A DNA stretch of 64,000 nt from the NCBI GenBank assembly GCA_900318035.1, contig ONJC01000001.1:29413-93412 (forward strand), written 5' to 3'. This DNA comes from an uncultured Methanobrevibacter sp. GTDB taxonomy: Archaea; Methanobacteriota; Methanobacteria; Methanobacteriales; Methanobacteriaceae. Below the pieces are notes generated by a model. That model was not told the DNA's origin and searched no databases. It was given only the letters and a program-made list of their open reading frames with translations. Shown here piece by piece: positions 1 to 64,000 of this stretch (positions within the stretch are counted from its first letter, which is position 1; every line of letters starts with the position of its first letter). A program made the position numbers and the translations under genes.

Positions 1-690
1 GTTGATTTCAACCATAATGTTGTGTTGGTGCATCAATGTGGTTGGCACGAGCAATGCCATTGTAGTAACGTCAATGCCTTTCATTACGGTTTTTACATCA
101 GGGCCATGGTGAGAAGGCACTTTTGGAGGGTTTGGTACAATTGCATTAATTGGACCTTTTTTAATTTCAGATGGGTCTGATCCCCTTCTGACCATTACTG
201 CCCTTACCTTTTTAATGTCGGCAATAGCATCAATTGTAAATAATGTACGGGTTAATCCTGTAGTGTTACATGAAACGACTCTGGTATAATCTGCACCAAA
301 GGAGTCATCGTAATTTGAAATAGCATTAAATGAAAGACCGGTCAGGTCGTGGTCTTCTCCACCTTGATAAATGGCTTTCACACCTGCTTTTTTATACATT
401 TCAAGGTTTTGCGGTCCGATACTTCCAGGGGTACAGTCAACTACAACATCTGCTTCCTGAATCATGTCTTCAACAGTACCGGCTATTTCAATTCCAGCAT
501 CTTTAAATAATTGTTCCCTTTCTGGAATTCCAATGTATAACGGATAGCCTTTTTCTTCAACCGCAGTTCTTGCTTCGTAGTTTGGTCTAGTTTTACTTAC
601 ACCAATTACTTTCATGTCATCTTGAGCGGCTACTGCATCAGCCACTCTTTTACCGATGGTTCCATAACCATTAATAGCAACAGTTTTCAT
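1..690 (-). CDS. gap: Type II (archaeal) glyceraldehyde-3-phosphate dehydrogenase, C-terminus cut by window edge
   Basis: The enzyme interconverts glyceraldehyde-3-phosphate and 1,3-bisphosphoglycerate, in methanogens mainly for gluconeogenesis. The first 230 residues are visible. A Rossmann nucleotide-binding motif (GYGTIGKRV, residues 8-16) opens the protein, and the catalytic cysteine lies in SCNTTG (Cys141). The spacing and sequence fit the archaeal homotetrameric type II family (about 335-340 residues), so roughly 105 residues lie beyond base 1. The start is ATG at 690 (reverse strand), preceded by a weak AG-rich site. Its pathway partners tpiA and pgk lie at the other end of the window (60.9-62.8 kb). 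Family assignment is firm; NAD versus NADP preference cannot be read here. Confidence 0.95.
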
Positions 691-960
691 TTCAATCCCT
701 TTTTTAATTTATATAATTAAAATTATATGGTATTGAATTTGTTTTTTAACTTATTTAAAAGTTGATATAATTTTTTGATTATCCTATTTCAAAGTCAAAT
801 TGGTTTGTTGTATTTTTGATGGTGTTGTTGATTGGTGGTGTCGGTTTTACATTAACGTTAGAGGTTCTGGTTTTTGAAGGTGTTTTTTGGTGGGGCTATG
901 TGAACTTATTTTTAAAATTTGATTTCAAACGAATAATAAAAAAGCAAAAATAAAGATAAT

Positions 961-1515
961 TTAGAATGCTACTGGAGCAACTCCATTATCTTTATTGAAT
1001 TGTGTTAATTTGGACATTAAGTTTGTGTTGTTAATGTTACTCATGTCTTTGGCCCAGAATATGACTGTGTATTGTTGGCCTCCGAAGTTTACGACTTCTA
1101 TGACTCCGTGTTCTGCATCATCGTAGTCGGTGAATGAAGCTGTGTTGTCTGCATTTTTGGAAATTTGCATATTATCGCGTATTCCGTTGTTAACGGTGCC
1201 GCCGTTTTGAACAACGTAATAATCGTCGTCATAGCCATCATCATCGTAATCGTAGTATCCGTCATCGTCGTCATAGTAGTAGTATCCGTCGTCATCATAA
1301 CCATCGTCATCGTAGTCGTGGTAATATACTGCTTCTGTGTTTTTGTAAATGGAAACTCCTGAATCTCCATTGTTGTTCACATATGCTGAGCTATAGTCAG
1401 ATCCATATGAGTTGTTATATCCGTCTACTTTGAATTCATTCATGTTTACGGCATATGCACTGCCAATCAGTAGTGTCGTAACGATTAATGCAAAGAATAT
1501 TTTTTTCATGCTCAT
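961..1515 (-). CDS. Secreted Tyr/Asp-rich low-complexity protein
   Basis: No function is recognised. The 184-residue protein begins with a clear signal peptide (MKKIFFALIV..., cleavage probably after AYA). The middle, roughly residues 65-105, is a low-complexity run built almost only from Tyr, Asp and Gly in DYDDDGY-type units. The C-terminal 70 residues look like an ordinary small fold. The start was set at ATG 1515 because GAGGTG sits about 9 bases upstream; a GTG three codons earlier overlaps that site. It resembles in layout the secreted protein at 33763-34362 (same signal-peptide style, similar C-terminal pattern), which suggests a loose family of small exported proteins. The acidic repeat could bind divalent metal or coat the wall; that is inference. 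Confidence 0.75.
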   Translation of the reverse strand: MSMKKIFFALIVTTLLIGSAYAVNMNEFKVDGYNNSYGSDYSSAYVNNNGDSGVSIYKNTEAVYYHDYDDDGYDDDGYYYYDDDDGYYDYDDDGYDDDYYVVQNGGTVNNGIRDNMQISKNADNTASFTDYDDAEHGVIEVVNFGGQQYTVIFWAKDMSNINNTNLMSKLTQFNKDNGVAPVAF

Positions 1516-1932
1516 TGTTGTCACCTCATTATATTTTTAAATTTTTTATTTTTTTAAACCCAAGAAACGAATTTGTTTTTCGTAATTCGCTTCTGTAAGA
1601 GAATTAATTATATGAAAGTCCAGTATATAAAGTTTTTTGAATGTAAGTACTCATTTACATCGTTTTAGACTAATTAAGCTGATTTAAATTAGTTATATTA
1701 AAAATTAAACTTAAATGTCTCATATATTTTAAACTGTCGGTTGCGGATTAAATCCCATTAAGATTCTTGATGTTGCTGTCAATTAAGTCAAAAGCATCAC
1801 AATAACAACCAATTTCGGAAGTCCTGTTTTACATTAACGGCAACGTTTATTCAATTCGAACCAATTTCAAACTCAGGATATATATCAAAGACTTTTGGAG
1901 TTCAAATTTCGGTTTTGGAATGTTAATCGTTA
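1516..1932. other. Divergent intergenic region with a symmetrical DNA element
   Basis: A 417-bp stretch lies between the Tyr/Asp-rich gene and the hydrolase. No convincing small gene was found. The proximal part is AT-rich promoter-like DNA for the leftward gene. The right-hand part (1831-1936) carries an inverted pair of ACATTAACG sites around a GATATATATC palindrome, described separately. Confidence 0.6.
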
Positions 1933-1936
1933 ATGT
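1831..1936. promoter_or_regulatory. Symmetrical element, copy 1: ACATTAACG - 37 nt - GATATATATC - 41 nt - CGTTAATGT
   Basis: ACATTAACG (1831-1839), the perfect palindrome GATATATATC (1877-1886) and CGTTAATGT (1928-1936) form a symmetric arrangement. An extra ATGTTAATC overlaps just before the right arm (1920-1928). A second copy with the same 37-nt left spacing lies at 47578-47679. The central palindrome could serve as a TATA box for the hydrolase gene, with a start point near 1907. Regulator and function are unknown. Confidence 0.5.
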
Positions 1937-2733
1937 TATTTTCAATGACATGTAAAAAGAATATCATGAATTACAAAGTTGAAGGAAACGGTGAGCCGCT
2001 GCTTTTCATTCATTGTCTTTCAGATAGCTTGCTATATTGGGAATTTTTAGCAGCTAACCTTAAGGGGGATTATCAAATTATTAGGGTTGATTTAAGGGGC
2101 CATGGAGAATCTGAACTGGGCAGTGATGAAATAACTATTGATTTATATGCAGACGATTTGATTGATCTTTTAAATGAATTAAATATCGATAAGGTTAATC
2201 TCATAGGCTTTTCATTGGGTGGAACAGTGGCACTTGATTTTGCAATCAGATTTCCTGAAAAAGTGTATTCCCTTGTGTTAATGTCAACCTTTCCCAAAGC
2301 CGATGGTTATTTAACAGAAGTCATTAATCAGTTTAAAAGCACATTAAATAATGGTTTTGAGGATTTTTATGACTATTTGGTGCCGAAAGTATTGTGTCCG
2401 GATGTCATTGAAGATAATAAGAAAGAGCTTGAATTGTTAAAGGAAAGGTTATCTTTGAATGCCAATGTCGAAGCTTTTATTGGGGCTGCTGATGCCGGTT
2501 TGAACTTTGATGTTGAGGATAAACTATCTGATATAACCGTTCCCACATTAATTTTGGCAGGTAAATATGATGAAATAACTCTGATGGATGTTCAAAAAAG
2601 AATGCATGAAAAAATTAAAAGATCTGAGATGATAATTTTTGATAATGCGAAGCATAATCTGCTTGTTGGAAAAAATAATGAGGAAATATTAAATATATTA
2701 AAAAATTTCTATAAAAAAATAAAAGATGAGTAG
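1933..2733 (+). CDS. Alpha/beta-fold hydrolase
   Basis: A 266-residue alpha/beta hydrolase of unknown substrate. The nucleophile elbow is GFSLGG (Ser at about residue 94), the acid is likely Asp in AGKYDEIT, and the histidine is in DNAKHNLL near the C-terminus, completing a Ser-Asp-His triad. The usual oxyanion HG after the first strand is HC here (FIHCLSDS). The motif DLRGHGES is typical of the lipase/haloperoxidase/esterase branch. The start is uncertain: ATG 1933 lies inside the right arm of the symmetrical element and has no ribosome binding site; in-frame ATGs at 1945 and 1969 are alternatives and would better match the conserved start of the fold. Not in an operon; it converges with the metal-efflux cluster. 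Confidence 0.85.
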   Translation: MLFSMTCKKNIMNYKVEGNGEPLLFIHCLSDSLLYWEFLAANLKGDYQIIRVDLRGHGESELGSDEITIDLYADDLIDLLNELNIDKVNLIGFSLGGTVALDFAIRFPEKVYSLVLMSTFPKADGYLTEVINQFKSTLNNGFEDFYDYLVPKVLCPDVIEDNKKELELLKERLSLNANVEAFIGAADAGLNFDVEDKLSDITVPTLILAGKYDEITLMDVQKRMHEKIKRSEMIIFDNAKHNLLVGKNNEEILNILKNFYKKIKDE

Positions 2734-2737
2734 GATT

Positions 2738-2941
2738 CTATTCTACTTTGAATCCTGCTTCTTCAACGGCTTCGTTAATGTCTGCATCACTTACGTCACC
2801 AGACATTGTAATTGTGGTTATTCCAGTATCTAAATCTGCTTTAGCTTCTTCAATACCGTCAACATCTGATAGGCATAGTTCAACAGCTTTAACACATGAT
2901 GGGCAGTGCATGCCCACTACTTTAATTTCTTTTTCTGCCAT
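2738..2941 (-). CDS. Heavy-metal-associated (HMA) domain protein, CopZ-like
   Basis: A single 67-residue HMA domain with the metal-binding loop GMHCPSC (residues 10-16), as in CopZ/Atx1 chaperones that carry Cu(I) by two cysteines. The fold pattern (beta-alpha-beta-beta-alpha-beta) is complete. It starts at ATG 2941 with GGTGAT upstream. It is the last gene of a cluster with a P1B ATPase and a CsoR regulator, 30 bp behind the ATPase. It probably delivers copper to that ATPase, which lacks its own N-terminal HMA domain. Metal identity rests on CsoR residues and is inferred. Confidence 0.88.
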   Translation of the reverse strand: MAEKEIKVVGMHCPSCVKAVELCLSDVDGIEEAKADLDTGITTITMSGDVSDADINEAVEEAGFKVE

Positions 2942-2971
2942 AATAAATCACCTTATTATCGATAGTTAATA

Positions 2972-4837
2972 TTATGTCATCTGTTTATTTATAGTTTTAG
3001 TTATGCCTAATTTTTTGGATTTTCTGTAGTCTTTTTTGGAATTTTTAAAGTTGGCCAGCGTTGATGCATATATTATTACAATAACTGACCCGATATTGTG
3101 AATCAAAGCCCCTTCAATCGGATTTATGATTCCTAAAATAGCCAATGCCATTGCTATGATGTTCAATGTTAATGCAAAAGCGATGCCGACATTAATGACA
3201 AGTATTGTCTTTCTTGCTATGCTAATTAAATGAGGTAAATCTTCTATATTGCCATTAATTAAAGCGATATTTGCCGCTTCAACACTAACGTCACTGCCGA
3301 TATCGCCCATTGCGATTCCAACGTTGGCTTGTCTAAGTGAAGGTGCATCATTTATTCCATCACCAATCATCGCAACTTTATGGCCAAGTGTCTGTTCATT
3401 TTTGATGTATTCAGTTTTATCTTCAGGCAAACAGTCGGATTTAACATTTCTGATTTTTGCCTGCTCTGCAATGAATTTTGCTGTTTTTTCATTATCTCCG
3501 GTAAGTAATGTTGTTTTAATTCTTAGACGTTTCAGATTGGATACGGTTTCTTTGGAGGTTTCACGCATTGTATCTGCAAGATGCACCTGTCCGATAATTT
3601 CTCCATTTTTTGTTACATATATTGCAATTTCACCGTTTTGGGGTTCTATACTGTTTTTTAGAGTTATGTTTTCTTCATCTAGGAGTTTTTTAGTGCCGGC
3701 AATTATTTTCGAATCGCCGATTTTTCCGCTAACTCCTTTTCCGATATGCATTTTAAACTCATTAACATCTGCCAAATCGTTACTGTTGTAATATTTCACG
3801 ATTGCCTTTGCCAGGGGATGTTCTGATTTTGATTCAAGGGATGCAAGAAGATACATCATTTCCTTTGGGTCATCTGAAATGACCTCAACAACTTTTGGGG
3901 TTCCGTATGTTAATGTTCCGGTTTTATCGAATACCATTTCACTGATGCGGCCCATCTCTTCAAGTGATTCTCCGTCTTTTACTAAAATTCCGCTTCGGGT
4001 CAAATTTCCAATTGATGCCATAATTGAGGTGGGTGTTGCCAGAACTAATGCGCATGGGCAGAACACTACTAGAATTGTAACTGATCGAGTAATTTCAAAG
4101 GTAAATAAATAGGTCAATACTGCTGCTGTAAAAGCGATTACAACTATTAGCGTTGCCCATGCATCTGCAGTTCTAACTATTTTTGAATTTTCAGGTTTTG
4201 AGGATTCCACCAATTTTATCAGCTTTTGAAGAGAACTGTCTTGGCTGATTTTTGTTGTTCTCATCATAAATGATCCATAAAGATTTATTGTTCCGCTGTA
4301 TACATCATCATTGACTGTTTTGTCAATCGGCAGGGATTCTCCTGTAATTGTGGACTGGTCTATTGAAGTTTCACCATTAATGATTATTCCGTCTGTAGGT
4401 ATGCTTTCTCCCGGAAGCACTTTCAGGATGTCTCCTACTTGCACATTTTCGACAGATATTTTTTCTTCAATGTTATTTTTAATTCTTGTTGCAAACTGAG
4501 GAGTCATTTTTATAAGTTTTCCAATTCTTCCCTGGGTTTTTGACACGGTGTATTCTTCTAAAAATCCTCCGATGGCCATTATTGTTGCAATTTCACCTGC
4601 TGCAAATACTTCGCCGATAATGACTGATGCAATTATGGCAATTGAAACAAGCAAATCTGCTTTGATATCAAATTTGGTTATCAGTCCCTCTGTACATTCC
4701 TTTAAGATTGGTATTCCGCACAACAGGACTGCAATCCATGAAATGTAATCGAGAGATAGGCTGAAACTTGCAATTAAACTTATTGCAGATATTATTATAA
4801 GTAGGATGTCTGTTATTTGGTTTCTTTTAAGATGCAT
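2972..4837 (-). CDS. P1B-type heavy-metal-transporting ATPase without N-terminal HMA domain
   Basis: A 621-residue membrane pump that exports metal using ATP. Visible motifs in order: TGES (165-168, actuator), the metal-site CPC in TM6 (260-262), the phosphorylated Asp in DKTGT (304-308), HP (340-341), and GDGIND (492-497). No N-terminal metal-binding domain precedes TM1; the separate HMA protein downstream likely fills that role. The TM8 segment reads ALIHNIGS rather than the M..SS of classic Cu(I) pumps, so the ion is not certain from the protein alone. The CsoR-type operator at 4861-4876 sits 24 bp before the start and implies copper-responsive control. Start ATG 4837 with AGGGGTTGAT upstream. 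Confidence 0.93.
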   Translation of the reverse strand: MHLKRNQITDILLIIISAISLIASFSLSLDYISWIAVLLCGIPILKECTEGLITKFDIKADLLVSIAIIASVIIGEVFAAGEIATIMAIGGFLEEYTVSKTQGRIGKLIKMTPQFATRIKNNIEEKISVENVQVGDILKVLPGESIPTDGIIINGETSIDQSTITGESLPIDKTVNDDVYSGTINLYGSFMMRTTKISQDSSLQKLIKLVESSKPENSKIVRTADAWATLIVVIAFTAAVLTYLFTFEITRSVTILVVFCPCALVLATPTSIMASIGNLTRSGILVKDGESLEEMGRISEMVFDKTGTLTYGTPKVVEVISDDPKEMMYLLASLESKSEHPLAKAIVKYYNSNDLADVNEFKMHIGKGVSGKIGDSKIIAGTKKLLDEENITLKNSIEPQNGEIAIYVTKNGEIIGQVHLADTMRETSKETVSNLKRLRIKTTLLTGDNEKTAKFIAEQAKIRNVKSDCLPEDKTEYIKNEQTLGHKVAMIGDGINDAPSLRQANVGIAMGDIGSDVSVEAANIALINGNIEDLPHLISIARKTILVINVGIAFALTLNIIAMALAILGIINPIEGALIHNIGSVIVIIYASTLANFKNSKKDYRKSKKLGITKTINKQMT

Positions 4838-4860
4838 AATATCAACCCCTAGGTATAGGT

Positions 4861-4876
4861 ATACCCCATAGGGTAT
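4861..4876. promoter_or_regulatory. CsoR-type operator upstream of the P1B ATPase
   Basis: ATACCCCATAGGGTAT is a near-perfect inverted repeat of the TACCC/GGGTA type known for CsoR family repressors. It lies between csoR and the ATPase start. A related GGTATAGGTATACC-like stretch adjoins it at 4851-4864. Confidence 0.75.
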
Positions 4877-4897
4877 GTAAAGTTATTTTAAAAAAAA

Positions 4898-5170
4898 TTA
4901 AAGTCTGGAGTAATATTCCAAAATTGATGAAATATCGCTTATCGCTTCGTCAGCATCTTTTTCTGTTATTGCCTGTTTTACACAGTGTTCGAGATGTCCT
5001 TCAACAATAATGTGTCCAACTTTATGTAGTGCTGATTTTGATGCATTTACTTGCATTAATATCTGTTCACATGGAATATCTTCATCAATCATACGGTCTA
5101 TTGCGTTTATCTGACCTATAATTTTTTTTAATCTTCTATGTAAATTTTCACTGTCCATACATTCTTTCAC
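4898..5170 (-). CDS. csoR: CsoR-family copper-sensing repressor
   Basis: A small all-helical regulator (90 residues) of the CsoR/RcnR family that releases DNA on metal binding. The Cu(I) fingerprint is present: Cys in IPCEQIL, then His and Cys in GHLEHCV, matching the C-H-C triad of CsoR rather than the His-rich RcnR/InrS sets. The start was set at GTG 5170, because GGAG lies 8 bases upstream; the longer reading frame upstream would encode a hydrophobic, non-homologous leader and would run through the operator. A second operator lies just upstream, so it probably autoregulates as well as controlling the ATPase and HMA genes. Confidence 0.9.
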   Translation of the reverse strand: MKECMDSENLHRRLKKIIGQINAIDRMIDEDIPCEQILMQVNASKSALHKVGHIIVEGHLEHCVKQAITEKDADEAISDISSILEYYSRL

Positions 5171-5182
5171 AATAACATCTCC

Positions 5183-5200
5183 TATACCTATGGGGGTATA
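5183..5200. promoter_or_regulatory. CsoR-type operator upstream of csoR
   Basis: TATACCTATGGGGGTATA resembles the site at 4861-4876 and known CsoR operators (TACC...GGGGGTA). It lies 13 bp upstream of the csoR GTG start, overlapping where the promoter and leader should be. Confidence 0.7.
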
Positions 5201-5274
5201 TATTAAAATTAGTATATAAATGTTTTGTTTAAGTTCAAAAAAAAAATAAAAAAAGAAGGAGGAAAAGTTCAAGT

Positions 5275-6372
5275 CTATGCTTGATTTTCCATTTCCTCAA
5301 ATTTAGCTGGGAAATACTCATCTACTACGTATTCAAGCCCATATTTTGAGAAAGATTGCTGTTCTGCTTTTTTACCGATTTTAAGCATCTTTTTAATTTC
5401 AGTTTGCCAGAAATCAGTTTTATACCTTGGGTCTTTGGAAAGCTCTTTTAATCTCATGACGTCAACATCTTTGAGTTTATCGGTAGGTAAATCGTAATTG
5501 ATAATGTCGGATGCTGTAACTCCAATGAATTTTGCATCTGGAGTTGCAAGTTTATCATTAACGTGAGCTAATTTCGCACTTCCGGAAATAATTACCTGTG
5601 CAATGTGGAATCCCCAAGGGTCTCCGTCGTTACAGATATATACTGGTAAATCAAGTTCTGTGTTAACTCTTTTAAGGAATCTTCTTGTAGCACGTGCTGC
5701 CTGTCCTTTAAGTCCAACGATCAATGTATTGAACCTTTTGTGTGCATTTTCCTGCACTAACCTGTGGAACATTCCCATGGTTTCCACTGCCAGTACTTTA
5801 TCCACGTTATGGTCTAAAAACTCAACCTGGTCAATAGTTGGTGAGATTGTATAACCTGATTTTCCTACATTTGCAGCATTAAGTTCAACTTCGTCTAAAA
5901 GGGTTATATCACCATAAACTGATGCTCCGTCTTCTTCAGGCATTAATCCTAAATCTTCACGGGTAACTCCTAATTTAACTTCCAAATCTTCTCCAACAAT
6001 GTTGGATTCCTGTTGTGTTTTAAAACTTATTCCCCAACCTTCGGAAACATAATACATTTCCCTGATGGTAGCGGTTTTTTCTCTTGCAACTAAATCTTTA
6101 CAGAAGTTACCGACATAAACCATTTGACCTAATTTTCTGATTTGTTTAACATTACCTAAAGATCTTCTACCGTATCTGTCACCTAATACGTAGTATCTTT
6201 TAGCGTCATCGTAAACAATGTTTCCAGTACCTCTGGATGGAATTTTAAGACTAGGTACTTTACTGTTCTCAATATCTTCGATAATTTCCTGACCTAATCC
6301 TTTAAGTTTATTATAGGTGTATTCTTTCATTTCTTCCTTATGGGTTTTTCCACTTTTTGGTTTGTCCGCCAT
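5275..6372 (-). CDS. top6A: DNA topoisomerase VI subunit A
   Basis: The Spo11-like cutting subunit of type IIB topoisomerase VI, which relaxes and decatenates DNA by ATP-dependent double-strand passage. It has 365 residues, the normal length. The catalytic tyrosine lies in REMYYVSEG (Tyr107/108), and the Toprim acids are Glu197 (VETMG) and Asp249/Asp251 (NDGDPWG). It starts at ATG 6372 with GGTGAT upstream, 9 bp after top6B, so the two are co-transcribed and made in stoichiometric amounts. In Methanobacteriales it typically ends the eIF1A-rio1-KH-top6B-top6A cluster. Confidence 0.97.
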
Positions 6373-6381
6373 CTAAATCAC

Positions 6382-8091
6382 CTAATCCTCAAAACCGTCT
6401 TCTACATCATCGTCAATGAAGTTATCTAATGTTGAATCGCTGTCTTCAACGGTGCGTCCAAATTCATCAACTTCTTCCATGATGATTGCATCGTATTCTT
6501 CTTCCTCTTCTTCTTCCACTTTCTCACCAAGTAGCTCGGCAAGAGCCCTTTTGGTTACTTTCACTAAAATGTCCTGATATTCAGGAACTCCGGTTTCACC
6601 AAGTTTTGCAGCTTCTTCGATAATCACTGGCACATATTCTTCAAATACTTTTGAACGTTTTTCTTTTTCTTTAGCTGCCCTTTTAGCTCTAAGGTGTTTT
6701 TGCAATTTACGAGCTAATTTCATGGTTGATTGTCTTATTTCGTGAACAATTTCAGGTTCAGGTGAAACACTTTGTTTACCTGTTGAAAGGTAAGGTACTT
6801 GTGTTGAGATAATATTTACAAATAAAGTTAATGGAGTATTGTCCATGTCCCTGAGGCCGTAACGTTTCCAGTCAATACTTTTAAGTGCTTCTGTTATTGC
6901 ACAGCTTCCTGCATCAAATGTCAATGGAACTCTGTTAGCAAATCTCATGATTTCTGATTTTCTTTGCTCTTTTACAACTCTTCCTGCATCTCCACCGTAA
7001 GCAAGTCCTGCTTCAATAATGAATGAAACACCCCCTGCATATGTGACAGGCTTTCTTGTAATTGTAGCTACAAATTCAGGTTTAAGGATTTGTTTCATAC
7101 CTTTTTCAATCTGTTCAGAACCGATAGGTATGAGTCCGTCTGTTGGAGGAGCCATGAATTTCATTTTCTTAAAGCACTGTACAATTGCCTCTGCTTCAGG
7201 GAAAGTCATGTCTTTCGGACGTTTGTTCATGTCAATTCCGGTAAGCTGGGCAATTTCATCCACCCTTTTGTTGGACATCCTTGACATTGATGAGGTCATC
7301 ATACTTTTATATCTTCTACTGTCTGTATTTTTAGCCATGGTCATTAAGTCGTCAGCACTCACACCTTTAGGGTGAGGCAATACTTCTTTTGGCTGTACCG
7401 GAACGATATCTGCAGCTCTTTTAAAGATGTATTTGTGTCCTGTAGGGTCTCTGAATGTAATTTTTGCATGCGGGTTTCCAATCATGGTTCTTCTGATGTA
7501 TTCGAATGCACCCTGTTCGGCAAGGGAATATGAAACATCTTTAAATTGCAATTCAATACAAACTCCAGTTTGTTCTGCAGGATAATCTTCTCTTTCCATT
7601 AAAATTCCACGGTTGTTTTCCACATCCATTTGGAATTTCATTTTGACTCCCTTAATTTCATCATCTTCTTTATAGCATGAAATTACGCGGGCTGGTTTAC
7701 CTGTGGTCATCTGTGATAAGAGCACACAACCACTACAACCTAAACCCTGTTGTCCTCTTGATTGGATGTTTCTGAATTTTGATCCTGCAAACATCATACA
7801 GTATACTTGCATTACATAATCTTCAGGAATACCTGGTCCATTATCCTTATGTCTTAAGATATAATGTTCTTTATCGACACGTTTCAATTCAATATCAATA
7901 TCTGGCAAGATTCCAGCTTCTTCACATGCATCAAAACTGTTTGTAATCAGTTCGTGAAAAACAATAGTTAAAGAACGAATCTTACCTGTAAATCCAAGCA
8001 TTTGCTTGTTCTTTCTAAAGAACTGTGACGGGGTTAATCTTTGAAAATCCTCTTCCCAGTCAAGTCCTATCTGTTGTTCGTCTTGTGCCAA
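6382..8091 (-). CDS. top6B: DNA topoisomerase VI subunit B (ATPase)
   Basis: The GHKL ATPase subunit of topoisomerase VI; ATP-driven dimerisation gates DNA passage. Bergerat-fold motifs: ELITNSFDA (N-box, around residue 51), DNGPGIP (83-89) and GQQGLGCSG (about 113-121), then H2TH and transducer regions. It is 569 residues with a long acidic tail (EEEEEEEYD and [10 protein letters not shown]). The start is TTG at 8091: GGAGG lies 7 bases upstream and no ATG fits. It is followed at 9 bp by top6A. The neighbouring genes upstream (8510-9458) are on the opposite strand, interrupting the usual link to the KH gene. Confidence 0.97.
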
Positions 8092-8509
8092 AATTTTTCC
8101 TCCTTATAATAAGTATGTTTAATTTTATTATCCTGACTATATTTAAATTAAATGAGAGAGCATTTGATGAGTAATATTTATACCCTACCCTAACTACCTT
8201 GTTTAAATATATGGTAAAATAATAATTAAAAAACATGTAGAAAATATAGTATTTATACTATGTTATCTATATATGTGGGTTAAAGTATATAAGGTTTTAC
8301 TCTATTTGTCATAATTTTTATAGCTATCTTTCATTAAAATTGATTTTAAGATGTAATATTTATTTGATTATGATTTTGGGATTGGAAATGCCATATTTTT
8401 CAATTTAAATAAAAAGTTGTCTGGCATTAAAAAATTGTTTTCAGAATGTAAAATTGTTCTTTTTTGAAACTGTGCTGTATAAATAATTTGAATAACATAT
8501 TGATTATTC
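8092..8509. other. Divergent intergenic region between top6B and the JAMM-like gene
   Basis: 418 bp of AT-rich DNA with no convincing gene. It holds a perfect 16-bp palindrome ATAGTATTTATACTAT (8246-8261) that could be an operator, several TATA-like stretches, and a weak inverted repeat AATGCCA (8387-8393) / TGGCATT (8422-8428). Confidence 0.5.
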
Positions 8510-9244
8510 ATGGTTTTGAAAAATAGTATTAACAATATTATACACAAACTTCACCTCGACAGTTTTATCAAATCCCATAAGGAATTGTTAAGAGATAATC
8601 GAGGAGGATTTTTGATTCCGGTGAGCGTTAAAGTAACTGATGTTGAATATGGGAGATATAGGCATCTTCCTATTAATTGGTCTATTCCTCCAATTACAAA
8701 AGAAGATTTACCTGAAGAATTTTCCAAAAAAGCGGTTAGGACTGTTGATATGTTTCGAAGAAAAACATTTGATTTGGATTGTGAATGCCTGATTTTCTTT
8801 GACATCAATACTGGCAATATTGTTTCTTGCAATTTTGCTGATGAAGGTGAGTGGAATAAAGTTACTGGAGAGATATATCCAAATTCCTTGAAAGGAATGA
8901 ATATTGCTTCTCTTCATAATCATCCAAAACAGTTCTGTTCTCCTCCTTCTGGTAAAAATTTTGAGATGTTAGGTCTTGAATTTGAAGAATATGAATTAAT
9001 TTTATCAAAAAATGAATTATGGATTTTAGAATCAAAAGGAATAATTTTTGATGATGAAATTAAAGAAATTCGAGAAGATGCAGAGGCATATTTGGATTCT
9101 GTCTTTGAAGAGGCAAATTTGGAATTTGATGAAGGATATTTGGTGTTAGATAATGTTAACCAGATATATGGGGATTTGTTGTTAATTAATTTAAATAATA
9201 AATTGAATAATATTAAATTAACAAGGAGATTTTTAAATGAATAG
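8510..9244 (+). CDS. JAB/MPN (JAMM)-like protein with altered metal motif
   Basis: A 244-residue protein not matched to a named family. Residues 135-150 read LHNHP followed by SPPSGKN, which resembles the JAMM zinc motif HxHP...SxxD of JAB-domain peptidases, and Glu92 (CECL) could be the catalytic Glu. The final ligand Asp is Asn150 here, so activity may be lost or changed. A strand-like block YELILSKNELWILESKG after the motif matches the layout of JAB-like proteins found in phage and toxin contexts. It overlaps the next gene by 8 bp, so the two form a unit. The pair sits inside the broken eIF1A-top6A cluster, suggesting acquisition. Family call is tentative. Confidence 0.6.
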   Translation: MVLKNSINNIIHKLHLDSFIKSHKELLRDNRGGFLIPVSVKVTDVEYGRYRHLPINWSIPPITKEDLPEEFSKKAVRTVDMFRRKTFDLDCECLIFFDINTGNIVSCNFADEGEWNKVTGEIYPNSLKGMNIASLHNHPKQFCSPPSGKNFEMLGLEFEEYELILSKNELWILESKGIIFDDEIKEIREDAEAYLDSVFEEANLEFDEGYLVLDNVNQIYGDLLLINLNNKLNNIKLTRRFLNE

Positions 9245-9458
9245 TTTTTCATATGATGAAGAACCAGTTAAGGTTACACGTGATTCAGGTTATAGTAAAC
9301 TAAAATTAATTTCGCCTGAAAATAGAAAAAAAGCTCGTAAAAATGCACATAATCCGAATATTGTAACTGGAAAGTATAGGCTTAAGGATTTATTTGCTAA
9401 AAGAGGTATTGTTGTCATCCCTGAAAAAATGACATTATGGTATCAGTTTACAGAATAA
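9237..9458 (+). CDS. Small basic protein paired with the JAMM-like gene
   Basis: Unrecognised, 73 residues, Lys/Arg-rich (ENRKKARKNAHN in the middle). It overlaps the end of the JAMM-like gene by 8 bp, with AAGGAG about 8 bases before its ATG, so translation is probably coupled. The tight overlap and size suggest a partner protein (substrate, adaptor or antitoxin-like), but nothing in the sequence proves this. It converges with the KH gene, 32 bp away. Confidence 0.65.
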   Translation: MNSFSYDEEPVKVTRDSGYSKLKLISPENRKKARKNAHNPNIVTGKYRLKDLFAKRGIVVIPEKMTLWYQFTE

Positions 9459-9490
9459 TTTAAAAAATAGTGTTTAGGAGTTTTTCACTC

Positions 9491-10108
9491 CTAATAATTT
9501 TTTTCATCGAAGTCGATTCCATCTTTAAATTCGATTTTGTCATCTTCGATTCCGACTAGGTCTTTGAATTCCTTCATTTTCAGGTCTTCTTTTTTATGTT
9601 CCAGGAAGCCGTAGACGGATTTGTGTCTTGATCCGTTTATAATCATTTCAATAGCTTCTTTTGCAATCATGATGTTTTCCATCTCACCAATCAATGAAAC
9701 AGTTTTTCCATAAACTGCCATGTCCACCTCAGCCATTTCCATGATTATTTCACGGGTTTTACCATCTTTTCCGATAATTCTTCCTTTATGTCTTGCAAGG
9801 GCCTTTTTTGATTTTCCGATGTATAATGGTAAGCTGATTACTTCCAGATAAATGTCATCACTAACTAATTTTAAAGCAACTTCCGGGTTGAATCCTCTTG
9901 CTACTGCCTTTACAATATGATTTGCATTCCATACACCTAACGGATCTTCCATATCTTCTCTAGGTGTGATATAAACTGTACCATCATCACTGTCAATGTC
10001 CAGGATGGTTCCAGTTGCATTTTCAATGGATTTTTTAACTTTTCCATTGCTTCCAATTAATGCCCCTACTCTATTTTGCGGTATTTTTAAATAATCTGTT
10101 TCCGGCAT
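9491..10108 (-). CDS. Archaeal KH-domain protein, Dim2/Pno1 type
   Basis: A 205-residue protein with two KH RNA-binding domains: the first has the GxxG loop in ALIGSNGKVKKSIE, the second in GRIIGKDGKTREIIM. This is the universal archaeal KH protein related to eukaryotic Dim2/Pno1, a small-subunit ribosome assembly factor that contacts the 3' end of 16S rRNA. The start is ATG 10108 with GGTG 6 bases upstream (the earlier GTG is that ribosome binding site). It normally lies between rio1 and top6B; here both sides are separated by opposite-strand genes. Confidence 0.9.
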   Translation of the reverse strand: MPETDYLKIPQNRVGALIGSNGKVKKSIENATGTILDIDSDDGTVYITPREDMEDPLGVWNANHIVKAVARGFNPEVALKLVSDDIYLEVISLPLYIGKSKKALARHKGRIIGKDGKTREIIMEMAEVDMAVYGKTVSLIGEMENIMIAKEAIEMIINGSRHKSVYGFLEHKKEDLKMKEFKDLVGIEDDKIEFKDGIDFDEKNY

Positions 10109-10298
10109 AATTTTCACCTTATTTAATTAGAATCAATAATATTTATTTAGTTTCAAATCTTTAAATGTTTTTATAAAAATTGATATTTAAAGTTTAAGTT
10201 TATCATTATTTTTCAAAGAAAATATTTCAGTTAAAGATTTTTCATTTTTTCATTAAATATGTAAACAATTATAATGTATAAACTAAAAATATATTATC

Positions 10299-10892
10299 AT
10301 GGATTTGGAGTTAGATAGCACTAGTGAAAAAATTGTATCTGCAACATTTAAACTTCTTCAAAAAGACGGCTCTGAAAAGGCAACAACCAAAAAAATAGCC
10401 GCTGAAGCAGGTGTAAATGAGGTAACCATTTTCAGAAAGTTCGAAAACAAGAAAAATCTAATTGAAATTACAAAGCAATATTATCTGCAGGTATTGATTA
10501 ATACTTTGGAAGAGATATTTGTTTTTGATGAGGGCCAAACAATTGAGGAATATCTTAAGATTAGCTTTTATGGCATATTGAATCTTTCAGATGAAGATTT
10601 CAGCATACTTAAAGTTGCTATGGAAGAAGTAAGAGGAGTTTCTGAGAAAAAAAATTTAATTTCAGAGGTCACTGATGTAATTCTCAATAAATTGGAGGAA
10701 TTCTTCAAATTTCAAATTGATAAGGGCACAGTAAGGGAAGATATCAATCCCAAATCTTTAGCAATAATGTGTTTCAGTGTGCTGTTCCAGTCAGTTATAC
10801 TGTGGAAAATATACGATAAGGATCTTGGCTTTGAAACTATTCCTTATGCTGATGACATTATGAACATATTGTTTGAGGGCATAAATCCTTAA
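10299..10892 (+). CDS. TetR-family transcriptional regulator
   Basis: A 197-residue protein with an N-terminal TetR helix-turn-helix (residues about 8-55: IVSATFKLLQKDG, then TTKKIAAEAGVNEVTIFRKF) and a helical ligand domain that cannot be assigned. The next gene, a TMEM175-like channel 90 bp downstream on the same strand, and the CPBP protease after it are plausible targets. The palindrome at 11828-11851 is a candidate site but is not linked to this protein by any direct evidence. First gene of the second accessory island in the split operon. Confidence 0.88.
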   Translation: MDLELDSTSEKIVSATFKLLQKDGSEKATTKKIAAEAGVNEVTIFRKFENKKNLIEITKQYYLQVLINTLEEIFVFDEGQTIEEYLKISFYGILNLSDEDFSILKVAMEEVRGVSEKKNLISEVTDVILNKLEEFFKFQIDKGTVREDINPKSLAIMCFSVLFQSVILWKIYDKDLGFETIPYADDIMNILFEGINP

Positions 10893-10982
10893 ACATTTTA
10901 TTTTGTTTTTTGAATTTCATTTAGTAATACTCATAATGTTTGCATAATAATTAAATAAAATAAAAGACACTATTTATTATTG

Positions 10983-11753
10983 ATGGCAAATAATAATTTT
11001 ATTAATGTGGTAAGTGATAGGCATTCTGCGATTACAGATGGTGTTTTTGCAATTGCCATGACAATTCTTGTTTTAGAAATTGCGGTTCCGACAATAGCTG
11101 ACATATCATCAGGTGTTGCCTTAAACGAATATTTCATAAATTATTTGGCGCCGTCCATTTTAATATATTTCATAAGTTTTTACTTGGTATATAATTTTTG
11201 GGAAAACACTATTATTCTTTTCAATTTCAAAAAAATCAGTTACGGCATTTTGCTGCTGAATATGTTTTCAATGGCTGCCGTCTGTTTAATCCCATTTGCA
11301 ACAGGATTTCTTTTCAAATTCTACAAATATACTAATGTAAATCTATTCTTTTCATCATTGATATTGATAATCAGTTTATTATACATAATAATTTTTATAT
11401 TGCTGATCAGACATAATTTTAAAGATTATTTCGACAATAAAGAGCAAATCAAAACTGCCGTGAAGGATTCCTACAGTGAAGGTATTGAATTGCCTAATTT
11501 AAAATTATACCTTAAAGGGGTTACATTAACATTATTCTATATACTGCTGGCACCGCTCATCAGTTCAGTGATATCCATTGTACTTGCTTTCATATCACCT
11601 ATTGCAAGTGTGTTGTCCTTTTTATTAATTTTAATTTTGGTATTTGTAATTCGCATGAGACGTTCCAGGAAGGACGATTATGATGGTGTTGATTTGACCG
11701 ATGATGAAATGGAATTTCTTGACAATATTAAAAAAAGCATTTATGGCGAATAA
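10983..11753 (+). CDS. TMEM175-like (DUF1211) membrane protein, putative potassium channel
   Basis: A 256-residue membrane protein. TM1 carries the TMEM175 signature: RHSAITDGVFAIAMTILVLEI, where the R(x4)TDGVFAIA block is the family hallmark and the following Ile/Leu residues line the pore. About five to six hydrophobic segments follow, then a charged C-terminal tail. Bacterial and archaeal members form tetrameric, non-selective or weakly K+-selective leak channels. The start was taken as ATG 10983; a TTG one codon earlier lacks support. Likely co-transcribed with, or controlled by, the TetR gene upstream. Confidence 0.85.
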   Translation: MANNNFINVVSDRHSAITDGVFAIAMTILVLEIAVPTIADISSGVALNEYFINYLAPSILIYFISFYLVYNFWENTIILFNFKKISYGILLLNMFSMAAVCLIPFATGFLFKFYKYTNVNLFFSSLILIISLLYIIIFILLIRHNFKDYFDNKEQIKTAVKDSYSEGIELPNLKLYLKGVTLTLFYILLAPLISSVISIVLAFISPIASVLSFLLILILVFVIRMRRSRKDDYDGVDLTDDEMEFLDNIKKSIYGE

Positions 11754-11827
11754 GTTAATAATTAACCTTATTTCTATTTAATTTTTTCTAAAATCGGGAG
11801 CATATGTCGTAAAAATAGTTCACGATA

Positions 11828-11851
11828 ATGTTAATATATTGAAATTAACAT
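11828..11851. promoter_or_regulatory. Inverted repeat overlapping the promoter of the CPBP gene
   Basis: ATGTTAAT - 8 nt - ATTAACAT is a perfect inverted repeat. The AT-rich spacer region (TTAATATATT) looks like a TATA box about 25 bp before the ATG at 11862, so a bound protein would block initiation. The half-site resembles the ACATTAAC motifs seen elsewhere in the window. Confidence 0.55.
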
Positions 11852-11861
11852 ATTTCCATAT

Positions 11862-12743
11862 ATGTCTGACAATGAAAATAAATTTCCTGATTATGTTACT
11901 TTTCCAAGAACATTTGAAAAATATAAGTGGTATAAGCCATTAATTACAATCGTTCTTGTGGCAGTTTTGTATTTTGCATTTCTAAATATTTTGAATTTTG
12001 TTTTCAGTGCAATATATGGGGCCGATACTGTTAATGGAATACTCAATGGAGGATATGAAACTTTGAATACCTCTGATGCTTCAGTTTATTTTTCATATCT
12101 GTCCATAGCAATATTCATCCCTATACTTTATATTGCTTCTAAAGTAGTTCGTGATAGGCCGTTTTCTTCTTATTCCTCTTCCCGCGGAGGTTGGAATTGG
12201 AAAATATATTTAAAATGCCTTGTCATTCCTTTTGCAATATATTTGGCTTTTAACGTGATATCCATTTTTTTAGGTAATGAATCTGGTGGCAGCAGTCAGG
12301 TTTCTCTAATGGCAATGATTTTGTCTTTGATTCTGATACCTGCCCAATGCATTGCTGAAGAACATATGTTCCGTGGTCTTTTAATGCAGACTTTGGGGTC
12401 TTGGTTTAAAATTCCAGTTTTAGCTATTATTATTCAGGCTGTAATTTTTGCTGTGGTTCATTCATATAATAATATTGGAGTAATATCCGTGTTTGTTTCA
12501 GGGCTTGTTTATGGATGGTTGTCCTGGCGCACTAACGGTCTGGAAGCGGTATCTGCAATGCATTCAATTAACAATCTCATGGCATTTTATGTTGTTGCTC
12601 TAGGAATAAGTTCAATTTCATCAAACGTGTCTTATTGGAATTTGGCCATAATTTTGATAATAGACCTGATTTCAGCAGTTGCAGTATATTATATTGGTGA
12701 TAAAAAAGGATGGTTTGACGAAAAAACACCCGAATTGATTTAA
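11862..12743 (+). CDS. CPBP-family intramembrane metalloprotease (CAAX protease-like)
   Basis: A 293-residue multi-pass membrane protein. The glutamate motif EExxxR appears in AEEHMFRGLL (about residue 168), the second His in FAVVHSYNNI, and the third motif around SAMHSINNL, all the expected zinc-ligand positions of the CPBP/Rce1 family. Members cleave or process peptides in the membrane (prenyl protein processing, bacteriocin immunity, regulated proteolysis); the substrate here is unknown. The start at ATG 11862 has no ribosome binding site and lies about 26 bp after a TATA-like sequence, so the mRNA may be leaderless. Confidence 0.9.
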   Translation: MSDNENKFPDYVTFPRTFEKYKWYKPLITIVLVAVLYFAFLNILNFVFSAIYGADTVNGILNGGYETLNTSDASVYFSYLSIAIFIPILYIASKVVRDRPFSSYSSSRGGWNWKIYLKCLVIPFAIYLAFNVISIFLGNESGGSSQVSLMAMILSLILIPAQCIAEEHMFRGLLMQTLGSWFKIPVLAIIIQAVIFAVVHSYNNIGVISVFVSGLVYGWLSWRTNGLEAVSAMHSINNLMAFYVVALGISSISSNVSYWNLAIILIIDLISAVAVYYIGDKKGWFDEKTPELI

Positions 12744-13043
12744 GAATTAATTTTCTTTTAATTTTTATAATTGGTTTTAAAATTTGGGATTCAGATATTT
12801 CCGTAGGAAAGATGTTTTACTTACAGATTTCAGGTAACATTTTTGTAATAAATTTTGGACTATATACTTAATATAATTTTCAGGCTAATTTTTAAAATAA
12901 GGGTTTGATTATTACTAATTTCAATATTTTAAAAGATTTAAGGGTTAACTTTATATATTATGGTTTTTTCACTGCAATTTTATGAAATGGGGTCAATTTT
13001 GAACCTAAAACTTTAAATAAGTTAATTATTATAAAGTATTTTC
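12744..13043. other. AT-rich intergenic region
   Basis: 300 bp with no convincing gene or structured element. T-rich stretches just after the CPBP stop may terminate its transcript, and the last 60 bp (ACTTTAAATAAGTTAATT) look like the promoter of the next gene. Confidence 0.5.
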
Positions 13044-13445
13044 ATGTACGATTACAAATTCGAGTCAGTTGATTTTGAAGAGCAGTATGCTTTTGAACTA
13101 ACTCACTGGAAAAAATTCACTTCAAAAGAATTGGATGAAATGGTCATAAAGGCAATTAAAACATATATTGAAGAAGATTATGATACCTATCTAAATTTTC
13201 CATGTCATTTGGATATTGGTGATTTGTTTTTTGATGAAATCCTTCAGGATACTTTAGTTAAACTGTTTGGATTTAAGAAAATAGATTTTGAAAGTAGTGT
13301 GGAATATGGTGGTGAATCATTGTTCAGTGATGATTTTCGCCATAGGGATAGGAAAAATTTTAAAGAAATCTTAAAAGATGTTAAAGTCCCTGAATGTGAA
13401 AGCTGTAATGAAGTGAATTGTTTAATTGAAAACGAAAGGTTTTAA
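13044..13445 (+). CDS. Hypothetical acidic protein with Cys-rich tail
   Basis: Not recognised. It has 133 residues, acidic, mostly helical in pattern, ending in CESCNEVNC (three cysteines in C-x2-C-x4-C), which could bind a metal or form a zinc-knuckle-like tail. There is no signal peptide or membrane segment. The start ATG 13044 follows TTTAAATAAG about 30 bp upstream and lacks a ribosome binding site, consistent with a leaderless transcript. The next small gene begins 29 bp later on the same strand, so the two are probably one unit. Confidence 0.6.
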   Translation: MYDYKFESVDFEEQYAFELTHWKKFTSKELDEMVIKAIKTYIEEDYDTYLNFPCHLDIGDLFFDEILQDTLVKLFGFKKIDFESSVEYGGESLFSDDFRHRDRKNFKEILKDVKVPECESCNEVNCLIENERF

Positions 13446-13474
13446 ATTGAAATCAATTAATGGGGGTAATGGTT

Positions 13475-13747
13475 ATGGGTTTAACGCCTCAACAAGCATT
13501 ATTACATTTGGAGAAATACATATATTACGAAGTTTTTTACAACGATAAAAGATATGGTTTTTGCAGTGAATATGATAAAAAGGAATTTGAAGAAAAATAT
13601 CCGAATAAATTTGTTTTTAAAGAATTTAACTTTAATTATGATGAGTTATTATTTGCTGCACGATTAGAAAAATTAATGAAACTATTGGAATCCAATCCGG
13701 AAATTGATGAAGAATTAAAAACTAAAAATATAAGTGATATGCTTTAA
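13475..13747 (+). CDS. Hypothetical small protein
   Basis: Unrecognised 90-residue soluble protein. The N-terminal half is aromatic (HLEKYIYYEVFYNDKRYGF), resembling a small beta-hairpin fold with a YGF turn; the C-terminal half is a charged amphipathic helix. The start was placed at ATG 13475 because GGGGG (13462-13466) lies 8 bases upstream; the ATGs at 13460 and 13469 would include or crowd that site. It follows the 133-residue gene and precedes the GNAT gene in the second accessory island. Confidence 0.6.
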   Translation: MGLTPQQALLHLEKYIYYEVFYNDKRYGFCSEYDKKEFEEKYPNKFVFKEFNFNYDELLFAARLEKLMKLLESNPEIDEELKTKNISDML

Positions 13748-13799
13748 CTAGGACAAAATTATTTATTTAAATCTATGTAATTGCTAATAACAAACTAAG

Positions 13800-14387
13800 A
13801 TGATAAGTATGGATATAGAATATATTAAAGAGAATTATATTTTTGAAAAATTAAATGAAAACCATAACTTAGATGATTTTGAGTGTGAAATTGAGGATTT
13901 GGCAAAATTTTTAAAAGAAGATGCATTGAATCAGCAAAATATGAATTTAAGCTTAACGCACGTAGTAATTTGTGATGGAATTGTTGTTGGATATGTATCA
14001 ATTCTAACAGATGCAATGAAATTAAGAATCCTTGAGGATAAAGAAACTAAAGATAAAATACGTACCAAGCTAAACATTAGTGAAAACAATGTGATACCTG
14101 CAATCAAAATCGGAAGATTTGCAATAGATAAAAAATATGCTCATAATGGATTAGGTAAACATGTTTTTAGAAATGTCTTGTTAAGTATTTTAGATATATC
14201 TGAAAACATTGTTGGGTTAAGATTCATAACTGTAGACGCATATGCAAGTGCATTTGGTTTCTATGTTAAAAAACATAAATTCAAATATTTGAAAAAAGAT
14301 CAGGAAGATGTTAATGGTCTGAATAGGATTATAAAAGTAGATCCTGAAAGAAGTTTCAGTCTTTACAAAGATATAAAAAGTATATAA
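13800..14387 (+). CDS. GNAT acetyltransferase, TacT/AtaT toxin-like
   Basis: A 195-residue GCN5-related N-acetyltransferase. The acetyl-CoA loop is in the segment IGRFAIDKKYAHNGLGKHV (about residues 103-121), where [R/A]xxGxG is A-H-N-G-L-G. The N-terminal block FECEIEDLAKFLKEDALNQQ resembles the 'F.C....L..FL...A' opening of TacT/AtaT-type toxins that acetylate aminoacyl-tRNA, and the C-terminal VDAYASAFGFYVKKHKF is the usual GNAT end. No RHH antitoxin precedes it. Instead a 48-residue gene converges on it 21 bp away. Toxin function is inferred; an ordinary protein or metabolite acetyltransferase is possible. ATG 13809 is an alternative start. Confidence 0.75.
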   Translation: MISMDIEYIKENYIFEKLNENHNLDDFECEIEDLAKFLKEDALNQQNMNLSLTHVVICDGIVVGYVSILTDAMKLRILEDKETKDKIRTKLNISENNVIPAIKIGRFAIDKKYAHNGLGKHVFRNVLLSILDISENIVGLRFITVDAYASAFGFYVKKHKFKYLKKDQEDVNGLNRIIKVDPERSFSLYKDIKSI

Positions 14388-14408
14388 AAATAGAGTTTGC
14401 AAAAAATA

Positions 14409-14555
14409 TTATTTTGAGAATAAAACAATCCTCTGATTTCTGATTTCTTTTGCAAACTCTTTATCTTCCTGTGTAGGTGCTTCTTGCATTTCCTTTAAAA
14501 CAGCAATTGCATCTTCACCTTCAAAAACAGGAGTTTTTGCGATAGGTTTTGCCAT
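14409..14555 (-). CDS. 48-residue antitoxin-like small protein, convergent to the GNAT gene
   Basis: A short gene: ATG at 14555 with GAGGTGATT 3-5 bases upstream, stop at 14409. The protein begins MAKPIAKTPVFEGEDAIAVL and continues as a charged helix ending VLFSK. Small archaeal proteins opening with 'KPIAxTPxxxGxDA' and continuing with a Glu-rich helix are familiar to me as antitoxin-like partners or orphans, but I cannot confirm a family here. The strong ribosome binding site, the clean codon usage and the convergent position facing the GNAT gene (21 bp between stops) argue it is real. Confidence 0.72.
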   Translation of the reverse strand: MAKPIAKTPVFEGEDAIAVLKEMQEAPTQEDKEFAKEIRNQRIVLFSK

Positions 14556-14799
14556 ATGAAATCACCTCAAAAATATTTAATTTATATTTTTACTATTATT
14601 ATTAATCATTTAAATAATTTTGTATAGTAACTCATATCTTTAGAACATAATTATCTATATAATTTTATATTTCAATAAAATTCATTGAATTTAATTTTTA
14701 GCGATATTGAAATGAATGAAGATGTTTTTAGATATTATGAGTTTAAAAATATTAAAACAGAAGATTTTTATATCAATTTCACGTATTGGAGTAACATGT

Positions 14800-15573
14800 C
14801 TAAAACTTAGGGTCAACATATTCCCAGATTTCTTTAAAGTTAGTTTCAACACCAAGTTTAGTATATTCCCTAACTAGAGTGTTGATGTCTCTTTCTAGAA
14901 GTTCCTTTGAAATAGGATTGTCCAGCACAACGGACTGTGAAACGTCAATAATGATTGGTTCTTCATCTAAGTTTAAAATGTTGTAGTTGGATAAATCCCC
15001 ATGAACCAGTTTCGCTTCCCTTACAAACAGCTTAAGCTGAACCAGCAGTTTATTGAAAAATTCGTCAGGATTTTCAGGTGGCTGGTTTCTGACAGGTTGA
15101 GCGGGATTTCCGTTTTCATCTCCAATAAATTCAATTATCAAAACGTTGTTGGAGCTTGTATGAGGTTTTGGAACATTAACTCCTGCATCATACAGTCTTG
15201 TCAGGTTTTTGAACTCCTTTGTAACCCATGAATAGATTATTTTTCTTTTGTTTTTGGTTTTCACGTTAAATCTCGGATCGCCTTTAAGGTAATAATCCAT
15301 TTTTTTAAAATCAGATGTTGCTATTCTGTAAATCTTAACTGCAACATAATTCTCTTCATCGGTAATGCCTGTAAGCACATTGGCTTCCTTGCCGGTACTT
15401 ATGGCGCCGTTTAAAACGTCAATGTATCCCTGATTAGCTAATTTATATAATGTTTCCAGAGTCAGCTTATCGAAAATTTCATTCCCGACTTTTCTCTCGG
15501 AACTGTCCTTTTTTCTTTTTCTGGAATGTAGTTTTTCGTGAGCCTTATCTGCTTTAGCTATTTTGGAATCCAT
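14800..15573 (-). CDS. rio1: RIO1-type serine protein kinase
   Basis: An atypical kinase/ATPase needed for late 40S/30S small-subunit maturation. It is 257 residues. Motifs: the P-loop-like STGKEANV (about 60-67), the ATP lysine in VAVKIY, the hinge region IIEFIG, the catalytic loop LVHGDLSNYN and the metal-binding IIIDVSQ. The start was set at ATG 15573; a TTG three codons upstream has no support. It lies 27 bp behind eIF1A on the same strand, the conserved archaeal order. Downstream, the expected KH gene is separated by the 10.3-14.6 kb island. Confidence 0.95.
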   Translation of the reverse strand: MDSKIAKADKAHEKLHSRKRKKDSSERKVGNEIFDKLTLETLYKLANQGYIDVLNGAISTGKEANVLTGITDEENYVAVKIYRIATSDFKKMDYYLKGDPRFNVKTKNKRKIIYSWVTKEFKNLTRLYDAGVNVPKPHTSSNNVLIIEFIGDENGNPAQPVRNQPPENPDEFFNKLLVQLKLFVREAKLVHGDLSNYNILNLDEEPIIIDVSQSVVLDNPISKELLERDINTLVREYTKLGVETNFKEIWEYVDPKF

Positions 15574-15600
15574 TAAAATCAAAAAAAATAAGTAGTGAGA

Positions 15601-15906
15601 CTACATTTTTAAGTAGCCTTTTCTTTCAAGCCAATTTGATTCGGTTTTTGTGTATCTCCAAATTACATCAGCTTTTTCATCGGATTGGAAATCCCATGGT
15701 TTTACAAGAATAACGTCTCCTTCACGAATCCATATACGTTTTTTCATTTTTCCTGGGATTCTGGTCATTCTTATATTTCCATCAGCACAACGGACTTTTA
15801 ATTTTCCGTGTCCCATAATTTGTTCAACTACTCCAGGTATTTCACCCTTTTTAGGGGTTCTTACTCTTCTGTACTCTTGTTGTTGATTGTTATTAGGTCT
15901 TGACAA
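15601..15906 (-). CDS. eif1a: Translation initiation factor 1A
   Basis: A 101-residue S1/OB-fold factor that binds the A site of the small subunit and promotes initiation complex assembly. The OB-fold core reads GVVEQIMGHGKLKVRCADG and IPGKMKKRIWIREGDVILV, closely matching archaeal eIF1A, with a short basic N-terminus. No ATG is available; the start is TTG 15906, with GGAGGAGAG ending 3 bases upstream, so a TTG start for an essential factor looks genuine. First gene of the eIF1A-rio1 pair. Confidence 0.96.
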   Translation of the reverse strand: MSRPNNNQQQEYRRVRTPKKGEIPGVVEQIMGHGKLKVRCADGNIRMTRIPGKMKKRIWIREGDVILVKPWDFQSDEKADVIWRYTKTESNWLERKGYLKM

Positions 15907-16015
15907 ATACTCTCCTCCAAAAATATAATACAGTTCTCTCCATAAGATTAAATTATTTATATATTTATCAATATACTATATATTAATTTATTGGATTTTA
16001 TACAAAGTGGTGATT

Positions 16016-17239
16016 ATGGGAACTGAATTTTTAAAAATCAAAGAATGTGATGAAGCTATCGATATTATTCAAGACTTATTTAATGAAAATCTAAAACCAC
16101 AAAGTGAAGAAATTGATGTAACCGAGTCTTATGGAAGAATTCTATTTGATGACGTTTATTCCAGAATGGATTTCCCGCCTTTTGATAAGGCATTAAAGGA
16201 CGGCTTTGCAATACTTGCAGAAGACAGTTTCGGTGCTTCTGAAGAGTCTCCAAATACTCTGGAGGTCATTGACTTTTTGGAGGCTGGTTCAACAACCGAT
16301 AAAAAAGTCGAAAAGGGAAAATGCATTGAAATCAGCACTGGCGCAGCAATGCCTGAAGGCGCTGAGGCTGTTGTGATGGTTGAATATGCCGAAAAAGAGG
16401 ATGGTAAAGTCAATCTGCTTACTACTGCCACACCTTCACAGGATGTTGCCAAAAAAGGGTCTGATATTGAAGAGGGTAACTTAATTCTTAAGAAAGGGGA
16501 CTTTTTGAATCCTGGAAAAATCGGTGTTCTGCTTTCTCAGGGTTTTGAAACCATCGAAGTTTATAAAAAACCGACAGTTGGTATACTTTCATCAGGTAAT
16601 GAAATCACTCTTCAGGGTGAAGACTTGCCATTTGGAAAAATCTATGATGTAAATGGTGGAATGATTAAAAACGATGCAGTTTCCTGTGGTGCAGATGCAA
16701 AATTCTTAGGGGTTATGAGAGACAACTACGACGAAGTGAAGGAAAAAATTACAGAATCCCTAAAAGAAGTCGATATCCTTCTCTGCTCAGGCGGAACATC
16801 AGCAGGTCTTGGGGATGTTCTTAAACATGTTCTGGATGAATTGGGTGAAGTCTATATTCACGGAATTTCAGTCCAGCCGGGCAAGCCTACAATTGTCGGA
16901 GTCATTGACGGCAAGATTGTCATAGGACTTCCTGGAAACCCAGTGTCTGCACTGATGATATTCAATGCATTTGTGGCAGAACCTTTAACAAAATTGGCCG
17001 GAATCGATAAAGACTTTGAACTTGAGACTGTTAAAGGAAAAATAACTAAAAGAATCCACTCACAGGTTGGAAGGATGCAATATCAGCTTGTTAAAGTCGA
17101 TGGTGAAAATGTCCAACCGATATTTAAGGATTCGGGAGCGATTTTCTCACTTTCCACAGCAGATGGTTATGTTAAAATTCCAAAATTAATCGAGTTGGTC
17201 GATGAAGGCGAGGAAGTAGAAGTTTATTTATTTAATTAA
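16016..17239 (+). CDS. moeA: Molybdopterin molybdenumtransferase MoeA
   Basis: It inserts molybdate (or tungstate) into adenylylated molybdopterin, supplying formylmethanofuran and formate dehydrogenases in methanogens. It has 407 residues with the usual four-domain architecture: the N-terminal DFPPFDKALKDGFAI block, the MPT-binding domain with SSGNEI, DVNGGMIK and GGTSAGLGD, then PGNPVSALM, and the C-terminal beta barrel. No fused periplasmic-binding domain. ATG 16016 directly follows GGTGATT; upstream in-frame GTGs are part of the ribosome binding site. The spacing to the next gene is 27 bp. Confidence 0.94.
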   Translation: MGTEFLKIKECDEAIDIIQDLFNENLKPQSEEIDVTESYGRILFDDVYSRMDFPPFDKALKDGFAILAEDSFGASEESPNTLEVIDFLEAGSTTDKKVEKGKCIEISTGAAMPEGAEAVVMVEYAEKEDGKVNLLTTATPSQDVAKKGSDIEEGNLILKKGDFLNPGKIGVLLSQGFETIEVYKKPTVGILSSGNEITLQGEDLPFGKIYDVNGGMIKNDAVSCGADAKFLGVMRDNYDEVKEKITESLKEVDILLCSGGTSAGLGDVLKHVLDELGEVYIHGISVQPGKPTIVGVIDGKIVIGLPGNPVSALMIFNAFVAEPLTKLAGIDKDFELETVKGKITKRIHSQVGRMQYQLVKVDGENVQPIFKDSGAIFSLSTADGYVKIPKLIELVDEGEEVEVYLFN

Positions 17240-17266
17240 TGGCATAATTTTAAGTAAGGTGTAATT

Positions 17267-17728
17267 ATGGATTATGAAGTTAAAGTAATTCCGGAACAGA
17301 AATTAGGAGTTATTAACTGTAAAACCCCTATTGAGGATTTGGAAATATTTCTCTCTATCCTGATGGGTTGGGTTGATGCTGAAGAGATTGAAACTGAAGG
17401 CGAACCGTTCATTGTTTATTTCTCACCAAGGCATGAGGTTAATGAGGGCGATGTAGTCTATGATGTAAGCATTGCCATTAAAGGGGATGCTGAAGAAACC
17501 GACAGGATTCGTGTTGTTGACATGATAGAAAACAAGGTTCTGGCAGGAAAGCATTTCGGTTCAACCGACAATATTTTAGACACTTATTCAGAGCTGGTTG
17601 ATGTCGCCCAAAAGAATAATTATCATATCATAGGATCTCCTAAGGAAGTTTTAATTAAAGGCATTCACAACTGTGATGATGAAAATGAATTTGTAACTGA
17701 AATTCAATTGCCTATCATTGAAATGTAG
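17267..17728 (+). CDS. GyrI-like small-molecule-binding domain protein
   Basis: A stand-alone effector-binding domain of the GyrI/SOUL-like superfamily (153 residues). The two repeated beta-alpha-beta units are visible: EVKVIPEQKLGVINCK at the start and VVDMIENKVLAGKHFG in the middle, followed by LDTYSELVDVAQKNNYHIIGSPKEV, the typical 'W/Y...GY...G.P.E.Y' region. Such domains bind small hydrophobic cations or proteins. It has a GGTG site before ATG 17267 and sits between moeA and a small coiled protein, all on the plus strand. Ligand unknown. Confidence 0.8.
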   Translation: MDYEVKVIPEQKLGVINCKTPIEDLEIFLSILMGWVDAEEIETEGEPFIVYFSPRHEVNEGDVVYDVSIAIKGDAEETDRIRVVDMIENKVLAGKHFGSTDNILDTYSELVDVAQKNNYHIIGSPKEVLIKGIHNCDDENEFVTEIQLPIIEM

Positions 17729-17736
17729 GTGTTAAC

Positions 17737-17985
17737 ATGTCTAAAAAGGAAATTGATTTTGATGAAGAACTTGAAAAGATTGCCCGCAAATCTAATGTGA
17801 ACATTAGAAAATCAGAATACGCTTTTGAAAATCAATTGAAAAAACTGGATAGGGATATTGATAATCTCACAAATAAGAAAATAAAAGAGTTTGATAAAAA
17901 TAAGGAATTGACTCTTGAGTATCTGTCCACAGATTACAGACAGGATTCCATTGCCAGATATAGGGAAAAATTAAAAAATATTTAA
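17737..17985 (+). CDS. Small charged helical protein
   Basis: Unrecognised 82-residue protein, highly charged and predicted by eye to be mostly helical (LEKIARKSNVNIRKSEYAF, then LKKLDRDIDNLTNKKIKEF). No membrane segment. It starts at ATG 17737 with TAGGTG 5 bases upstream, 8 bp after the GyrI-like gene, so it is co-transcribed with it. Convergent with pmbA. Confidence 0.6.
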   Translation: MSKKEIDFDEELEKIARKSNVNIRKSEYAFENQLKKLDRDIDNLTNKKIKEFDKNKELTLEYLSTDYRQDSIARYREKLKNI

Positions 17986-18008
17986 TTTTTCTTATCTTTT
18001 TTTTAAAA

Positions 18009-19316
18009 TCATTGGCCTACAACTCTTAAATCATGCACTAACAATTTAGGAATGATGAATGAGCCATATTGTTTAATTTCTGAGTTTAAACCTTCTACCT
18101 TTTTCATGATTTCAAAGATATTTCCGGAAATCATGGCTTTTTCAACAGGGTCGGTTAACTCACCATTTTCTATTTTAAATGCGTTGCTTGCTTCAACTGA
18201 GAAATCTCCTGAAATAGGATTTGCAGTATGGGCGCCTAAAACGCTGGTTGTCAGAACGCCTTTGTCAACCTCAGATAAGTCTTTCATTTCACTGAATTTA
18301 AACTCCAGATTGCTTGGACTGATCATAGGGGTTGTGATATATGACCCTCTAAATCCGTTGGATGTTGTTTCAACGTTTTGCTTATTTGCAGTGTAGATGT
18401 CGTAAATGAATGAGTTTAAAACACCTTCCTTAATCAAATCGGTTTTTTGAGAAACGCTTCCTTCTCCGTCACATTTTGTAGAATACATTCCCTTTTCCAA
18501 AAGAGGATTGTCAATGATTGAAAGGGTTGGGTTGGCTATTTCCATGCCTATTTTATCCTTTAAAATGGATCTTCCACGTCTTACATTTTCACCGTCAAAC
18601 GCTCCGATGAATGTTTGCAGGAGTCCTGTTGCAGCATAATAATCTAAAACTACATCATAATCATTTGTTTCAATCGGTTTGGTTTCCAATGAGTTTTTAG
18701 CCAAATCACAAACTTCATTCGCTAACTTTTCACCGTCAATGTCAAAGAATCTTGATGACTGTGAATTGTATGCTGTTGCAATTTTGCCGTCTTTTTGAAT
18801 GGTGACTGACAATCCTATTCCGAATCCTGTTCCTTCATTTTCAATTGAAACGTCATTGGAATTGATGATTAATGATCTGCCTTCACTTGCACTGAAGCCG
18901 GAACCGGTCACGTCACATCCGCTATCTGTTGCAGTTGAAATTACTGTTTTTAAAACTTCAACAGATTCATCAAGGTTCAGGTCGTTGAATTTTTTGTCAT
19001 AGACTTTTTTGACATCTCTGACTTTTTCAGTTTCTGAAAAAGCATAATTTTCATCGGTTTTATTCAGTTTTGTATTTTCAACCGCCTGATTTGCAGTTTC
19101 GACTATCTTTTTCAGGTTTGATGTAAATGCAAACCCGATCTTATTGTCTTTAATGACTCTAATTCCAAGACCCAAATCTATTTCTTCCTTTGCGAAATTC
19201 AATTCGTCCTGTTTTGAGTCCAGTTCTATGAGTTTTGTTTCATCAATGTATATTTCGTAAGCATCACAATTATTTTCAATAGCCTTTTGGCCTTTTTCGG
19301 CTAGTTCGTATATCAT
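18009..19316 (-). CDS. pmbA: TldD/PmbA-family metalloprotease-like protein (TldE/PmbA type)
   Basis: A 435-residue member of the TldD/TldE family, which in bacteria forms a heterodimeric protease that processes modified peptides such as microcin B17 and CcdA. The N-terminal domain (DAYEIYIDETKLIELDSKQDELNFAKEEIDLGLGIRVI) and C-terminal blocks typical of PmbA/TldE are present; it lacks an obvious HExxH, consistent with the TldE partner rather than the zinc-bearing TldD. The partner is not in the window. Start ATG 19316 with GTGAT upstream, 7 bp after the phosphatase stop, so the frame's longer N-terminus that overlaps that gene was rejected. Confidence 0.87.
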   Translation of the reverse strand: MIYELAEKGQKAIENNCDAYEIYIDETKLIELDSKQDELNFAKEEIDLGLGIRVIKDNKIGFAFTSNLKKIVETANQAVENTKLNKTDENYAFSETEKVRDVKKVYDKKFNDLNLDESVEVLKTVISTATDSGCDVTGSGFSASEGRSLIINSNDVSIENEGTGFGIGLSVTIQKDGKIATAYNSQSSRFFDIDGEKLANEVCDLAKNSLETKPIETNDYDVVLDYYAATGLLQTFIGAFDGENVRRGRSILKDKIGMEIANPTLSIIDNPLLEKGMYSTKCDGEGSVSQKTDLIKEGVLNSFIYDIYTANKQNVETTSNGFRGSYITTPMISPSNLEFKFSEMKDLSEVDKGVLTTSVLGAHTANPISGDFSVEASNAFKIENGELTDPVEKAMISGNIFEIMKKVEGLNSEIKQYGSFIIPKLLVHDLRVVGQ

Positions 19317-19323
19317 ATTATCA

Positions 19324-20028
19324 CTATAGTGCAAATTTTTCAATGGCTTCTGCCACTCCATCACCATACATTTTTTCACAGGTGTATGTGCTTATCTGCT
19401 TTAATTTGTCTTCCGCATTTCCGACGGCTATTTTGTAACCGGCCTCTTTGAGGAAGTCCTCATCATTTTCGCTGTCTCCGATTGCCATTACATTTTCCAT
19501 ATTTATTCCGTTTCTCTCACATAAATATCTGAGTGAAGTTCCCTTATTCACTCTTTTATCAGTTACATGAAGTGCAAAACCGCTGTCATAAATTTCAAGT
19601 TCGTCAAGGTATTTAAAGTCTTTAAGGGCTTCTTCCAAATCTTTTCTTGCAAGAGTTTTATAGAATACTGTTTCAGTCAGCCTGTACATATTGTCATGGG
19701 AAGCATGAACGTCAAATTTCTTGCCTAATTTTTCCTTGAGGTGGGCTTCAGCAGATGTTACAAAGTCCCGTTCAACCAATGTTTCAACGGCATTGTTGTT
19801 TTCTCCTTCCTTAAAGACAACACCTCCATTTTCACAAACGATTCCTCCGCTGCATCCGATAAGAACTTCTGCAGCATATGCGTAGTTTACAACATTTCCT
19901 GTAACGATTATTGTAGGTATTCCCGCATCTTCCGCTTTTCTCAAAGCTTCAATTGCAGATATGCAAATTTTTCTTGTATCGTCCGTAATTGTTCCGTCTA
20001 TATCCACTGCTATTGCTTCTATTGTCAT
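19324..20028 (-). CDS. Archaeal phosphoglycolate phosphatase (HAD family)
   Basis: A Mg-dependent HAD hydrolase of the archaeal SPP/Cof-like group (234 residues). Motif I is DIDGTIT near the N-terminus, motif II IIVTGN, and motif IV GDSENDEDFL; the C2-type cap lies between. The family includes phosphoglycolate phosphatase of Thermoplasma, the source of this assignment. The start was placed at ATG 20028 (GAGGATAAC just upstream). It lies 1 bp from the hypD stop and 7 bp before pmbA, giving a hypD-phosphatase-pmbA operon on the minus strand. Confidence 0.85.
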   Translation of the reverse strand: MTIEAIAVDIDGTITDDTRKICISAIEALRKAEDAGIPTIIVTGNVVNYAYAAEVLIGCSGGIVCENGGVVFKEGENNNAVETLVERDFVTSAEAHLKEKLGKKFDVHASHDNMYRLTETVFYKTLARKDLEEALKDFKYLDELEIYDSGFALHVTDKRVNKGTSLRYLCERNGINMENVMAIGDSENDEDFLKEAGYKIAVGNAEDKLKQISTYTCEKMYGDGVAEAIEKFAL

Positions 20029-20029
20029 G

Positions 20030-21082
20030 TTATCCTCTTGAATATCTGTGTGCAATGTTGCATGTTCCTTCTTTACTTACCATACATGCTCCTATTGGGT
20101 GCAGCGGATTGCATGCTTTTCTGAATAGCTTGCAGTCTTCAGGTCTTGCAAGGCCTCTTAAAATCGGTCCGCAGATACATCCTTTAGGTGCTTCATTAAC
20201 GTCCTTGACTTCAATGTCATATTTTTCACGAGCGTTAAAGTCTGCAAATTCGTCCTTTATTTCTAAAATTGAATTTGGTATTTTAGGAAATCCTCTCCAT
20301 TCCCTTGAAGTCACATCAAACACCTGTTCTATCATATCTTGTGCAATGACGTTTCCCTCTTCCTTAACAGCTCTTTTGTATTCATTTTCAATTTTCGGTG
20401 TTTCATTGTGAATCTGTCTTAAAATCATATAAACTGACATCAGTATGTCCAGCGGGTTAAATCCAGCTACTGCCTGAGGTATTCCAAAGTCTGTTGAGAA
20501 ATATTCGAAAGGTTTGGTTCCGATAATTGTACAGACATGTCCGGGCTGAATCAATGCATTCAGACTGGTTTCTCCGGAGTTAATTAAAAAATCGATTGCC
20601 GGAGGTATTAATCTGTGACATGAAAGGACTGAAAAGTTCTCAGGAGGGGTCGAAAGAAGTTCTGCAGCAGTTGTAGGGGCTGTGGTTTCAAAACCTGCTG
20701 ATATGAATGCGACATCATTGTCCTCTTTTTCAGCTATTTCAATTGCTCTGTTGATGCCGTAAACTACTCTGACATCTCCTCCCTCTGCTTTGGCATCTGC
20801 AAGGGATCTTTCAGAACCCGGAACTCTCAGCATGTCACCGAAGGTTGTGATTGTAACTCCTCTGTCAATCAGTTCCAATGCTTCATCGATTTCACGTGAT
20901 GGCACAACACAAACCGGGCACCCCGGTCCTGCAATGATTTCTACTTCGTCAGGAAGCAGACTTCGTATTCCATTTTCCATTATTGTATGTTCGTGAGAAC
21001 CGCATACGTGCATTATCTTAACGGGTGTGGATAATTCATTTATTTTCTCTAATAACTTTTCTGACATATTTCTCATATTCAT
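20030..21082 (-). CDS. hypD: Hydrogenase maturation factor HypD
   Basis: The Fe-S scaffold protein on which Fe(CN)2CO is assembled for [NiFe]-hydrogenases. It has 350 residues. Conserved blocks: MHVCGSHEH (first catalytic Cys), the GPGCPVCV motif, FISAGFETTAPTTA, and the C-terminal Fe-S ligands in KGCICGPILRGL and NPLHPIGACMVSKEGTC. It starts at ATG 21082 with GGTG 5 bases upstream. First gene of a three-gene minus-strand unit with a phosphatase and PmbA. Methanogens of this group have several hydrogenases needing it. Confidence 0.97.
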   Translation of the reverse strand: MNMRNMSEKLLEKINELSTPVKIMHVCGSHEHTIMENGIRSLLPDEVEIIAGPGCPVCVVPSREIDEALELIDRGVTITTFGDMLRVPGSERSLADAKAEGGDVRVVYGINRAIEIAEKEDNDVAFISAGFETTAPTTAAELLSTPPENFSVLSCHRLIPPAIDFLINSGETSLNALIQPGHVCTIIGTKPFEYFSTDFGIPQAVAGFNPLDILMSVYMILRQIHNETPKIENEYKRAVKEEGNVIAQDMIEQVFDVTSREWRGFPKIPNSILEIKDEFADFNAREKYDIEVKDVNEAPKGCICGPILRGLARPEDCKLFRKACNPLHPIGACMVSKEGTCNIAHRYSRG

Positions 21083-21166
21083 ATAAACACCGAAGATTTA
21101 ATATTGTATTATAGATATATTTAGTATAAGATTAATTATATTTTATTGTATTTTTAAGGGATAAAT

Positions 21167-22858
21167 ATGTTTAATAATAATATGATTCTGGTTGTTATTC
21201 CTGCAAGAGGGGGTTCAAAAGGGATTCCCCGCAAAAATTTAAGGCTTTTGGATAACAAACCTTTGATTTCTTATTCAATTGGGGTTGCCAAGGCATCCCA
21301 GTATGTTGATGATGTTGTTGTAACTACTGATGATTCTAAAATTGCATTGATAGCTGAAAAATTTGGAGCAAGTGTCATCAGACGTTCTGAAGGATTGTCC
21401 GGTGATGATATTCTATTGGACCCTGTGATCCATGATGCAATGATTCAGAAGGAAAAATTGGCTTTGGATGAATACGATATTGTAATTACTCTGCAGCCCA
21501 CATCTCCATTAATTAAAACCGCAACTTTGGATCAGGCTATTGAAAAATTTGAAGATTTTGGTATTGACAGTGTCATTTCCGTTGTTGATGACAGGCACTT
21601 AAGCTGGGGATATGATGAGAACAATCAAAGATATTTCCCGAATTATATAGAAAGGCTTAATCGCGATGACCTGCCGAAATCATATAGGGAAACCGGTGCT
21701 ATTTTAGCAACAAGACGATCTTTTGTTAAGGAAAATTCACGTTTGGGTTCCAATATAGATATTATTGAAATATCCCGTGAAGAAAGCGTAAATATTCAAA
21801 CTTACGAAGATTGGTGGCGCGCTGAAAATTATTTAAAAAAGAAAAGAATAGCCATTGTAGTAAATGCATATGACGAGATTGGAACTGCGCATATTGACAG
21901 ATGTCTGGCAATTGCCTCCAAGCTGGTATTCCATGAAGTGCTGTTTTTAATCGATGAACATTACCCGCTGGGTGTTGATATTGTAAAGGGATGCAATTAT
22001 TCTTATAGGATTTATGAGGATTTGGGAGATTTATTCAGAATTTTAAAAGAATATAATACTCATATTGTTATAAATGATATTCTTGACACTTCCGAAGAAT
22101 ATATTTCCAGTTTAAAACAGGAAGGTTATTTTGTTGTCAATTTTGAAGATTTGGGCGTGGGCAGCAATTTGGCCGATGTTGTCTTCGATGATTTGTATGA
22201 GCATGATTTGGCCGAAAGAAATGTCTTCACAGGCCATAAATATTTTATTTTGGAAGATGAATTTTATTATCAGCCTGCAAAAATCATCACGAATGAAGTA
22301 AAAAGGGTTTTAATTACTTTCGGAGAAAATGATCCATATAATTTCACAGAAAAAGTAATTGAAGCAATTTTAGCTACAAATTATGATGGCAGAATTGATG
22401 TTGTTGTAGGCTTGGGTTATGACCACCTGGAGGAGCTTATTTCCAGATATGAACCAAATCCATTAATTCAAATCTATCAGAATGTTTCAAACATAAGTGA
22501 ATTCATGTTTAAAGCAGACATTATTTTCACCTCTTCAAGCAAGTCAATTTATGAAATCTGTTCAATAGGCATTCCAACGGTATGTCTGTGTAAGGATAGC
22601 AGGGAGGAATCCCACGTATTTGTAAACCGCAACAACGGATTCATCAATATGGGTCTTGGAGAGTTTATAGAAAAGCAGGAACTGATTGACATTTTCATAA
22701 ACCTTGTCAACGACATTGAATTAAGAAGGGATATGCATGAAAAAATGAAAGCCATCGATTTGAGATTCGGTTTTGAGAATATGGTGGCTGTTGTTGAAGA
22801 GGAATACAGGAAGTTCGAATTTAAAAAAAATATTGATAATCATGTTGGTCTTCAATAA
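21167..22858 (+). CDS. Fused CMP-nonulosonate cytidylyltransferase (NeuA-like) and PseG-like UDP-sugar hydrolase
   Basis: A two-domain protein of 563 residues. Residues ~1-225 are a NeuA/PseF-type cytidylyltransferase: IPARGGSKGIPRKN (CTP-binding), ITLQPTSPL, and SYRETGAI. Residues ~230-550 are a glycosyltransferase-B/PseG-like domain that hydrolyses UDP from a UDP-sugar: IVVNAYDEIGTAHIDRCLAIA, VLITFGENDP, and IFTSSSKSIYEICSIGIPTV. Together with NeuB downstream (17-bp overlap) it covers three steps of legionaminic or pseudaminic-type acid synthesis. The exact sugar cannot be told. ATG 21182 is an alternative start. Confidence 0.9.
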   Translation: MFNNNMILVVIPARGGSKGIPRKNLRLLDNKPLISYSIGVAKASQYVDDVVVTTDDSKIALIAEKFGASVIRRSEGLSGDDILLDPVIHDAMIQKEKLALDEYDIVITLQPTSPLIKTATLDQAIEKFEDFGIDSVISVVDDRHLSWGYDENNQRYFPNYIERLNRDDLPKSYRETGAILATRRSFVKENSRLGSNIDIIEISREESVNIQTYEDWWRAENYLKKKRIAIVVNAYDEIGTAHIDRCLAIASKLVFHEVLFLIDEHYPLGVDIVKGCNYSYRIYEDLGDLFRILKEYNTHIVINDILDTSEEYISSLKQEGYFVVNFEDLGVGSNLADVVFDDLYEHDLAERNVFTGHKYFILEDEFYYQPAKIITNEVKRVLITFGENDPYNFTEKVIEAILATNYDGRIDVVVGLGYDHLEELISRYEPNPLIQIYQNVSNISEFMFKADIIFTSSSKSIYEICSIGIPTVCLCKDSREESHVFVNRNNGFINMGLGEFIEKQELIDIFINLVNDIELRRDMHEKMKAIDLRFGFENMVAVVEEEYRKFEFKKNIDNHVGLQ

Positions 22859-23897
22859 AAAACCTTTTTTAATAGCAGACATTAGTATTAATGTATTTGA
22901 ATTTGCAGACAGGGAAAAAATTTCCTATATTGATTCTGCAAAATTTTTAATCGATGAAGCCAAATCCTGCGGAATTGATGCTGTAATGTTTCAGTCATAT
23001 ACTGCGGAAAATATTGTTTCAAGAGACGATTCGGCTTTTGAAAATTTGCCTGTCGATTCTCCTAATGCTTATTTTGATTCCATAAAAAAATATGATAAAT
23101 TTGGTGTTGGTGATTATAAGACGCTGGCAGAGTACTGTGATGATATAGGCATGGTTTTTTTATCAACTCCTCATGATATGGAAGCTGCTGATTATTTGGA
23201 TGAATTTATGAGTATCTTTCAGATTTCATCTTCTGATTTAACAAATATTCCGTTTATCAAACATGTGGCAAGTAAAAATAAACCTATATTGCTTTCAACT
23301 GGCGGAGCAACATTGCTTGAAATCAAAAATGCCATTAAAACTATAGAGGATGTTTCCACATGCGATATTGTGATAATGCATTCGATTCTGTCATTTCCAA
23401 CTGAATACGATGATGCAAATCTGCTGATGATTAAAGACTTGGTGCAGAATTTTCCCGATTATGAAATCGGATATTCCGACCATACAAGACCGGACAGGAA
23501 CATGATGGTTTTAACAACTGCCTTTAATTATGGGGCAACTGTTCTTGAAAAACATTTCACTTTTGACAAGGAATTGGACGGTTTGGATTCCAGTTATGCA
23601 ATGGATGCTGACGATGTCATTGCTTTTAAGAGAAATGTTCTGTTTTTATCTAAAATCAGCGGTCGCAAAAACAAACAGCCACTGATTTGTGAATCATTAA
23701 CAATAAGAGAAACCAGAAAATCAGTTGTGGCCAAAAATTATATTGCAAAAGGCGATGTCATCGATGAATCTGATATTACATTTAAACGACCCGGTACTGG
23801 AATTTCTCCATCCAGGGCTGAAGAAATAATTGGAAAAACAGCCGTAATGGATATCTCTAAAGATTCATTAATTACTTTTGAAATGCTAAAAAATTAA
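22842..23897 (+). CDS. Nonulosonate (sialic-type) synthase, NeuB family
   Basis: It condenses a hexosamine-derived sugar with phosphoenolpyruvate to make a nine-carbon acid. It has 351 residues: a TIM barrel with FQSYTAENIVS, LSTPHDMEAADYL, LLSTGGAT, IGYSDHT and LEKHFTFDKEL, then a C-terminal SAF (antifreeze-like) domain with SVVAKNYIAKGDVI and GISPSRAEEIIGK. The start is ATG 22842, inside the 3' end of the NeuA-PseG gene (17-bp overlap), indicating translational coupling; the longer frame before it only shadows that gene. Substrate (ManNAc, bacillosamine or altrosamine type) is undetermined. Confidence 0.92.
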   Translation: MLVFNKKPFLIADISINVFEFADREKISYIDSAKFLIDEAKSCGIDAVMFQSYTAENIVSRDDSAFENLPVDSPNAYFDSIKKYDKFGVGDYKTLAEYCDDIGMVFLSTPHDMEAADYLDEFMSIFQISSSDLTNIPFIKHVASKNKPILLSTGGATLLEIKNAIKTIEDVSTCDIVIMHSILSFPTEYDDANLLMIKDLVQNFPDYEIGYSDHTRPDRNMMVLTTAFNYGATVLEKHFTFDKELDGLDSSYAMDADDVIAFKRNVLFLSKISGRKNKQPLICESLTIRETRKSVVAKNYIAKGDVIDESDITFKRPGTGISPSRAEEIIGKTAVMDISKDSLITFEMLKN

Positions 23898-23906
23898 AAA
23901 AAGAAA

Positions 23907-25436
23907 TTAAATTTCTGAAGAGCAATCTGCAGAGTAGTTGTTAATTAAAACAGCACATTTGTCGATTGTTTCAGAATCTAATTTTATTGTACTTGTTTGG
24001 ATTTTATTCAATAATTCTTCAATAAATAGGTCTTCATCTGTCAAAGGCATATTTATTACAACAACTTCGTTGTTAATGAATCCAACTAAAGGTTCAACAA
24101 AGCAATTTTTAATGTTGTTGTCATTGAGGAAATTAATCAGATCTTCTCCTAAACTTAAAGCTTTTTGTTTGACTTTATTGTCCTGAGAAAATTTGGCCTG
24201 TTTGGTAGTGTATCTAAATCTGCTTACATTTCCATCTGATGCTGGAACTTCTTCAAGTTTATCTTCGTCCAGTTCGCTGGATCCAATCAGATTTAAATTT
24301 TCATTTTCAGACTCCAATCTAAGTTTAGGACTGTATTTCTGTGAGATGAGTGCATAAATTCCAGTTGGACCTACAACCAAGTGATTGATGCTTGACTTTG
24401 ATGTAGGAGTTTTCACATTGTAGAACACATAAAATTCTTCAGGTAAACTTAACAAGTGTTCTCTGATAATTCTTGTTCTTATTTCAGTCTCTTTTATGTC
24501 TCTGGATTTATACAATCCATAACCTATGATAATTACTCCTATAAATAAAGCAACAATTCCAACACCACTATTGATTAGCAATATTTCAATGATGCTTAGA
24601 ATGAAAATAACTGCTCCGACAAGAAGGATGGTGGTATTTGAATCCATATCTGTTATGTCGAAGTCATCTTTACCTACATATCCCACTCCAGGTTCAGGTT
24701 CGGGAACACTAAGCTTTTCAATGAAACTTCCAAATGATCTTTCAGTAGGCTTGTTTTGGACATTATTTGGATAATATTCGTTCATTCCTTTGAAAAATTC
24801 ATCTTTAAGATAATCTTTCAAAATATTATAATCATTGGTTTTTGGTATGGCGAATTCTCTTCCAAATTTTGTTAAAACGGCTTGAGGAATTGTTGTTCTA
24901 GCAGTTCTAGAATTTTTTTCTTCTTCTTCCTTAAGCTCTTGCTCTTTTTTTTCATCTTCTGCAATTTCGAGCATGTGTTCTTCGGAGAAGAAGTTTTCTA
25001 ATCTGTTAGTTATTGACTTGAAGGAGCGGGCATTATCATCTGTTAGTTCTTCTTCAGATGTTGGCTCTTGGGATGTTGGCTCTCTCTGGAAGCTTTTAAC
25101 CTCTTTACGTCTTTCTTCAAGATAATTGTCCAATTCTTTATTCAAATCATCGTCTAAATATCTTAAAGAACCTCCGCAACTATCACATTCATAATCAAGT
25201 ATACTGTCGCTGCTTTTGATTTTAAATTTCAATCCGCAGTCTTCACATTGAACAATGTGGGAGTTATTATACTTAAATGAACTAATAAATGAGGAACTGG
25301 AGCTATTTTCTTCATCAGAATATTCTTCCAAGTATTCCAAGTCACCTGCACATGAAGAACACTCGAATGTAGTGATGTCGTCATCATCATCGAGCTGGTA
25401 TTTTGCACCACAGTTCTTACAGCATACAACTTTCAT
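23907..25436 (-). CDS. Membrane protein with two zinc ribbons and a degenerate NERD-like domain
   Basis: A 509-residue protein. Two N-terminal zinc ribbons are visible: CKNCGAKY...CSSCAG and CEDCGLKF...CDSCGG. A long acidic, coiled linker follows, then two transmembrane segments near residues 275-315 (ILLVGAVIFILSIIEILLI, VGIVALFIGVIIIGYGLY). The C-terminal part contains INHLVVGPTGIYALISQKYS, matching the NERD (nuclease-related) block, but Asp and Glu-x-Lys of the PD-(D/E)XK core are replaced (IN, SQK), so nuclease activity is doubtful. Start ATG 25436 with GAGGATAAT upstream. Role unknown; possibly a nucleic-acid or signal sensor at the membrane. Confidence 0.75.
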   Translation of the reverse strand: MKVVCCKNCGAKYQLDDDDDITTFECSSCAGDLEYLEEYSDEENSSSSSFISSFKYNNSHIVQCEDCGLKFKIKSSDSILDYECDSCGGSLRYLDDDLNKELDNYLEERRKEVKSFQREPTSQEPTSEEELTDDNARSFKSITNRLENFFSEEHMLEIAEDEKKEQELKEEEEKNSRTARTTIPQAVLTKFGREFAIPKTNDYNILKDYLKDEFFKGMNEYYPNNVQNKPTERSFGSFIEKLSVPEPEPGVGYVGKDDFDITDMDSNTTILLVGAVIFILSIIEILLINSGVGIVALFIGVIIIGYGLYKSRDIKETEIRTRIIREHLLSLPEEFYVFYNVKTPTSKSSINHLVVGPTGIYALISQKYSPKLRLESENENLNLIGSSELDEDKLEEVPASDGNVSRFRYTTKQAKFSQDNKVKQKALSLGEDLINFLNDNNIKNCFVEPLVGFINNEVVVINMPLTDEDLFIEELLNKIQTSTIKLDSETIDKCAVLINNYSADCSSEI

Positions 25437-25585
25437 ATTATCCTCTTTAAATTTCACTTATGTTATTACTTTTTTATTTTTTTTATTATATATGTTTCTA
25501 ATTAATCACATTTTGGGCATGTGAATCAATTTATTTCACATGCGATTTTCAATCAGGATTGTCTTTTTTCATTATTTAGTTTTAT

Positions 25586-27298
25586 TTACTTTCCTTTATC
25601 GTAATAATACAAGTGCACTTCTCCATTTTGATATAGGTGGGTGTATGGTTCACCAATTGTTTTATTGTCTTTTGTAATGAAATATGAAACATTATGCTTC
25701 ACCATCTTGTCCGTAAAATTGGAGTCTTCCGATTCCTTTTCACATGACGTGATTCGTTTTTTCAATAGGAATGTCATGTCTCCTCCCCGGTCTGCCCAGA
25801 TTGTCTTGTTCATGTAATCGGGGTCGTGTTCGGTCAGCCATGCTCCAACGGCTTTTTCTTCACTGGCTGCAGTAAAGAAATTTGGGTGCATCTGATTGTC
25901 GAAAGTGTGGGGTTCGTTTGAAAGTGAAAAGACGCCTAAACATAATAGGATTATGCAGACCAGTCCGATCGGCGCTATTATTTTGATTTTTTCAAAGTGT
26001 ACATTTTCCGGTAATCTATCAAGAATCAATTCAATTGATAAAATCATGAAATATGCTGCGGCAGGCAGAATCGGCATGAAATATCTGTCTACCTTGACAT
26101 GGTAATATGTAATGAAGAGGAAGTTAACAACCATCCAGTAAAACATTATGGAATCCAAATTGAAATCATCCATTTCAGCTTTATTCAACAGTTTGTAAAG
26201 CGCCAATAGGGATATTGAGATGATAATTATTGAGGTAACTATTGATACGTTGAGATATGTTACGCGAAATGCTATCAGTGCGATGATGAATATTGCAAGT
26301 TTCAGTATTTTGTTTTCTTTTTTAAATATTTCCCTGTTTTTGCGGCTGAATAATTTTATAAGGTATAATATAATTCCAATTATTAAAATTGCTATTAAAA
26401 TGTTGGATATTATTGAAGGACGCCCTCCGATCCATCTTATTGGGGTGTTTAAAAATGTCCCAGGTTTCAGGGAGTATGGGATGAAACTCTTTGTTCCAAG
26501 ATATATTGGAATATTGTTGATGTAGTATAATACGTTGTTTGGTGTGACAAGGGCGTTATATGTCGAATTCGTAATGTCGCTTCCTTGTGACACGAAAAAC
26601 AGTCCGATGTTCAAATAGCTATAAATTCCAACAAATGCTGCAAATACCAATGCTCCCGCACCAACCCCTACGATTATGTCTTTTATATTTGTTTTGATGT
26701 AATCTATAGGGTTGTCAACCATTAGGAACTGGATTAACATTACCGGAACCATTAATAAAACGGTATATCTTGTGAAAAATCCAAGCATGATTAACGGGAA
26801 GGCAACGTAAAGGAACTTTGTGTTTTTTCTAAATGACAGTATCGTGAAATAGATTGCCCAGATTGACATGCACATTCCCGGAATGTCCAGCATTCCTTTT
26901 GTAACCCATACGATGACTAACGGAAATGTCACAAGAATCATCGAACCTGAAAAGCTTAAAACTTCATTAAATCTTAATCTCAAAAGGAAATACATTCCTA
27001 GCGCTGCAAATATGTAGAAGGAACTGCTTATGGCAATAATTGTAAAATCTGATATGAATCCCATTCTGAAAAATATCGAAGTTATCATCGGAATCAGCGG
27101 AGACAGCCCCTGGGTACTTGTAAGGCCGATATCGTAGCCTGCATAAAATAGGGCGTTATTCAAATAGAAAAATACATCTCTTACATAATAAACTCCGGCT
27201 TTCCCGTCTGTATTGAGCAATATAAATGTAATTGCAATAACTATGGCCAACAGGGAGGATATTGCAATCAAATCTTTTTTATGTTCTTTAAAATTCAT
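25586..27298 (-). CDS. PMT/ArnT-like membrane glycosyltransferase (GT39/GT83 type)
   Basis: A 570-residue polytopic protein with about 11-13 membrane segments and a soluble C-terminal part of about 100 residues. The acidic residue expected in the first extracellular loop lies in YYVRDVFFYLNNALFYAG. The topology matches polyisoprenyl-phosphate sugar transferases that glycosylate proteins or lipids outside the membrane. It is 9 bp upstream of the UbiA gene on the same strand (stop/start side), so the two may share a transcript. The neighbouring nonulosonate genes raise the possibility of a surface-glycan role; donor and acceptor unknown. Confidence 0.8.
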   Translation of the reverse strand: MNFKEHKKDLIAISSLLAIVIAITFILLNTDGKAGVYYVRDVFFYLNNALFYAGYDIGLTSTQGLSPLIPMITSIFFRMGFISDFTIIAISSSFYIFAALGMYFLLRLRFNEVLSFSGSMILVTFPLVIVWVTKGMLDIPGMCMSIWAIYFTILSFRKNTKFLYVAFPLIMLGFFTRYTVLLMVPVMLIQFLMVDNPIDYIKTNIKDIIVGVGAGALVFAAFVGIYSYLNIGLFFVSQGSDITNSTYNALVTPNNVLYYINNIPIYLGTKSFIPYSLKPGTFLNTPIRWIGGRPSIISNILIAILIIGIILYLIKLFSRKNREIFKKENKILKLAIFIIALIAFRVTYLNVSIVTSIIIISISLLALYKLLNKAEMDDFNLDSIMFYWMVVNFLFITYYHVKVDRYFMPILPAAAYFMILSIELILDRLPENVHFEKIKIIAPIGLVCIILLCLGVFSLSNEPHTFDNQMHPNFFTAASEEKAVGAWLTEHDPDYMNKTIWADRGGDMTFLLKKRITSCEKESEDSNFTDKMVKHNVSYFITKDNKTIGEPYTHLYQNGEVHLYYYDKGK

Positions 27299-27307
27299 GT
27301 CTATCTC

Positions 27308-28150
27308 CTAAAATGATCCAAATATGAATGAAACAAATGCTACCAGCATTCCTATTTTCAGATACTTTGAAGCTTTTCCGGCTGTTTGTCTGTCCTGATT
27401 TCTAATAATCAATATTGCAGAGTATAGGAATAGAATTACTGCAATTGCAATAACGATTAAATAATAGAAGCCAAATATGTGATTGTAGTATAATAGTGGG
27501 CATAATGCACAGTCGATTATTATTAGAATGACTGCCAGTATTGCTGTTGGCTTTTCACCGTATAAGATAGGCAATGTCTTTGCACCTTCTGATTTGTCCC
27601 CTTCCATGTCTTCAATGTCTTTTATGAGTTCACGTGCTGTTGTCATTACAAATGCGAAAAATCCCAGATATATTGATGTTAATATTATTGTTGGATTGTT
27701 TATTGCAAATCCTCCGAACACAAAGCCGAATCCGGTCATGAATCCCACAGTCAGATTTCCAATCAGGGGTGTTGATTTTAATTTGCATGCATACAAATAA
27801 AGAACAACGTCCGCAATTAAAACGATGGCAAACGGAATCCAATTGCTGGTTAAAAAACTTATCAGGAATCCGCATATGGTTCCAAGTAAAAAAAGCAGAT
27901 ATCCGTAGTTTCGCCCTGCCTTAAGTGAAATCCTTCCGGAGGGAATTGGTCTTTCAGGCTTATTGATCAAATCAATATTATAATCAAAATAGTCATTTAT
28001 CACATTTCCTGCAGCAGTTTCAAAAAATACTGCAAGCATTGCAAGTATTATGGGTAGCGTAAAGCTTCTGTCAATTATAGCCACTAAAACTATGGCTATT
28101 GCCCCCATTAATGCATTTCCTGGTCTCAATATCTCAATATATGGATTCAT
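27308..28150 (-). CDS. UbiA prenyltransferase, probable digeranylgeranylglyceryl phosphate synthase
   Basis: A 280-residue integral membrane prenyltransferase that adds the second geranylgeranyl chain to form DGGGP, the core archaeal ether lipid. The two Asp-rich Mg-binding motifs are NDYFDYNID (about 51-59) and DIEDMEGD (about 184-191). About eight to nine membrane helices follow the UbiA pattern. Start ATG 28150 with AGGAG upstream. The next gene on the opposite strand, inositol-1-phosphate synthase, also feeds archaeal polar lipid synthesis. Confidence 0.9.
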   Translation of the reverse strand: MNPYIEILRPGNALMGAIAIVLVAIIDRSFTLPIILAMLAVFFETAAGNVINDYFDYNIDLINKPERPIPSGRISLKAGRNYGYLLFLLGTICGFLISFLTSNWIPFAIVLIADVVLYLYACKLKSTPLIGNLTVGFMTGFGFVFGGFAINNPTIILTSIYLGFFAFVMTTARELIKDIEDMEGDKSEGAKTLPILYGEKPTAILAVILIIIDCALCPLLYYNHIFGFYYLIVIAIAVILFLYSAILIIRNQDRQTAGKASKYLKIGMLVAFVSFIFGSF

Positions 28151-28320
28151 TTTTTTCTCCTAACAACTAATCTTTTAAACTATATACAATAATTTTTAGT
28201 AATTTTATTAATTATAGTTTGGCAATATCCGGAAAATTAAGATAATTTTATTAAGTATTATAAGCATAAATTAAATTATTAATGAATTTTATTTATTTAA
28301 TTAATTAGCTGGTGTTAAAT

Positions 28321-29415
<1,095 letters not shown>

Positions 29416-29580
29416 CCTTTCAATTTTTTCATTTTAACTTTTTTTTTAAATATTTTTTCAGCCTCTTTTTTTTCTCGTTAAAGTTTTTTATATTATCAAT
29501 TTATATAATACAAAAAACATATATTATAGTTGGATATTTTAAGATTATTTATAATTAAAAATTAAAAGAGGTGTAATAGA

Positions 29581-31302
29581 ATGGCAAAAGTGAGATTTAC
29601 AGAAACAGCACTTCGTGATGCTCACCAATCTTTGCTTGCAACTAGAATGAGAACCAGAGACATGATTCCTATTGCCGAGGAGATGGATAATGTAGGATAT
29701 TTCTCTGTTGAAGCTTGGGGTGGAGCTACTTTTGATACTTGTATTAGATATTTAAACGAAGATCCATGGGAAAGATTAAGACAGTTAAAATCTGAATTTA
29801 ACAAAACTCCTATTCAAATGCTTTTGAGGGGACAGAATTTAGTAGGTTACAAACACTATCCTGATGATGTGGTAACCAAATTCGTTGAAAAGTCTTATGA
29901 AAACGGTGTTGACATTTTTAGAATTTTTGATGCGTTAAATGATGTAAGAAACATGGAAAAAGCAATTAAAGTAGCTAAAGACCAGGGGGCACATGTGCAG
30001 GGAACTATTAGTTACACTATAAGTCCTGTGCATACATTGGATGATTTCGTAAATCTTGCAAAAGACCTTGAAGCACTTGATTGTGATTCCGTTGCCATTA
30101 AGGACATGGCGGGATTGATAACTCCTGCAGCTGCTTATGACCTGGTTTCTGCATTAAAAGAAGAAACTGATTTGCTTGTCGATTTGCACTGTCACTGTAC
30201 AAGTGGTATGACTCCAATAAGCTATTATGCCGCATGTCAGGCAGGTGTTGATATTCTGGATACTGCAATTTCACCTCTCGCTTGGGGAACAAGTCAACCG
30301 CCTACCGAAAGTATTGTTGCAGCTCTTCAAGGAACCGAGTTTGATACAGGTCTTGACTTAAACTTATTGACTCACATTAAAAAATACTTTGAAGATATTA
30401 AAGATAAATATCACTGTATTTTGGATCCGATTTCTGAAAGTGTTGATACTGATGTATTGTTATACCAAATCCCTGGCGGAATGCTTTCAAACCTTATTTC
30501 ACAGCTAAAAGAACAAGGCGCTATTGACAGGTACAATGATGTTTTGGATGAAATGCCTAGGGTCAGAAAAGACATGGGATATCCTCCTCTTGTAACTCCA
30601 ACAAGTCAGATTGTAGGTATTCAATCTGTAATGAATGTATTGGGTGGAGAAAGATATAAGACAGTGTCAAATGAAGTAAAAGAATACATGAAAGGAATGT
30701 ACGGCAAATCACCTGCTCCAGTGGACCCTAAAATATCCGAAGAAATCATTGGAGATGAAGAGGTAATTACCTGCAGGCCTGCAGATTTGATTGAACCGGA
30801 ATTTGACAAATTCAAGAGTGAAGGTGAAGAAAAAGGTTTTGTCAAATCTGATGAAGACGCGTTAACTTATGCGTTATATCCTCAAATTGCTCCAAGATTC
30901 CTTAAAGGAGAAACTGAAGAGGAAAAAATGTGTGTCCATATCGACGATGATGATGACGACATTAATGTCGAAGAGGTCATTCCAACAGAATACACAGTTG
31001 ATGTTGATGGAGACATTTTCGAAGTGACAATATTGCCTACCGGAGTAGTCGAAGACGATGATGACGACGATGTTGAATATGATCCGGATACAGTATTTTC
31101 CGCAATGCAGGGTATGGTAATCAAACTCTCAGTGGAAGTTGGCGATACTGTTGCTGTAGGCGACCCGATTTGTGTCATGGAAGCCATGAAAATGGAAAAC
31201 AACATTGAAGCGGAAAAAGCAGGTGTTGTCACAGAAATTCTCGTAGAGCCTGGTGACGCAGTTGCCGTCGGTGAAGGATTGATGGTTATCAAACCTCAAT
31301 AA
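29581..31302 (+). CDS. pycB: Pyruvate carboxylase subunit B (carboxyltransferase plus biotin carrier)
   Basis: It transfers CO2 from carboxybiotin to pyruvate, making oxaloacetate for the incomplete reductive TCA route. It has 573 residues. The carboxyltransferase barrel opens with FTETALRDAHQSLLATRMRT and contains LVDLHCHCTSGM. The biotinyl domain carries VMEAMKMENN near the C-terminus (biotin Lys). Between them, two runs of Asp (HIDDDDDD and VVEDDDDDDVEY) replace the usual Pro/Ala-rich linker. Start ATG 29581 with AGAGGTG upstream. PycA is not in the window. A T-rich tract (31303-31340) after the stop may end transcription. Confidence 0.95.
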   Translation: MAKVRFTETALRDAHQSLLATRMRTRDMIPIAEEMDNVGYFSVEAWGGATFDTCIRYLNEDPWERLRQLKSEFNKTPIQMLLRGQNLVGYKHYPDDVVTKFVEKSYENGVDIFRIFDALNDVRNMEKAIKVAKDQGAHVQGTISYTISPVHTLDDFVNLAKDLEALDCDSVAIKDMAGLITPAAAYDLVSALKEETDLLVDLHCHCTSGMTPISYYAACQAGVDILDTAISPLAWGTSQPPTESIVAALQGTEFDTGLDLNLLTHIKKYFEDIKDKYHCILDPISESVDTDVLLYQIPGGMLSNLISQLKEQGAIDRYNDVLDEMPRVRKDMGYPPLVTPTSQIVGIQSVMNVLGGERYKTVSNEVKEYMKGMYGKSPAPVDPKISEEIIGDEEVITCRPADLIEPEFDKFKSEGEEKGFVKSDEDALTYALYPQIAPRFLKGETEEEKMCVHIDDDDDDINVEEVIPTEYTVDVDGDIFEVTILPTGVVEDDDDDDVEYDPDTVFSAMQGMVIKLSVEVGDTVAVGDPICVMEAMKMENNIEAEKAGVVTEILVEPGDAVAVGEGLMVIKPQ

Positions 31303-31348
31303 TCCTTTTTACTTCTTTTTTTTTTAACTATTTTTTTTAAGTGATATT

Positions 31349-32347
31349 ATGAAAGATATTTTTGATGAATGCCAGTTCGCCAATTTCAAACTCAAAAGCA
31401 GAATTGTCAGAACAGGCACCTGGGAAACAGAAACCGAAGAAGGCGGATTTTTAACTTCCGACATTTTTGACAGATATGAAAAAATCGCATCAAGCGGCAC
31501 AGGTTTGATAGTCTCTGAAATATTCGCCCTTGACCGCAAAGACAGATTTTTCCCATATTCAACAAACATGAACTACAGGGGATTCATGAAAGATTATCAG
31601 ACAGTCACAGGTATTGTTCATGAATATGGTGTTCCAATATTGGGTCAGCTGGCGTTTTTCTATTATGATGACGGTGAAAATCAAAAGGTGGAAGCTAATG
31701 ACATCTCCCAGGAGGGCATCAGAAAACTCCAGGCCGAGGTCATCATGGCCGCTAAAAAATTATCATTTGCCGGTTTTGACGGAATCCAGATTAATATGGG
31801 AAATAATTTTTACCTTGCCCGCTTTATGAACCCTTATTTCAATCAGCGGGATGATAAATATGGTGGAAATACAGAAAACCGTGTAAGAATTTCATCAGAA
31901 ATCATTAAAGTCATAAAAAAGACAATGGATATGCATGTAAGCTGCAGAATCAATCCGTGGGATGTAAGAAAAGGAGGAATGACTACAGATGAAAGCATAG
32001 CTATTGCCAAAGAACTTGAAAAGGCAGGTGCAGACAGCATTCAATTGACTGCACGTACAATATCTCAAATCTATGATAAGGGTGTAAAGCATCCGTTTTT
32101 AGTTTATGCCGATGATTTGATTGATGCGGTTGACATTCCTGTGGTTTTAGGAGGGTCATTACGTGAAATGGCTAAAATCAATGATGTGCTGAACAATTCC
32201 AATGTTGAATTCGTGTCCATGTCCAAACCGTTTGTGGCTCAGGCCGACTTTTTGGCCGACTGGAAAGCCAATGGTGAAGGTGTGGCAATATGTCAAAGCT
32301 GCAACAACTGCTATTCCAAAAAGACCAGTACCTGCTTTAAGTATTAA
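31349..32347 (+). CDS. Old Yellow Enzyme-family flavin oxidoreductase with Cys-rich C-terminus
   Basis: A 332-residue FMN-dependent TIM-barrel reductase. The N-terminus ANFKLKSRIVRTGTWE matches the flavin-binding start; later MNPYFNQRDDKYGGNTENRVRI is the strongly conserved block (DDKYGGS...NR) of this family. The end carries CQSCNNCYSKKTSTC, which resembles the 4Fe-4S ligand set of the 2,4-dienoyl-CoA reductase branch, but the additional domains of those larger enzymes are missing. Start ATG 31349 with GTGAT upstream. Substrate (an unsaturated ketone or enoyl compound) unknown. Confidence 0.87.
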   Translation: MKDIFDECQFANFKLKSRIVRTGTWETETEEGGFLTSDIFDRYEKIASSGTGLIVSEIFALDRKDRFFPYSTNMNYRGFMKDYQTVTGIVHEYGVPILGQLAFFYYDDGENQKVEANDISQEGIRKLQAEVIMAAKKLSFAGFDGIQINMGNNFYLARFMNPYFNQRDDKYGGNTENRVRISSEIIKVIKKTMDMHVSCRINPWDVRKGGMTTDESIAIAKELEKAGADSIQLTARTISQIYDKGVKHPFLVYADDLIDAVDIPVVLGGSLREMAKINDVLNNSNVEFVSMSKPFVAQADFLADWKANGEGVAICQSCNNCYSKKTSTCFKY

Positions 32348-32442
32348 TCCATTAATTTTACTTTTCCCCATAGTTGTCGCAACTGTTATATTATAGTTGA
32401 ATATAATATCTATCTGTTGAATAAAAATCTGGTGTAGGATAT

Positions 32443-33399
32443 ATGAATTTTAAGAAAACTTTCCTGGCTATATGCTTGATTGTCTGTCTGTTTGTGATGG
32501 CAGGCATATGTGCAAGTGCTGTAAATCAAGCGGATTTTGATTCAGATTTTAATAAATCTAATTCCAAATGTGCTTCTTTCATTATTCAGGAAGAAAATGG
32601 GACTGTTTTTGCTTTTAGACAGGATGCTCCAGCCGATGAAGATGGGGTGGTTATTCACAATGATACATTGGGCGATTTGGAAGTGATTGTGCAGGAGATT
32701 AATGCTCCCGACTCTCATTTCATTCATTCGATTATCACTCAGGACGGATGGGTTTTCAGCCATGGCGGGGATTCATCAAATGATAGTGATGTTCAGACTA
32801 TAGAAAGTATTGCCGGTGAAATGCTTGTCTCCAAGAAAATTTCATCAAATTCCCTAGGCCAGATTCAAAAAATCTTCCAAAAATATAATTATAGTCATTT
32901 TCTAATCAAGGCTCCTGATGGAAGGTATGGTGTTGTTTTTAGTGAAAATTACACATTGGGGAATTTAAATCAGGGAGAATATTTGGTTGTTCCAAATGAA
33001 TATGCCGGTTTTCGCAATGGGAATTTAAGCAATTATTCAAAAGACCCTGTTGATGCAATTATTGATATTTGTTCTTATGAAGATTCCGGTTGGAACAGGC
33101 GTAATGTTTATACTTATGATTATAATGTACATGATGACTCTAATGGGCAAAAATCGGAGGTTGATGTTTATGTTACTAATGATAATGGTCATAATGTAGG
33201 TTTAAACACTTCAGAAATCGTAACCTATTGCTATTTTAACGATAAGTTCTATCCGGCATCTGCAATTCCTGAAAATCCAGACAAATTGCACATCGGAAAT
33301 TACACTTTTGAAAATCAATCCTTTAATCCTTTCTTGGAAGTTTTCAGGAATCTGAATAATGCATTGGTCAACATCAATTCACCATATGCTATGAACTGA
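32443..33399 (+). CDS. Secreted protein of unknown function
   Basis: A 318-residue exported protein. A signal peptide is clear (MNFKKTFLAICLIVCLFVM..., cleavage likely after ASA). No anchor or LPXTG-like signal is seen at the C-terminus. The middle contains HFLIKAPDGRYGVVFSEN and EYLVVPNEYAGFRNGN, a pattern I have seen in Methanobrevibacter exported proteins but cannot name. Start ATG 32443 with GGTGTAGG upstream, after an AT-rich promoter-like stretch. Not in an operon. Confidence 0.7.
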   Translation: MNFKKTFLAICLIVCLFVMAGICASAVNQADFDSDFNKSNSKCASFIIQEENGTVFAFRQDAPADEDGVVIHNDTLGDLEVIVQEINAPDSHFIHSIITQDGWVFSHGGDSSNDSDVQTIESIAGEMLVSKKISSNSLGQIQKIFQKYNYSHFLIKAPDGRYGVVFSENYTLGNLNQGEYLVVPNEYAGFRNGNLSNYSKDPVDAIIDICSYEDSGWNRRNVYTYDYNVHDDSNGQKSEVDVYVTNDNGHNVGLNTSEIVTYCYFNDKFYPASAIPENPDKLHIGNYTFENQSFNPFLEVFRNLNNALVNINSPYAMN

Positions 33400-33419
33400 A
33401 CTGTAACTTCGTATTTTTT

Positions 33420-33743
33420 TTAATGTTTTTTACGTTTTTTCTTTGGAGCTGGAAGCTCTTCATACATAGCTTCAAACAAATCTCTTAAAAATTCCTTGTC
33501 TTCCACATTGTCAACAAGCACCATTTCCTTTGCGCCTTCATACGGCAATTCCATATTCGCTTCAGGCATCATTTCCATTGCTGATTTCACTGGTTTTACA
33601 AGAAAGCGGTCGTCGTAGATGCCGCCCACAATCTTTCCGCGATAGTAGATTATGTACTCCCCCATCATGGCACGCTGGGTTATGTCATCCAGATTTGATA
33701 GCTGTTCTAAGATGTATTCGAGATATTCCTTACTTGATGTCAT
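33420..33743 (-). CDS. TfoX N-terminal-domain protein
   Basis: A 107-residue single-domain protein of the TfoX_N family. Diagnostic parts are MMGEYIIYYRGKIVGGIYDDRFLVKPV and ELPYEGAKEMVLVDNVED. In gamma-proteobacteria TfoX regulates competence, but stand-alone archaeal members have no known role. A Lys-rich tail (PKKKRKKH) is present. Start ATG 33743 with GGAGTGAT upstream. It follows the secreted protein gene 33763-34362 by 19 bp on the same strand. Confidence 0.85.
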   Translation of the reverse strand: MTSSKEYLEYILEQLSNLDDITQRAMMGEYIIYYRGKIVGGIYDDRFLVKPVKSAMEMMPEANMELPYEGAKEMVLVDNVEDKEFLRDLFEAMYEELPAPKKKRKKH

Positions 33744-33762
33744 CGAATCACTCCATAATCAG

Positions 33763-34362
33763 TTATCTGTTGTAATATGTTAATAATATTTCCTTTAATC
33801 TGGTGTCGTCAGGTTTTTGTTGGTTAACTTGGGAGTTGTATTTCGCTTCAAGATAATTATATTCGCTGTCTTTGTTTAACTGGTCTTTTTTCAGCTCCTT
33901 GTATATATCGACTGATTTGTCCAGTGCACCATAAAATGCATCATCGTCTATTTTGCTTTTAGGTGTATTTTTAATTAGCTTTTCAATATCTCTGTCAATT
34001 TGCGAGCCCGTCCAACTTATTTCGTAGACTGACTCTCCGGATGCGAAATATGCATGTGAGTGATTCTCGTTTACGTATTGATTATACTGGCAGTAATGTC
34101 TGACGGGATGGCCGGCAATGTTTGAATCCTCACTAAAATCCTTTTCAGCTGCCCAAAGTCCGATAGCATTGATTGGATTGTCGTCAATGCATCTGATTGA
34201 GAAGACATTGTCCAATTCATATCCTCTGTTTTTCTCTTCGCCTCCCTGATATTTTTCGGGAAGTTCAAAGTCAATGCCGTTAATGTTCACATGGGAGTTG
34301 CTTGCATATGCACAGCCCATAATCAGTAGGCCAACTGTTAAAATGATGAATATTTTTTTCAT
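33763..34362 (-). CDS. Small secreted protein, related in layout to 961-1515
   Basis: 199 residues. A signal peptide begins MKKIFIILTVGLLIMGCAYA and is followed by a mature domain that starts VNINGIDFELPEKYQGG. The mature part alternates short strands and a C-terminal charged helix (LDKSVDIYKELKKDQLN). The single Cys in the signal peptide (MGCAYA) could suggest a lipobox, but the context is weak. The start ATG 34362 has TGAGGA upstream; the GTG four codons earlier is inside that site. Function unknown. Organisation and signal peptide resemble the Tyr/Asp-rich protein at 961-1515. Confidence 0.7.
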   Translation of the reverse strand: MKKIFIILTVGLLIMGCAYASNSHVNINGIDFELPEKYQGGEEKNRGYELDNVFSIRCIDDNPINAIGLWAAEKDFSEDSNIAGHPVRHYCQYNQYVNENHSHAYFASGESVYEISWTGSQIDRDIEKLIKNTPKSKIDDDAFYGALDKSVDIYKELKKDQLNKDSEYNYLEAKYNSQVNQQKPDDTRLKEILLTYYNR

Positions 34363-34397
34363 ATTTTTCCTCACTTAAACATTGGTTATACACAAAC

Positions 34398-34407
34398 TTA
34401 AATATAT
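34398..34407 (+). promoter_or_regulatory. TATA box for the M48 protease gene (leaderless promoter)
   Basis: TTAAATATAT is centred about 27 bp before ATG 34430. No ribosome binding site precedes the ATG, so transcription probably begins at or near the start codon. A TGTTAATAACA palindrome lies between them (34409-34419). Confidence 0.5.
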
Positions 34408-34429
34408 TGTTAATAACATATTACTAAAT

Positions 34430-35443
34430 ATGGCAAAAGATGATAGGAGCAGTATTAATCCATTCACGGGAAAGTCTCATTTTGATATTGTAAATGATGA
34501 CAAATTCCTTGAAGAGTCATACAACGAGTATTATAATATGGTCAGCAGAGCACAACTTCTAGACAATACTCCTAATGGTCAAATCGTTAGAAATGTCGCC
34601 ATTAGACTGATTCAGGCGGTAGAGCAGTATCTGGCTGAAATTGGTCGAAGCGATTATACTGCGGATTATTATGATTGGGATTTTCATCTGGTTGCTGATG
34701 ATACGATTAACGCTTTTTGTATGCCTGGTGGTAAGATTGTGATGTTTTCAGGTATTCTTTCTGTTGCAAATACTGAAGAGAAAGTGGCATTTATTTTAGG
34801 CCATGAAATGGCTCATGCCCTTCTTGACCATTCAAGAACACGCATGAGTGCCCAAAATGCTCAAAATGCAATCACTTCGGCTGCATGGATTGGAAGTTTT
34901 GCACTTGACCTTTTCGGGATGGGTGAAATCGGAGGGCTTGCAAGAGCCGCCACCAATGCGGCCAGCATAGGTTCCCAGTATTTTTTATTGAATCCATGGG
35001 GAAGGGATCAGGAACTTGAAGCGGATAAGCTGGGTATGATGATAATTCATTGGGCCGGTTATGACATTTCTTCAATTCCTGCGTTTTGGCAGTCAATGGC
35101 CGGAGGAAATCCTAATAGTCATGATTTTTTCTCAACTCATCCTGCGGATTCAAAAAGAATAGCTGTCATGAACGAACTGATTCATGAAATAGAAAATCAG
35201 AAAGATTTCCATTCATCGCCGGTTTTAAGCGATGTACCCAAACCGAAGGAAGAATTTGAGACTTCTCATTTGAATGGGATGAATAGTAAATATTGTCAAA
35301 GCTGTGGCGCCAGGATGGAGAGTGACGCTAAATTCTGCACTAATTGCGGTGCCAAATTTGATGTGGAACTTAAATGTCCAAAGTGCGGCGCTTCAGTTGC
35401 TGAAGGAGATAAATTCTGTACAAATTGCGGATATAAACTTTAA
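34430..35443 (+). CDS. M48-family metalloprotease with C-terminal double zinc ribbon
   Basis: A 337-residue protein. The catalytic zinc site is HEMAH (in LGHEMAHALLDH) with the third ligand in ELEAD (QELEADKLG), as in M48/Oma1/BepA-type peptidases. No signal peptide or clear membrane helix is seen, so it may act in the cytoplasm or be recruited to membranes. The C-terminus holds two zinc ribbons: CQSCGARMESDAKFCTNCG and CPKCGASVAEGDKFCTNCG. The start was set at ATG 34430, since the upstream in-frame codons lie in the promoter. The next gene, a winged-helix protein, starts 11 bp after the stop, with its GGAGG overlapping the stop region. Confidence 0.88.
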   Translation: MAKDDRSSINPFTGKSHFDIVNDDKFLEESYNEYYNMVSRAQLLDNTPNGQIVRNVAIRLIQAVEQYLAEIGRSDYTADYYDWDFHLVADDTINAFCMPGGKIVMFSGILSVANTEEKVAFILGHEMAHALLDHSRTRMSAQNAQNAITSAAWIGSFALDLFGMGEIGGLARAATNAASIGSQYFLLNPWGRDQELEADKLGMMIIHWAGYDISSIPAFWQSMAGGNPNSHDFFSTHPADSKRIAVMNELIHEIENQKDFHSSPVLSDVPKPKEEFETSHLNGMNSKYCQSCGARMESDAKFCTNCGAKFDVELKCPKCGASVAEGDKFCTNCGYKL

Positions 35444-35454
35444 TGGAGGATAAT

Positions 35455-35751
35455 ATGGCTGATAAGGAAAATAAAACTGAAGAAGATGAAGTTATGGAAT
35501 ATGATGACCTTGTTAAATTTATCAATAAGTCATCTTATAGGGTAAATGTATTAAAGGATTTGTCTGACGGGGATGTTAAGATGCCGAGGGATATTGCTGT
35601 TGACTGCAATATTCTGCCGAATCACATTTCAAATGTTTTAACCCAACTGAGGGAACTGGACCTTTTGGAATGCATCAATCCCGAATACAGGAAAGGCCGC
35701 CTTTATCGCCTTACCGATGACGGTAAAAACATTATTAAAGACCTGAAATAA
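35455..35751 (+). CDS. Winged-helix regulator (ArsR/MarR-like)
   Basis: A 98-residue DNA-binding protein. The winged helix spans residues ~25-95: YRVNVLKDLSDGDVKMPRDIAVDC, recognition helix LPNHISNVLTQLRELDLLECI, and wing RLYRLTDDGKNII. No ligand or metal site is evident. Start ATG 35455 with GGAGG at -9. It is co-transcribed with the M48 protease, suggesting they work in one regulatory unit or the regulator controls the protease. Confidence 0.83.
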   Translation: MADKENKTEEDEVMEYDDLVKFINKSSYRVNVLKDLSDGDVKMPRDIAVDCNILPNHISNVLTQLRELDLLECINPEYRKGRLYRLTDDGKNIIKDLK

Positions 35752-35879
35752 ATTTTCATCTTTTTCATTTTCCGAAACCTTTATATAACATCAATGTTAA
35801 TATAATGTGTGTAAGTTAATAACATTTTATTAACAAAGCCACTTTTAAACTATAAAAAAATTTCGGGAAGTGAAAAACC

Positions 35880-36494
35880 ATGACTGATTTACCACCAGCT
35901 GATGAAAATTTGGATTTGATATTTTTAATTGATAGAAGCGGATCAATGTACGGCTCCGAAGACGACACTATCGGAGGATTCAATTCATTCATTGAAAAGG
36001 AAAAAGCAAAAGAAGAAAATACCACAGTAACAACAATCCTTTTTGACCATGAATATGAGCTGCTCTACAAAAGAAAACCTATTGACGATGTGGATAATCT
36101 GACAAGGGAAACATATTACGTTAGGGGATCTACTGCCCTTCTTGATGCAATCGGAAAAACAATAACAACTCTTGACAGGCAAATAAACAACAAGGTATTG
36201 TTTGTCATAATGACTGACGGTATGGAAAACTCCTCAGTTGAATTCTCAAAATCTCAAATCAGGAACATGATTGAAAATCACAAATGGGAATTCATATTCA
36301 TCGGTGCAGATATCGATTCATATTCCGAAGCAAGCCGCATTGGTATCAGAGGCACACATACTGCCAACTATAAAAAATCAAGAAGGGGCCTTGAAGACGC
36401 ATACACATCTGTTGAGAAGGCTTCCTATTGTTTAAGAAATAATGTGTCCCTGGATGATGCAAACTGGAAGGAAGACTTGGAAAAATATGATTAA
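35880..36494 (+). CDS. von Willebrand factor A (VWA) domain protein
   Basis: A 204-residue cytoplasmic protein made of one VWA domain. The metal-ion-dependent adhesion site is complete: DRSGSM (about residues 18-23), the Thr in GSTALLDAI, and Asp in MTDGMEN. VWA proteins mediate protein interactions, often with a partner AAA ATPase; none is adjacent here. Upstream is a promoter-like region with TTTATATAACATCAATGTTAATAT. The 3' end overlaps the convergent queC gene by 4 bp. Confidence 0.85.
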   Translation: MTDLPPADENLDLIFLIDRSGSMYGSEDDTIGGFNSFIEKEKAKEENTTVTTILFDHEYELLYKRKPIDDVDNLTRETYYVRGSTALLDAIGKTITTLDRQINNKVLFVIMTDGMENSSVEFSKSQIRNMIENHKWEFIFIGADIDSYSEASRIGIRGTHTANYKKSRRGLEDAYTSVEKASYCLRNNVSLDDANWKEDLEKYD

Positions 36495-37168
36495 CTTTCA
36501 TATTCAGTCAAATCATCTACTCTAAATTGTTTGAAGGCTCTTTTACGCCTCATGCAACTTTCACAAACGCCACAATGTTTGTTTCCACCTTTATAACAAG
36601 AATAACTTAATTCCATTGGGGCACCAACTTCAATTCCTAATTTCACTATTTCTTCTTTGGTCAAATCGATAGCTGGTGCTTCAATTTTAATATTGTCCGG
36701 AGAGCCGACATCAATCAGCTCATTAAATTTATTTAAAAACTCTTTTGAATTGTCTGGAAATGTTGCAGCCTCTTCCTTGTCCCATCCGACAATTATTGCC
36801 TCGGCACCAATGCTTTCAGCATATGAAACCGCAATTGAAGTAAATACCATATTTCTCGCAGGAACCCAAACGCTGCTTGCGCTTTCGCCGGATTTTTCCA
36901 AATCATCAAGATCCTCAACATTAACGTCGGGGATTTCCTCATCGGTATTCAGACTGGAGGTGCTGATTTTGGAAAGCCACGGCAGGTCAATCACTTCATG
37001 TGTCCAATTCATTTTAGCACATATCTCTTTTGCGGCTTTCAATTCCCTTTCGAATGCTTTTTGCCCGTAATTGAACGTTATTGCATGGATTTGACAGTCT
37101 TTAGCAAATGCGCTTGTTGCAACGCAGCAGTCAAGACCTCCTGAGAAAACGGAAATCGCCTTTTTCAT
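36491..37168 (-). CDS. queC: 7-cyano-7-deazaguanine (preQ0) synthase QueC
   Basis: It makes preQ0, the precursor of archaeosine in tRNA. It has 225 residues. The PP-loop is SGGLD near the N-terminus and the zinc site consists of Cys in YSCYKGG and CGVCESC. The ARN and GWDKEE blocks are typical of QueC. It starts at ATG 37168, overlapping the end of larC by 4 bp (ATGA), indicating a larC-queC operon with coupled translation. Convergent with the VWA gene. Confidence 0.95.
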   Translation of the reverse strand: MKKAISVFSGGLDCCVATSAFAKDCQIHAITFNYGQKAFERELKAAKEICAKMNWTHEVIDLPWLSKISTSSLNTDEEIPDVNVEDLDDLEKSGESASSVWVPARNMVFTSIAVSYAESIGAEAIIVGWDKEEAATFPDNSKEFLNKFNELIDVGSPDNIKIEAPAIDLTKEEIVKLGIEVGAPMELSYSCYKGGNKHCGVCESCMRRKRAFKQFRVDDLTEYES

Positions 37169-38334
37169 ATTATCATCTCCTTGACTTTTCTTAAAGGCAG
37201 TCCGCTGTCTTCAGCTATTCTTTTCAAATCATCGTATTCCGGTCTTTCGGAGATTATCTCGCCGTTAATGTATGCTATTTTAAATGTAACCTCATAATCC
37301 TTGCCGTTAATGTTAAATGTTTTTTTGACAAATTCCCTTTTTGCTATTCCTCGGTGCAGGTTTGGCGTAATCCTGATGCCCAGCGTTCCGACTTCCTTGA
37401 ATATCACGTCAATCAGATGTTCTCTGTTTTTGCGGGCAGAAATTACCTTTAAAAGACTTCCCTGGCGGTTTTTCTTCATTATTATTGGTGTAATCGACAA
37501 GTCGCTTGCTCCTTCATCCATGAGCCTGTCAAACAGATATCCAATTTCCTCTCCTGTTAAATGGTCGATGTTTGTTTCTATAACGTCAATTTCATCGCTT
37601 TCAGCCATGTCGGAACTTTTTATTATTCTTAAGACGTTCGGATGGTCAAAGTCTTTCCTTCCTGCTCCGTAAGCTGCCTTTTCAGGTTTGATGAGCGGGA
37701 TGAACTCTTTAATCTCATCACAGATTTCCGCATAAATTGCACTTCCGGTAGGTGTTGCAAGTTCTGATTCAACAGGACCTCCAACCATTTTGGCATCCTT
37801 CAGGATTTCCACAACTGCAGGCGCCGGAACAGGTATTGTCCCGTGGGCAGTATTTACTCTTCCTCCTCCGACGGCTATAGGCAATCCTATGATTTTCTGT
37901 TTGTCGAGATTGAGTGAGTAGTATGCATATATTGACCCGATTACATCAGCTACCGCATCACTTGCTCCGACTTCATGAAAGTGTATCTCATCCAAGCTTT
38001 TGCCGTGGACCTTCGCTTCGGCCTCTCCGATTCTTTCAAATACTTTCAGTGAAGTTTCCTTAACCTTCTCATCCAAGTCAAGACTTTCAATTTTTGCGAT
38101 AAATTCGGGATATGGAATTGCCGGTTTGTTTTCAATCATTTCCACATGGCAAAAAGTCGAATCGATGCCGTGCTTAACCACTTTTTCGAATGTAACTTCG
38201 ACTTTTCCAAATTCTTCAGCTGATTTTTCCATTATTTCTTTTAAATTGTTAGGATTGGCGCCCAAATCTACTAATGCGCCAATTATCATATTTCCAGCTA
38301 TTCCACTGGATTGCGGGTCAATAATAATTGTCAT
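37165..38334 (-). CDS. larC: LarC-type nickel insertion protein (DUF111)
   Basis: The family inserts nickel into the pyridinium-3,5-bisthiocarboxylic acid mononucleotide (nickel-pincer) cofactor. It has 389 residues in a single uninterrupted frame. Typical blocks: ID..SSGIAGNM at the N-terminus, HFHEVGASDAVADVIG, and VNTAHGTIPVPAPAVVEIL, plus the C-terminal Ni-chelatase part. LarB and LarE are not in the window, and the neighbouring PP-loop enzyme is QueC rather than LarE. Start ATG 38334. Known NPN enzymes (lactate racemase family) would be the clients; none is seen here. Confidence 0.92.
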   Translation of the reverse strand: MTIIIDPQSSGIAGNMIIGALVDLGANPNNLKEIMEKSAEEFGKVEVTFEKVVKHGIDSTFCHVEMIENKPAIPYPEFIAKIESLDLDEKVKETSLKVFERIGEAEAKVHGKSLDEIHFHEVGASDAVADVIGSIYAYYSLNLDKQKIIGLPIAVGGGRVNTAHGTIPVPAPAVVEILKDAKMVGGPVESELATPTGSAIYAEICDEIKEFIPLIKPEKAAYGAGRKDFDHPNVLRIIKSSDMAESDEIDVIETNIDHLTGEEIGYLFDRLMDEGASDLSITPIIMKKNRQGSLLKVISARKNREHLIDVIFKEVGTLGIRITPNLHRGIAKREFVKKTFNINGKDYEVTFKIAYINGEIISERPEYDDLKRIAEDSGLPLRKVKEMII

Positions 38335-38419
38335 AATATAATTCCATTTAGCATTTGTTAATATAAATTTAAATTAAATGATTAATATAGTATATGTATT
38401 AATCGTCTCGGGTCATAAT

Positions 38420-39499
38420 ATGGAAAGTAAGATAAGTGTCATCAAAAAAGATTATGGAATTTGCATTAACAATCCGGATTATTTTTTAGCTTTCAGCGAC
38501 TTTACGGTAAGTGACGGCATTGACATTGTTGAAAATGTCAATATCCTGAATGCAAAGGATGAGTTTGAATCCACTGCCAAAAGGGCCGAAGCCTTCAATC
38601 AGCTTCAGGGTTCCTATATTGCACAGGCGTCCGATTCTTTGGATTATTTTGTAAATACCTATGCTGATTTGACCATTTTTACTTTTCTCTCAAATGATGT
38701 TGTAATTGAAGATTTCACAGACGAACTGAAAGTTGCCAACTCTCCAAAAGGATTCAGGGATGCAAGAATTAACATAAATCATATTATTTTCATTGACAAG
38801 GCAATAGCTCCTCGTGACCTGCTTAAGATATTCAAAATCGCCACGGATGCCCGAGCAAAAGTTCTGGCCAACATGGCAATACCTTTACATATTCAAAATA
38901 TCTTAAACAAGAATGACTTTTTAGCAATTCTTTCAAATGTCAACGGTGACGGAAAGGTTTTAGACATAAACAACGCATTATATGACAGGATTGACATTGG
39001 CGATTTAAAAACAAGAATCGAAGATGCAATCGAGATAAGCATTGAGGACGCATTTGAAAAAATGGATTTGACTTTCGGAATCCTGGATTACTTCGTATCG
39101 GAAGGAATACTCATCGGGGATTTGGTGGAAGCCGGACTTGAACTGGCCGATGACGTTGAAATAACCGAAGATTTGAAAGCCAAACTTGAAGCGCAGATTC
39201 TAAAATCATTGACAGACATCAATGTCATTGCACTTTTGGTGGCCGCAATGAGAACAGAACAGGATTTGACCGGAAAACACATAAGGGAAGTTGACGTAGC
39301 AGACGACCCGGATTATTTCCACACAGATGAGGTTTTGGGTTTTGCCATTGCAAACCAGATTGCAGGAACCAAGGGAGCATTTAACTTTAAAAGATACAGA
39401 CATGAAAAACCTGGCATCATTTACGGATTGCCTCCGATGCTTGATGATATTTTCGCAGGTCTTATTGCCGGATGCATGTCAAAAATATTTGAGGAATAA
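38420..39499 (+). CDS. CobZ/PgpA-family C-terminal domain protein, probable alpha-ribazole phosphatase
   Basis: A 359-residue protein. The C-terminal ~90 residues ([28 protein letters not shown]... ending [11 protein letters not shown]) match the PgpA/CobZ fold, whose DD motif (MLDDIFAG) is catalytic. CobZ of Methanosarcina removes phosphate from alpha-ribazole-5'-phosphate in B12 synthesis. The following gene is cobS, 2 bp away, which strongly supports the B12 role. The N-terminal ~260 residues are not recognised; some archaeal CobZ proteins are fused to a CbiZ amidohydrolase, but I cannot see that domain's motifs. Start ATG 38420; GGTCATAAT precedes it. Confidence 0.75.
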
Positions 39500-39501
39500 A
39501 A

Positions 39502-40284
39502 ATGGAAAATGATGATTACTTTGAAGATGAAGAGTTCTCCCCTATCAGGTCACTATTAGGGCTTTTGACATTCTCAACAATACTTCCAATCAATGTGTTC
39601 ACGTCAATTGAGTATATGACCAAGCTTACATGGTGCTGGCCGTTTTTACATATTTTTATTGGGATTCTGGCAGCGGCATGCGGGTATGTTTCAATCGAGT
39701 TTTTACATTTGAATTCATTTTTCACAGCAGCTATCGTTTATGCGTTTTTAATGATCATTACCGGTTACAACCATCTTGACGGTGTAATGGACATGGCGGA
39801 TGGAGTCATGGTTCACGGGCCTCCGGAAAAGAAAATAAGAATCATGAAAGACCCGTCAGTCGGAGCTGGAGGGGTTGCAACATTATTTTTGGTGGCGAGC
39901 CTGACAATTGCAGGTTTGTATAGCATCCTTGATTACAACTTTATTTTCGGCATCATAATTTGTGAGATGACTGCAAAAACATCTCTGCTTACAACTGCAC
40001 TGTTGTCCAAGCCTCTGACTCCTGGAATTGGCAGTTATTTCATGAAAGAAACTACTGTGTCAAACTATCTTGTATCAACATTGATAATTGCAGTAATCGC
40101 ATTGCTTTTGGGCAATTTTGTCGGTTTGATGGGTGTTATCGGTGCCATCGTCAGCGGTTTGCTGATTGCAGTAATCGCAAGGCGCAATTTTGTTTTGGCC
40201 AACGGTGATGTATTGGGAATGAGTAATGAGGTCGGTAGGTTATTCTCTTTATTGTTCATGTCAGTTGTCTTATTTTACTTATAA
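39502..40284 (+). CDS. cobS: Adenosylcobinamide-GDP ribazoletransferase (cobalamin synthase)
   Basis: An integral membrane enzyme (260 residues) that joins adenosylcobinamide-GDP and alpha-ribazole (phosphate) to complete the corrinoid. Hallmarks: NHLDGVMDMADGVM (Asp-rich Mg site), RIMKDPSVGAGGV, and several hydrophobic segments. An acidic N-terminal extension (ENDDYFEDEEF) precedes the first membrane helix. Start ATG 39502, 2 bp after the CobZ-like stop. Methanogens need corrinoid for Mtr methyltransferase. Confidence 0.93.
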   Translation: MENDDYFEDEEFSPIRSLLGLLTFSTILPINVFTSIEYMTKLTWCWPFLHIFIGILAAACGYVSIEFLHLNSFFTAAIVYAFLMIITGYNHLDGVMDMADGVMVHGPPEKKIRIMKDPSVGAGGVATLFLVASLTIAGLYSILDYNFIFGIIICEMTAKTSLLTTALLSKPLTPGIGSYFMKETTVSNYLVSTLIIAVIALLLGNFVGLMGVIGAIVSGLLIAVIARRNFVLANGDVLGMSNEVGRLFSLLFMSVVLFYL

Positions 40285-40330
40285 CTTATTTTTACAACTT
40301 AAAATCAATATTGAAGTTTAATTTGCGATT

Positions 40331-40342
40331 ATTTTATATATT
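40331..40342 (+). promoter_or_regulatory. TATA box of the candidate small RNA
   Basis: ATTTTATATATT is centred about 27 bp before the base of the predicted terminal stem at 40364, the usual archaeal TATA-to-start distance. Confidence 0.5.
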
Positions 40343-40363
40343 TGGTAGTTTATAATTAGTATT

Positions 40364-40484
40364 GGTGAGATTGGCCATGAGCCCCCCTTTTCAATACATG
40401 TTTTTTTACCACAAAATTTTCTTGAAATTAATTTCTATTACCTCCCTAAAAATTTTTTGAATGTGGCCATCTCGCCCTATTTTT
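40364..40484 (+). ncRNA. Candidate structured small RNA, ~120 nt
   Basis: A 245-bp gap between cobS and the aTrm56 gene contains GGTGAGATTGGCCA (40364-40377) and TGGCCATCTCGCC (40464-40476), which form a 13-bp stem with one bulged U and one G-U pair, closing a loop of about 86 nt. A TATA box lies ~27 bp upstream of the 5' arm and a T5 run (40480-40484) follows the 3' arm directly. The loop is AU-rich except for GCCCCCC (40380-40387) and ACCTCCC (40439-40446), C-rich stretches able to pair with GGAGG ribosome binding sites. It does not match 5S, SRP, RNase P or tRNA. Strand is inferred from the promoter and T-run. Confidence 0.6.
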
Positions 40485-40529
40485 AGTAATTTTTAAATAT
40501 TTTTACAATTTAATCTAATAATTGATAGT

Positions 40530-41069
40530 ATGAATGTTAATGTTTTAAGATTGGATCACAGATTGAAAAGGGATACTCGTATTACAACTCACGTGTGCTT
40601 AACTGCCCGTGCATTTGGAGCCAGTAAAATATATCTTGCAGGAGAACGTGACAACAGGCTCATGGAGAATGTTAAAGACACCGCTTCCAGATTTGGAGGA
40701 AATTTCGAAATAGAATATACGGAAAGTGCAATGGGTGTCATAAACAGATGGAAAGCTGACGGTGGAAAAGTGGTTCACCTGACAATGTACGGTTCGCAGG
40801 CTCATGAAATTGCACCTGAAGTGAGAGAAGATGGTTCCGACATTTTAATTGTTGTCGGCGGTGCCAAGGTTCCCGGAAAAGTATATAAGGCGGCTGACTG
40901 GAATGTTTCAGTGACTACACAGCCCCACTCTGAAGTATCCTCACTGGCTGTATTTCAGCACTTGCTGATGGACGGTAAGGAATTTGAGTTGGAATTTGAA
41001 AATCCGGTTCTTGAAGTCATTCCTACAGCCCACGGCAAAACAGTTAATGTTCATGATGAAAACCGTTAG
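40530..41069 (+). CDS. tRNA (cytidine(56)-2'-O)-methyltransferase, aTrm56
   Basis: A SPOUT-class enzyme (179 residues) that methylates the ribose of C56 in archaeal tRNAs. The N-terminus VNVLRLDHRLKRDTRITTHVCLTARAFGA is diagnostic, and the trefoil-knot SAM site is VVGGAKVPGKVYKAADWNVSV followed by TQPHSEVSSLAVF. Start ATG 40530 after TTGATAGT, with no strong ribosome binding site. The 3' end overlaps the convergent DUF763 gene by 4 bp. Confidence 0.92.
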   Translation: MNVNVLRLDHRLKRDTRITTHVCLTARAFGASKIYLAGERDNRLMENVKDTASRFGGNFEIEYTESAMGVINRWKADGGKVVHLTMYGSQAHEIAPEVREDGSDILIVVGGAKVPGKVYKAADWNVSVTTQPHSEVSSLAVFQHLLMDGKEFELEFENPVLEVIPTAHGKTVNVHDENR

Positions 41070-42160
41070 GAGATGAAATCATCCAATCTCTTAATGGCCT
41101 TTAATTTCTCTTCTTTTTTTATGCGTGCCTGGTCAAGGGCATCTCTTATGGTTTCGATTGAATTGTCATAGACTTCACGGTCAACAGGATATGGAAAACC
41201 GTCCTTTCCTCCGTGTGTAAAGCTGTATTTTACAGGATCCTTCCAGCTTGCAGGCTCGCCGTAGACCAGATCTGATATTAATGCCAATGCCCTTATCTTT
41301 TTAGGTCCGATTCCCTGAAGCAATATCAGTTCCTCATAGTTTTCAGGCTGAATCTCCCACGCCTTGGTCAGGATTTCAAATTCCTTGTCTGAAATGTCCA
41401 TGTCCAAAACGGGATGGTGGGCAGGCATGGTGAAGTCTTCTAGAAGCAGTTGATTGTCTTTTCTTTTGAAATATTGCCTTAAATGGTTTGGATTATCATT
41501 AATTAAATCTACACTTATTTTTTGAGCTTCCTTGCTGTCTTCTGATGGCATATTCAGTGTCTGAGGTGTCATCTGGTCACATGAAATTCCGCTGTGGGGG
41601 TCATTGAGCAAATCATCAACTTCGCTGCCGAGCCAGTGATACCTTCTTGCATATTTGTTTTGGGTGTTGAGGCCCTGCTGGACAACTGCCCAGTCTCCCT
41701 TTTCAGTAATGAAGAAATTGTGCTGGTATAATGTGTATCCGTCCTGAATGCATGAGTTGTCGATTTTAGCCGATAGTTTACTTGTCTCAACCAGCTTTTC
41801 GGTTGTTTTGGTTTTCAGGTTAAACACTTCTCCTGCGTGTTCAATTCCTTGTGGTGTTTTTCTGGATTTGGCACCTTTGCCTCCGGTTAAATAGATTCCA
41901 TGCTCTTCAGGGTCAAGTGATGCCTTAAGGGCACCTAAAGTCGTTGTTGTTGTTCCTGAGGAGTGCCAGTCAAAGCCCAAAACGCAGGAGAACGCCTGAA
42001 ACCAGTATGGATTTGAGATACGATTCAGAAATTCGTTTATGCTGTACTCTTCAATGATGACGCTGGCCAAAGCTCCGGATAGGTCGACCATTCTAGTAAA
42101 AAGCCAGCTAGGCGGATGACCTCCATGTAGCGGCAGATTGACTGCACCTCTTCTTTGCAT
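41066..42160 (-). CDS. DUF763 family protein
   Basis: A 364-residue conserved protein of unknown function. The N-terminus MQRRGAVNLPLHGGHPPSWLF and the segment GFDWHSSGTTTTTLGALK are signatures of DUF763. A helix-hairpin-helix-like motif, LLQGIGPKKIRALALIS, lies near residue 285, suggesting DNA or RNA contact. Start ATG 42160; no clear ribosome binding site. Its occurrence in thermophilic and DNA-repair contexts in other genomes is known, but the biochemical role is not. Confidence 0.88.
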   Translation of the reverse strand: MQRRGAVNLPLHGGHPPSWLFTRMVDLSGALASVIIEEYSINEFLNRISNPYWFQAFSCVLGFDWHSSGTTTTTLGALKASLDPEEHGIYLTGGKGAKSRKTPQGIEHAGEVFNLKTKTTEKLVETSKLSAKIDNSCIQDGYTLYQHNFFITEKGDWAVVQQGLNTQNKYARRYHWLGSEVDDLLNDPHSGISCDQMTPQTLNMPSEDSKEAQKISVDLINDNPNHLRQYFKRKDNQLLLEDFTMPAHHPVLDMDISDKEFEILTKAWEIQPENYEELILLQGIGPKKIRALALISDLVYGEPASWKDPVKYSFTHGGKDGFPYPVDREVYDNSIETIRDALDQARIKKEEKLKAIKRLDDFIS

Positions 42161-42380
42161 GGGTTATTATATATTTTTTATAAATAATAGTGTTTTGCCG
42201 AGAGCAGATGATGAGTATTTTCATCTGTTTCAATATAAATCATTCAGTATTTTCCAATAAAAGTAAAAAATATGTTCTAATTTATTTTAAAGAGTAAATT
42301 AAATAATTTAATTTCTACTTAACTATAAATATTGTATAAAATAAAATTATTTTTATAGTATTTTATAGGAGGAAATAAAT

Positions 42381-45056
42381 TTGCTAAAGAAAAAATTCAT
42401 TCTGATGGCTATTCTTGTAAGTCTGCTTGCAATCTCAGCCGTTAACGCAAGTGAAGATGTCAGCAATAGCACTATAGCATCAGATATTGATGATTCGGTT
42501 TTAGAATTAAATGCAATCTCCGATTCCACTATTGAATCAGCGGACAACGAAATAAATTTTGATGGGAACGAGGAAAATAACACGTTACAATCAACTGATG
42601 ATGACATTTATTCATTCGTCGATGATGACGCATGGTTTAATGACAAGATTATATGGTATGATGGGGATTGGGATAATGTTAAATTCTCATCTTTTGAGTA
42701 TGTAGATGATCTTGAAAATCCTGAAAACATTACTTTGTTATTGATATGTGAAGATAATCCCGTTGCAAATGTTGATTTGGCTTTTTTAAACGATTATGAC
42801 AATAAGATTACTAAATTAACTACAGATTCTGATGGGATTGCAGTATATAATATTCCATTCAATGTTAAGCAATTTTCATTTTGCGTAAGTTTTTGGCATG
42901 ATGAAAATCATATGATCAGTTGTGTGGATGTTGGTCCAAATATGATTTATTCATTTGATTTGCAAACCTGGAACAATACCAACTGGAATGAAACAGAGCA
43001 TAATAATCAATCTTCTGTTGTTAATGACACTTACACTAATGGTACTTTCACTGAATTGCAGAATTTGGTTGATAGTGTCCCTGCAGGTTCTATAATATAT
43101 TTAGAAAATGATTATAACATTGAAAAAGAGTTTTATGAGGGTTATGGTCGTCATTTTGATGGAATAATCATATCAAAAAGTTTAACTATTGACGGTAGGG
43201 GGCATACAATAAATGGTCATGGAGGAGTAACTGTTAACATATTTACTATTCCTGTTGATGTGCAGGTTACATTAAAAAACATGATATTGGAAAATGGCTC
43301 TCGTGCGATTACTTCTGTTTCAAATTTAAACGTTATTAATTGTACATTCGCTCATAATGCAAAACTTGATGGAGAAGGTGGTGCAATATATTGTGAAGGA
43401 AAATTAACAGTTGAAAATTCAAATTTCACGGATAATACTGCAGTTTATATTGGTACAGATTATCGTTTCAGAGGAGGTGCAATAATCTGTGGAAAAGAAT
43501 CAACCATTTTCAATTCTACTTTTGAGAATAATACTGCAGATTTGGGAAGTGCAGTTTCGGGATTTCATTCGGGGGATGTAACTTTAACTGACTGTACATT
43601 CTATAAAAATTATGGTTGGGATAATGGTCGATTGCTGATTGATAACTATCTAATAACTAATGGTAATGCAATAAATTGCAGATTCATGGATTACAAATCT
43701 TCAGATGATATTGTAGTTGGAAATATTCAGAATTGCACATTTGCAGGAGATTCTATTTTGTCCACAAATGATGTTACTAAGTTCTATGGCAGTTCTGATA
43801 AATTACATATTAATTTGGTTGACAGTCTCGGAAATGGGATAGGAAACGTTGATGTTGATGTGAATATAGGTGGCAAAACTTCAACTGTTAAAACAGATTC
43901 TGAAGGTCATGCCAGTGTTGATTTGGATTTAGGGGTTGGAAGTTATGATGTGGTTTTAAGTTATCAGGACATTTCAACAACTTCTAAAGTCACTGTAAAA
44001 TCAACAATAATGGCCAATGATGTGGCGGGCACTTATTCAAACGCTAAAGCTACTGCCACATTTTTGGGGACTGATGGAAAGGCTTTGGCTTCTAATAAGG
44101 TCACCTTTAAAATCAACGGTAAGGATTACGCTGCAAATACCAACTCCAACGGTGTTGCAACTGCAAATATTCCTTTGGGTGCAGATACTTACACTGTAAC
44201 TGCAGTAAATCTGGTTAATAATGAAGAAAAACAGTTCAGATTGTTGATTTCAAAAACCAGTTCTAAAATTGTCTTGTCTTCCTCTCAAAACAATGGTGTT
44301 GTCACTTTAACTGCTGCATTAACACCTTCAAGTGCTACAGGCAATGTTGCTTTCAATATTAATGGTCAAAATAAGTATGTTGCAGTTAAGAGTGGTGTGG
44401 CTACATTAACACTCACGGATTTGGAGCCTGCAAACTATGAAGTCATCGCAAATTACAATGGGGACAGTAACTTAAACGCATCCTCATCAAACGCTGTGAC
44501 TTTTCCTGTTGAGGATGTTTACCTTATTTTAACTGCAAATGACCTTACCAAAACATACGGTACAGGTAACAAGTTGGTGGTTAACCTGGTTGACAATAAA
44601 GGAAATGCAATAGCTGATGCTGATGTTAATGTGCTCATAAGCGAGGTATCAAAAACAATAAGGACTGATGCTAACGGTCAGGCAACCCTGGCTATCAGTA
44701 ACGCTCCTGGAACTTACAATGCAGTAATAACATATGCAAATGTACAAAAAACTGCTAAAATCACTGTCAAAAAGGCAACTCCAAAGATTACTGCAAAAGC
44801 AAAAACAATAAAACTCAAAGACAAAAACAAAAAATACACAGTAACTCTTAAAAACAACAAAAAGCTCATAAACAGTGCAACCGTTAAGATTACTGTAAAC
44901 AAGAAAACCTACACTGCCAAAACCAAAAATGGTGTTGCTACCTTTAAACTTAAAAAATTAACCAAGAAAGGCAAGTATACTGCAACGGTCAAGTATACTG
45001 GCAACAAATACTATAAGGCGGCAAAATCAGTGAAAGTTAAAATTACTGTTAAGTAG
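42381..45056 (+). CDS. Secreted adhesin-like protein with beta-helix and Ig-like repeats (copy A)
   Basis: An 891-residue exported surface protein. A signal peptide (LKKKFILMAILVSLLAISAVNA) is read from a TTG start with GGAGG 9 bases upstream. Residues ~220-460 show right-handed beta-helix repeats (GGAIYCEGKLTVENSNFTDN type); ~460-800 hold several Ig-like modules of about 85 residues (e.g. KVTFKINGKDYAANTNSNGVA). The last ~90 residues are a Lys-rich Ig-like domain ending KVKITVK, likely to bind the acidic wall; no membrane anchor is present. The next gene is a close paralogue 72 bp downstream. Typical of Methanobrevibacter adhesin-like proteins. Confidence 0.9.
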   Translation: MLKKKFILMAILVSLLAISAVNASEDVSNSTIASDIDDSVLELNAISDSTIESADNEINFDGNEENNTLQSTDDDIYSFVDDDAWFNDKIIWYDGDWDNVKFSSFEYVDDLENPENITLLLICEDNPVANVDLAFLNDYDNKITKLTTDSDGIAVYNIPFNVKQFSFCVSFWHDENHMISCVDVGPNMIYSFDLQTWNNTNWNETEHNNQSSVVNDTYTNGTFTELQNLVDSVPAGSIIYLENDYNIEKEFYEGYGRHFDGIIISKSLTIDGRGHTINGHGGVTVNIFTIPVDVQVTLKNMILENGSRAITSVSNLNVINCTFAHNAKLDGEGGAIYCEGKLTVENSNFTDNTAVYIGTDYRFRGGAIICGKESTIFNSTFENNTADLGSAVSGFHSGDVTLTDCTFYKNYGWDNGRLLIDNYLITNGNAINCRFMDYKSSDDIVVGNIQNCTFAGDSILSTNDVTKFYGSSDKLHINLVDSLGNGIGNVDVDVNIGGKTSTVKTDSEGHASVDLDLGVGSYDVVLSYQDISTTSKVTVKSTIMANDVAGTYSNAKATATFLGTDGKALASNKVTFKINGKDYAANTNSNGVATANIPLGADTYTVTAVNLVNNEEKQFRLLISKTSSKIVLSSSQNNGVVTLTAALTPSSATGNVAFNINGQNKYVAVKSGVATLTLTDLEPANYEVIANYNGDSNLNASSSNAVTFPVEDVYLILTANDLTKTYGTGNKLVVNLVDNKGNAIADADVNVLISEVSKTIRTDANGQATLAISNAPGTYNAVITYANVQKTAKITVKKATPKITAKAKTIKLKDKNKKYTVTLKNNKKLINSATVKITVNKKTYTAKTKNGVATFKLKKLTKKGKYTATVKYTGNKYYKAAKSVKVKITVK

Positions 45057-45128
45057 ATGCCAATTGCATCTGCTCTTTTATTATTTAAAGAAAAATAAGA
45101 TTATTTAGTTAAAAATGGGGGAATTAAT

Positions 45129-47477
45129 TTGCTAAAGAAAAAATTCATTCTGATGGCTATTCTTGTAAGCCTGCTTGCAATTTCAGCAGTCAGCGCAAAT
45201 GACTTTAACACAACAGATGAGGTCATTGGCGAGAAAATAGCTATTGACGATACAAATCAAATAGAATTGGCCTCTGATGAGGCAAATGAAGTTTTAGGCA
45301 TGGAACCTATTCCGGAACTGCAAAATCTCATTGACAATTCCAAAAATGGCGATGTCATTAAATTGACAAGGGATTATAATGTTGATTACGGATATGTTGC
45401 TGTTAACAAATCAGTTACTCTTGATGGAAACAATCATAAGATCAATGCCAATAATAATCATATATTTCTGAATGTTTTGAGCGATTCTGTCACATTGAAG
45501 AATATCCAGTTTGTAAACTGGGGAGATTATAATAATAATGAACCAGTTGCATATTTGGGAGTGTTCGCTTCTGGAGTAACAATATCTGACTGTAAATTCA
45601 TAAACTGTTCATCTGATGTAAAATCCATTATCTGTTCTGAAGGAAATGATTTGACAATTGATTCTTGCCAATTCAATGGATGTAATGTATTAAATAATGC
45701 TGTAGTATATTCTAAAGGTTCAAATTTTAAAATTACCAACACAGAGTTTAACAACAACAATAATTATTATGGCATCCGTGAACATCGTGAAAGTGATTAT
45801 GACTCAAACATTTATGATTCAATTTCCGATGCAGGAGCACTTTATATTGATGGTGATGATGCATTTGTAGGCAACTGTAAATTTATGTATAATACAGGAT
45901 ATGTCGCTGGGGCCATTATAGTTGCAGGCGACAGAGGTTATGTGAAGGATTGCAGTTTTTCCAATAACAAGGCAAGGCATATGGAGTTTTATGATTATGT
46001 GCAGCGTGACAATGCAGGCAAAGTTGTCAAAGAGGTCCGATATGTCTATACTGCCGGTGCAATAAAATGGGATGGGGATGATGGTATTTTTGAAAATCCT
46101 ATTTTGATGCTAAACAATCAGGGATATTCTCAGGTTAATGTTTTTGGTAAAAATTATAAGCTGGTTCAACCGGTAAAATTGGAAGCTCATGATGTTGCCA
46201 AATACAATGGGGGATCTGAGAAATACACAGTCACATTAACAAATAATGAGGTGGCACTTGCCAATGTAAATGTTAAAGTCAGCATAGATGGTAAATCTCA
46301 GACAGTAACTACTGATTCCAAAGGGCAGGCTTCTGTTAATTTGAATCTTGGCGTTGGAACTCATGATGTCGTTGCTGAATATGATAATGCTAAAGTCACA
46401 TCTAAAGTCACTGTAAAATCAACAATTACGGCTAATGACGCTTCTGGTACCTATTCAAACTCCAAAGTCACTGCCACATTTTTAAATACTGATGGTAAGG
46501 CATTGGCTTCCAAACAGGTTACTTTCAAAATAAACGGCAAGGATTATACTGCAAATACTAACGCCAATGGTGTTGCAACGGCAAGTATTCCTTTAGCTGC
46601 AGACACTTATACAGTCACTGCGGTCAATCCTGTTAATAATGAGCAAAAGCAGTTTAAATTGACTATCTCCAAGGCAGATTCCAAAATTGCTTTAGTTTCC
46701 AGCCAAAATAATGGTTTTGTCACTTTAACTGCCACATTAACACCTGCAGCTGCTACAGGTAATGTTGTTTTCAACATAAACGGTAAAGATATGAATGCTG
46801 CAGTCAAAAACGGCAAAGCCACATTCACACTTTTTGATCTTGAACCTGGAATTTATTCTGCAACAGCAACCTATAATGGCGACTCTAACTTAAAGTCATC
46901 CACATCAGGCCCTGTGATTTTCCCTGTTGAGGATGTTTACCTTATTTTAACTGCAAATGACCTTACCAAAACATACGGTACAGGTAACAAGTTGGTGGTT
47001 AATCTGGTTGACAATAAAGGAAATGCAATAGCTGACGCTGTCGTTAATGTTAACATTAACAGTAAGATAACTCCGATTACAACAGATTCCAATGGTGAGG
47101 CAACAATGCCAATCAACCTAAAACCTGGAACATACACAGCAGCAGCAACATATGCTGATGTGCAGGATACTGCAAAAGTTGTAGTTAAAAAGGCAACTCC
47201 AAAGATTACTGCTGCCAAAAAGACTTATAAGGTCAGTGTAAAAACCAAAAAATACACAATAACACTAAAAGCTAATGGCAAAGCATTGAAAAGCAAAAAA
47301 GTCTATTTAAAAATCAATAAAAAAACTTTCACTGCCAAGACTGGTGCTAATGGTAAGGCAACCTTTAAAATCACTAATCTGAAGAAAAAAGGAACATTCT
47401 CTGCAACAATATCCTTCAATGCCAATAGCTACTACAACAAGGCAACAAAAACAGTAAAAATAACAGCTAAAAAGTAA
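45129..47477 (+). CDS. Secreted adhesin-like protein with Ig-like repeats (copy B)
   Basis: 782 residues, the tandem paralogue of the previous gene. TTG start with GGGGG upstream; the signal peptide is almost identical (LKKKFILMAILVSLLAISAVSA), with only a few silent or near-silent base changes. The N-terminal half has beta-helix-type repeats (LTIDSCQFNGCNVLNN; VGNCKFMYNTGYVAG); the C-terminal half has Ig-like modules and the same Lys-rich final domain. A ~125-bp block (46922-47048) is nearly identical to 44505-44631 in copy A, suggesting recent duplication or gene conversion. Probably cell-wall associated. Confidence 0.9.
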   Translation: MLKKKFILMAILVSLLAISAVSANDFNTTDEVIGEKIAIDDTNQIELASDEANEVLGMEPIPELQNLIDNSKNGDVIKLTRDYNVDYGYVAVNKSVTLDGNNHKINANNNHIFLNVLSDSVTLKNIQFVNWGDYNNNEPVAYLGVFASGVTISDCKFINCSSDVKSIICSEGNDLTIDSCQFNGCNVLNNAVVYSKGSNFKITNTEFNNNNNYYGIREHRESDYDSNIYDSISDAGALYIDGDDAFVGNCKFMYNTGYVAGAIIVAGDRGYVKDCSFSNNKARHMEFYDYVQRDNAGKVVKEVRYVYTAGAIKWDGDDGIFENPILMLNNQGYSQVNVFGKNYKLVQPVKLEAHDVAKYNGGSEKYTVTLTNNEVALANVNVKVSIDGKSQTVTTDSKGQASVNLNLGVGTHDVVAEYDNAKVTSKVTVKSTITANDASGTYSNSKVTATFLNTDGKALASKQVTFKINGKDYTANTNANGVATASIPLAADTYTVTAVNPVNNEQKQFKLTISKADSKIALVSSQNNGFVTLTATLTPAAATGNVVFNINGKDMNAAVKNGKATFTLFDLEPGIYSATATYNGDSNLKSSTSGPVIFPVEDVYLILTANDLTKTYGTGNKLVVNLVDNKGNAIADAVVNVNINSKITPITTDSNGEATMPINLKPGTYTAAATYADVQDTAKVVVKKATPKITAAKKTYKVSVKTKKYTITLKANGKALKSKKVYLKINKKTFTAKTGANGKATFKITNLKKKGTFSATISFNANSYYNKATKTVKITAKK

Positions 47478-47577
47478 AGGTATCATTTGCCTTTACGATT
47501 TCTTTTTTTTAAATCGATTTCCCGTTGATTCTAATCCATAGTTTTACACATTTCTTCATTCATATGCAAAGACTTTC

Positions 47578-47679
47578 ACATTAACGTCAGCCATTCTGAT
47601 TTTAAAGTTTGATTTTTAATGGGGATATATATCATACCAATTCAACAGGGCTGATTATTCAAATGCAAAACGTTAATGT
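47578..47679. promoter_or_regulatory. Symmetrical element, copy 2: ACATTAACG - 37 nt - GATATATATC - 37 nt - CGTTAATGT
   Basis: ACATTAACG (47578-47586), GATATATATC (47624-47633) and CGTTAATGT (47671-47679) are placed exactly symmetrically, 37 nt on each side. It lies between adhesin copy B and the transglutaminase-domain gene, about 85 bp before the latter's start. The same three parts occur at 1831-1936; sequence between the parts is not conserved, so this is not a simple repeat. Confidence 0.55.
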
Positions 47680-47763
47680 TAACTGAATATTAGCATAAAA
47701 AATGTGACAAAAAGTTTATATTTACTCTTTAAAATAATATTAACATTAAGGAGGCAACAAGTT

Positions 47764-50082
47764 TTGGTAAAAAGAATATTATTTTCAATATTTGTTATTT
47801 TCATAGTCATGTTTTCAATCGGTGCGATTCAGGCAGGTGATGCCAATGCAACTGCTGTGGATGCTGCAGACTCGGTTGATGATGCACCAGTCAATCCTGA
47901 AGATAGCATTAAATTGAATGACATTAACGATGATTCATTGCTGGGCAATACCAAAAATCAGACTCAAATGATTCCGCAAAAGACAGACATCTATTATAAG
48001 GGGTCATATGAAGTTGTCTTAAGCGAGTTAAGTTCAAACACCACAATACCCAACAAAAACGTTAATGTTGTCATAGGCAATGTAAAGTATGTCAATGCGA
48101 CAGATGACAAAGGCATCGCAGTTATCAATTTGAATTTAAACCCCGGAACATACACAGCCACTGCAGCTTTCGAGGGCGATGATTCATATGGTCCATCCAA
48201 TGTGACTTCACAAATCACAGTTCTGCCTTCAGTCAAGGCCTCAAAAATTACTAAATATTACAAAGGCAGCCAAAAATACACTGCAACATTCTTTGACGCT
48301 CAAGGCAATGTTTTAAAAAGCAAAAAGGTTACAATAGCTGTAAACGGAAAAACATACACTAAAAAAACAGACAGCAAAGGAATTGCCAGTTGGTCATTGG
48401 GATTCAAGCCGGGCAATTATCAAATCACTGCAACAAATCCCGTCACAGGATATGCTCTGACAACAGGTTTAAAGGTTTTATCAACAGTTTCCGCATCCGA
48501 CCTTAGGAAAGTAAAGGGAGACGGCAGAAAATTCACCGCCAAGTTTTTAAAAAGCAATGGGAAGGCTTTAGCCTATCAGAAAGTTAAAATCAAAATCAAC
48601 TCCAAGACATATGAATATAAAACAAATGCAAAAGGCAAAGTGAAGCTATCTTTCAACAGCTTTAAAAAAGGCACATACAAGGTAATCTGTTATAACAGGG
48701 ATGGATTGTCAAAGACCAATACAGTTAAGGTATATAATATTGCAAGCACAAAATTAGCCGTTAATGTTCCTAATACTTATACCATACTTCCAAATGGCAA
48801 CAAGAATGTCAAAATCAAGTTTTCAACAAAACTGGGTGGAGATTCAAATGTTGGAAAGTCCATCAAAATCAAAATCAATGATCAGACATATTACAGAAAC
48901 ACTGATAAAAACGGTTTAATTGACTTTAACTTGCCTGTTAGTGAAGGCATTTTCACAATTGAATACAGCCATGCGGGCGATAAGTTTTTCAGGCCGTCCA
49001 CGGTGACAACTCATGTTGCTGTGCTTAAAACCAATGACACTAATATTAATGTCAAGGGTTTGAAGTCTTTCGGTTATGGTGCAGGCAGTTTATTCAAGGT
49101 TATTTTCAAGGCAGGCAATGTTCCTTTAGCTAAAAAGACAGTCACTTTTTCCCTTGCGAATAATACTTACCATGCAACAACAGACAATGGAGGAATTGCT
49201 TCAATTCCTATTAATTTAAATGTCGGCAATTATACCGTTAACTATACTGCCTCTGCAGACTCCATGGTGAAGGCAGCTTCAGGGTCATGCGGTATTGATG
49301 TTTTCAAGAGAAGTCCGTCCAAAATTACATGGGAATGCGGCAGCACATATGCTGATGATTTACAATCTTTTGCAGTTCTATTGACCAATTCCAACGGAAA
49401 ACCTGTTTCCAGCGCGAAATTGAAATGGACAATAGATGGCAAAACCTACACTGTCAAAACTGCGTCAAACGGATATGCAACCCTAAAAACTTCTGTGCCT
49501 TTGGGAAAATATAAAGTTTCAGTCAAATATGCCGGAAGCAATGATTACCTTCCGGTTTCAATATCCAAAAATATCAATGTCAAAACTTCCAAATTCGGAG
49601 CAGGACTCAACGTGAATGATGAAGGATATTATTCAAGCGATTATCTTCGCTCATCAAGTCACTGCCAGGTTAACAGTCCTAAAATCAAATCATTGGTAAA
49701 ATCATTGACCAGCGGTCTGACAGATAATATTGACAAGGCAAAGGCAATATTCAACTATGTAAGAGACAATATTGCATATGATTATTATTATGACACCAAA
49801 CATGGTGCGGCAGGCACATTGAATGCTAAAAGAGGCAATTGCGTTGACCAGGCGCACCTGCTGATTTCAATGTATCGAACAGCCGGTTTAAAGGCAAGGT
49901 ATGTTCACGGAACATGCTTCTTTGGCGTGCACTGGTACGGTCATGTATGGACTCAGGTTTTGATTGGAAATACCTGGATTGTCGGTGATCCGATAGACTA
50001 TGTAAACTCATTGGGCAAAATAAAAAACTGGAATCCGAATACCTACAAATTGCACAGCAGGTATGTAAGTCTTCCATTCTAA
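47764..50082 (+). CDS. Secreted Ig-repeat protein with C-terminal transglutaminase-like domain
   Basis: 772 residues. A TTG start (47764) with GGAGG 9 bases upstream gives a signal peptide VKRILFSIFVIFIVMFSIGAIQA. About seven Ig-like modules follow (e.g. VTIAVNGKTYTKKTDSKGIA). The last ~110 residues are a transglutaminase/cysteine-protease domain with a Cys in RGNCVDQAHL, His in WYGHVWTQV and Asp in DPIDYVN. Such domains in pseudomurein-bearing archaea and their viruses include peptidases that cut wall peptides; a wall-remodelling or cross-linking role is inferred. Longer in-frame upstream codons overlap the promoter and were rejected. Confidence 0.88.
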   Translation: MVKRILFSIFVIFIVMFSIGAIQAGDANATAVDAADSVDDAPVNPEDSIKLNDINDDSLLGNTKNQTQMIPQKTDIYYKGSYEVVLSELSSNTTIPNKNVNVVIGNVKYVNATDDKGIAVINLNLNPGTYTATAAFEGDDSYGPSNVTSQITVLPSVKASKITKYYKGSQKYTATFFDAQGNVLKSKKVTIAVNGKTYTKKTDSKGIASWSLGFKPGNYQITATNPVTGYALTTGLKVLSTVSASDLRKVKGDGRKFTAKFLKSNGKALAYQKVKIKINSKTYEYKTNAKGKVKLSFNSFKKGTYKVICYNRDGLSKTNTVKVYNIASTKLAVNVPNTYTILPNGNKNVKIKFSTKLGGDSNVGKSIKIKINDQTYYRNTDKNGLIDFNLPVSEGIFTIEYSHAGDKFFRPSTVTTHVAVLKTNDTNINVKGLKSFGYGAGSLFKVIFKAGNVPLAKKTVTFSLANNTYHATTDNGGIASIPINLNVGNYTVNYTASADSMVKAASGSCGIDVFKRSPSKITWECGSTYADDLQSFAVLLTNSNGKPVSSAKLKWTIDGKTYTVKTASNGYATLKTSVPLGKYKVSVKYAGSNDYLPVSISKNINVKTSKFGAGLNVNDEGYYSSDYLRSSSHCQVNSPKIKSLVKSLTSGLTDNIDKAKAIFNYVRDNIAYDYYYDTKHGAAGTLNAKRGNCVDQAHLLISMYRTAGLKARYVHGTCFFGVHWYGHVWTQVLIGNTWIVGDPIDYVNSLGKIKNWNPNTYKLHSRYVSLPF

Positions 50083-50222
50083 TTTTATTTTTTTTAAAAT
50101 ACATCTATTTTTTACATTAACATTGCCCGTAAACAAAACTTTAATAAATGATGGTTACTATATTTATTAATGTTATATTTATTAACAAATTATTTAATCA
50201 AAATTATAAAGGAGCTAATATT

Positions 50223-50960
50223 ATGGCTATAGATAACGGAGATTTTGTTAGAGTAAACTTTACTGGTAAAGTAAAAGAAACTGATGAAGTATTTGATACT
50301 ACTTATGATGAAATTGCACAGGAAGCAGGAATTTTTGATGAAAACAAAACCTACAAAGCAATTCCTATTGTCGTTGGTGGAAACCACTTATTGCCTGCAA
50401 TCGAAGAAGCAATTATTGGATTAAAAGAAGGCGACACCAAACATGTTGAAGTTGATTCAGCAAATGCGTTTGGACAAAGAGACCCTAAATTGGTTCAATT
50501 AGTGCCTATGAAAGAATTCAAAAAACAAGGCATGACTCCTTTCCCAGGTATGAGAATCCAATCCGAAGGTACTGCAGGTAAAGTCTTAACTGTAAACGGT
50601 GGAAGAGTAAAAGTTGACTTCAACCACGAATTAGCAGGTAAAGACTTAATCTACGATGTTGAAGTAACCGAAATCATCGATGATGAAGAAGAAAAAATCA
50701 AAAGTATGATTGAATTACACTACTCCAACCCTAATGTCGACATCGATAAAACCGAAATCGACATTGTTGATGGTGTTGCAAACATCAAATTGGATGAAAT
50801 GGCTAAATTCGATCAAAAATCCTACATGGACATTACCTTTGCAAGATTCAGAATAGCTAAAGACATCTGGGACAACATCGAAGACATTACCAAAGTCAAC
50901 TTTGTAGATGAATTCGAGAAAAAAGAAGAATCTGAAGAAGAAGACGCAGAAGAAGAATAG
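50223..50960 (+). CDS. FKBP-type peptidyl-prolyl isomerase (SlyD-like), long archaeal form
   Basis: A 245-residue chaperone/prolyl isomerase. The FKBP core begins [22 protein letters not shown], the insert-in-flap domain is around [17 protein letters not shown], and [17 protein letters not shown] closes it. A further ~80 residues form a C-terminal domain seen in the longer archaeal FKBPs, ending in an acidic tail. The start was set at ATG 50223 (AAGGAG 9 bases upstream). ACATTAACA (50114-50122) and TTAATGT (50167-50173) form an inverted pair in the promoter region. Confidence 0.93.
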
Positions 50961-51094
50961 TTAATTTTTTAACTTTTCTTTTTAACTTTTTTTAGAGTTA
51001 TTTCATTAACTCAATACTTTTTTTAAACAATTAAATCTTAAAAATTATATTGTATGTTCAACATATATTCTATCATGAAATTTTGGAGGGAATA

Positions 51095-52405
51095 ATGTTG
51101 GGCAAATTGAAGAATATAAGTCTCAGTAATTGGATATTAATTGGGATGGTATTAGGTTTACTCACAGGATTAATATTGAATTTCTTCGTACCTGACTCAT
51201 TTTTAAAAAATACTCTACTTGTGGACAATGTTTTTTACCTGGGCGGAAGCTTATTCATTAAACTGATGAAAATGCTGGTTGTGCCACTTGTTTTCTGTTC
51301 CATTGTTGTTGGGGCAGCATCAATTTCAGATATCAGAAAGATAGGTTCAATTGGTGGGCGAACAATAGGAATTTATCTTATAACGACCGCACTGGCTGTT
51401 ACTCTTGCTTTGGCTATCGGCATGTTGATCAAACCTGGTGTTGGCTTGAATATGGCCGCCGCCGCACAGTCATCAAATGTCACTATCAACCAGACTATGA
51501 CAGGCACAATTCTAAACATGGTTCCTGACAATCCGCTCAATGCCCTGGCAAATGGGGACATGATTCCAGTAATCATATTTGGTCTGCTCATCGGGATAAT
51601 ATTGGCCAAACTGAAGGAAGAGACTCAACTAGTCAGCGACCTTTTCTCTCAGGGAAACAGAATCATGATGGAAATGACTTCAATTGTAATGAAATTTGCT
51701 CCAATAGGTATTTTCTGTTTGATGGCAAGGACCTTTGCAGGCCTTGGCTTTGAAGGTTTGCTTCCGTTAGGCAAATATGTCCTCTGTGTATTGATAGGTC
51801 TGGCTATTCAGGCATTTGTCGTTTATCCGTTACTGCTTGTATTATTTACAAGGTTAAATCCTGTTAGATTCTTCAGAAAGTTCTTTTCTGTTATGTTTTT
51901 CGCATTTTCCTCATCAACATCAAATGCTACAATTCCTCTGAACTTGGAGAAACTGTCAGAATTGGGAGTTTCAAAGGATGTTTCTTCATTTACAATTCCT
52001 CTGGGAGCTACCATTAACATGGACGGTACCTCAATTATGCAGGGTGTTGCAGTAATGTTTGCAGCTCAGGCATATGGTATAGATTTGGGAACAACTGCTC
52101 TTTTAACAGTAATATTCACAGCGGTAATGGCTTCAATCGGTACTGCAGGTGTTCCGTCAGTAGGTCTTATCACATTGACAATGGTGTTCAATTCTGTAGG
52201 TCTGCCGGTTCAGGCGATCGGTATGATTTTCGGAATAGACCATATCCTTGACATGTTCAGAACAGCCGTAAATGTTACTGGAGATGCAATCTGTACTCTG
52301 ATTGTTTCATTTAAGAACAAGTCTCTGGATGTTGATGTATTCAATGGTAATAAAGAAAGAGATCCGTCGAATACTGTTTTGTTGGACGATTTGGATATAA
52401 TTTAA
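51095..52405 (+). CDS. Dicarboxylate/amino acid:cation symporter (DAACS family)
   Basis: A 436-residue sodium- or proton-coupled transporter for dicarboxylates or acidic/neutral amino acids. Hallmarks: FSSSTSNATIPLNLEKL (the serine-rich reentrant loop), GATINMDGTSIMQGVAVMF (the NMDGT motif) and GTAGVPSVGLITLTMVF. About eight membrane helices. Start ATG 51095 with GGAGGG 5 bases upstream; the longer frame has no ribosome binding site. Monocistronic; convergent with the fumarase gene. Substrate not determinable here. Confidence 0.93.
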   Translation: MLGKLKNISLSNWILIGMVLGLLTGLILNFFVPDSFLKNTLLVDNVFYLGGSLFIKLMKMLVVPLVFCSIVVGAASISDIRKIGSIGGRTIGIYLITTALAVTLALAIGMLIKPGVGLNMAAAAQSSNVTINQTMTGTILNMVPDNPLNALANGDMIPVIIFGLLIGIILAKLKEETQLVSDLFSQGNRIMMEMTSIVMKFAPIGIFCLMARTFAGLGFEGLLPLGKYVLCVLIGLAIQAFVVYPLLLVLFTRLNPVRFFRKFFSVMFFAFSSSTSNATIPLNLEKLSELGVSKDVSSFTIPLGATINMDGTSIMQGVAVMFAAQAYGIDLGTTALLTVIFTAVMASIGTAGVPSVGLITLTMVFNSVGLPVQAIGMIFGIDHILDMFRTAVNVTGDAICTLIVSFKNKSLDVDVFNGNKERDPSNTVLLDDLDII

Positions 52406-52417
52406 ACAGTTATATCC

Positions 52418-52930
52418 TTATTTTATTTTTTTTCCGTTATGGATTGCAACGATTCCTGGAATCTTTTCCACTTCCAGCTTAAACATCGCTTCCATGCCCT
52501 CATTTTCAAACAGAATGCATTCCTTTTTCACAACCTTGTTTGTAAGAAGTGCTGCAACTGGGGGTGTTATGACAAATATGGAGCCGTTTTCATTTAGTTT
52601 TTCAGCTGTCTCATCACTCAGCATTCCTTTTCCGATATGGACTTTGACGCCAGCTTCGCTTAATTTAGGTATTGTGGATTCGATTTCAACTTTGCTGCTT
52701 GTTGTCGGAGCTATTCCCGCATCGCTGAAAGCAGTATGCATTATTGCAGCTCCATTCAAATCAAATGGAACATTGTTTTCCTCAATAAGTCTGACCAGTT
52801 GCGGCAAAGCGGCATCCCGGCCGGTATAGATTGTTCCTGAAATTGAAATCTGGTCTCCAACATTGACACTGGCCAAATCTTCATCGGTTATGGGTGTTGT
52901 CAGGTGTTTCATAATATAAGTTGGTTTCAT
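52418..52930 (-). CDS. Class I fumarate hydratase, beta (C-terminal) subunit
   Basis: A 170-residue subunit of the two-part Fe-S fumarase. Typical blocks: LASVNVGDQISISGTIYTGRDAA, then GIAPTTSSKVEIESTIPKL, and IGKGMLSDE. It converts malate to fumarate in the incomplete reductive TCA route. The alpha subunit is not in the window, so the two are split in this genome. Start ATG 52930; ATG 52912 is an alternative. It is convergent with the symporter. Confidence 0.9.
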   Translation of the reverse strand: MKPTYIMKHLTTPITDEDLASVNVGDQISISGTIYTGRDAALPQLVRLIEENNVPFDLNGAAIMHTAFSDAGIAPTTSSKVEIESTIPKLSEAGVKVHIGKGMLSDETAEKLNENGSIFVITPPVAALLTNKVVKKECILFENEGMEAMFKLEVEKIPGIVAIHNGKKIK

Positions 52931-52945
52931 TTTTTATTAATAATT

Positions 52946-53257
52946 TTAGTGGTAGATGTTAGGATTTGTTGCCAATCCGTGAAGGCCGGTTGAAGTTCCG
53001 GAAATCCATGCTATCGATGTAAAAATGATATTTGCCAGAATGACCTTAACTATATGTGATTGATTAAAATATCCCCATCGCCTGGCATAAATCAGGTAAA
53101 TCTGGGTCATGACAATTGCTATTGCCAGTTCAATGCAGATTACATCATTCATCATCATGCCATATTGAATTCTAAAAAATAATGTTTTGATTGCGCTTGC
53201 GAAAAATGTCACAATCAGCAGTCCGATATATCTTATTGCGAGTGTTGCTTCATCCAT
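52946..53257 (-). CDS. Small membrane protein with three helices
   Basis: Not recognised by name. It has 103 residues with three hydrophobic segments (IGLLIVTFFASAIKTLFF, CIELAIAIVMTQIYLIYA, VILANIIFTSIAWISG). It is followed 15 bp later by the fumarase beta gene on the same strand, suggesting co-transcription, but no functional link is evident. Start ATG 53257, no clear ribosome binding site. Confidence 0.65.
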   Translation of the reverse strand: MDEATLAIRYIGLLIVTFFASAIKTLFFRIQYGMMMNDVICIELAIAIVMTQIYLIYARRWGYFNQSHIVKVILANIIFTSIAWISGTSTGLHGLATNPNIYH

Positions 53258-53446
53258 AATATTGTGTAATGTTTGTCAGATATTTAAATCGAATAAAGTT
53301 TTTTGTTTAACTTTAATATTTTTTTTTTATTTTCATTAAACTTCTTTTAATTTTCACGATTTTTCATAAGATATTTAAAGGTACATTAACATAAATATAT
53401 AACATTCTATATTTATTTATCATAGAATTTTTAGGAGATTTTAAAA

Positions 53447-53713
53447 TTGATAATTATTGATGAAAATTTGTGTAAAGGATGTCATCTTTGCCTATTCATG
53501 TGTTATAAAAATGTATATGCAATATCTCCTGAGCTCAACGATAAAGGAGTGCAATTGCCTTTCGTTAAGTTTGAAGAGAGATGTACCAAATGCGGTACCT
53601 GTGAAGTGGCATGTCCGGACCAGGCAATAACTGTTGATTTGCCGGAAAATTGGTGGATGAAAGAGGGCAATGATGTTAACTTCAATCCTAATTTCACAAA
53701 GGGGAAAAAGTAG
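53447..53713 (+). CDS. korD: 2-oxoglutarate:ferredoxin oxidoreductase, delta (ferredoxin) subunit
   Basis: An 88-residue 2[4Fe-4S] ferredoxin subunit: CKGCHLCLFMC near the N-terminus and CTKCGTCEVAC (about residues 46-56). The protein passes electrons to or from the Kor complex. No ATG fits; start TTG 53447 with GGAG 9 bases upstream. First gene of korDABC-sucC. The promoter region contains ACATTAACA (53383-53391) followed by TATAAC-rich DNA. Confidence 0.93.
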   Translation: MIIIDENLCKGCHLCLFMCYKNVYAISPELNDKGVQLPFVKFEERCTKCGTCEVACPDQAITVDLPENWWMKEGNDVNFNPNFTKGKK

Positions 53714-53721
53714 GTGTTAGA

Positions 53722-54855
53722 ATGTCTGAAGAATTATTTATTCAAGGAAATGAAGCATGTGCTAAAGGAGCGATAGCTGCAGGCTGCAGATTTTTTGCAG
53801 GTTATCCGATTACTCCATCAACTGAAATTGCAGAAACTTTAGCTCGTGAATTACCAAAAGTCGGAGGTTCTTTTGTTCAAATGGAAGATGAAATTGCTTC
53901 CATGGGAGCGATTATTGGCGCTTCATGGGGAGGAACAAAATCAATGACCGCAACTTCCGGGCCTGGTTTATCATTGATGCAGGAAAATATAGGGTATGCA
54001 TTTATTACTGAAACACCTCTTGTTATTGCTGATGTTCAAAGGGGTTCTCCTTCAACCGCTCAACCGACAATGGGTGCTCAAGGAGACATGATGCAGGCTC
54101 GTTGGGGTTCACATGGGGATTATGAACCGATTGCATTGGCTCCTGCAAGCGTTGAGGAATTTTTCTATTTCACAATCAAAGCTTTTAATTTGGCTGAACA
54201 ATACAGGGTGCCTGTATTTTTAATGGCTGATGAAACTATGGGACATATGAGGGAAAAGATGGTTATCGATGAAGATAAAATCGATATTGTTCCTAGAAAA
54301 AGGCCTGAATTGACTGATGATTATTTGCCTTTCAAGCATGTTGAAGACGGAACCACTCCAATGCCTGCATTCGGAGACGGGTTCAAGGTACATATTACAG
54401 GATTGACTCACGATGAAAGAGGTTATCCGGACACCAACAATCCTGAAACACACTCTAAGCTTGTTACAAGGTTATGTAATAAAATTTTAAACAACAGAAA
54501 TGAAATTTCTTCAGTATTCACCCAATTCTGTGATGATGCTGATACTGTTGTAATTTCATATGGATCTCCTATTAGGGCTGTAATTGAAGCAGTGCTTAAA
54601 GTAAGAAAAGAAGGTAGAAAAGTAGGTTATATCAAGGTTGATACTCCTTGGCCGTTCCCTAATGAACAGGTGCTTGAACTGACCGAAGGCGCTAAGAATG
54701 TTATTGTCGTCGAAATGAACTTGGGTCAGATGTATTATGAAGTTGACAGACTGTTAAAACAGCAGAATAATGTTCATTTATTGGGTAAAATCGGAGGTAT
54801 GCTACCTACTCCTGATGAGATAATTTCTAAAATCAAAGAAGTGGAGGATAAATAA
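53722..54855 (+). CDS. korA: 2-oxoglutarate:ferredoxin oxidoreductase, alpha subunit
   Basis: The 377-residue alpha subunit of the CoA-acylating 2-oxoacid oxidoreductase that carboxylates succinyl-CoA to 2-oxoglutarate. Domain I begins FIQGNEACAKGAIAAGCRFFAGYPITPSTEI (the YPITPSTE motif is characteristic), with the GPGLSLMQENIGYA and RGSPSTAQPT blocks following. Start ATG 53722 with GGTG upstream, 8 bp after korD; its stop overlaps the korB start by one base. The KorA call over the paralogous VorB is based on the korDABC-sucC order. Confidence 0.93.
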   Translation: MSEELFIQGNEACAKGAIAAGCRFFAGYPITPSTEIAETLARELPKVGGSFVQMEDEIASMGAIIGASWGGTKSMTATSGPGLSLMQENIGYAFITETPLVIADVQRGSPSTAQPTMGAQGDMMQARWGSHGDYEPIALAPASVEEFFYFTIKAFNLAEQYRVPVFLMADETMGHMREKMVIDEDKIDIVPRKRPELTDDYLPFKHVEDGTTPMPAFGDGFKVHITGLTHDERGYPDTNNPETHSKLVTRLCNKILNNRNEISSVFTQFCDDADTVVISYGSPIRAVIEAVLKVRKEGRKVGYIKVDTPWPFPNEQVLELTEGAKNVIVVEMNLGQMYYEVDRLLKQQNNVHLLGKIGGMLPTPDEIISKIKEVEDK

Positions 54856-55718
54856 TGGCTGAAGAAAAAACCAACAGATTTCTTCCGTACTTAAGGGAAG
54901 ACAGATTGCCTCATATTTTTTGTCCGGGCTGTGGAAACGGAGCAGTAATGAACGCTTTTTTAGCAGCTATGGAAAAGGCTGAAATGGATTTTGACAATAT
55001 GACTTTGGTTTCCGGAATAGGATGTTCTTCAAGAATTCCGGGTTATCTGAAATGTGATTCACTTCACACCACTCACGGACGTGCATTGTCATTTGCTACC
55101 GGTTTGAAAATAGCAAATAAGGATTTGGACGTTGTTGTATTCAGTGGTGACGGGGATGCGGCTTCCATTGGAGGAAACCATTTAATTCACGCAGCCAGAA
55201 GAAACCTTAACATTACAATGATTTGTATCAACAACAATATCTACGGTATGACTGGAGGTCAGGTAAGTCCTACATCTCCAAAAGGTATTGTTGCAACCAC
55301 CGCACCTTATGGAAACTATGACACTCCATTCAAATTGGCAGAACTCGTTGCAGGTGCAGGTGCAAGTTACTCAGCCAGATGGACAACCGTTGAAATGGAA
55401 AATTTGGTTTTATCCATTAAGACTGCATTAAAAAATCCTGGATTTTCATTTGTTGAAGTTGTTACTTTATGTCCAACTTACTTTGGCCGTAAAAACAAAC
55501 TTAAAACTCCTACAGCAATGGCTGCAGTGATGAAAGCAAATACTGTTTACAAATCCGCTGCAGATAGGATGAGCGAAAAAGAATTGAAGGACAAAGTTGT
55601 TGTTGGTGAATTCGCCAATAAACAAAGGGATGAATTAAGTGAAGTGCTCGATAAGTTCAGCATTGACACTTACGGTAAGAAAACTCTTATCAATTCAGCA
55701 TATGAAACAGATTTTTAG
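54855..55718 (+). CDS. korB: 2-oxoglutarate:ferredoxin oxidoreductase, beta (TPP) subunit
   Basis: A 287-residue thiamine-diphosphate subunit. The TPP-Mg motif is GDGDAASIGGNHLIHAARRN followed by INNNIYGMTGGQ, and the first Fe-S/TPP contacts include the FCPGCGNG start. The TAATG overlap with korA implies coupled translation. In methanogens the enzyme works in the reductive direction, supplying glutamate carbon. Confidence 0.94.
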   Translation: MAEEKTNRFLPYLREDRLPHIFCPGCGNGAVMNAFLAAMEKAEMDFDNMTLVSGIGCSSRIPGYLKCDSLHTTHGRALSFATGLKIANKDLDVVVFSGDGDAASIGGNHLIHAARRNLNITMICINNNIYGMTGGQVSPTSPKGIVATTAPYGNYDTPFKLAELVAGAGASYSARWTTVEMENLVLSIKTALKNPGFSFVEVVTLCPTYFGRKNKLKTPTAMAAVMKANTVYKSAADRMSEKELKDKVVVGEFANKQRDELSEVLDKFSIDTYGKKTLINSAYETDF

Positions 55719-55727
55719 GTGATCAAT

Positions 55728-56276
55728 ATGAGAAAAGAAATTAGAATATGTGGATTTGGAGGTCAAGGAATCATTCTTGCCGGAATCATTTTAGGTAAGG
55801 CTGCAAGTTTGTTTGATGAAAATGAAGCTGTTCAAACTCAATCTTATGGTCCTGAAGCTCGTGGGGGGGCTTCAAAATGTGAAGTAGTCATCGACAATAA
55901 ACTAATCGAATACCCAAAAGTCCTGAGTCCTGATATTTTGGTTGCAATGTCCAATGAGGCATTGCTTAAATACATCGGTGATTTGAAGGACAACGGAACT
56001 TTAATTGTCGATCCTGGAACAACCGACATTAACGAAGTCAGGGACTTTATTGACGAACATAATATTGATGTTTATGAAGCTCCGGCTACAATGACTGCAA
56101 TCAATGATATCGGTCTTAAAATTGTTGCAAACATTGTTATGGTGGGAGCCATTACAAAAATTACTAAAGTGATATCTAAAGAAGCCGCAATGAAGGCTAT
56201 TGAAGCTAGTGTTCCTAAAGGAACTGAAGAAAAGAACATTAAAGCTTTTGAAGCGGGATATGCTTTAGCGGAATAG
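55728..56276 (+). CDS. korC: 2-oxoglutarate:ferredoxin oxidoreductase, gamma subunit
   Basis: A 182-residue gamma subunit with the family start ICGFGGQGIILAGIILG and the block TQSYGPEARGGASKCEVVI. Start ATG 55728 with GGTGAT 5 bases upstream; upstream codons in the same frame overlap that site. 8 bp before sucC. Confidence 0.94.
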   Translation: MRKEIRICGFGGQGIILAGIILGKAASLFDENEAVQTQSYGPEARGGASKCEVVIDNKLIEYPKVLSPDILVAMSNEALLKYIGDLKDNGTLIVDPGTTDINEVRDFIDEHNIDVYEAPATMTAINDIGLKIVANIVMVGAITKITKVISKEAAMKAIEASVPKGTEEKNIKAFEAGYALAE

Positions 56277-56284
56277 GTGTTATA

Positions 56285-57403
56285 ATGAGATTTTTTGAAA
56301 ACGTAGCAAAGGAAATTTTTAACAAGGAAGGCATTCCAATTCTAGAGGGACACGTTGCAAACTATCCTGAAGAAGCAATGACTATATCTTCAGAGATGGG
56401 TGTGCCTGTTGTTGTTAAAGCACAAGTTTTAACCGGTGGAAGAGGCAAGGCCGGTGGTGTAAAATTCGCAAACAACCCTGGTGAAGCACTTAAAGTTTCT
56501 GAAGAAATTTTAGGAATGGAAATTAAAGGCGAAAAAGTAAAACACTTGCTGATTGAAGAAAAGGCTGAAATATTAAATGAATTTTTTGTAACTGTATCAG
56601 TGGACAGGGGTGCCAGAAGGCCCGTAATTCTTGCAAGTAATGAAGGTGGGGTTGAAATTGAAAACTTAGCTAAGACAAACCCTGAAAAAATCATTAAATA
56701 TTATCCAAATCCTTTAATTGACTTTTTACCATATGAAGCACGTGAAATTGCACGTAAAATGGGTGTTTCTTCCGAATTGATTTCTCCGATTGGAGATATA
56801 ATCTGGAAATTATACAATGTATTTAAAAAATATGATGCTGATACAGCTGAAATAAACCCTCTCGTATCGACTCCTAATGGAGTAATAGCTGCAGACGCCA
56901 AATTAGTCGTTGAAAATGATTCCCTGTTCAGACATCAGGATCTTGTTGAAAAGCTCCACTATAAACAGAAAGCAGTGGATTTTGTTCAACTCGATGGGGA
57001 TATTGCAGTAATCGGTAACGGTGCAGGTTTGACCTTAACAGCTATGGACATGATTAAACTCAATGGAGGAGAACCTGCCACTTTCCTGGATATCGGTGGC
57101 GGAGCTTCAGAACATATCATTAACCAGGCATTAAGCATAGTATTGAACTATGACAGAGTCAAAGTTGTATTTTTAAATGTTTTAGGTGGAATCACCAAAG
57201 CTGATGATGTTGCACGTGGCGTAATCAAGGCTTTGGAAGGTGCTGAACGTAAAGTTCCTATTGTAATCAGACTGACCGGTACCAATGAGGAAGAAGGTCA
57301 GAAAATTTTAGATGAAGCCGGAATTCCATTTGAAGTATCAATGGAAAAGGCAGCCAAAAAGGCTGTTGAGCTTTGCGAAGAAATCAAAGCAAAGGGTAAA
57401 TAA
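56285..57403 (+). CDS. sucC: Succinyl-CoA synthetase, beta subunit
   Basis: The 372-residue ATP-grasp subunit that makes succinyl-CoA for Kor. Visible: KAQVLTGGRGKAGGVKFA (nucleotide-binding), TAEINPLV, and GNGAGLTLTAMDMI with LDIGGGAS in the C-terminal flavodoxin-like domain. It directly follows korC with GGTG before ATG 56285. The alpha subunit (sucD) is not in the window. Its placement with kor genes shows the reductive TCA route is regulated as a unit. Confidence 0.95.
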   Translation: MRFFENVAKEIFNKEGIPILEGHVANYPEEAMTISSEMGVPVVVKAQVLTGGRGKAGGVKFANNPGEALKVSEEILGMEIKGEKVKHLLIEEKAEILNEFFVTVSVDRGARRPVILASNEGGVEIENLAKTNPEKIIKYYPNPLIDFLPYEAREIARKMGVSSELISPIGDIIWKLYNVFKKYDADTAEINPLVSTPNGVIAADAKLVVENDSLFRHQDLVEKLHYKQKAVDFVQLDGDIAVIGNGAGLTLTAMDMIKLNGGEPATFLDIGGGASEHIINQALSIVLNYDRVKVVFLNVLGGITKADDVARGVIKALEGAERKVPIVIRLTGTNEEEGQKILDEAGIPFEVSMEKAAKKAVELCEEIKAKGK

Positions 57404-58066
57404 ATGAAATTTTTCGCCGTTAACGGTTCCCCAAGACCAAAATGCAATACAGCGCAGCTTCTGGACAAATCTCTTGAAGGCGTAAAATCAGTTTTTTCTG
57501 ATGCTCACGTTGAAAGGATTAATCTCTATGATTTTCCTTTTCACGGATGCAGAAGTTGCTTTGCATGCAAGAGAGTCAACGGTAAACATTATGGCAGATG
57601 CGTTCAGAATGATGATTTAAAACCTATTCTTGATGAACTCGTTCAGGCCGACGGTATTATTTTGGGTTCACCGATTTACCTAAGCGATGTTACCGGAAAC
57701 ATGAGATGCTTTTTGGAGCGTTTTGTCTTCCCGTTTGTTGCATACAGCAAAACGGAAACTGTCGAACACAAAAGGATGCCGCTGGCATACATATACACTA
57801 TGAATGCTTCCGAAGAAATCTCATATCAAATCGGATATCATGACCTTCATGACCATTTTGAGATGGGATTAGGTAGAACATTTGGTGAAATTGAGCATCT
57901 CTATGTCTATGAGACCTATCAGTTCAGGGATTATTCAAAATACGTCAGTGATGCTTTTGATGAAAAAGAGAGAAAGGAAATTCGTAAAAACCAATTTCCA
58001 AAAGATTTAGAAAGTGCGTTTGAACTTGGAAGAAAAATTGCTATTCGAGCAGAACAACACGACTGA
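57404..58066 (+). CDS. Flavodoxin-like iron-sulfur flavoprotein (Isf-like NADPH-dependent FMN reductase family)
   Basis: A 220-residue flavoprotein. The FMN-binding loop is NGSPRPKCNTAQLL, and the motif CRSCFACKRVNGKHYGRC (residues ~49-66) resembles the compact 4Fe-4S motif of Isf from methanogens, with a longer gap before the last Cys than usual. SPIYLSDVTGNMRCFLERF is the second flavin contact. The family reduces O2/H2O2 or acts as an electron carrier. Start ATG 57404 directly overlaps the sucC stop region (TAAATG). The 3' end overlaps taw1 by 26 bp in convergent orientation. Confidence 0.82.
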   Translation: MKFFAVNGSPRPKCNTAQLLDKSLEGVKSVFSDAHVERINLYDFPFHGCRSCFACKRVNGKHYGRCVQNDDLKPILDELVQADGIILGSPIYLSDVTGNMRCFLERFVFPFVAYSKTETVEHKRMPLAYIYTMNASEEISYQIGYHDLHDHFEMGLGRTFGEIEHLYVYETYQFRDYSKYVSDAFDEKERKEIRKNQFPKDLESAFELGRKIAIRAEQHD

Positions 58067-58958
58067 TTTCAGATTCATTTACTATTTCTTTACCGCACTC
58101 TTTTCCTATTTTTTTTGCAAATTCTTTAACCTCATCGAATGTCGGCATATTGTCCAAAGTCAGACGTTCACGTGATGAGCCAACGCACATATATGCCTTG
58201 ACCTCTACATAGTCAGGGTCTGCTTTTCTTATTAATTTTCCATATTCTTCAGCCTGTTCCATGTTTCTTCCGCGAACGCAGGTATTTCTTATACATGTAC
58301 GTGAGTTAAAACTGGACAGTGTTTCAAGTGATTCGTTTAAATTACTCCAAGCATCATTTATTCTTGGTCTGCACACTTCATCAAATATTTTCTTTGAAGG
58401 TGCATCCAAGGAAAGGTACAGTTGGTACGGATCGTTTTCAAGGTTTCGCAATCTGTCGACACACTGGCCGTTGCTCACTACGAATGTTGTGAAATTGCGT
58501 CGGTTGAACTCACCTATCAGGGCATCTATTTTCGGATAGAGGGTAGGTTCTCCTGCAAGTGAAATCGCCGCATTGGTTGGATTTTTCACCTCTTCCAGTT
58601 TCTTTCGGTTTGCCTTGTCATTTCCAAAAAATCCGCATAGGAGGTTTGCCTGAGCTTTGATGGCATCATCGATAATTGTTTTTGGATCATCATATTCATC
58701 ATCTTCCCAACTGGTTTGGGTATATGTCAGGTCTCTCCAGCAGAATTCACATTCCTGCTGACAGTTTGGAACTGCAGGAGACATCTGAAGACATCTGTGT
58801 GATTTGATTCCGTAGAATTTTTCCTTATAGCAAACTCCCTTGTCTACAATACTTTGTCTTGTCCAATGGCAGACTTTAACGGCTGCGTGTCCATGTGTTC
58901 CGACGAATCTGTATCCGCTTTTTTCAAGTTTTTCAATTTGGTTTTTTGTAAATGACAT
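58041..58958 (-). CDS. taw1: 4-demethylwyosine synthase Taw1 (radical SAM)
   Basis: A radical-SAM enzyme that builds the tricyclic wyosine core on m1G37 of tRNA-Phe using pyruvate. It has 305 residues. The radical SAM cluster is CQQECEFC (about 66-73) after the conserved YGIKSHRCLQMSPAVPNC segment that supplies the second cluster; ISLAGEPTLYP and LSLDAPSKKIF follow. Start ATG 58958. It overlaps the convergent flavoprotein gene by 26 bp. Confidence 0.94.
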   Translation of the reverse strand: MSFTKNQIEKLEKSGYRFVGTHGHAAVKVCHWTRQSIVDKGVCYKEKFYGIKSHRCLQMSPAVPNCQQECEFCWRDLTYTQTSWEDDEYDDPKTIIDDAIKAQANLLCGFFGNDKANRKKLEEVKNPTNAAISLAGEPTLYPKIDALIGEFNRRNFTTFVVSNGQCVDRLRNLENDPYQLYLSLDAPSKKIFDEVCRPRINDAWSNLNESLETLSSFNSRTCIRNTCVRGRNMEQAEEYGKLIRKADPDYVEVKAYMCVGSSRERLTLDNMPTFDEVKEFAKKIGKECGKEIVNESEISRVVLLE

Positions 58959-59025
58959 AAAATCACATTTATTTTTGTTTTTGTAGTATATACATTTTTA
59001 TAAGGGCACTTTTAATTTACAAGTT

Positions 59026-59958
59026 ATGAACAATATTTATTTTTACTTATTAAATCTATTTATATGTTTAGTTATAATAGATATTATTATGAGATTATGG
59101 AATAAACAACAAGAAAAATTATTTTTTATTAATTCAAAAAGTTTTGCTTCAAAAGAGCAGCTTTTCTACAGGACCGATGACGGACGATATTTGGCTTACT
59201 TTCCAAAAAGGTATAAGGGTGGAAAAACCACTCTTCAGGCCAGAAATTCCCTTATTGGAAATTATACTGAAAAGTGGGTCAGCGATTTGTTCAGCGAACT
59301 GATTGAAGATGAAAATCTCCACATAGTCCAGCAGGCCAGAATTCCCTCTGTTGGAATCACATCAAAATCTCCGGCCGACATTGCAATTGCAACAGAGGAT
59401 AAAAAAATTTTAAAAGCTTCAGAAGTAAAACTAATATGTGAAGTCAAAATGTCTCTTGTGTGGAACTGGCAGTATGAACCAGAATTCGGCAGCCTGAAGG
59501 AAGTCGGCGATTTCAGAACCCATCAGGGAAAGCCAAGTTTCACACGTTCGGACTCAATCTTAAAGGCTATAGGCAAATGTGTTGATATAAGAGTTTCAAA
59601 TTTCGAATCAACAAAAATTCCAATAATCGTTTTGGGCAATGCGCCATTATCAAACGGATTTTCCAAAAAGGCGGATTACCTAAAGCATGCAGGTTTAATT
59701 CAGGGATTCTGGTCTTTAAATCCATTCCCTCTCAATCACGGCAATACACGAAAATCCACTCCCAAGAAAGGTTTTTACAGGTTTGACAACACTTCAGAGC
59801 TAAAAATGCATTTAAATCAATTGTTCAATCAGGACTTGAACTTCTTTTCAGGAATGGAAAGTCCAAAAACTTTAGGAAAATTGATTGAAATAGCTGACAA
59901 AGAGGAAACTTATGAAAATAAGGGATTGAAATTTTTAAATCTCCTAAAGAGGTATTAA
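59026..59958 (+). CDS. Putative restriction endonuclease (PD-(D/E)XK) with N-terminal membrane helix
   Basis: A 310-residue protein beside a DNA methyltransferase. The PD-(D/E)XK core is visible as SPADIAIA (Asp118) and LICEVKM (Glu139, Lys141), with a possible helper Glu82 in NYTEKWVSDLF. The first ~24 residues (NIYFYLLNLFICLVIIDIIM) form a hydrophobic segment not expected in a type II enzyme, so the nuclease may be membrane-tethered or this part may be an unusual start. Start ATG 59026 has no ribosome binding site; TTTTTATAAG ~28 bp upstream suggests a leaderless mRNA. The stop lies 1 bp before the methyltransferase start. Recognition site unknown. Confidence 0.75.
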   Translation: MNNIYFYLLNLFICLVIIDIIMRLWNKQQEKLFFINSKSFASKEQLFYRTDDGRYLAYFPKRYKGGKTTLQARNSLIGNYTEKWVSDLFSELIEDENLHIVQQARIPSVGITSKSPADIAIATEDKKILKASEVKLICEVKMSLVWNWQYEPEFGSLKEVGDFRTHQGKPSFTRSDSILKAIGKCVDIRVSNFESTKIPIIVLGNAPLSNGFSKKADYLKHAGLIQGFWSLNPFPLNHGNTRKSTPKKGFYRFDNTSELKMHLNQLFNQDLNFFSGMESPKTLGKLIEIADKEETYENKGLKFLNLLKRY

Positions 59959-59959
59959 T

Positions 59960-60838
59960 GTGGTTAGAAAAACTCAAACATCTTCATTCGGTTCTGTTTT
60001 AAGGGAATCCCACAGCTCAAAAAAGTTTTACAGTTCAAAATTATTTGAAGAGTTCAGGATTCCGAAAAATATCGAATATAGGCAGGTGGAAATTCCAAAA
60101 GATAACCTGAATAAATTATACTGCAAATCCAGCGAAAATATGGATGAGATTCCAGACGACAGCATTCATCTGATGGTCACATCCCCTCCATATAATGTCG
60201 GAAAGGAATATGACAACGACCTGACACTTGATGAGTATCTGGAGCTGCTGACGGCCGTCTTTGCCCAGACATACAAAAAGCTGGTCACCGGAGGCAGAGC
60301 ATGCATCAACATTGCAAACATCGGAAGAAAACCCTATATTCCTCTCCATGCAATGGTCATCGAAATAATGCTGGATTTGGGATTTCTCATGCGCGGTGAA
60401 ATAATCTGGGACAAATCGGCCAGTGCCGGTGGATCCTGTGCCTGGGGAAGTTGGATGTCTGCTTCAAATCCTGTCTTAAGGGATTATCACGAATACATTC
60501 TTGTATTCTCCAAGGAGTCCTATTCCAAAAACAGGTCTCAGGAAAGAAAGGACACTATCGAAAGGGACGAGTTTATTCAGTGGACAAAAAGCATCTGGAC
60601 ATTTCCCGCAGTAAACGCCAAAAAAATAGGTCATCCAGCTCCGTTCCCGATTGAACTGCCTCACAGGCTGATTAATCTTTACAGCTATGAGGGGGATGTT
60701 GTTCTGGACCCGTTCTGCGGAAGCGGAACCACATGCATTGCCGCACTTCAAAATAACAGAAACTATATTGCATATGATATCAATGAGGAATATGTCAAAT
60801 TATCTCAAAAACGAATAAATAATCATAAATTTATTTAA
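59960..60838 (+). CDS. DNA methyltransferase, beta class (N4-cytosine or N6-adenine)
   Basis: A 292-residue modification enzyme. The catalytic motif IV TSPPY (residues 74-78) comes before the SAM motif I DPFCGSGTT (250-258), the circular order of beta-class enzymes; TSPPY favours N4-cytosine methylation. Target-recognition residues lie between. Start GTG 59960 with GAGGT upstream; the ATG two bases earlier is out of frame. It forms a two-gene restriction-modification unit with the preceding gene. Confidence 0.9.
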   Translation: MVRKTQTSSFGSVLRESHSSKKFYSSKLFEEFRIPKNIEYRQVEIPKDNLNKLYCKSSENMDEIPDDSIHLMVTSPPYNVGKEYDNDLTLDEYLELLTAVFAQTYKKLVTGGRACINIANIGRKPYIPLHAMVIEIMLDLGFLMRGEIIWDKSASAGGSCAWGSWMSASNPVLRDYHEYILVFSKESYSKNRSQERKDTIERDEFIQWTKSIWTFPAVNAKKIGHPAPFPIELPHRLINLYSYEGDVVLDPFCGSGTTCIAALQNNRNYIAYDINEEYVKLSQKRINNHKFI

Positions 60839-60884
60839 TAATGTTTTCCAAATATTATTATAATAAATATATTTGTGGGATATT

Positions 60885-61553
60885 ATGGATACACCAATAG
60901 TGATATTGAATTATAAAACCTATTTAGAATCAAGCGGTATAAAGGCTTTAGAACTTGCACATGATTTGGAAAGTGCTGCTAGCGAATCAGGAATTACCAT
61001 GGTTGCTGCCCCTCAGGCTGCAGACATTTACAGGATAAGTCAGGAAGCTTCACTTCCAATTTTTGCACAGCACATTGATGCAGTCTCCCCCGGAGGTCAC
61101 ACAGGTTCCAATCTGATAGATACTTTGATTGAAGCGGGCATCAGCGGTTCATTGATAAATCACTCAGAACAAAGGATGAAACTTGCAGACATTGATGAAG
61201 TTGTAAAGCTATGTAGGCAAAATGAAATAGAATCCTGCGTATGCTCCAACAATATAGAAACTTCAAAGGCTGTCGCAACTCTTGCTCCTACTGCAGTTGC
61301 TGTCGAACCGCCTGAACTGATTGGAACAGGAATACCTGTATCTCAGGCACAACCTGAGGTCGTTGAAGATACTGTCAAGGAAGTAAAAGCCATCAACAAG
61401 AAGGTTAAGGTATTGTGCGGTGCCGGAATCACTACCGGTGATGATATGAAAGCGGCAATGGATTTGGGAGCTGATGGGGTATTGCTTGCATCAGGAATCA
61501 TTAAGGCGGAAAGTCCAAAAGACGCATTACTTGATTTGGTAAGTAAATTATAG
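60885..61553 (+). CDS. tpiA: Triosephosphate isomerase
   Basis: The short archaeal TIM (222 residues), interconverting DHAP and glyceraldehyde-3-phosphate. Lys in NYKTYLES, the catalytic-His region GSLINHSEQRM, and Glu in AVEPPELIGTG are present, with CGAGITTGDDM near the phosphate-binding end. Start ATG 60885 (GGGAT upstream). It is followed 16 bp later by pgk, a gluconeogenic unit matching GAPDH at the other end of the window. Confidence 0.96.
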   Translation: MDTPIVILNYKTYLESSGIKALELAHDLESAASESGITMVAAPQAADIYRISQEASLPIFAQHIDAVSPGGHTGSNLIDTLIEAGISGSLINHSEQRMKLADIDEVVKLCRQNEIESCVCSNNIETSKAVATLAPTAVAVEPPELIGTGIPVSQAQPEVVEDTVKEVKAINKKVKVLCGAGITTGDDMKAAMDLGADGVLLASGIIKAESPKDALLDLVSKL

Positions 61554-61569
61554 CTTAAGAGTGAGGAAA

Positions 61570-62784
61570 ATGGCTGAATTTAATACTATTGATGATTTTG
61601 ACGTTGAAAATAAAACAGTTCTTGTTAGAGTGGACATAAATGCTCCCGTTGATCCGAGTTCAGGATTCATATTGGACGATACAAGATTGAAATTACATGC
61701 AAGAACCCTTAAAGAATTATCAAATAAGGGCGCTAAGGTTGTAATTCTTGCTCATCAAAGCCGTCCGGGCAAAAAGGATTTCACAACTTTATCCCAGCAT
61801 GCGGATGCACTTTCAGATATTCTAAATATAAGAGTAAAATATATAGATTCACTGTTCTCAAAAGCTGCTAAAGAAGCTATCCATAATCTTAAACCCCATG
61901 AAATTTTATTGCTTGAAAATGCACGTTTCTTTTCAGAGGAATCTCTTTCTAGAACTCCTGAAGAACAGTCTAAAACATTGCTTGTAAGGCATCTGTCTCC
62001 ATATATTGATTATTTTGTAAATGACGCATTTGCAGCTGCTCACAGATCTCAGGCATCTCTTGTCGGTTTTACTGTAAATACTCCTTCTGCTGCAGGCCGC
62101 ATAATGGAAGAGGAACTGACAGTTATTCAGTCTGCACTGGACAATGTCGAACATCCATGTGTATTTTTGCTTGGCGGAATGAAACCTGAAGATTCTATTG
62201 AGGTTATGGAGAATGTATTGGGCAATGGTACTGCAGATTCAATTTTGACAACAGGTATTGTTGGAAATATTGTTTTATGGGCTGCCGGTATTGATATCGG
62301 TCAGGTAAATAAGGATTTCATAGTAGGCAGAGGATATAAAGATATGGTTGAAAAGGCCAGAGAACTGATTGAAAGATTTGGCGATAAGGTCAAATATCCT
62401 CTTGATGTGGCCTGTGAAATTGACGGCGAGCGGGTTGACATTGACAATGACAAGATTCCGAATGAGGCTATTTTCGATATAGGTGTTAAAACCATTGCAT
62501 TTTATGCAAAAGAAATCAGGGAAGCCAAATACATATTTGCCAATGGTCCTGCCGGAGTATTTGAAGACCCTAAATTTGCTATAGGTACTGAAGACTTAAT
62601 TAATGCAATGGCTAAGTCTACTGGTTTTTCATTAATCGGTGGAGGTCATATTGCTGCCGCTACTGCAGGTCTTGGTTTGGAAAATCAGATGAGCCATTTA
62701 AGCAGTGGTGGAGGTGCTTGTATCAGCATGCTTGCAGGTAAAAGACTTGCCGCTGTAGAGGCACTCAAAAACTGTAAAAAATAA
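61570..62784 (+). CDS. pgk: Phosphoglycerate kinase
   Basis: 404 residues. The N-terminal substrate domain has VRVDINAPVD and ILAHQSRPGKKDF (archaeal variant of the LxHxGRPxG block), then LLENARFFSEE and NDAFAAAHRSQAS; the nucleotide domain has LLGGMKPEDSIEV and NGPAGVFEDPKFAIGT. It starts at ATG 61570 behind GTGAGG. A hairpin followed by T-rich DNA (62826-62848) probably ends the tpiA-pgk transcript. Confidence 0.96.
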   Translation: MAEFNTIDDFDVENKTVLVRVDINAPVDPSSGFILDDTRLKLHARTLKELSNKGAKVVILAHQSRPGKKDFTTLSQHADALSDILNIRVKYIDSLFSKAAKEAIHNLKPHEILLLENARFFSEESLSRTPEEQSKTLLVRHLSPYIDYFVNDAFAAAHRSQASLVGFTVNTPSAAGRIMEEELTVIQSALDNVEHPCVFLLGGMKPEDSIEVMENVLGNGTADSILTTGIVGNIVLWAAGIDIGQVNKDFIVGRGYKDMVEKARELIERFGDKVKYPLDVACEIDGERVDIDNDKIPNEAIFDIGVKTIAFYAKEIREAKYIFANGPAGVFEDPKFAIGTEDLINAMAKSTGFSLIGGGHIAAATAGLGLENQMSHLSSGGGACISMLAGKRLAAVEALKNCKK

Positions 62785-62825
62785 TAATTTTTTACTTTAA
62801 ATTTCTTTTTTTTTTTAATTTGAGG

Positions 62826-62848
62826 ATGTGACACGAAGTCACATTTTT
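62826..62848 (+). terminator. Hairpin with T-tract after pgk
   Basis: ATGTGAC - acgaa - GTCACAT is a perfect 7-bp stem with a 5-nt loop, followed directly by TTTT. It could be the terminator of pgk; it also lies ~100 bp before the transposase gene, so an insertion-sequence end is an alternative. Confidence 0.5.
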
Positions 62849-62940
62849 ATAATTTTATTTTGCGTATTTTTCCTTTAATTTTATATACTATGAAGTACAA
62901 TCTTTTATTATAGATATTAATATTTGTGGTTTTTTTATTC

Positions 62941-64000
62941 ATGGTTTTGAAAGATGATAATATTAATCAGAGCATGTTGGTCCCTATGGACTTGCGAAAT
63001 TTGATTCCTGAAGACCATCCGTGCTATTTTATTAAAAATGTGGTTGATTTAATTGATTGTTCGAAAGCAAACAATGAGTTTCGTGGAAAGCCTGGTGAAT
63101 TTGCTTATCTTCGAGAATTATTGCTCAGGCTCATTTTAATGAGCGTATTTGATGGAGGATTATCTTCAAGAGAAATAGAAAGAAAAACAAGAACAGACAT
63201 CGCATATATGTACCTTGCAGCAATGGAACACCCATCATACAGAACAATAGCACGATTTAAAGTCGATTATTCGGATTTAATCGACGAAGCATTCAAAACA
63301 ACCATTAAAATTGCAAAAGATAATGATTTAATTAAAATCCATCATTTGAGCATGGATGGTACAAAAATCAAAGCAAAAACATCAATTAACAAATTAACAG
63401 ATGAAAACCAAATCAAAATCATGAAAGAACACCTCCAAAAAAGTATTGAAAGAGATCAACAAGAAGATGAAGAACTCGGAGATGAATCAGGAAATTCAGT
63501 TCCAGAATCATTAACAGACAAAGAAAAATTCAAAGAAACTGTAAAAGAAATTCGAGAATCTTCTAAAAATACTAGAAACAAAGATAAATTACGTTCTTCC
63601 AGTTTAAATCTTTTAAAACAAGCAGAAAAAAATCCCGAAAAAGTTTTAAAAAAACTCAATGAACTCGAAGAAAAAGTAAAAGAATCACCAAAAGATGTAA
63701 TTAGTATTAATGACCCTGATGCTCGCTTAATGATGAATAAAAAAGGCAAATGGGAATGGGATTATAACGCACAAATCATCGTGGACGAATACAAAGGAAT
63801 AATACTTTCATCATACATTACACAAAATCCAACAGACCATTTCGAACTAATTCCATCAATTGAACAATTAGAAAACAATTTAAGCGAAATATACGAAGAA
63901 ATGCCTTCAAATTTCCAATTCAGTGCCGATAATGGATATTCAACCGATGAAAACACAACATATCTTGAAGAAAAAGGCCTAGATGGATACATATCCACCA
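62941..64000 (+). mobile_element. IS1182-type transposase gene, C-terminus beyond window
   Basis: An open frame from ATG 62941 runs to the window edge (353 codons visible). The N-terminus (MLVPMDLRNLIPEDHPCYFI, then GGLSSREIERKTRTDIAYMYL and HPSYRTIARFK) is the typical IS1182/transposase_11 opening domain. The first catalytic Asp is in SMDGTKIKAK and the second in FSADNGYST; the third acid lies beyond base 64000. A charged, Glu/Lys-rich insertion (residues ~165-245) separates the first two, as in this group. The frame is intact as far as seen, so it may be active. Left-end inverted repeat not identified with confidence. Confidence 0.88.

What the first reader, a model, noticed from the sequence alone, without database searches (positions are those of the whole stretch)
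40364..40484. Candidate new small RNA with anti-Shine-Dalgarno-like loops
A 13-bp terminal stem (40364-40377 with 40464-40476, one bulge, one G-U pair), a TATA box about 27 bp upstream and a T5 run directly after the 3' arm together describe a complete RNA gene of about 120 nt in an otherwise empty gap between cobS and the aTrm56 gene. The loop carries GCCCCCC and ACCTCCC, which could pair with GGAGG ribosome binding sites like a C-rich regulatory sRNA. It matches no RNA family I know.
Basis: partly seen in the sequence, partly recalled or inferred. Interest (0 to 1): 0.75.

Follow-up and report, generated by a model that had tools for sequence, protein, structure and literature searches.

The report
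Archaeal RNA mimicking ribosome docking tail
A group of gut methane-making archaea carries, at one fixed place in the genome, a predicted small RNA clamped by a conserved stem, whose open loop closely copies the eight-letter ribosome tail that docks on messenger RNAs; it likely blocks that docking site on some messages and so would turn their protein production down.

Summary
Of 65 cobS-aTrm56 junctions taken from the window's genus, 43 carry this hairpin gene, 21 have almost no gap, and one holds a tRNA-Gln instead; one more genome, kept out of the models, also carries it. Across the 43, the stem pairs in 94.9% of cells, 7 of 13 pairs change on both sides, and G-U cells outnumber A-C by 30 to 3, which marks the + strand as the RNA. 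A TATA element lies 30-32 nt before the stem in all 43, so transcription is predicted to begin at the stem. The loops diverge freely except for one octamer, U(C/U)(A/G)CCUCC, in 38 of 43: the Shine-Dalgarno-binding end of archaeal 16S rRNA. The RNA matches no Rfam family and was found only in this genus among 150 genomes of the order. Best reading: a trans-acting RNA that covers Shine-Dalgarno sites and represses translation, working like alpha-proteobacterial NfeR1 or loop 2 of Methanosarcina sRNA154 but shown to be related to neither. Transcription and targets are untested; my limited target searches found no specific mRNA.

The parts
40302..40316 (+). AAATCAATATTGAAG, dyad-like element about 17 nt upstream of the TATA box; possible activator or operator site (function unknown)
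   Evidence: Exact in 17 of 43 homologous gaps, its core ATCAATATT in 30 of 43; the only exact copy in the host genome.
40333..40340 (+). TATA box (TTTATATA) of the RNA gene
   Evidence: A TATA element begins 30-32 nt before the stem in 43 of 43 gaps; predicted start site about 40362-40364 (inference).
40364..40378 (+). 5' arm of the terminal stem
   Evidence: Pairs with 40463-40476; 7 of 13 pairs show changes on both sides in 43 sequences.
40379..40462 (+). large loop, variable in length and sequence among relatives
   Evidence: The consensus of 28 main-clade rows places no helix inside the loop beyond the terminal stem; single sequences can form weak local hairpins.
40381..40387 (+).
   Evidence: Found in 1 of 43 homologous gaps, the window's own.
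40438..40445 (+). anti-Shine-Dalgarno octamer TTACCTCC (family consensus T[CT][AG]CCTCC)
   Evidence: Consensus in 38 of 43 homologues; CCTCC in 39 of 43 against 1.46 expected from shuffled loops; information falls to 0.10-0.46 bits upstream beyond position -4 and 0.25-0.82 downstream.
40463..40476 (+). 3' arm of the terminal stem
   Evidence: Covariation with the 5' arm.
40480..40484 (+). T5 run, possible transcription end
   Evidence: Sequence; TTTT within 15 nt of the arm in only 19 of 43 relatives; termination is inference.
40492..40499 (+). TATA-like element (TTTAAATA) of the downstream aTrm56 gene, separate from the RNA
   Evidence: TATA-like element found between hairpin and ATG in 42 of 43, 35-41 nt before the ATG in 30.
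39502..40284 (+). cobS (adenosylcobinamide-GDP ribazoletransferase), upstream neighbour
   Evidence: TIGR00317, 171.3 bits, above cut-off.
40530..41069 (+). aTrm56 gene (tRNA C56 2'-O-methyltransferase), downstream neighbour
   Evidence: NF003048, 204.9 bits, slightly below its cut-off of 223.

Best explanation
The gap encodes a predicted small RNA of about 115-125 nt, closed by a conserved 5'-3' terminal stem, whose open loop displays a close copy of the anti-Shine-Dalgarno end of 16S rRNA (U(C/U)(A/G)CCUCC), and this RNA likely acts in trans by pairing with Shine-Dalgarno sequences of mRNAs and blocking ribosome docking. Shown by comparison: the stem, its strand, the fixed TATA spacing, the fixed location and the conserved octamer. 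Inferred: transcription starts at the first bases of the stem and ends near the T-run; the stem protects both RNA ends; the octamer, presented single-stranded, pairs with 8-10 nt of GGAGGUGA-type leaders; the outcome is repressed translation of a set of SD-led mRNAs under a condition not yet known. Because flanking loop bases are not conserved, target choice would depend mainly on the SD itself plus species-specific flanking pairs, not on one conserved long target site.
For: Covariation in 43 homologues: 94.9% of cells paired, 35 double-changed cells against 11.7 in shuffles (0 of 500 as high), 7 double-changed pairs against 3.6 (1 of 500), above every slid register. Strand: 30 G-U against 3 A-C cells. 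TATA 30-32 nt before the stem in 43 of 43. CCTCC in 39 of 43 loops, once each, against 1.46 expected. The bases before CCTCC carry 1.83, 0.95 and 1.71 bits; at the two variable core positions the changes keep pairing to GGAGGUGA by G-U in 38 of 39 and 39 of 39 rows. Mean probability unpaired is 0.82 at the motif against 0.63 for the loop, higher in 38 of 39. The anti-SD of class Methanobacteria is listed as UCACCUCCU (PMC10783764) and the archaeal 16S 3' end as AUCACCUCCU (PMC7531240); AUCACCUCC forms the SD duplex in a Pyrococcus 30S structure (PMC7005279). Held-out genome G050 carries the stem, a TTTATTAAT element and UUUCACCUCCC. Precedent in methanogens: sRNA154 loop 2 masks a ribosome binding site and sRNA41 is proposed to (PMC5867862); sRNA162 does so by its single-stranded linker (PMC3510493 abstract).
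Against: No transcript evidence was available. No specific target was found: GGGAGGTAAT occurs in the host genome only antisense to the RNA itself and antisense inside another ORF; GGGAGGTAA is not above its control in the host (11 against 15) or in six carriers together (57 against 81); an 11-nt complement of the clade-B loop occurs once in each of four genomes, in three of them antisense to the RNA itself. Four of 43 homologues (L040, L043, L056, L077) keep the stem but lack CCTCC, and L046 departs from the octamer. The U that follows CCUCC in 16S is matched in only 6 of 39 loops. SD-like 5-mers are only weakly enriched before ORF starts in my sample (31 of 95 against a shuffled mean of 17.3, maximum 36). 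The 16S 3' end could not be located in 8 genomes searched, so identity with it rests on papers. The terminator T-run is weakly conserved.
Confidence: 0.66

Rival explanations
1. 16S-tail decoy for proteins: the loop copies the 16S 3' end so that a ribosome-assembly or initiation protein that binds that tail is captured, and no mRNA pairing is involved.
For: The conserved octamer equals part of the 16S 3' end. Bacterial Era and archaeal Dim2-type factors contact this region (recalled; Era reviews seen only as listings).
Against: C-to-U and A-to-G drift in the octamer keeps pairing to SDs, whereas a protein reading exact bases would more likely forbid it. The GG just upstream of the 16S stretch is not conserved in the loops.
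Confidence: 0.12
2. Cis element: the hairpin is the 3' UTR or terminator of cobS, or a 5' leader controlling aTrm56, not a separate RNA.
For: Every strong match lies between the same two genes on the same strand. In genomes without it cobS and aTrm56 nearly abut, so an operon there is likely. The T-run after the hairpin is weak in relatives.
Against: A TATA at fixed spacing before the stem in 43 of 43 and a second TATA-like element between hairpin and aTrm56 in 42 of 43. A terminator would not need a conserved anti-SD octamer in a variable loop.
Confidence: 0.1
3. Positive regulator: the RNA pairs near start sites but protects or opens target mRNAs instead of repressing them, as one mode of Methanosarcina sRNA154.
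For: sRNA154 stabilises nif mRNAs and represses glnA2 with the same RNA (PMC5867862 passages).
Against: Pairing over the SD core itself is expected to exclude the 30S subunit; the conserved loop bases are the SD-complementary ones.
Confidence: 0.07
4. The functional transcript is the minus strand, whose loop would carry a GGAGGUGA Shine-Dalgarno, either as a small gene or as a decoy for 16S rRNA.
For: The reverse strand reads GGAGGTGA in many relatives, and the TATA-like element beside the 3' arm is nearly symmetrical. The models also match the minus strand at lower scores in some genomes.
Against: 30 G-U against 3 A-C cells. A TATA at fixed distance lies on the + side. ATG at SD spacing with an ORF of at least 10 aa in only 5 of 39.
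Confidence: 0.03
5. Chance hairpin in an AT-rich spacer.
For: Intergenic, AT-rich, one copy in the host genome.
Against: Covariation, conserved octamer and fixed TATA spacing across 43 genomes.
Confidence: 0.02

Closest known systems
NfeR1 / alpha-r14 sRNAs of alpha-proteobacteria (PMC10746234, passages read; it cites the 'cuckoo RNA family' paper for them)
   Same: Trans-acting sRNA with an ultraconserved anti-SD motif presented in unpaired regions while stems vary; silences ntrB mRNA by pairing at its translation start.
   Different: Three hairpins each with CCUCCUCCC, in Bacteria; here one terminal stem and one octamer in a large loop, in an archaeon, matching the archaeal 16S end. No Rfam match to any family.
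sRNA154 of Methanosarcina mazei (PMC5867862, passages read)
   Same: Methanogen intergenic sRNA; loop 2 carries an anti-RBS sequence that masks glnA2.
   Different: Another methanogen lineage, two stem loops, nitrogen-regulated; no link found by the Rfam scan (whether Rfam holds it was not checked).
sRNA162 of Methanosarcina mazei, RF02792 (PMC3510493, abstract and passages read)
   Same: A single-stranded region of a methanogen sRNA masks a ribosome binding site.
   Different: Our gap scores 12.3 bits against a gathering score of 78, on the opposite strand: not a member.
sRNA41 of Methanosarcina mazei (PMC5867862, passages read)
   Same: Proposed to repress ACDS translation by masking ribosome binding sites.
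   Different: Targets and lineage differ; no link found by the Rfam scan (whether Rfam holds it was not checked).
3' end of archaeal 16S rRNA (PMC7531240, PMC7005279, PMC10783764, passages read)
   Same: AUCACCUCC(U), the anti-SD itself; 18 of 43 hairpins carry ATCACCTCC exactly.
   Different: Here the sequence stands alone in a stem-closed small RNA outside the ribosome; the last U is not kept.

Membership tests
Any Rfam 15 family | score at or above the family's gathering cut-off | tested here: not met
   0 matches in the 64-kb window; best sub-threshold match in the gap is sRNA162, 12.3 bits, E 8, minus strand.
alpha-r14 / NfeR1 sRNAs | three hairpins, each with CCUCCUCCC in an unpaired region | tested here: not met
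   One terminal stem in the consensus of 28 rows; exactly one CCTCC in 39 of 43 hairpins, none in 4.
Anti-SD-loop regulatory sRNAs as a working type | conserved, accessible SD-complementary motif in a loop | tested here: met
   Octamer in 38 of 43; probability unpaired 0.82 against 0.63 for the loop over 39 rows.
Anti-SD-loop regulatory sRNAs as a working type | pairs with mRNA start regions and changes translation | not testable with these tools
   Needs expression and binding data; the sequence searches for targets were negative.
Independent small RNA gene | own promoter at a fixed distance from the RNA | tested here: met
   TATA element 30-32 nt before the stem in 43 of 43; transcription itself untested.
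Independent small RNA gene | structure kept by compensatory change | tested here: met
   7 of 13 pairs (1 of 500 shuffles as high) and 35 cells (0 of 500).
Independent small RNA gene | own T-rich terminator after the 3' arm | tested here: inconclusive
   TTTTT in the window; within 15 nt of the arm TTTT in 19 of 43 and TTT in 35 of 43.
Archaeal C/D box sRNA | C box RUGAUGA near the 5' end together with D box CUGA near the 3' end | tested here: not met
   C box in 8 of 43, D box in 0 of 43, both in 0; the C-like bases lie in the stem. Box consensus recalled.
tRNA or tmRNA | ARAGORN match | tested here: not met
   0 genes in the window.

The most novel reading that the evidence does not exclude
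A global translation switch: an RNA copy of the 16S tail that covers Shine-Dalgarno sites across the transcriptome and so tilts the cell towards leaderless mRNAs. Its downstream neighbour aTrm56 fits this: in carriers the gene has no SD-like 4-mer before its ATG (0 of 43) and in 30 of 43 a TATA-like element so close that the mRNA would be nearly leaderless, while 11 of the 16 non-carriers examined (of 21) keep an SD-like 4-mer, mostly GGTGAT.
Probability: 0.2. Interest if true: 0.88.

Novelty: new variant of a known kind. Interest (0 to 1): 0.68.

Why it matters
In the paper passages and listings seen here, methanogen sRNAs with worked-out targets are those of Methanosarcina mazei. This would be a covariation-supported sRNA family in Methanobrevibacter, a dominant methane producer of ruminant guts (recalled), with a ready-made mechanistic test: mutate the octamer. 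It would also suggest that copying the anti-SD in a structured RNA arose separately in archaea and alpha-proteobacteria, and it makes the question of how SD-led and leaderless translation are balanced in archaea directly testable.

Tried and rejected
Targets by extended complementarity: GGGAGGTAAT in the host genome gave 2 sites, one antisense to the RNA and one antisense inside a long ORF. GGGAGGTAA in six close carriers gave 57 sites against 81 for the reversed control; 30 of the 57 were fetched and 4 of those 30 precede an ORF of over 40 aa at SD spacing. GGAGGTGAACC in four clade-B carriers gave no shared target. A duplex scan of the window gave no convincing start-region hit. The rest of the genomes' leaders was not scanned.

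Upstream dyad as a regulon signal: one exact site, 44 forward and 46 reverse hits with up to 2 mismatches (controls 17 and 12); 30 of the 90 were fetched, and of the 29 that are not the RNA's own, 23 lie inside ORFs of at least 80 aa, so no regulon was called.

R1 was built from 28 main-clade rows; 15 of the 43 were left out, among them the four without CCTCC. On those 15 it reached E < 0.02 at the right place in only 5, so divergent clades were placed by synteny and arms, not by the model. R2 was built from all 43, so only G050 is independent; there the model's octamer was laid on another stretch. R2 misses 5 of the 44 carriers at E <= 1, so absence outside the genus is shown only at that sensitivity.

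Alignment caveats: arms were first sought by pattern plus duplex energy, three rows (L037, L041, L069) re-anchored by hand, ends trimmed by pattern with two corrected by hand, and pairs set by hand; all this leans towards the stem. Pair 10-223 fails in 15 of 43 rows. In the 28-row set the count of pair types is weaker (29 of 500 shuffles as high). Positions 0-4 of the profile are CCTCC by construction; only the flanks carry evidence.

Start-codon SD census used crude ORF starts and was weak. Minus-strand gene and C/D box readings were rejected.

Full report
WHAT IS THERE. The 5' arm is 40364-40378, the 3' arm 40463-40476, a TATA box lies at 40333-40340 and a T5 run at 40480-40484. As RNA, 40364-40484 folds at -23.1 kcal/mol with z -3.45, and none of 200 shuffles does as well. 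Rfam has no match in the window and nothing credible below threshold in the gap. ARAGORN finds no tRNA in the window. The host genome, 88% complete, has one copy.

COMPARISON. The aTrm56 protein was found in 66 of 67 genomes of the genus. In 65 of them I took the DNA upstream of the gene (30 loci, 35 stretches); the 66th, G050, was cut by a contig end and kept for later. The junctions fall into three kinds: 43 with a 191-298-nt gap holding the hairpin; 21 in which cobS and aTrm56 nearly abut (L083 and L084 print longer only because the cobS match stopped early; L086 and L087 had no aTrm56 match in the fragment but show an ATG close behind cobS); and one (L054) whose gap holds a tRNA-Gln instead with what looks like a remnant of the 3' arm. 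On a quick CobS tree the 43 need three changes of label against 18.6 in shuffles, which fits one gain with losses, one of them in the pair L058/L064; supports are moderate, so this is not settled. Of 46 named contigs found with the protein, carriers and non-carriers together, 44 titles say Methanobrevibacter, with roe deer, goat, water deer and water buffalo named as hosts in part of them.

STRUCTURE AND STRAND. On the 43-row alignment A3 with 13 stated pairs, 94.9% of 548 cells form standard pairs, 7 pairs and 35 cells have changes on both sides (shuffles: 3.6 pairs, reached by 1 of 500; 11.7 cells, reached by none), and the covariation score is 0.254 against 0.161 in shuffles (0 of 500) and at most 0.109 in slid registers. 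The main clade alone (28 rows) gives 99.4% paired and 4 double-changed pairs. These rows are related and were trimmed at the arms, so shuffle counts are not probabilities. G-U pairs occur in 30 cells at 9 pairs and A-C in 3 cells at 3 pairs, which supports the + strand as the RNA. RNAalifold on the 28 rows finds only the terminal stem and leaves the loop open.

PROMOTER AND END. A TTTA-type TATA element (CTTATATA in one) begins 30-32 nt before the stem in 43 of 43 gaps: 40 by the script and three, where the script chose another site, (one of them the weak TTTACATAT of L077). From the usual archaeal spacing (recalled) the transcript would begin at the first bases of the stem. A second TATA-like element lies between hairpin and aTrm56 in 42 of 43; the first one found begins 35-41 nt before the ATG in 30 and farther away in 12. 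So hairpin and aTrm56 appear to be separate units. The 3' end is less clear: TTTT within 15 nt of the 3' arm in 19 of 43, TTT in 35 of 43.

THE LOOP. Hairpins are 82-134 nt long and their loops diverge, yet 39 of 43 contain CCTCC exactly once, against 1.46 expected from dinucleotide shuffles of the same loops. Anchored on CCTCC, the three bases before it carry 1.83, 0.95 and 1.71 bits, the fourth 1.02 (A or T only); farther upstream the profile drops to 0.10-0.46 and downstream to 0.25-0.82 bits. The consensus T[CT][AG]CCTCC holds in 38 of 43. Pairing to GGAGGUGA, G-U included, is kept at the two variable positions in 38 of 39 and 39 of 39 rows, and the contiguous match to the SD is 8-10 nt in 38 of 39; the U that follows in 16S is matched in only 6 of 39. 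PMC10783764 (table passage) lists UCACCUCCU as the anti-SD used by class Methanobacteria; PMC7531240 gives AUCACCUCCU as the archaeal 16S 3' end; PMC7005279 shows AUCACCUCC in the SD duplex. I could not find the 16S end itself in eight held genomes. The motif is more often unpaired than the rest of the loop in folding (means 0.82 and 0.63; L062 is the one exception of 39). The GCCCCCC run is in the window alone. Four rows keep the stem and lack CCTCC: L040, L043, L056 and L077.

RANGE. Model R2 (43 rows) finds the RNA at this locus in 39 of 67 genus genomes at E <= 1; 3 more have weak matches elsewhere, and 5 known divergent carriers are missed. In 150 genomes of the order, 37 match at E <= 0.1, all in this one genus of 19; the phylum search of 151 genomes gives the same 37. 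Distant relatives could be missed at this sensitivity. Held-out G050 matches at 31.7 bits and its loop contains TTTCACCTCCC, though the model laid its octamer on another stretch. Weak second matches in a few carriers (for example G040 at E 0.07) were not followed up.

HOW IT LIKELY WORKS. A stem-clamped RNA that displays the anti-SD single-stranded would most simply pair with SD leaders and compete with the 30S subunit. The same logic is documented for alpha-proteobacterial NfeR1 (PMC10746234 passages) and, in methanogens, for sRNA154 loop 2 and, as proposed, sRNA41 (PMC5867862 passages), and for sRNA162 (PMC3510493 abstract and passages). The tests above do not make it a member of any of these families. 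No specific target emerged. Either the seed is the SD itself, with selectivity from abundance, timing or species-specific flanks, or the target set could not be seen with these tools. A side observation fits a broad action: in carriers aTrm56 has no SD-like 4-mer before its ATG (0 of 43), while 11 of 16 non-carriers examined do (5 of the 21 were not examined).

NOVELTY. Ten paper searches of the PMC library, some with capped lists, showed no paper whose title or abstract start describes such an RNA in Methanobrevibacter; only passages of six papers were read, so absence from print is not shown. I rate it a new variant of a known kind: anti-SD-loop sRNAs are known, this family and its architecture are not among those found.

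Noticed in passing
L054 (G048) 1335-1408, minus strand: A tRNA-Gln (CTG) gene sits in the cobS-aTrm56 gap in place of the RNA, beside what looks like a leftover of the RNA's 3' arm.
   Followed up: partly
window 40302-40316 and homologous gaps: Dyad-like AAATCAATATTGAAG upstream of the RNA's TATA box, exact in 17 of 43 gaps (core ATCAATATT in 30); only exact copy in the host genome, possible activator or operator site.
   Followed up: partly
window 40492-40530 and homologous loci: aTrm56 changes initiation signals with the RNA: carriers have their own TATA-like element (42 of 43) and no SD-like 4-mer (0 of 43), while 11 of 16 non-carriers examined keep one, mostly GGTGAT.
   Followed up: partly
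L206 and L216 (genomes G015 and G055): Small membrane proteins with similar N-termini (TM2-like, by eye) are preceded by GGGAGGTAA at SD spacing, a perfect match to the loop motif of this subclade; possible target, not tested in other genomes.
   Followed up: no
L040 and L043: Two sister genomes keep the stem but lack CCTCC; their loops contain GGTGAT, SD-like rather than anti-SD-like.
   Followed up: no
window 38378-39499: 373-aa protein with a CobZ-like C-terminal part (below the family cut-off) and an N-terminal part without a match, upstream of cobS.
   Followed up: no
genome G039, contig C28, 259-743: The aTrm56 match is split into two pieces, probably a frameshift or assembly error.
   Followed up: no
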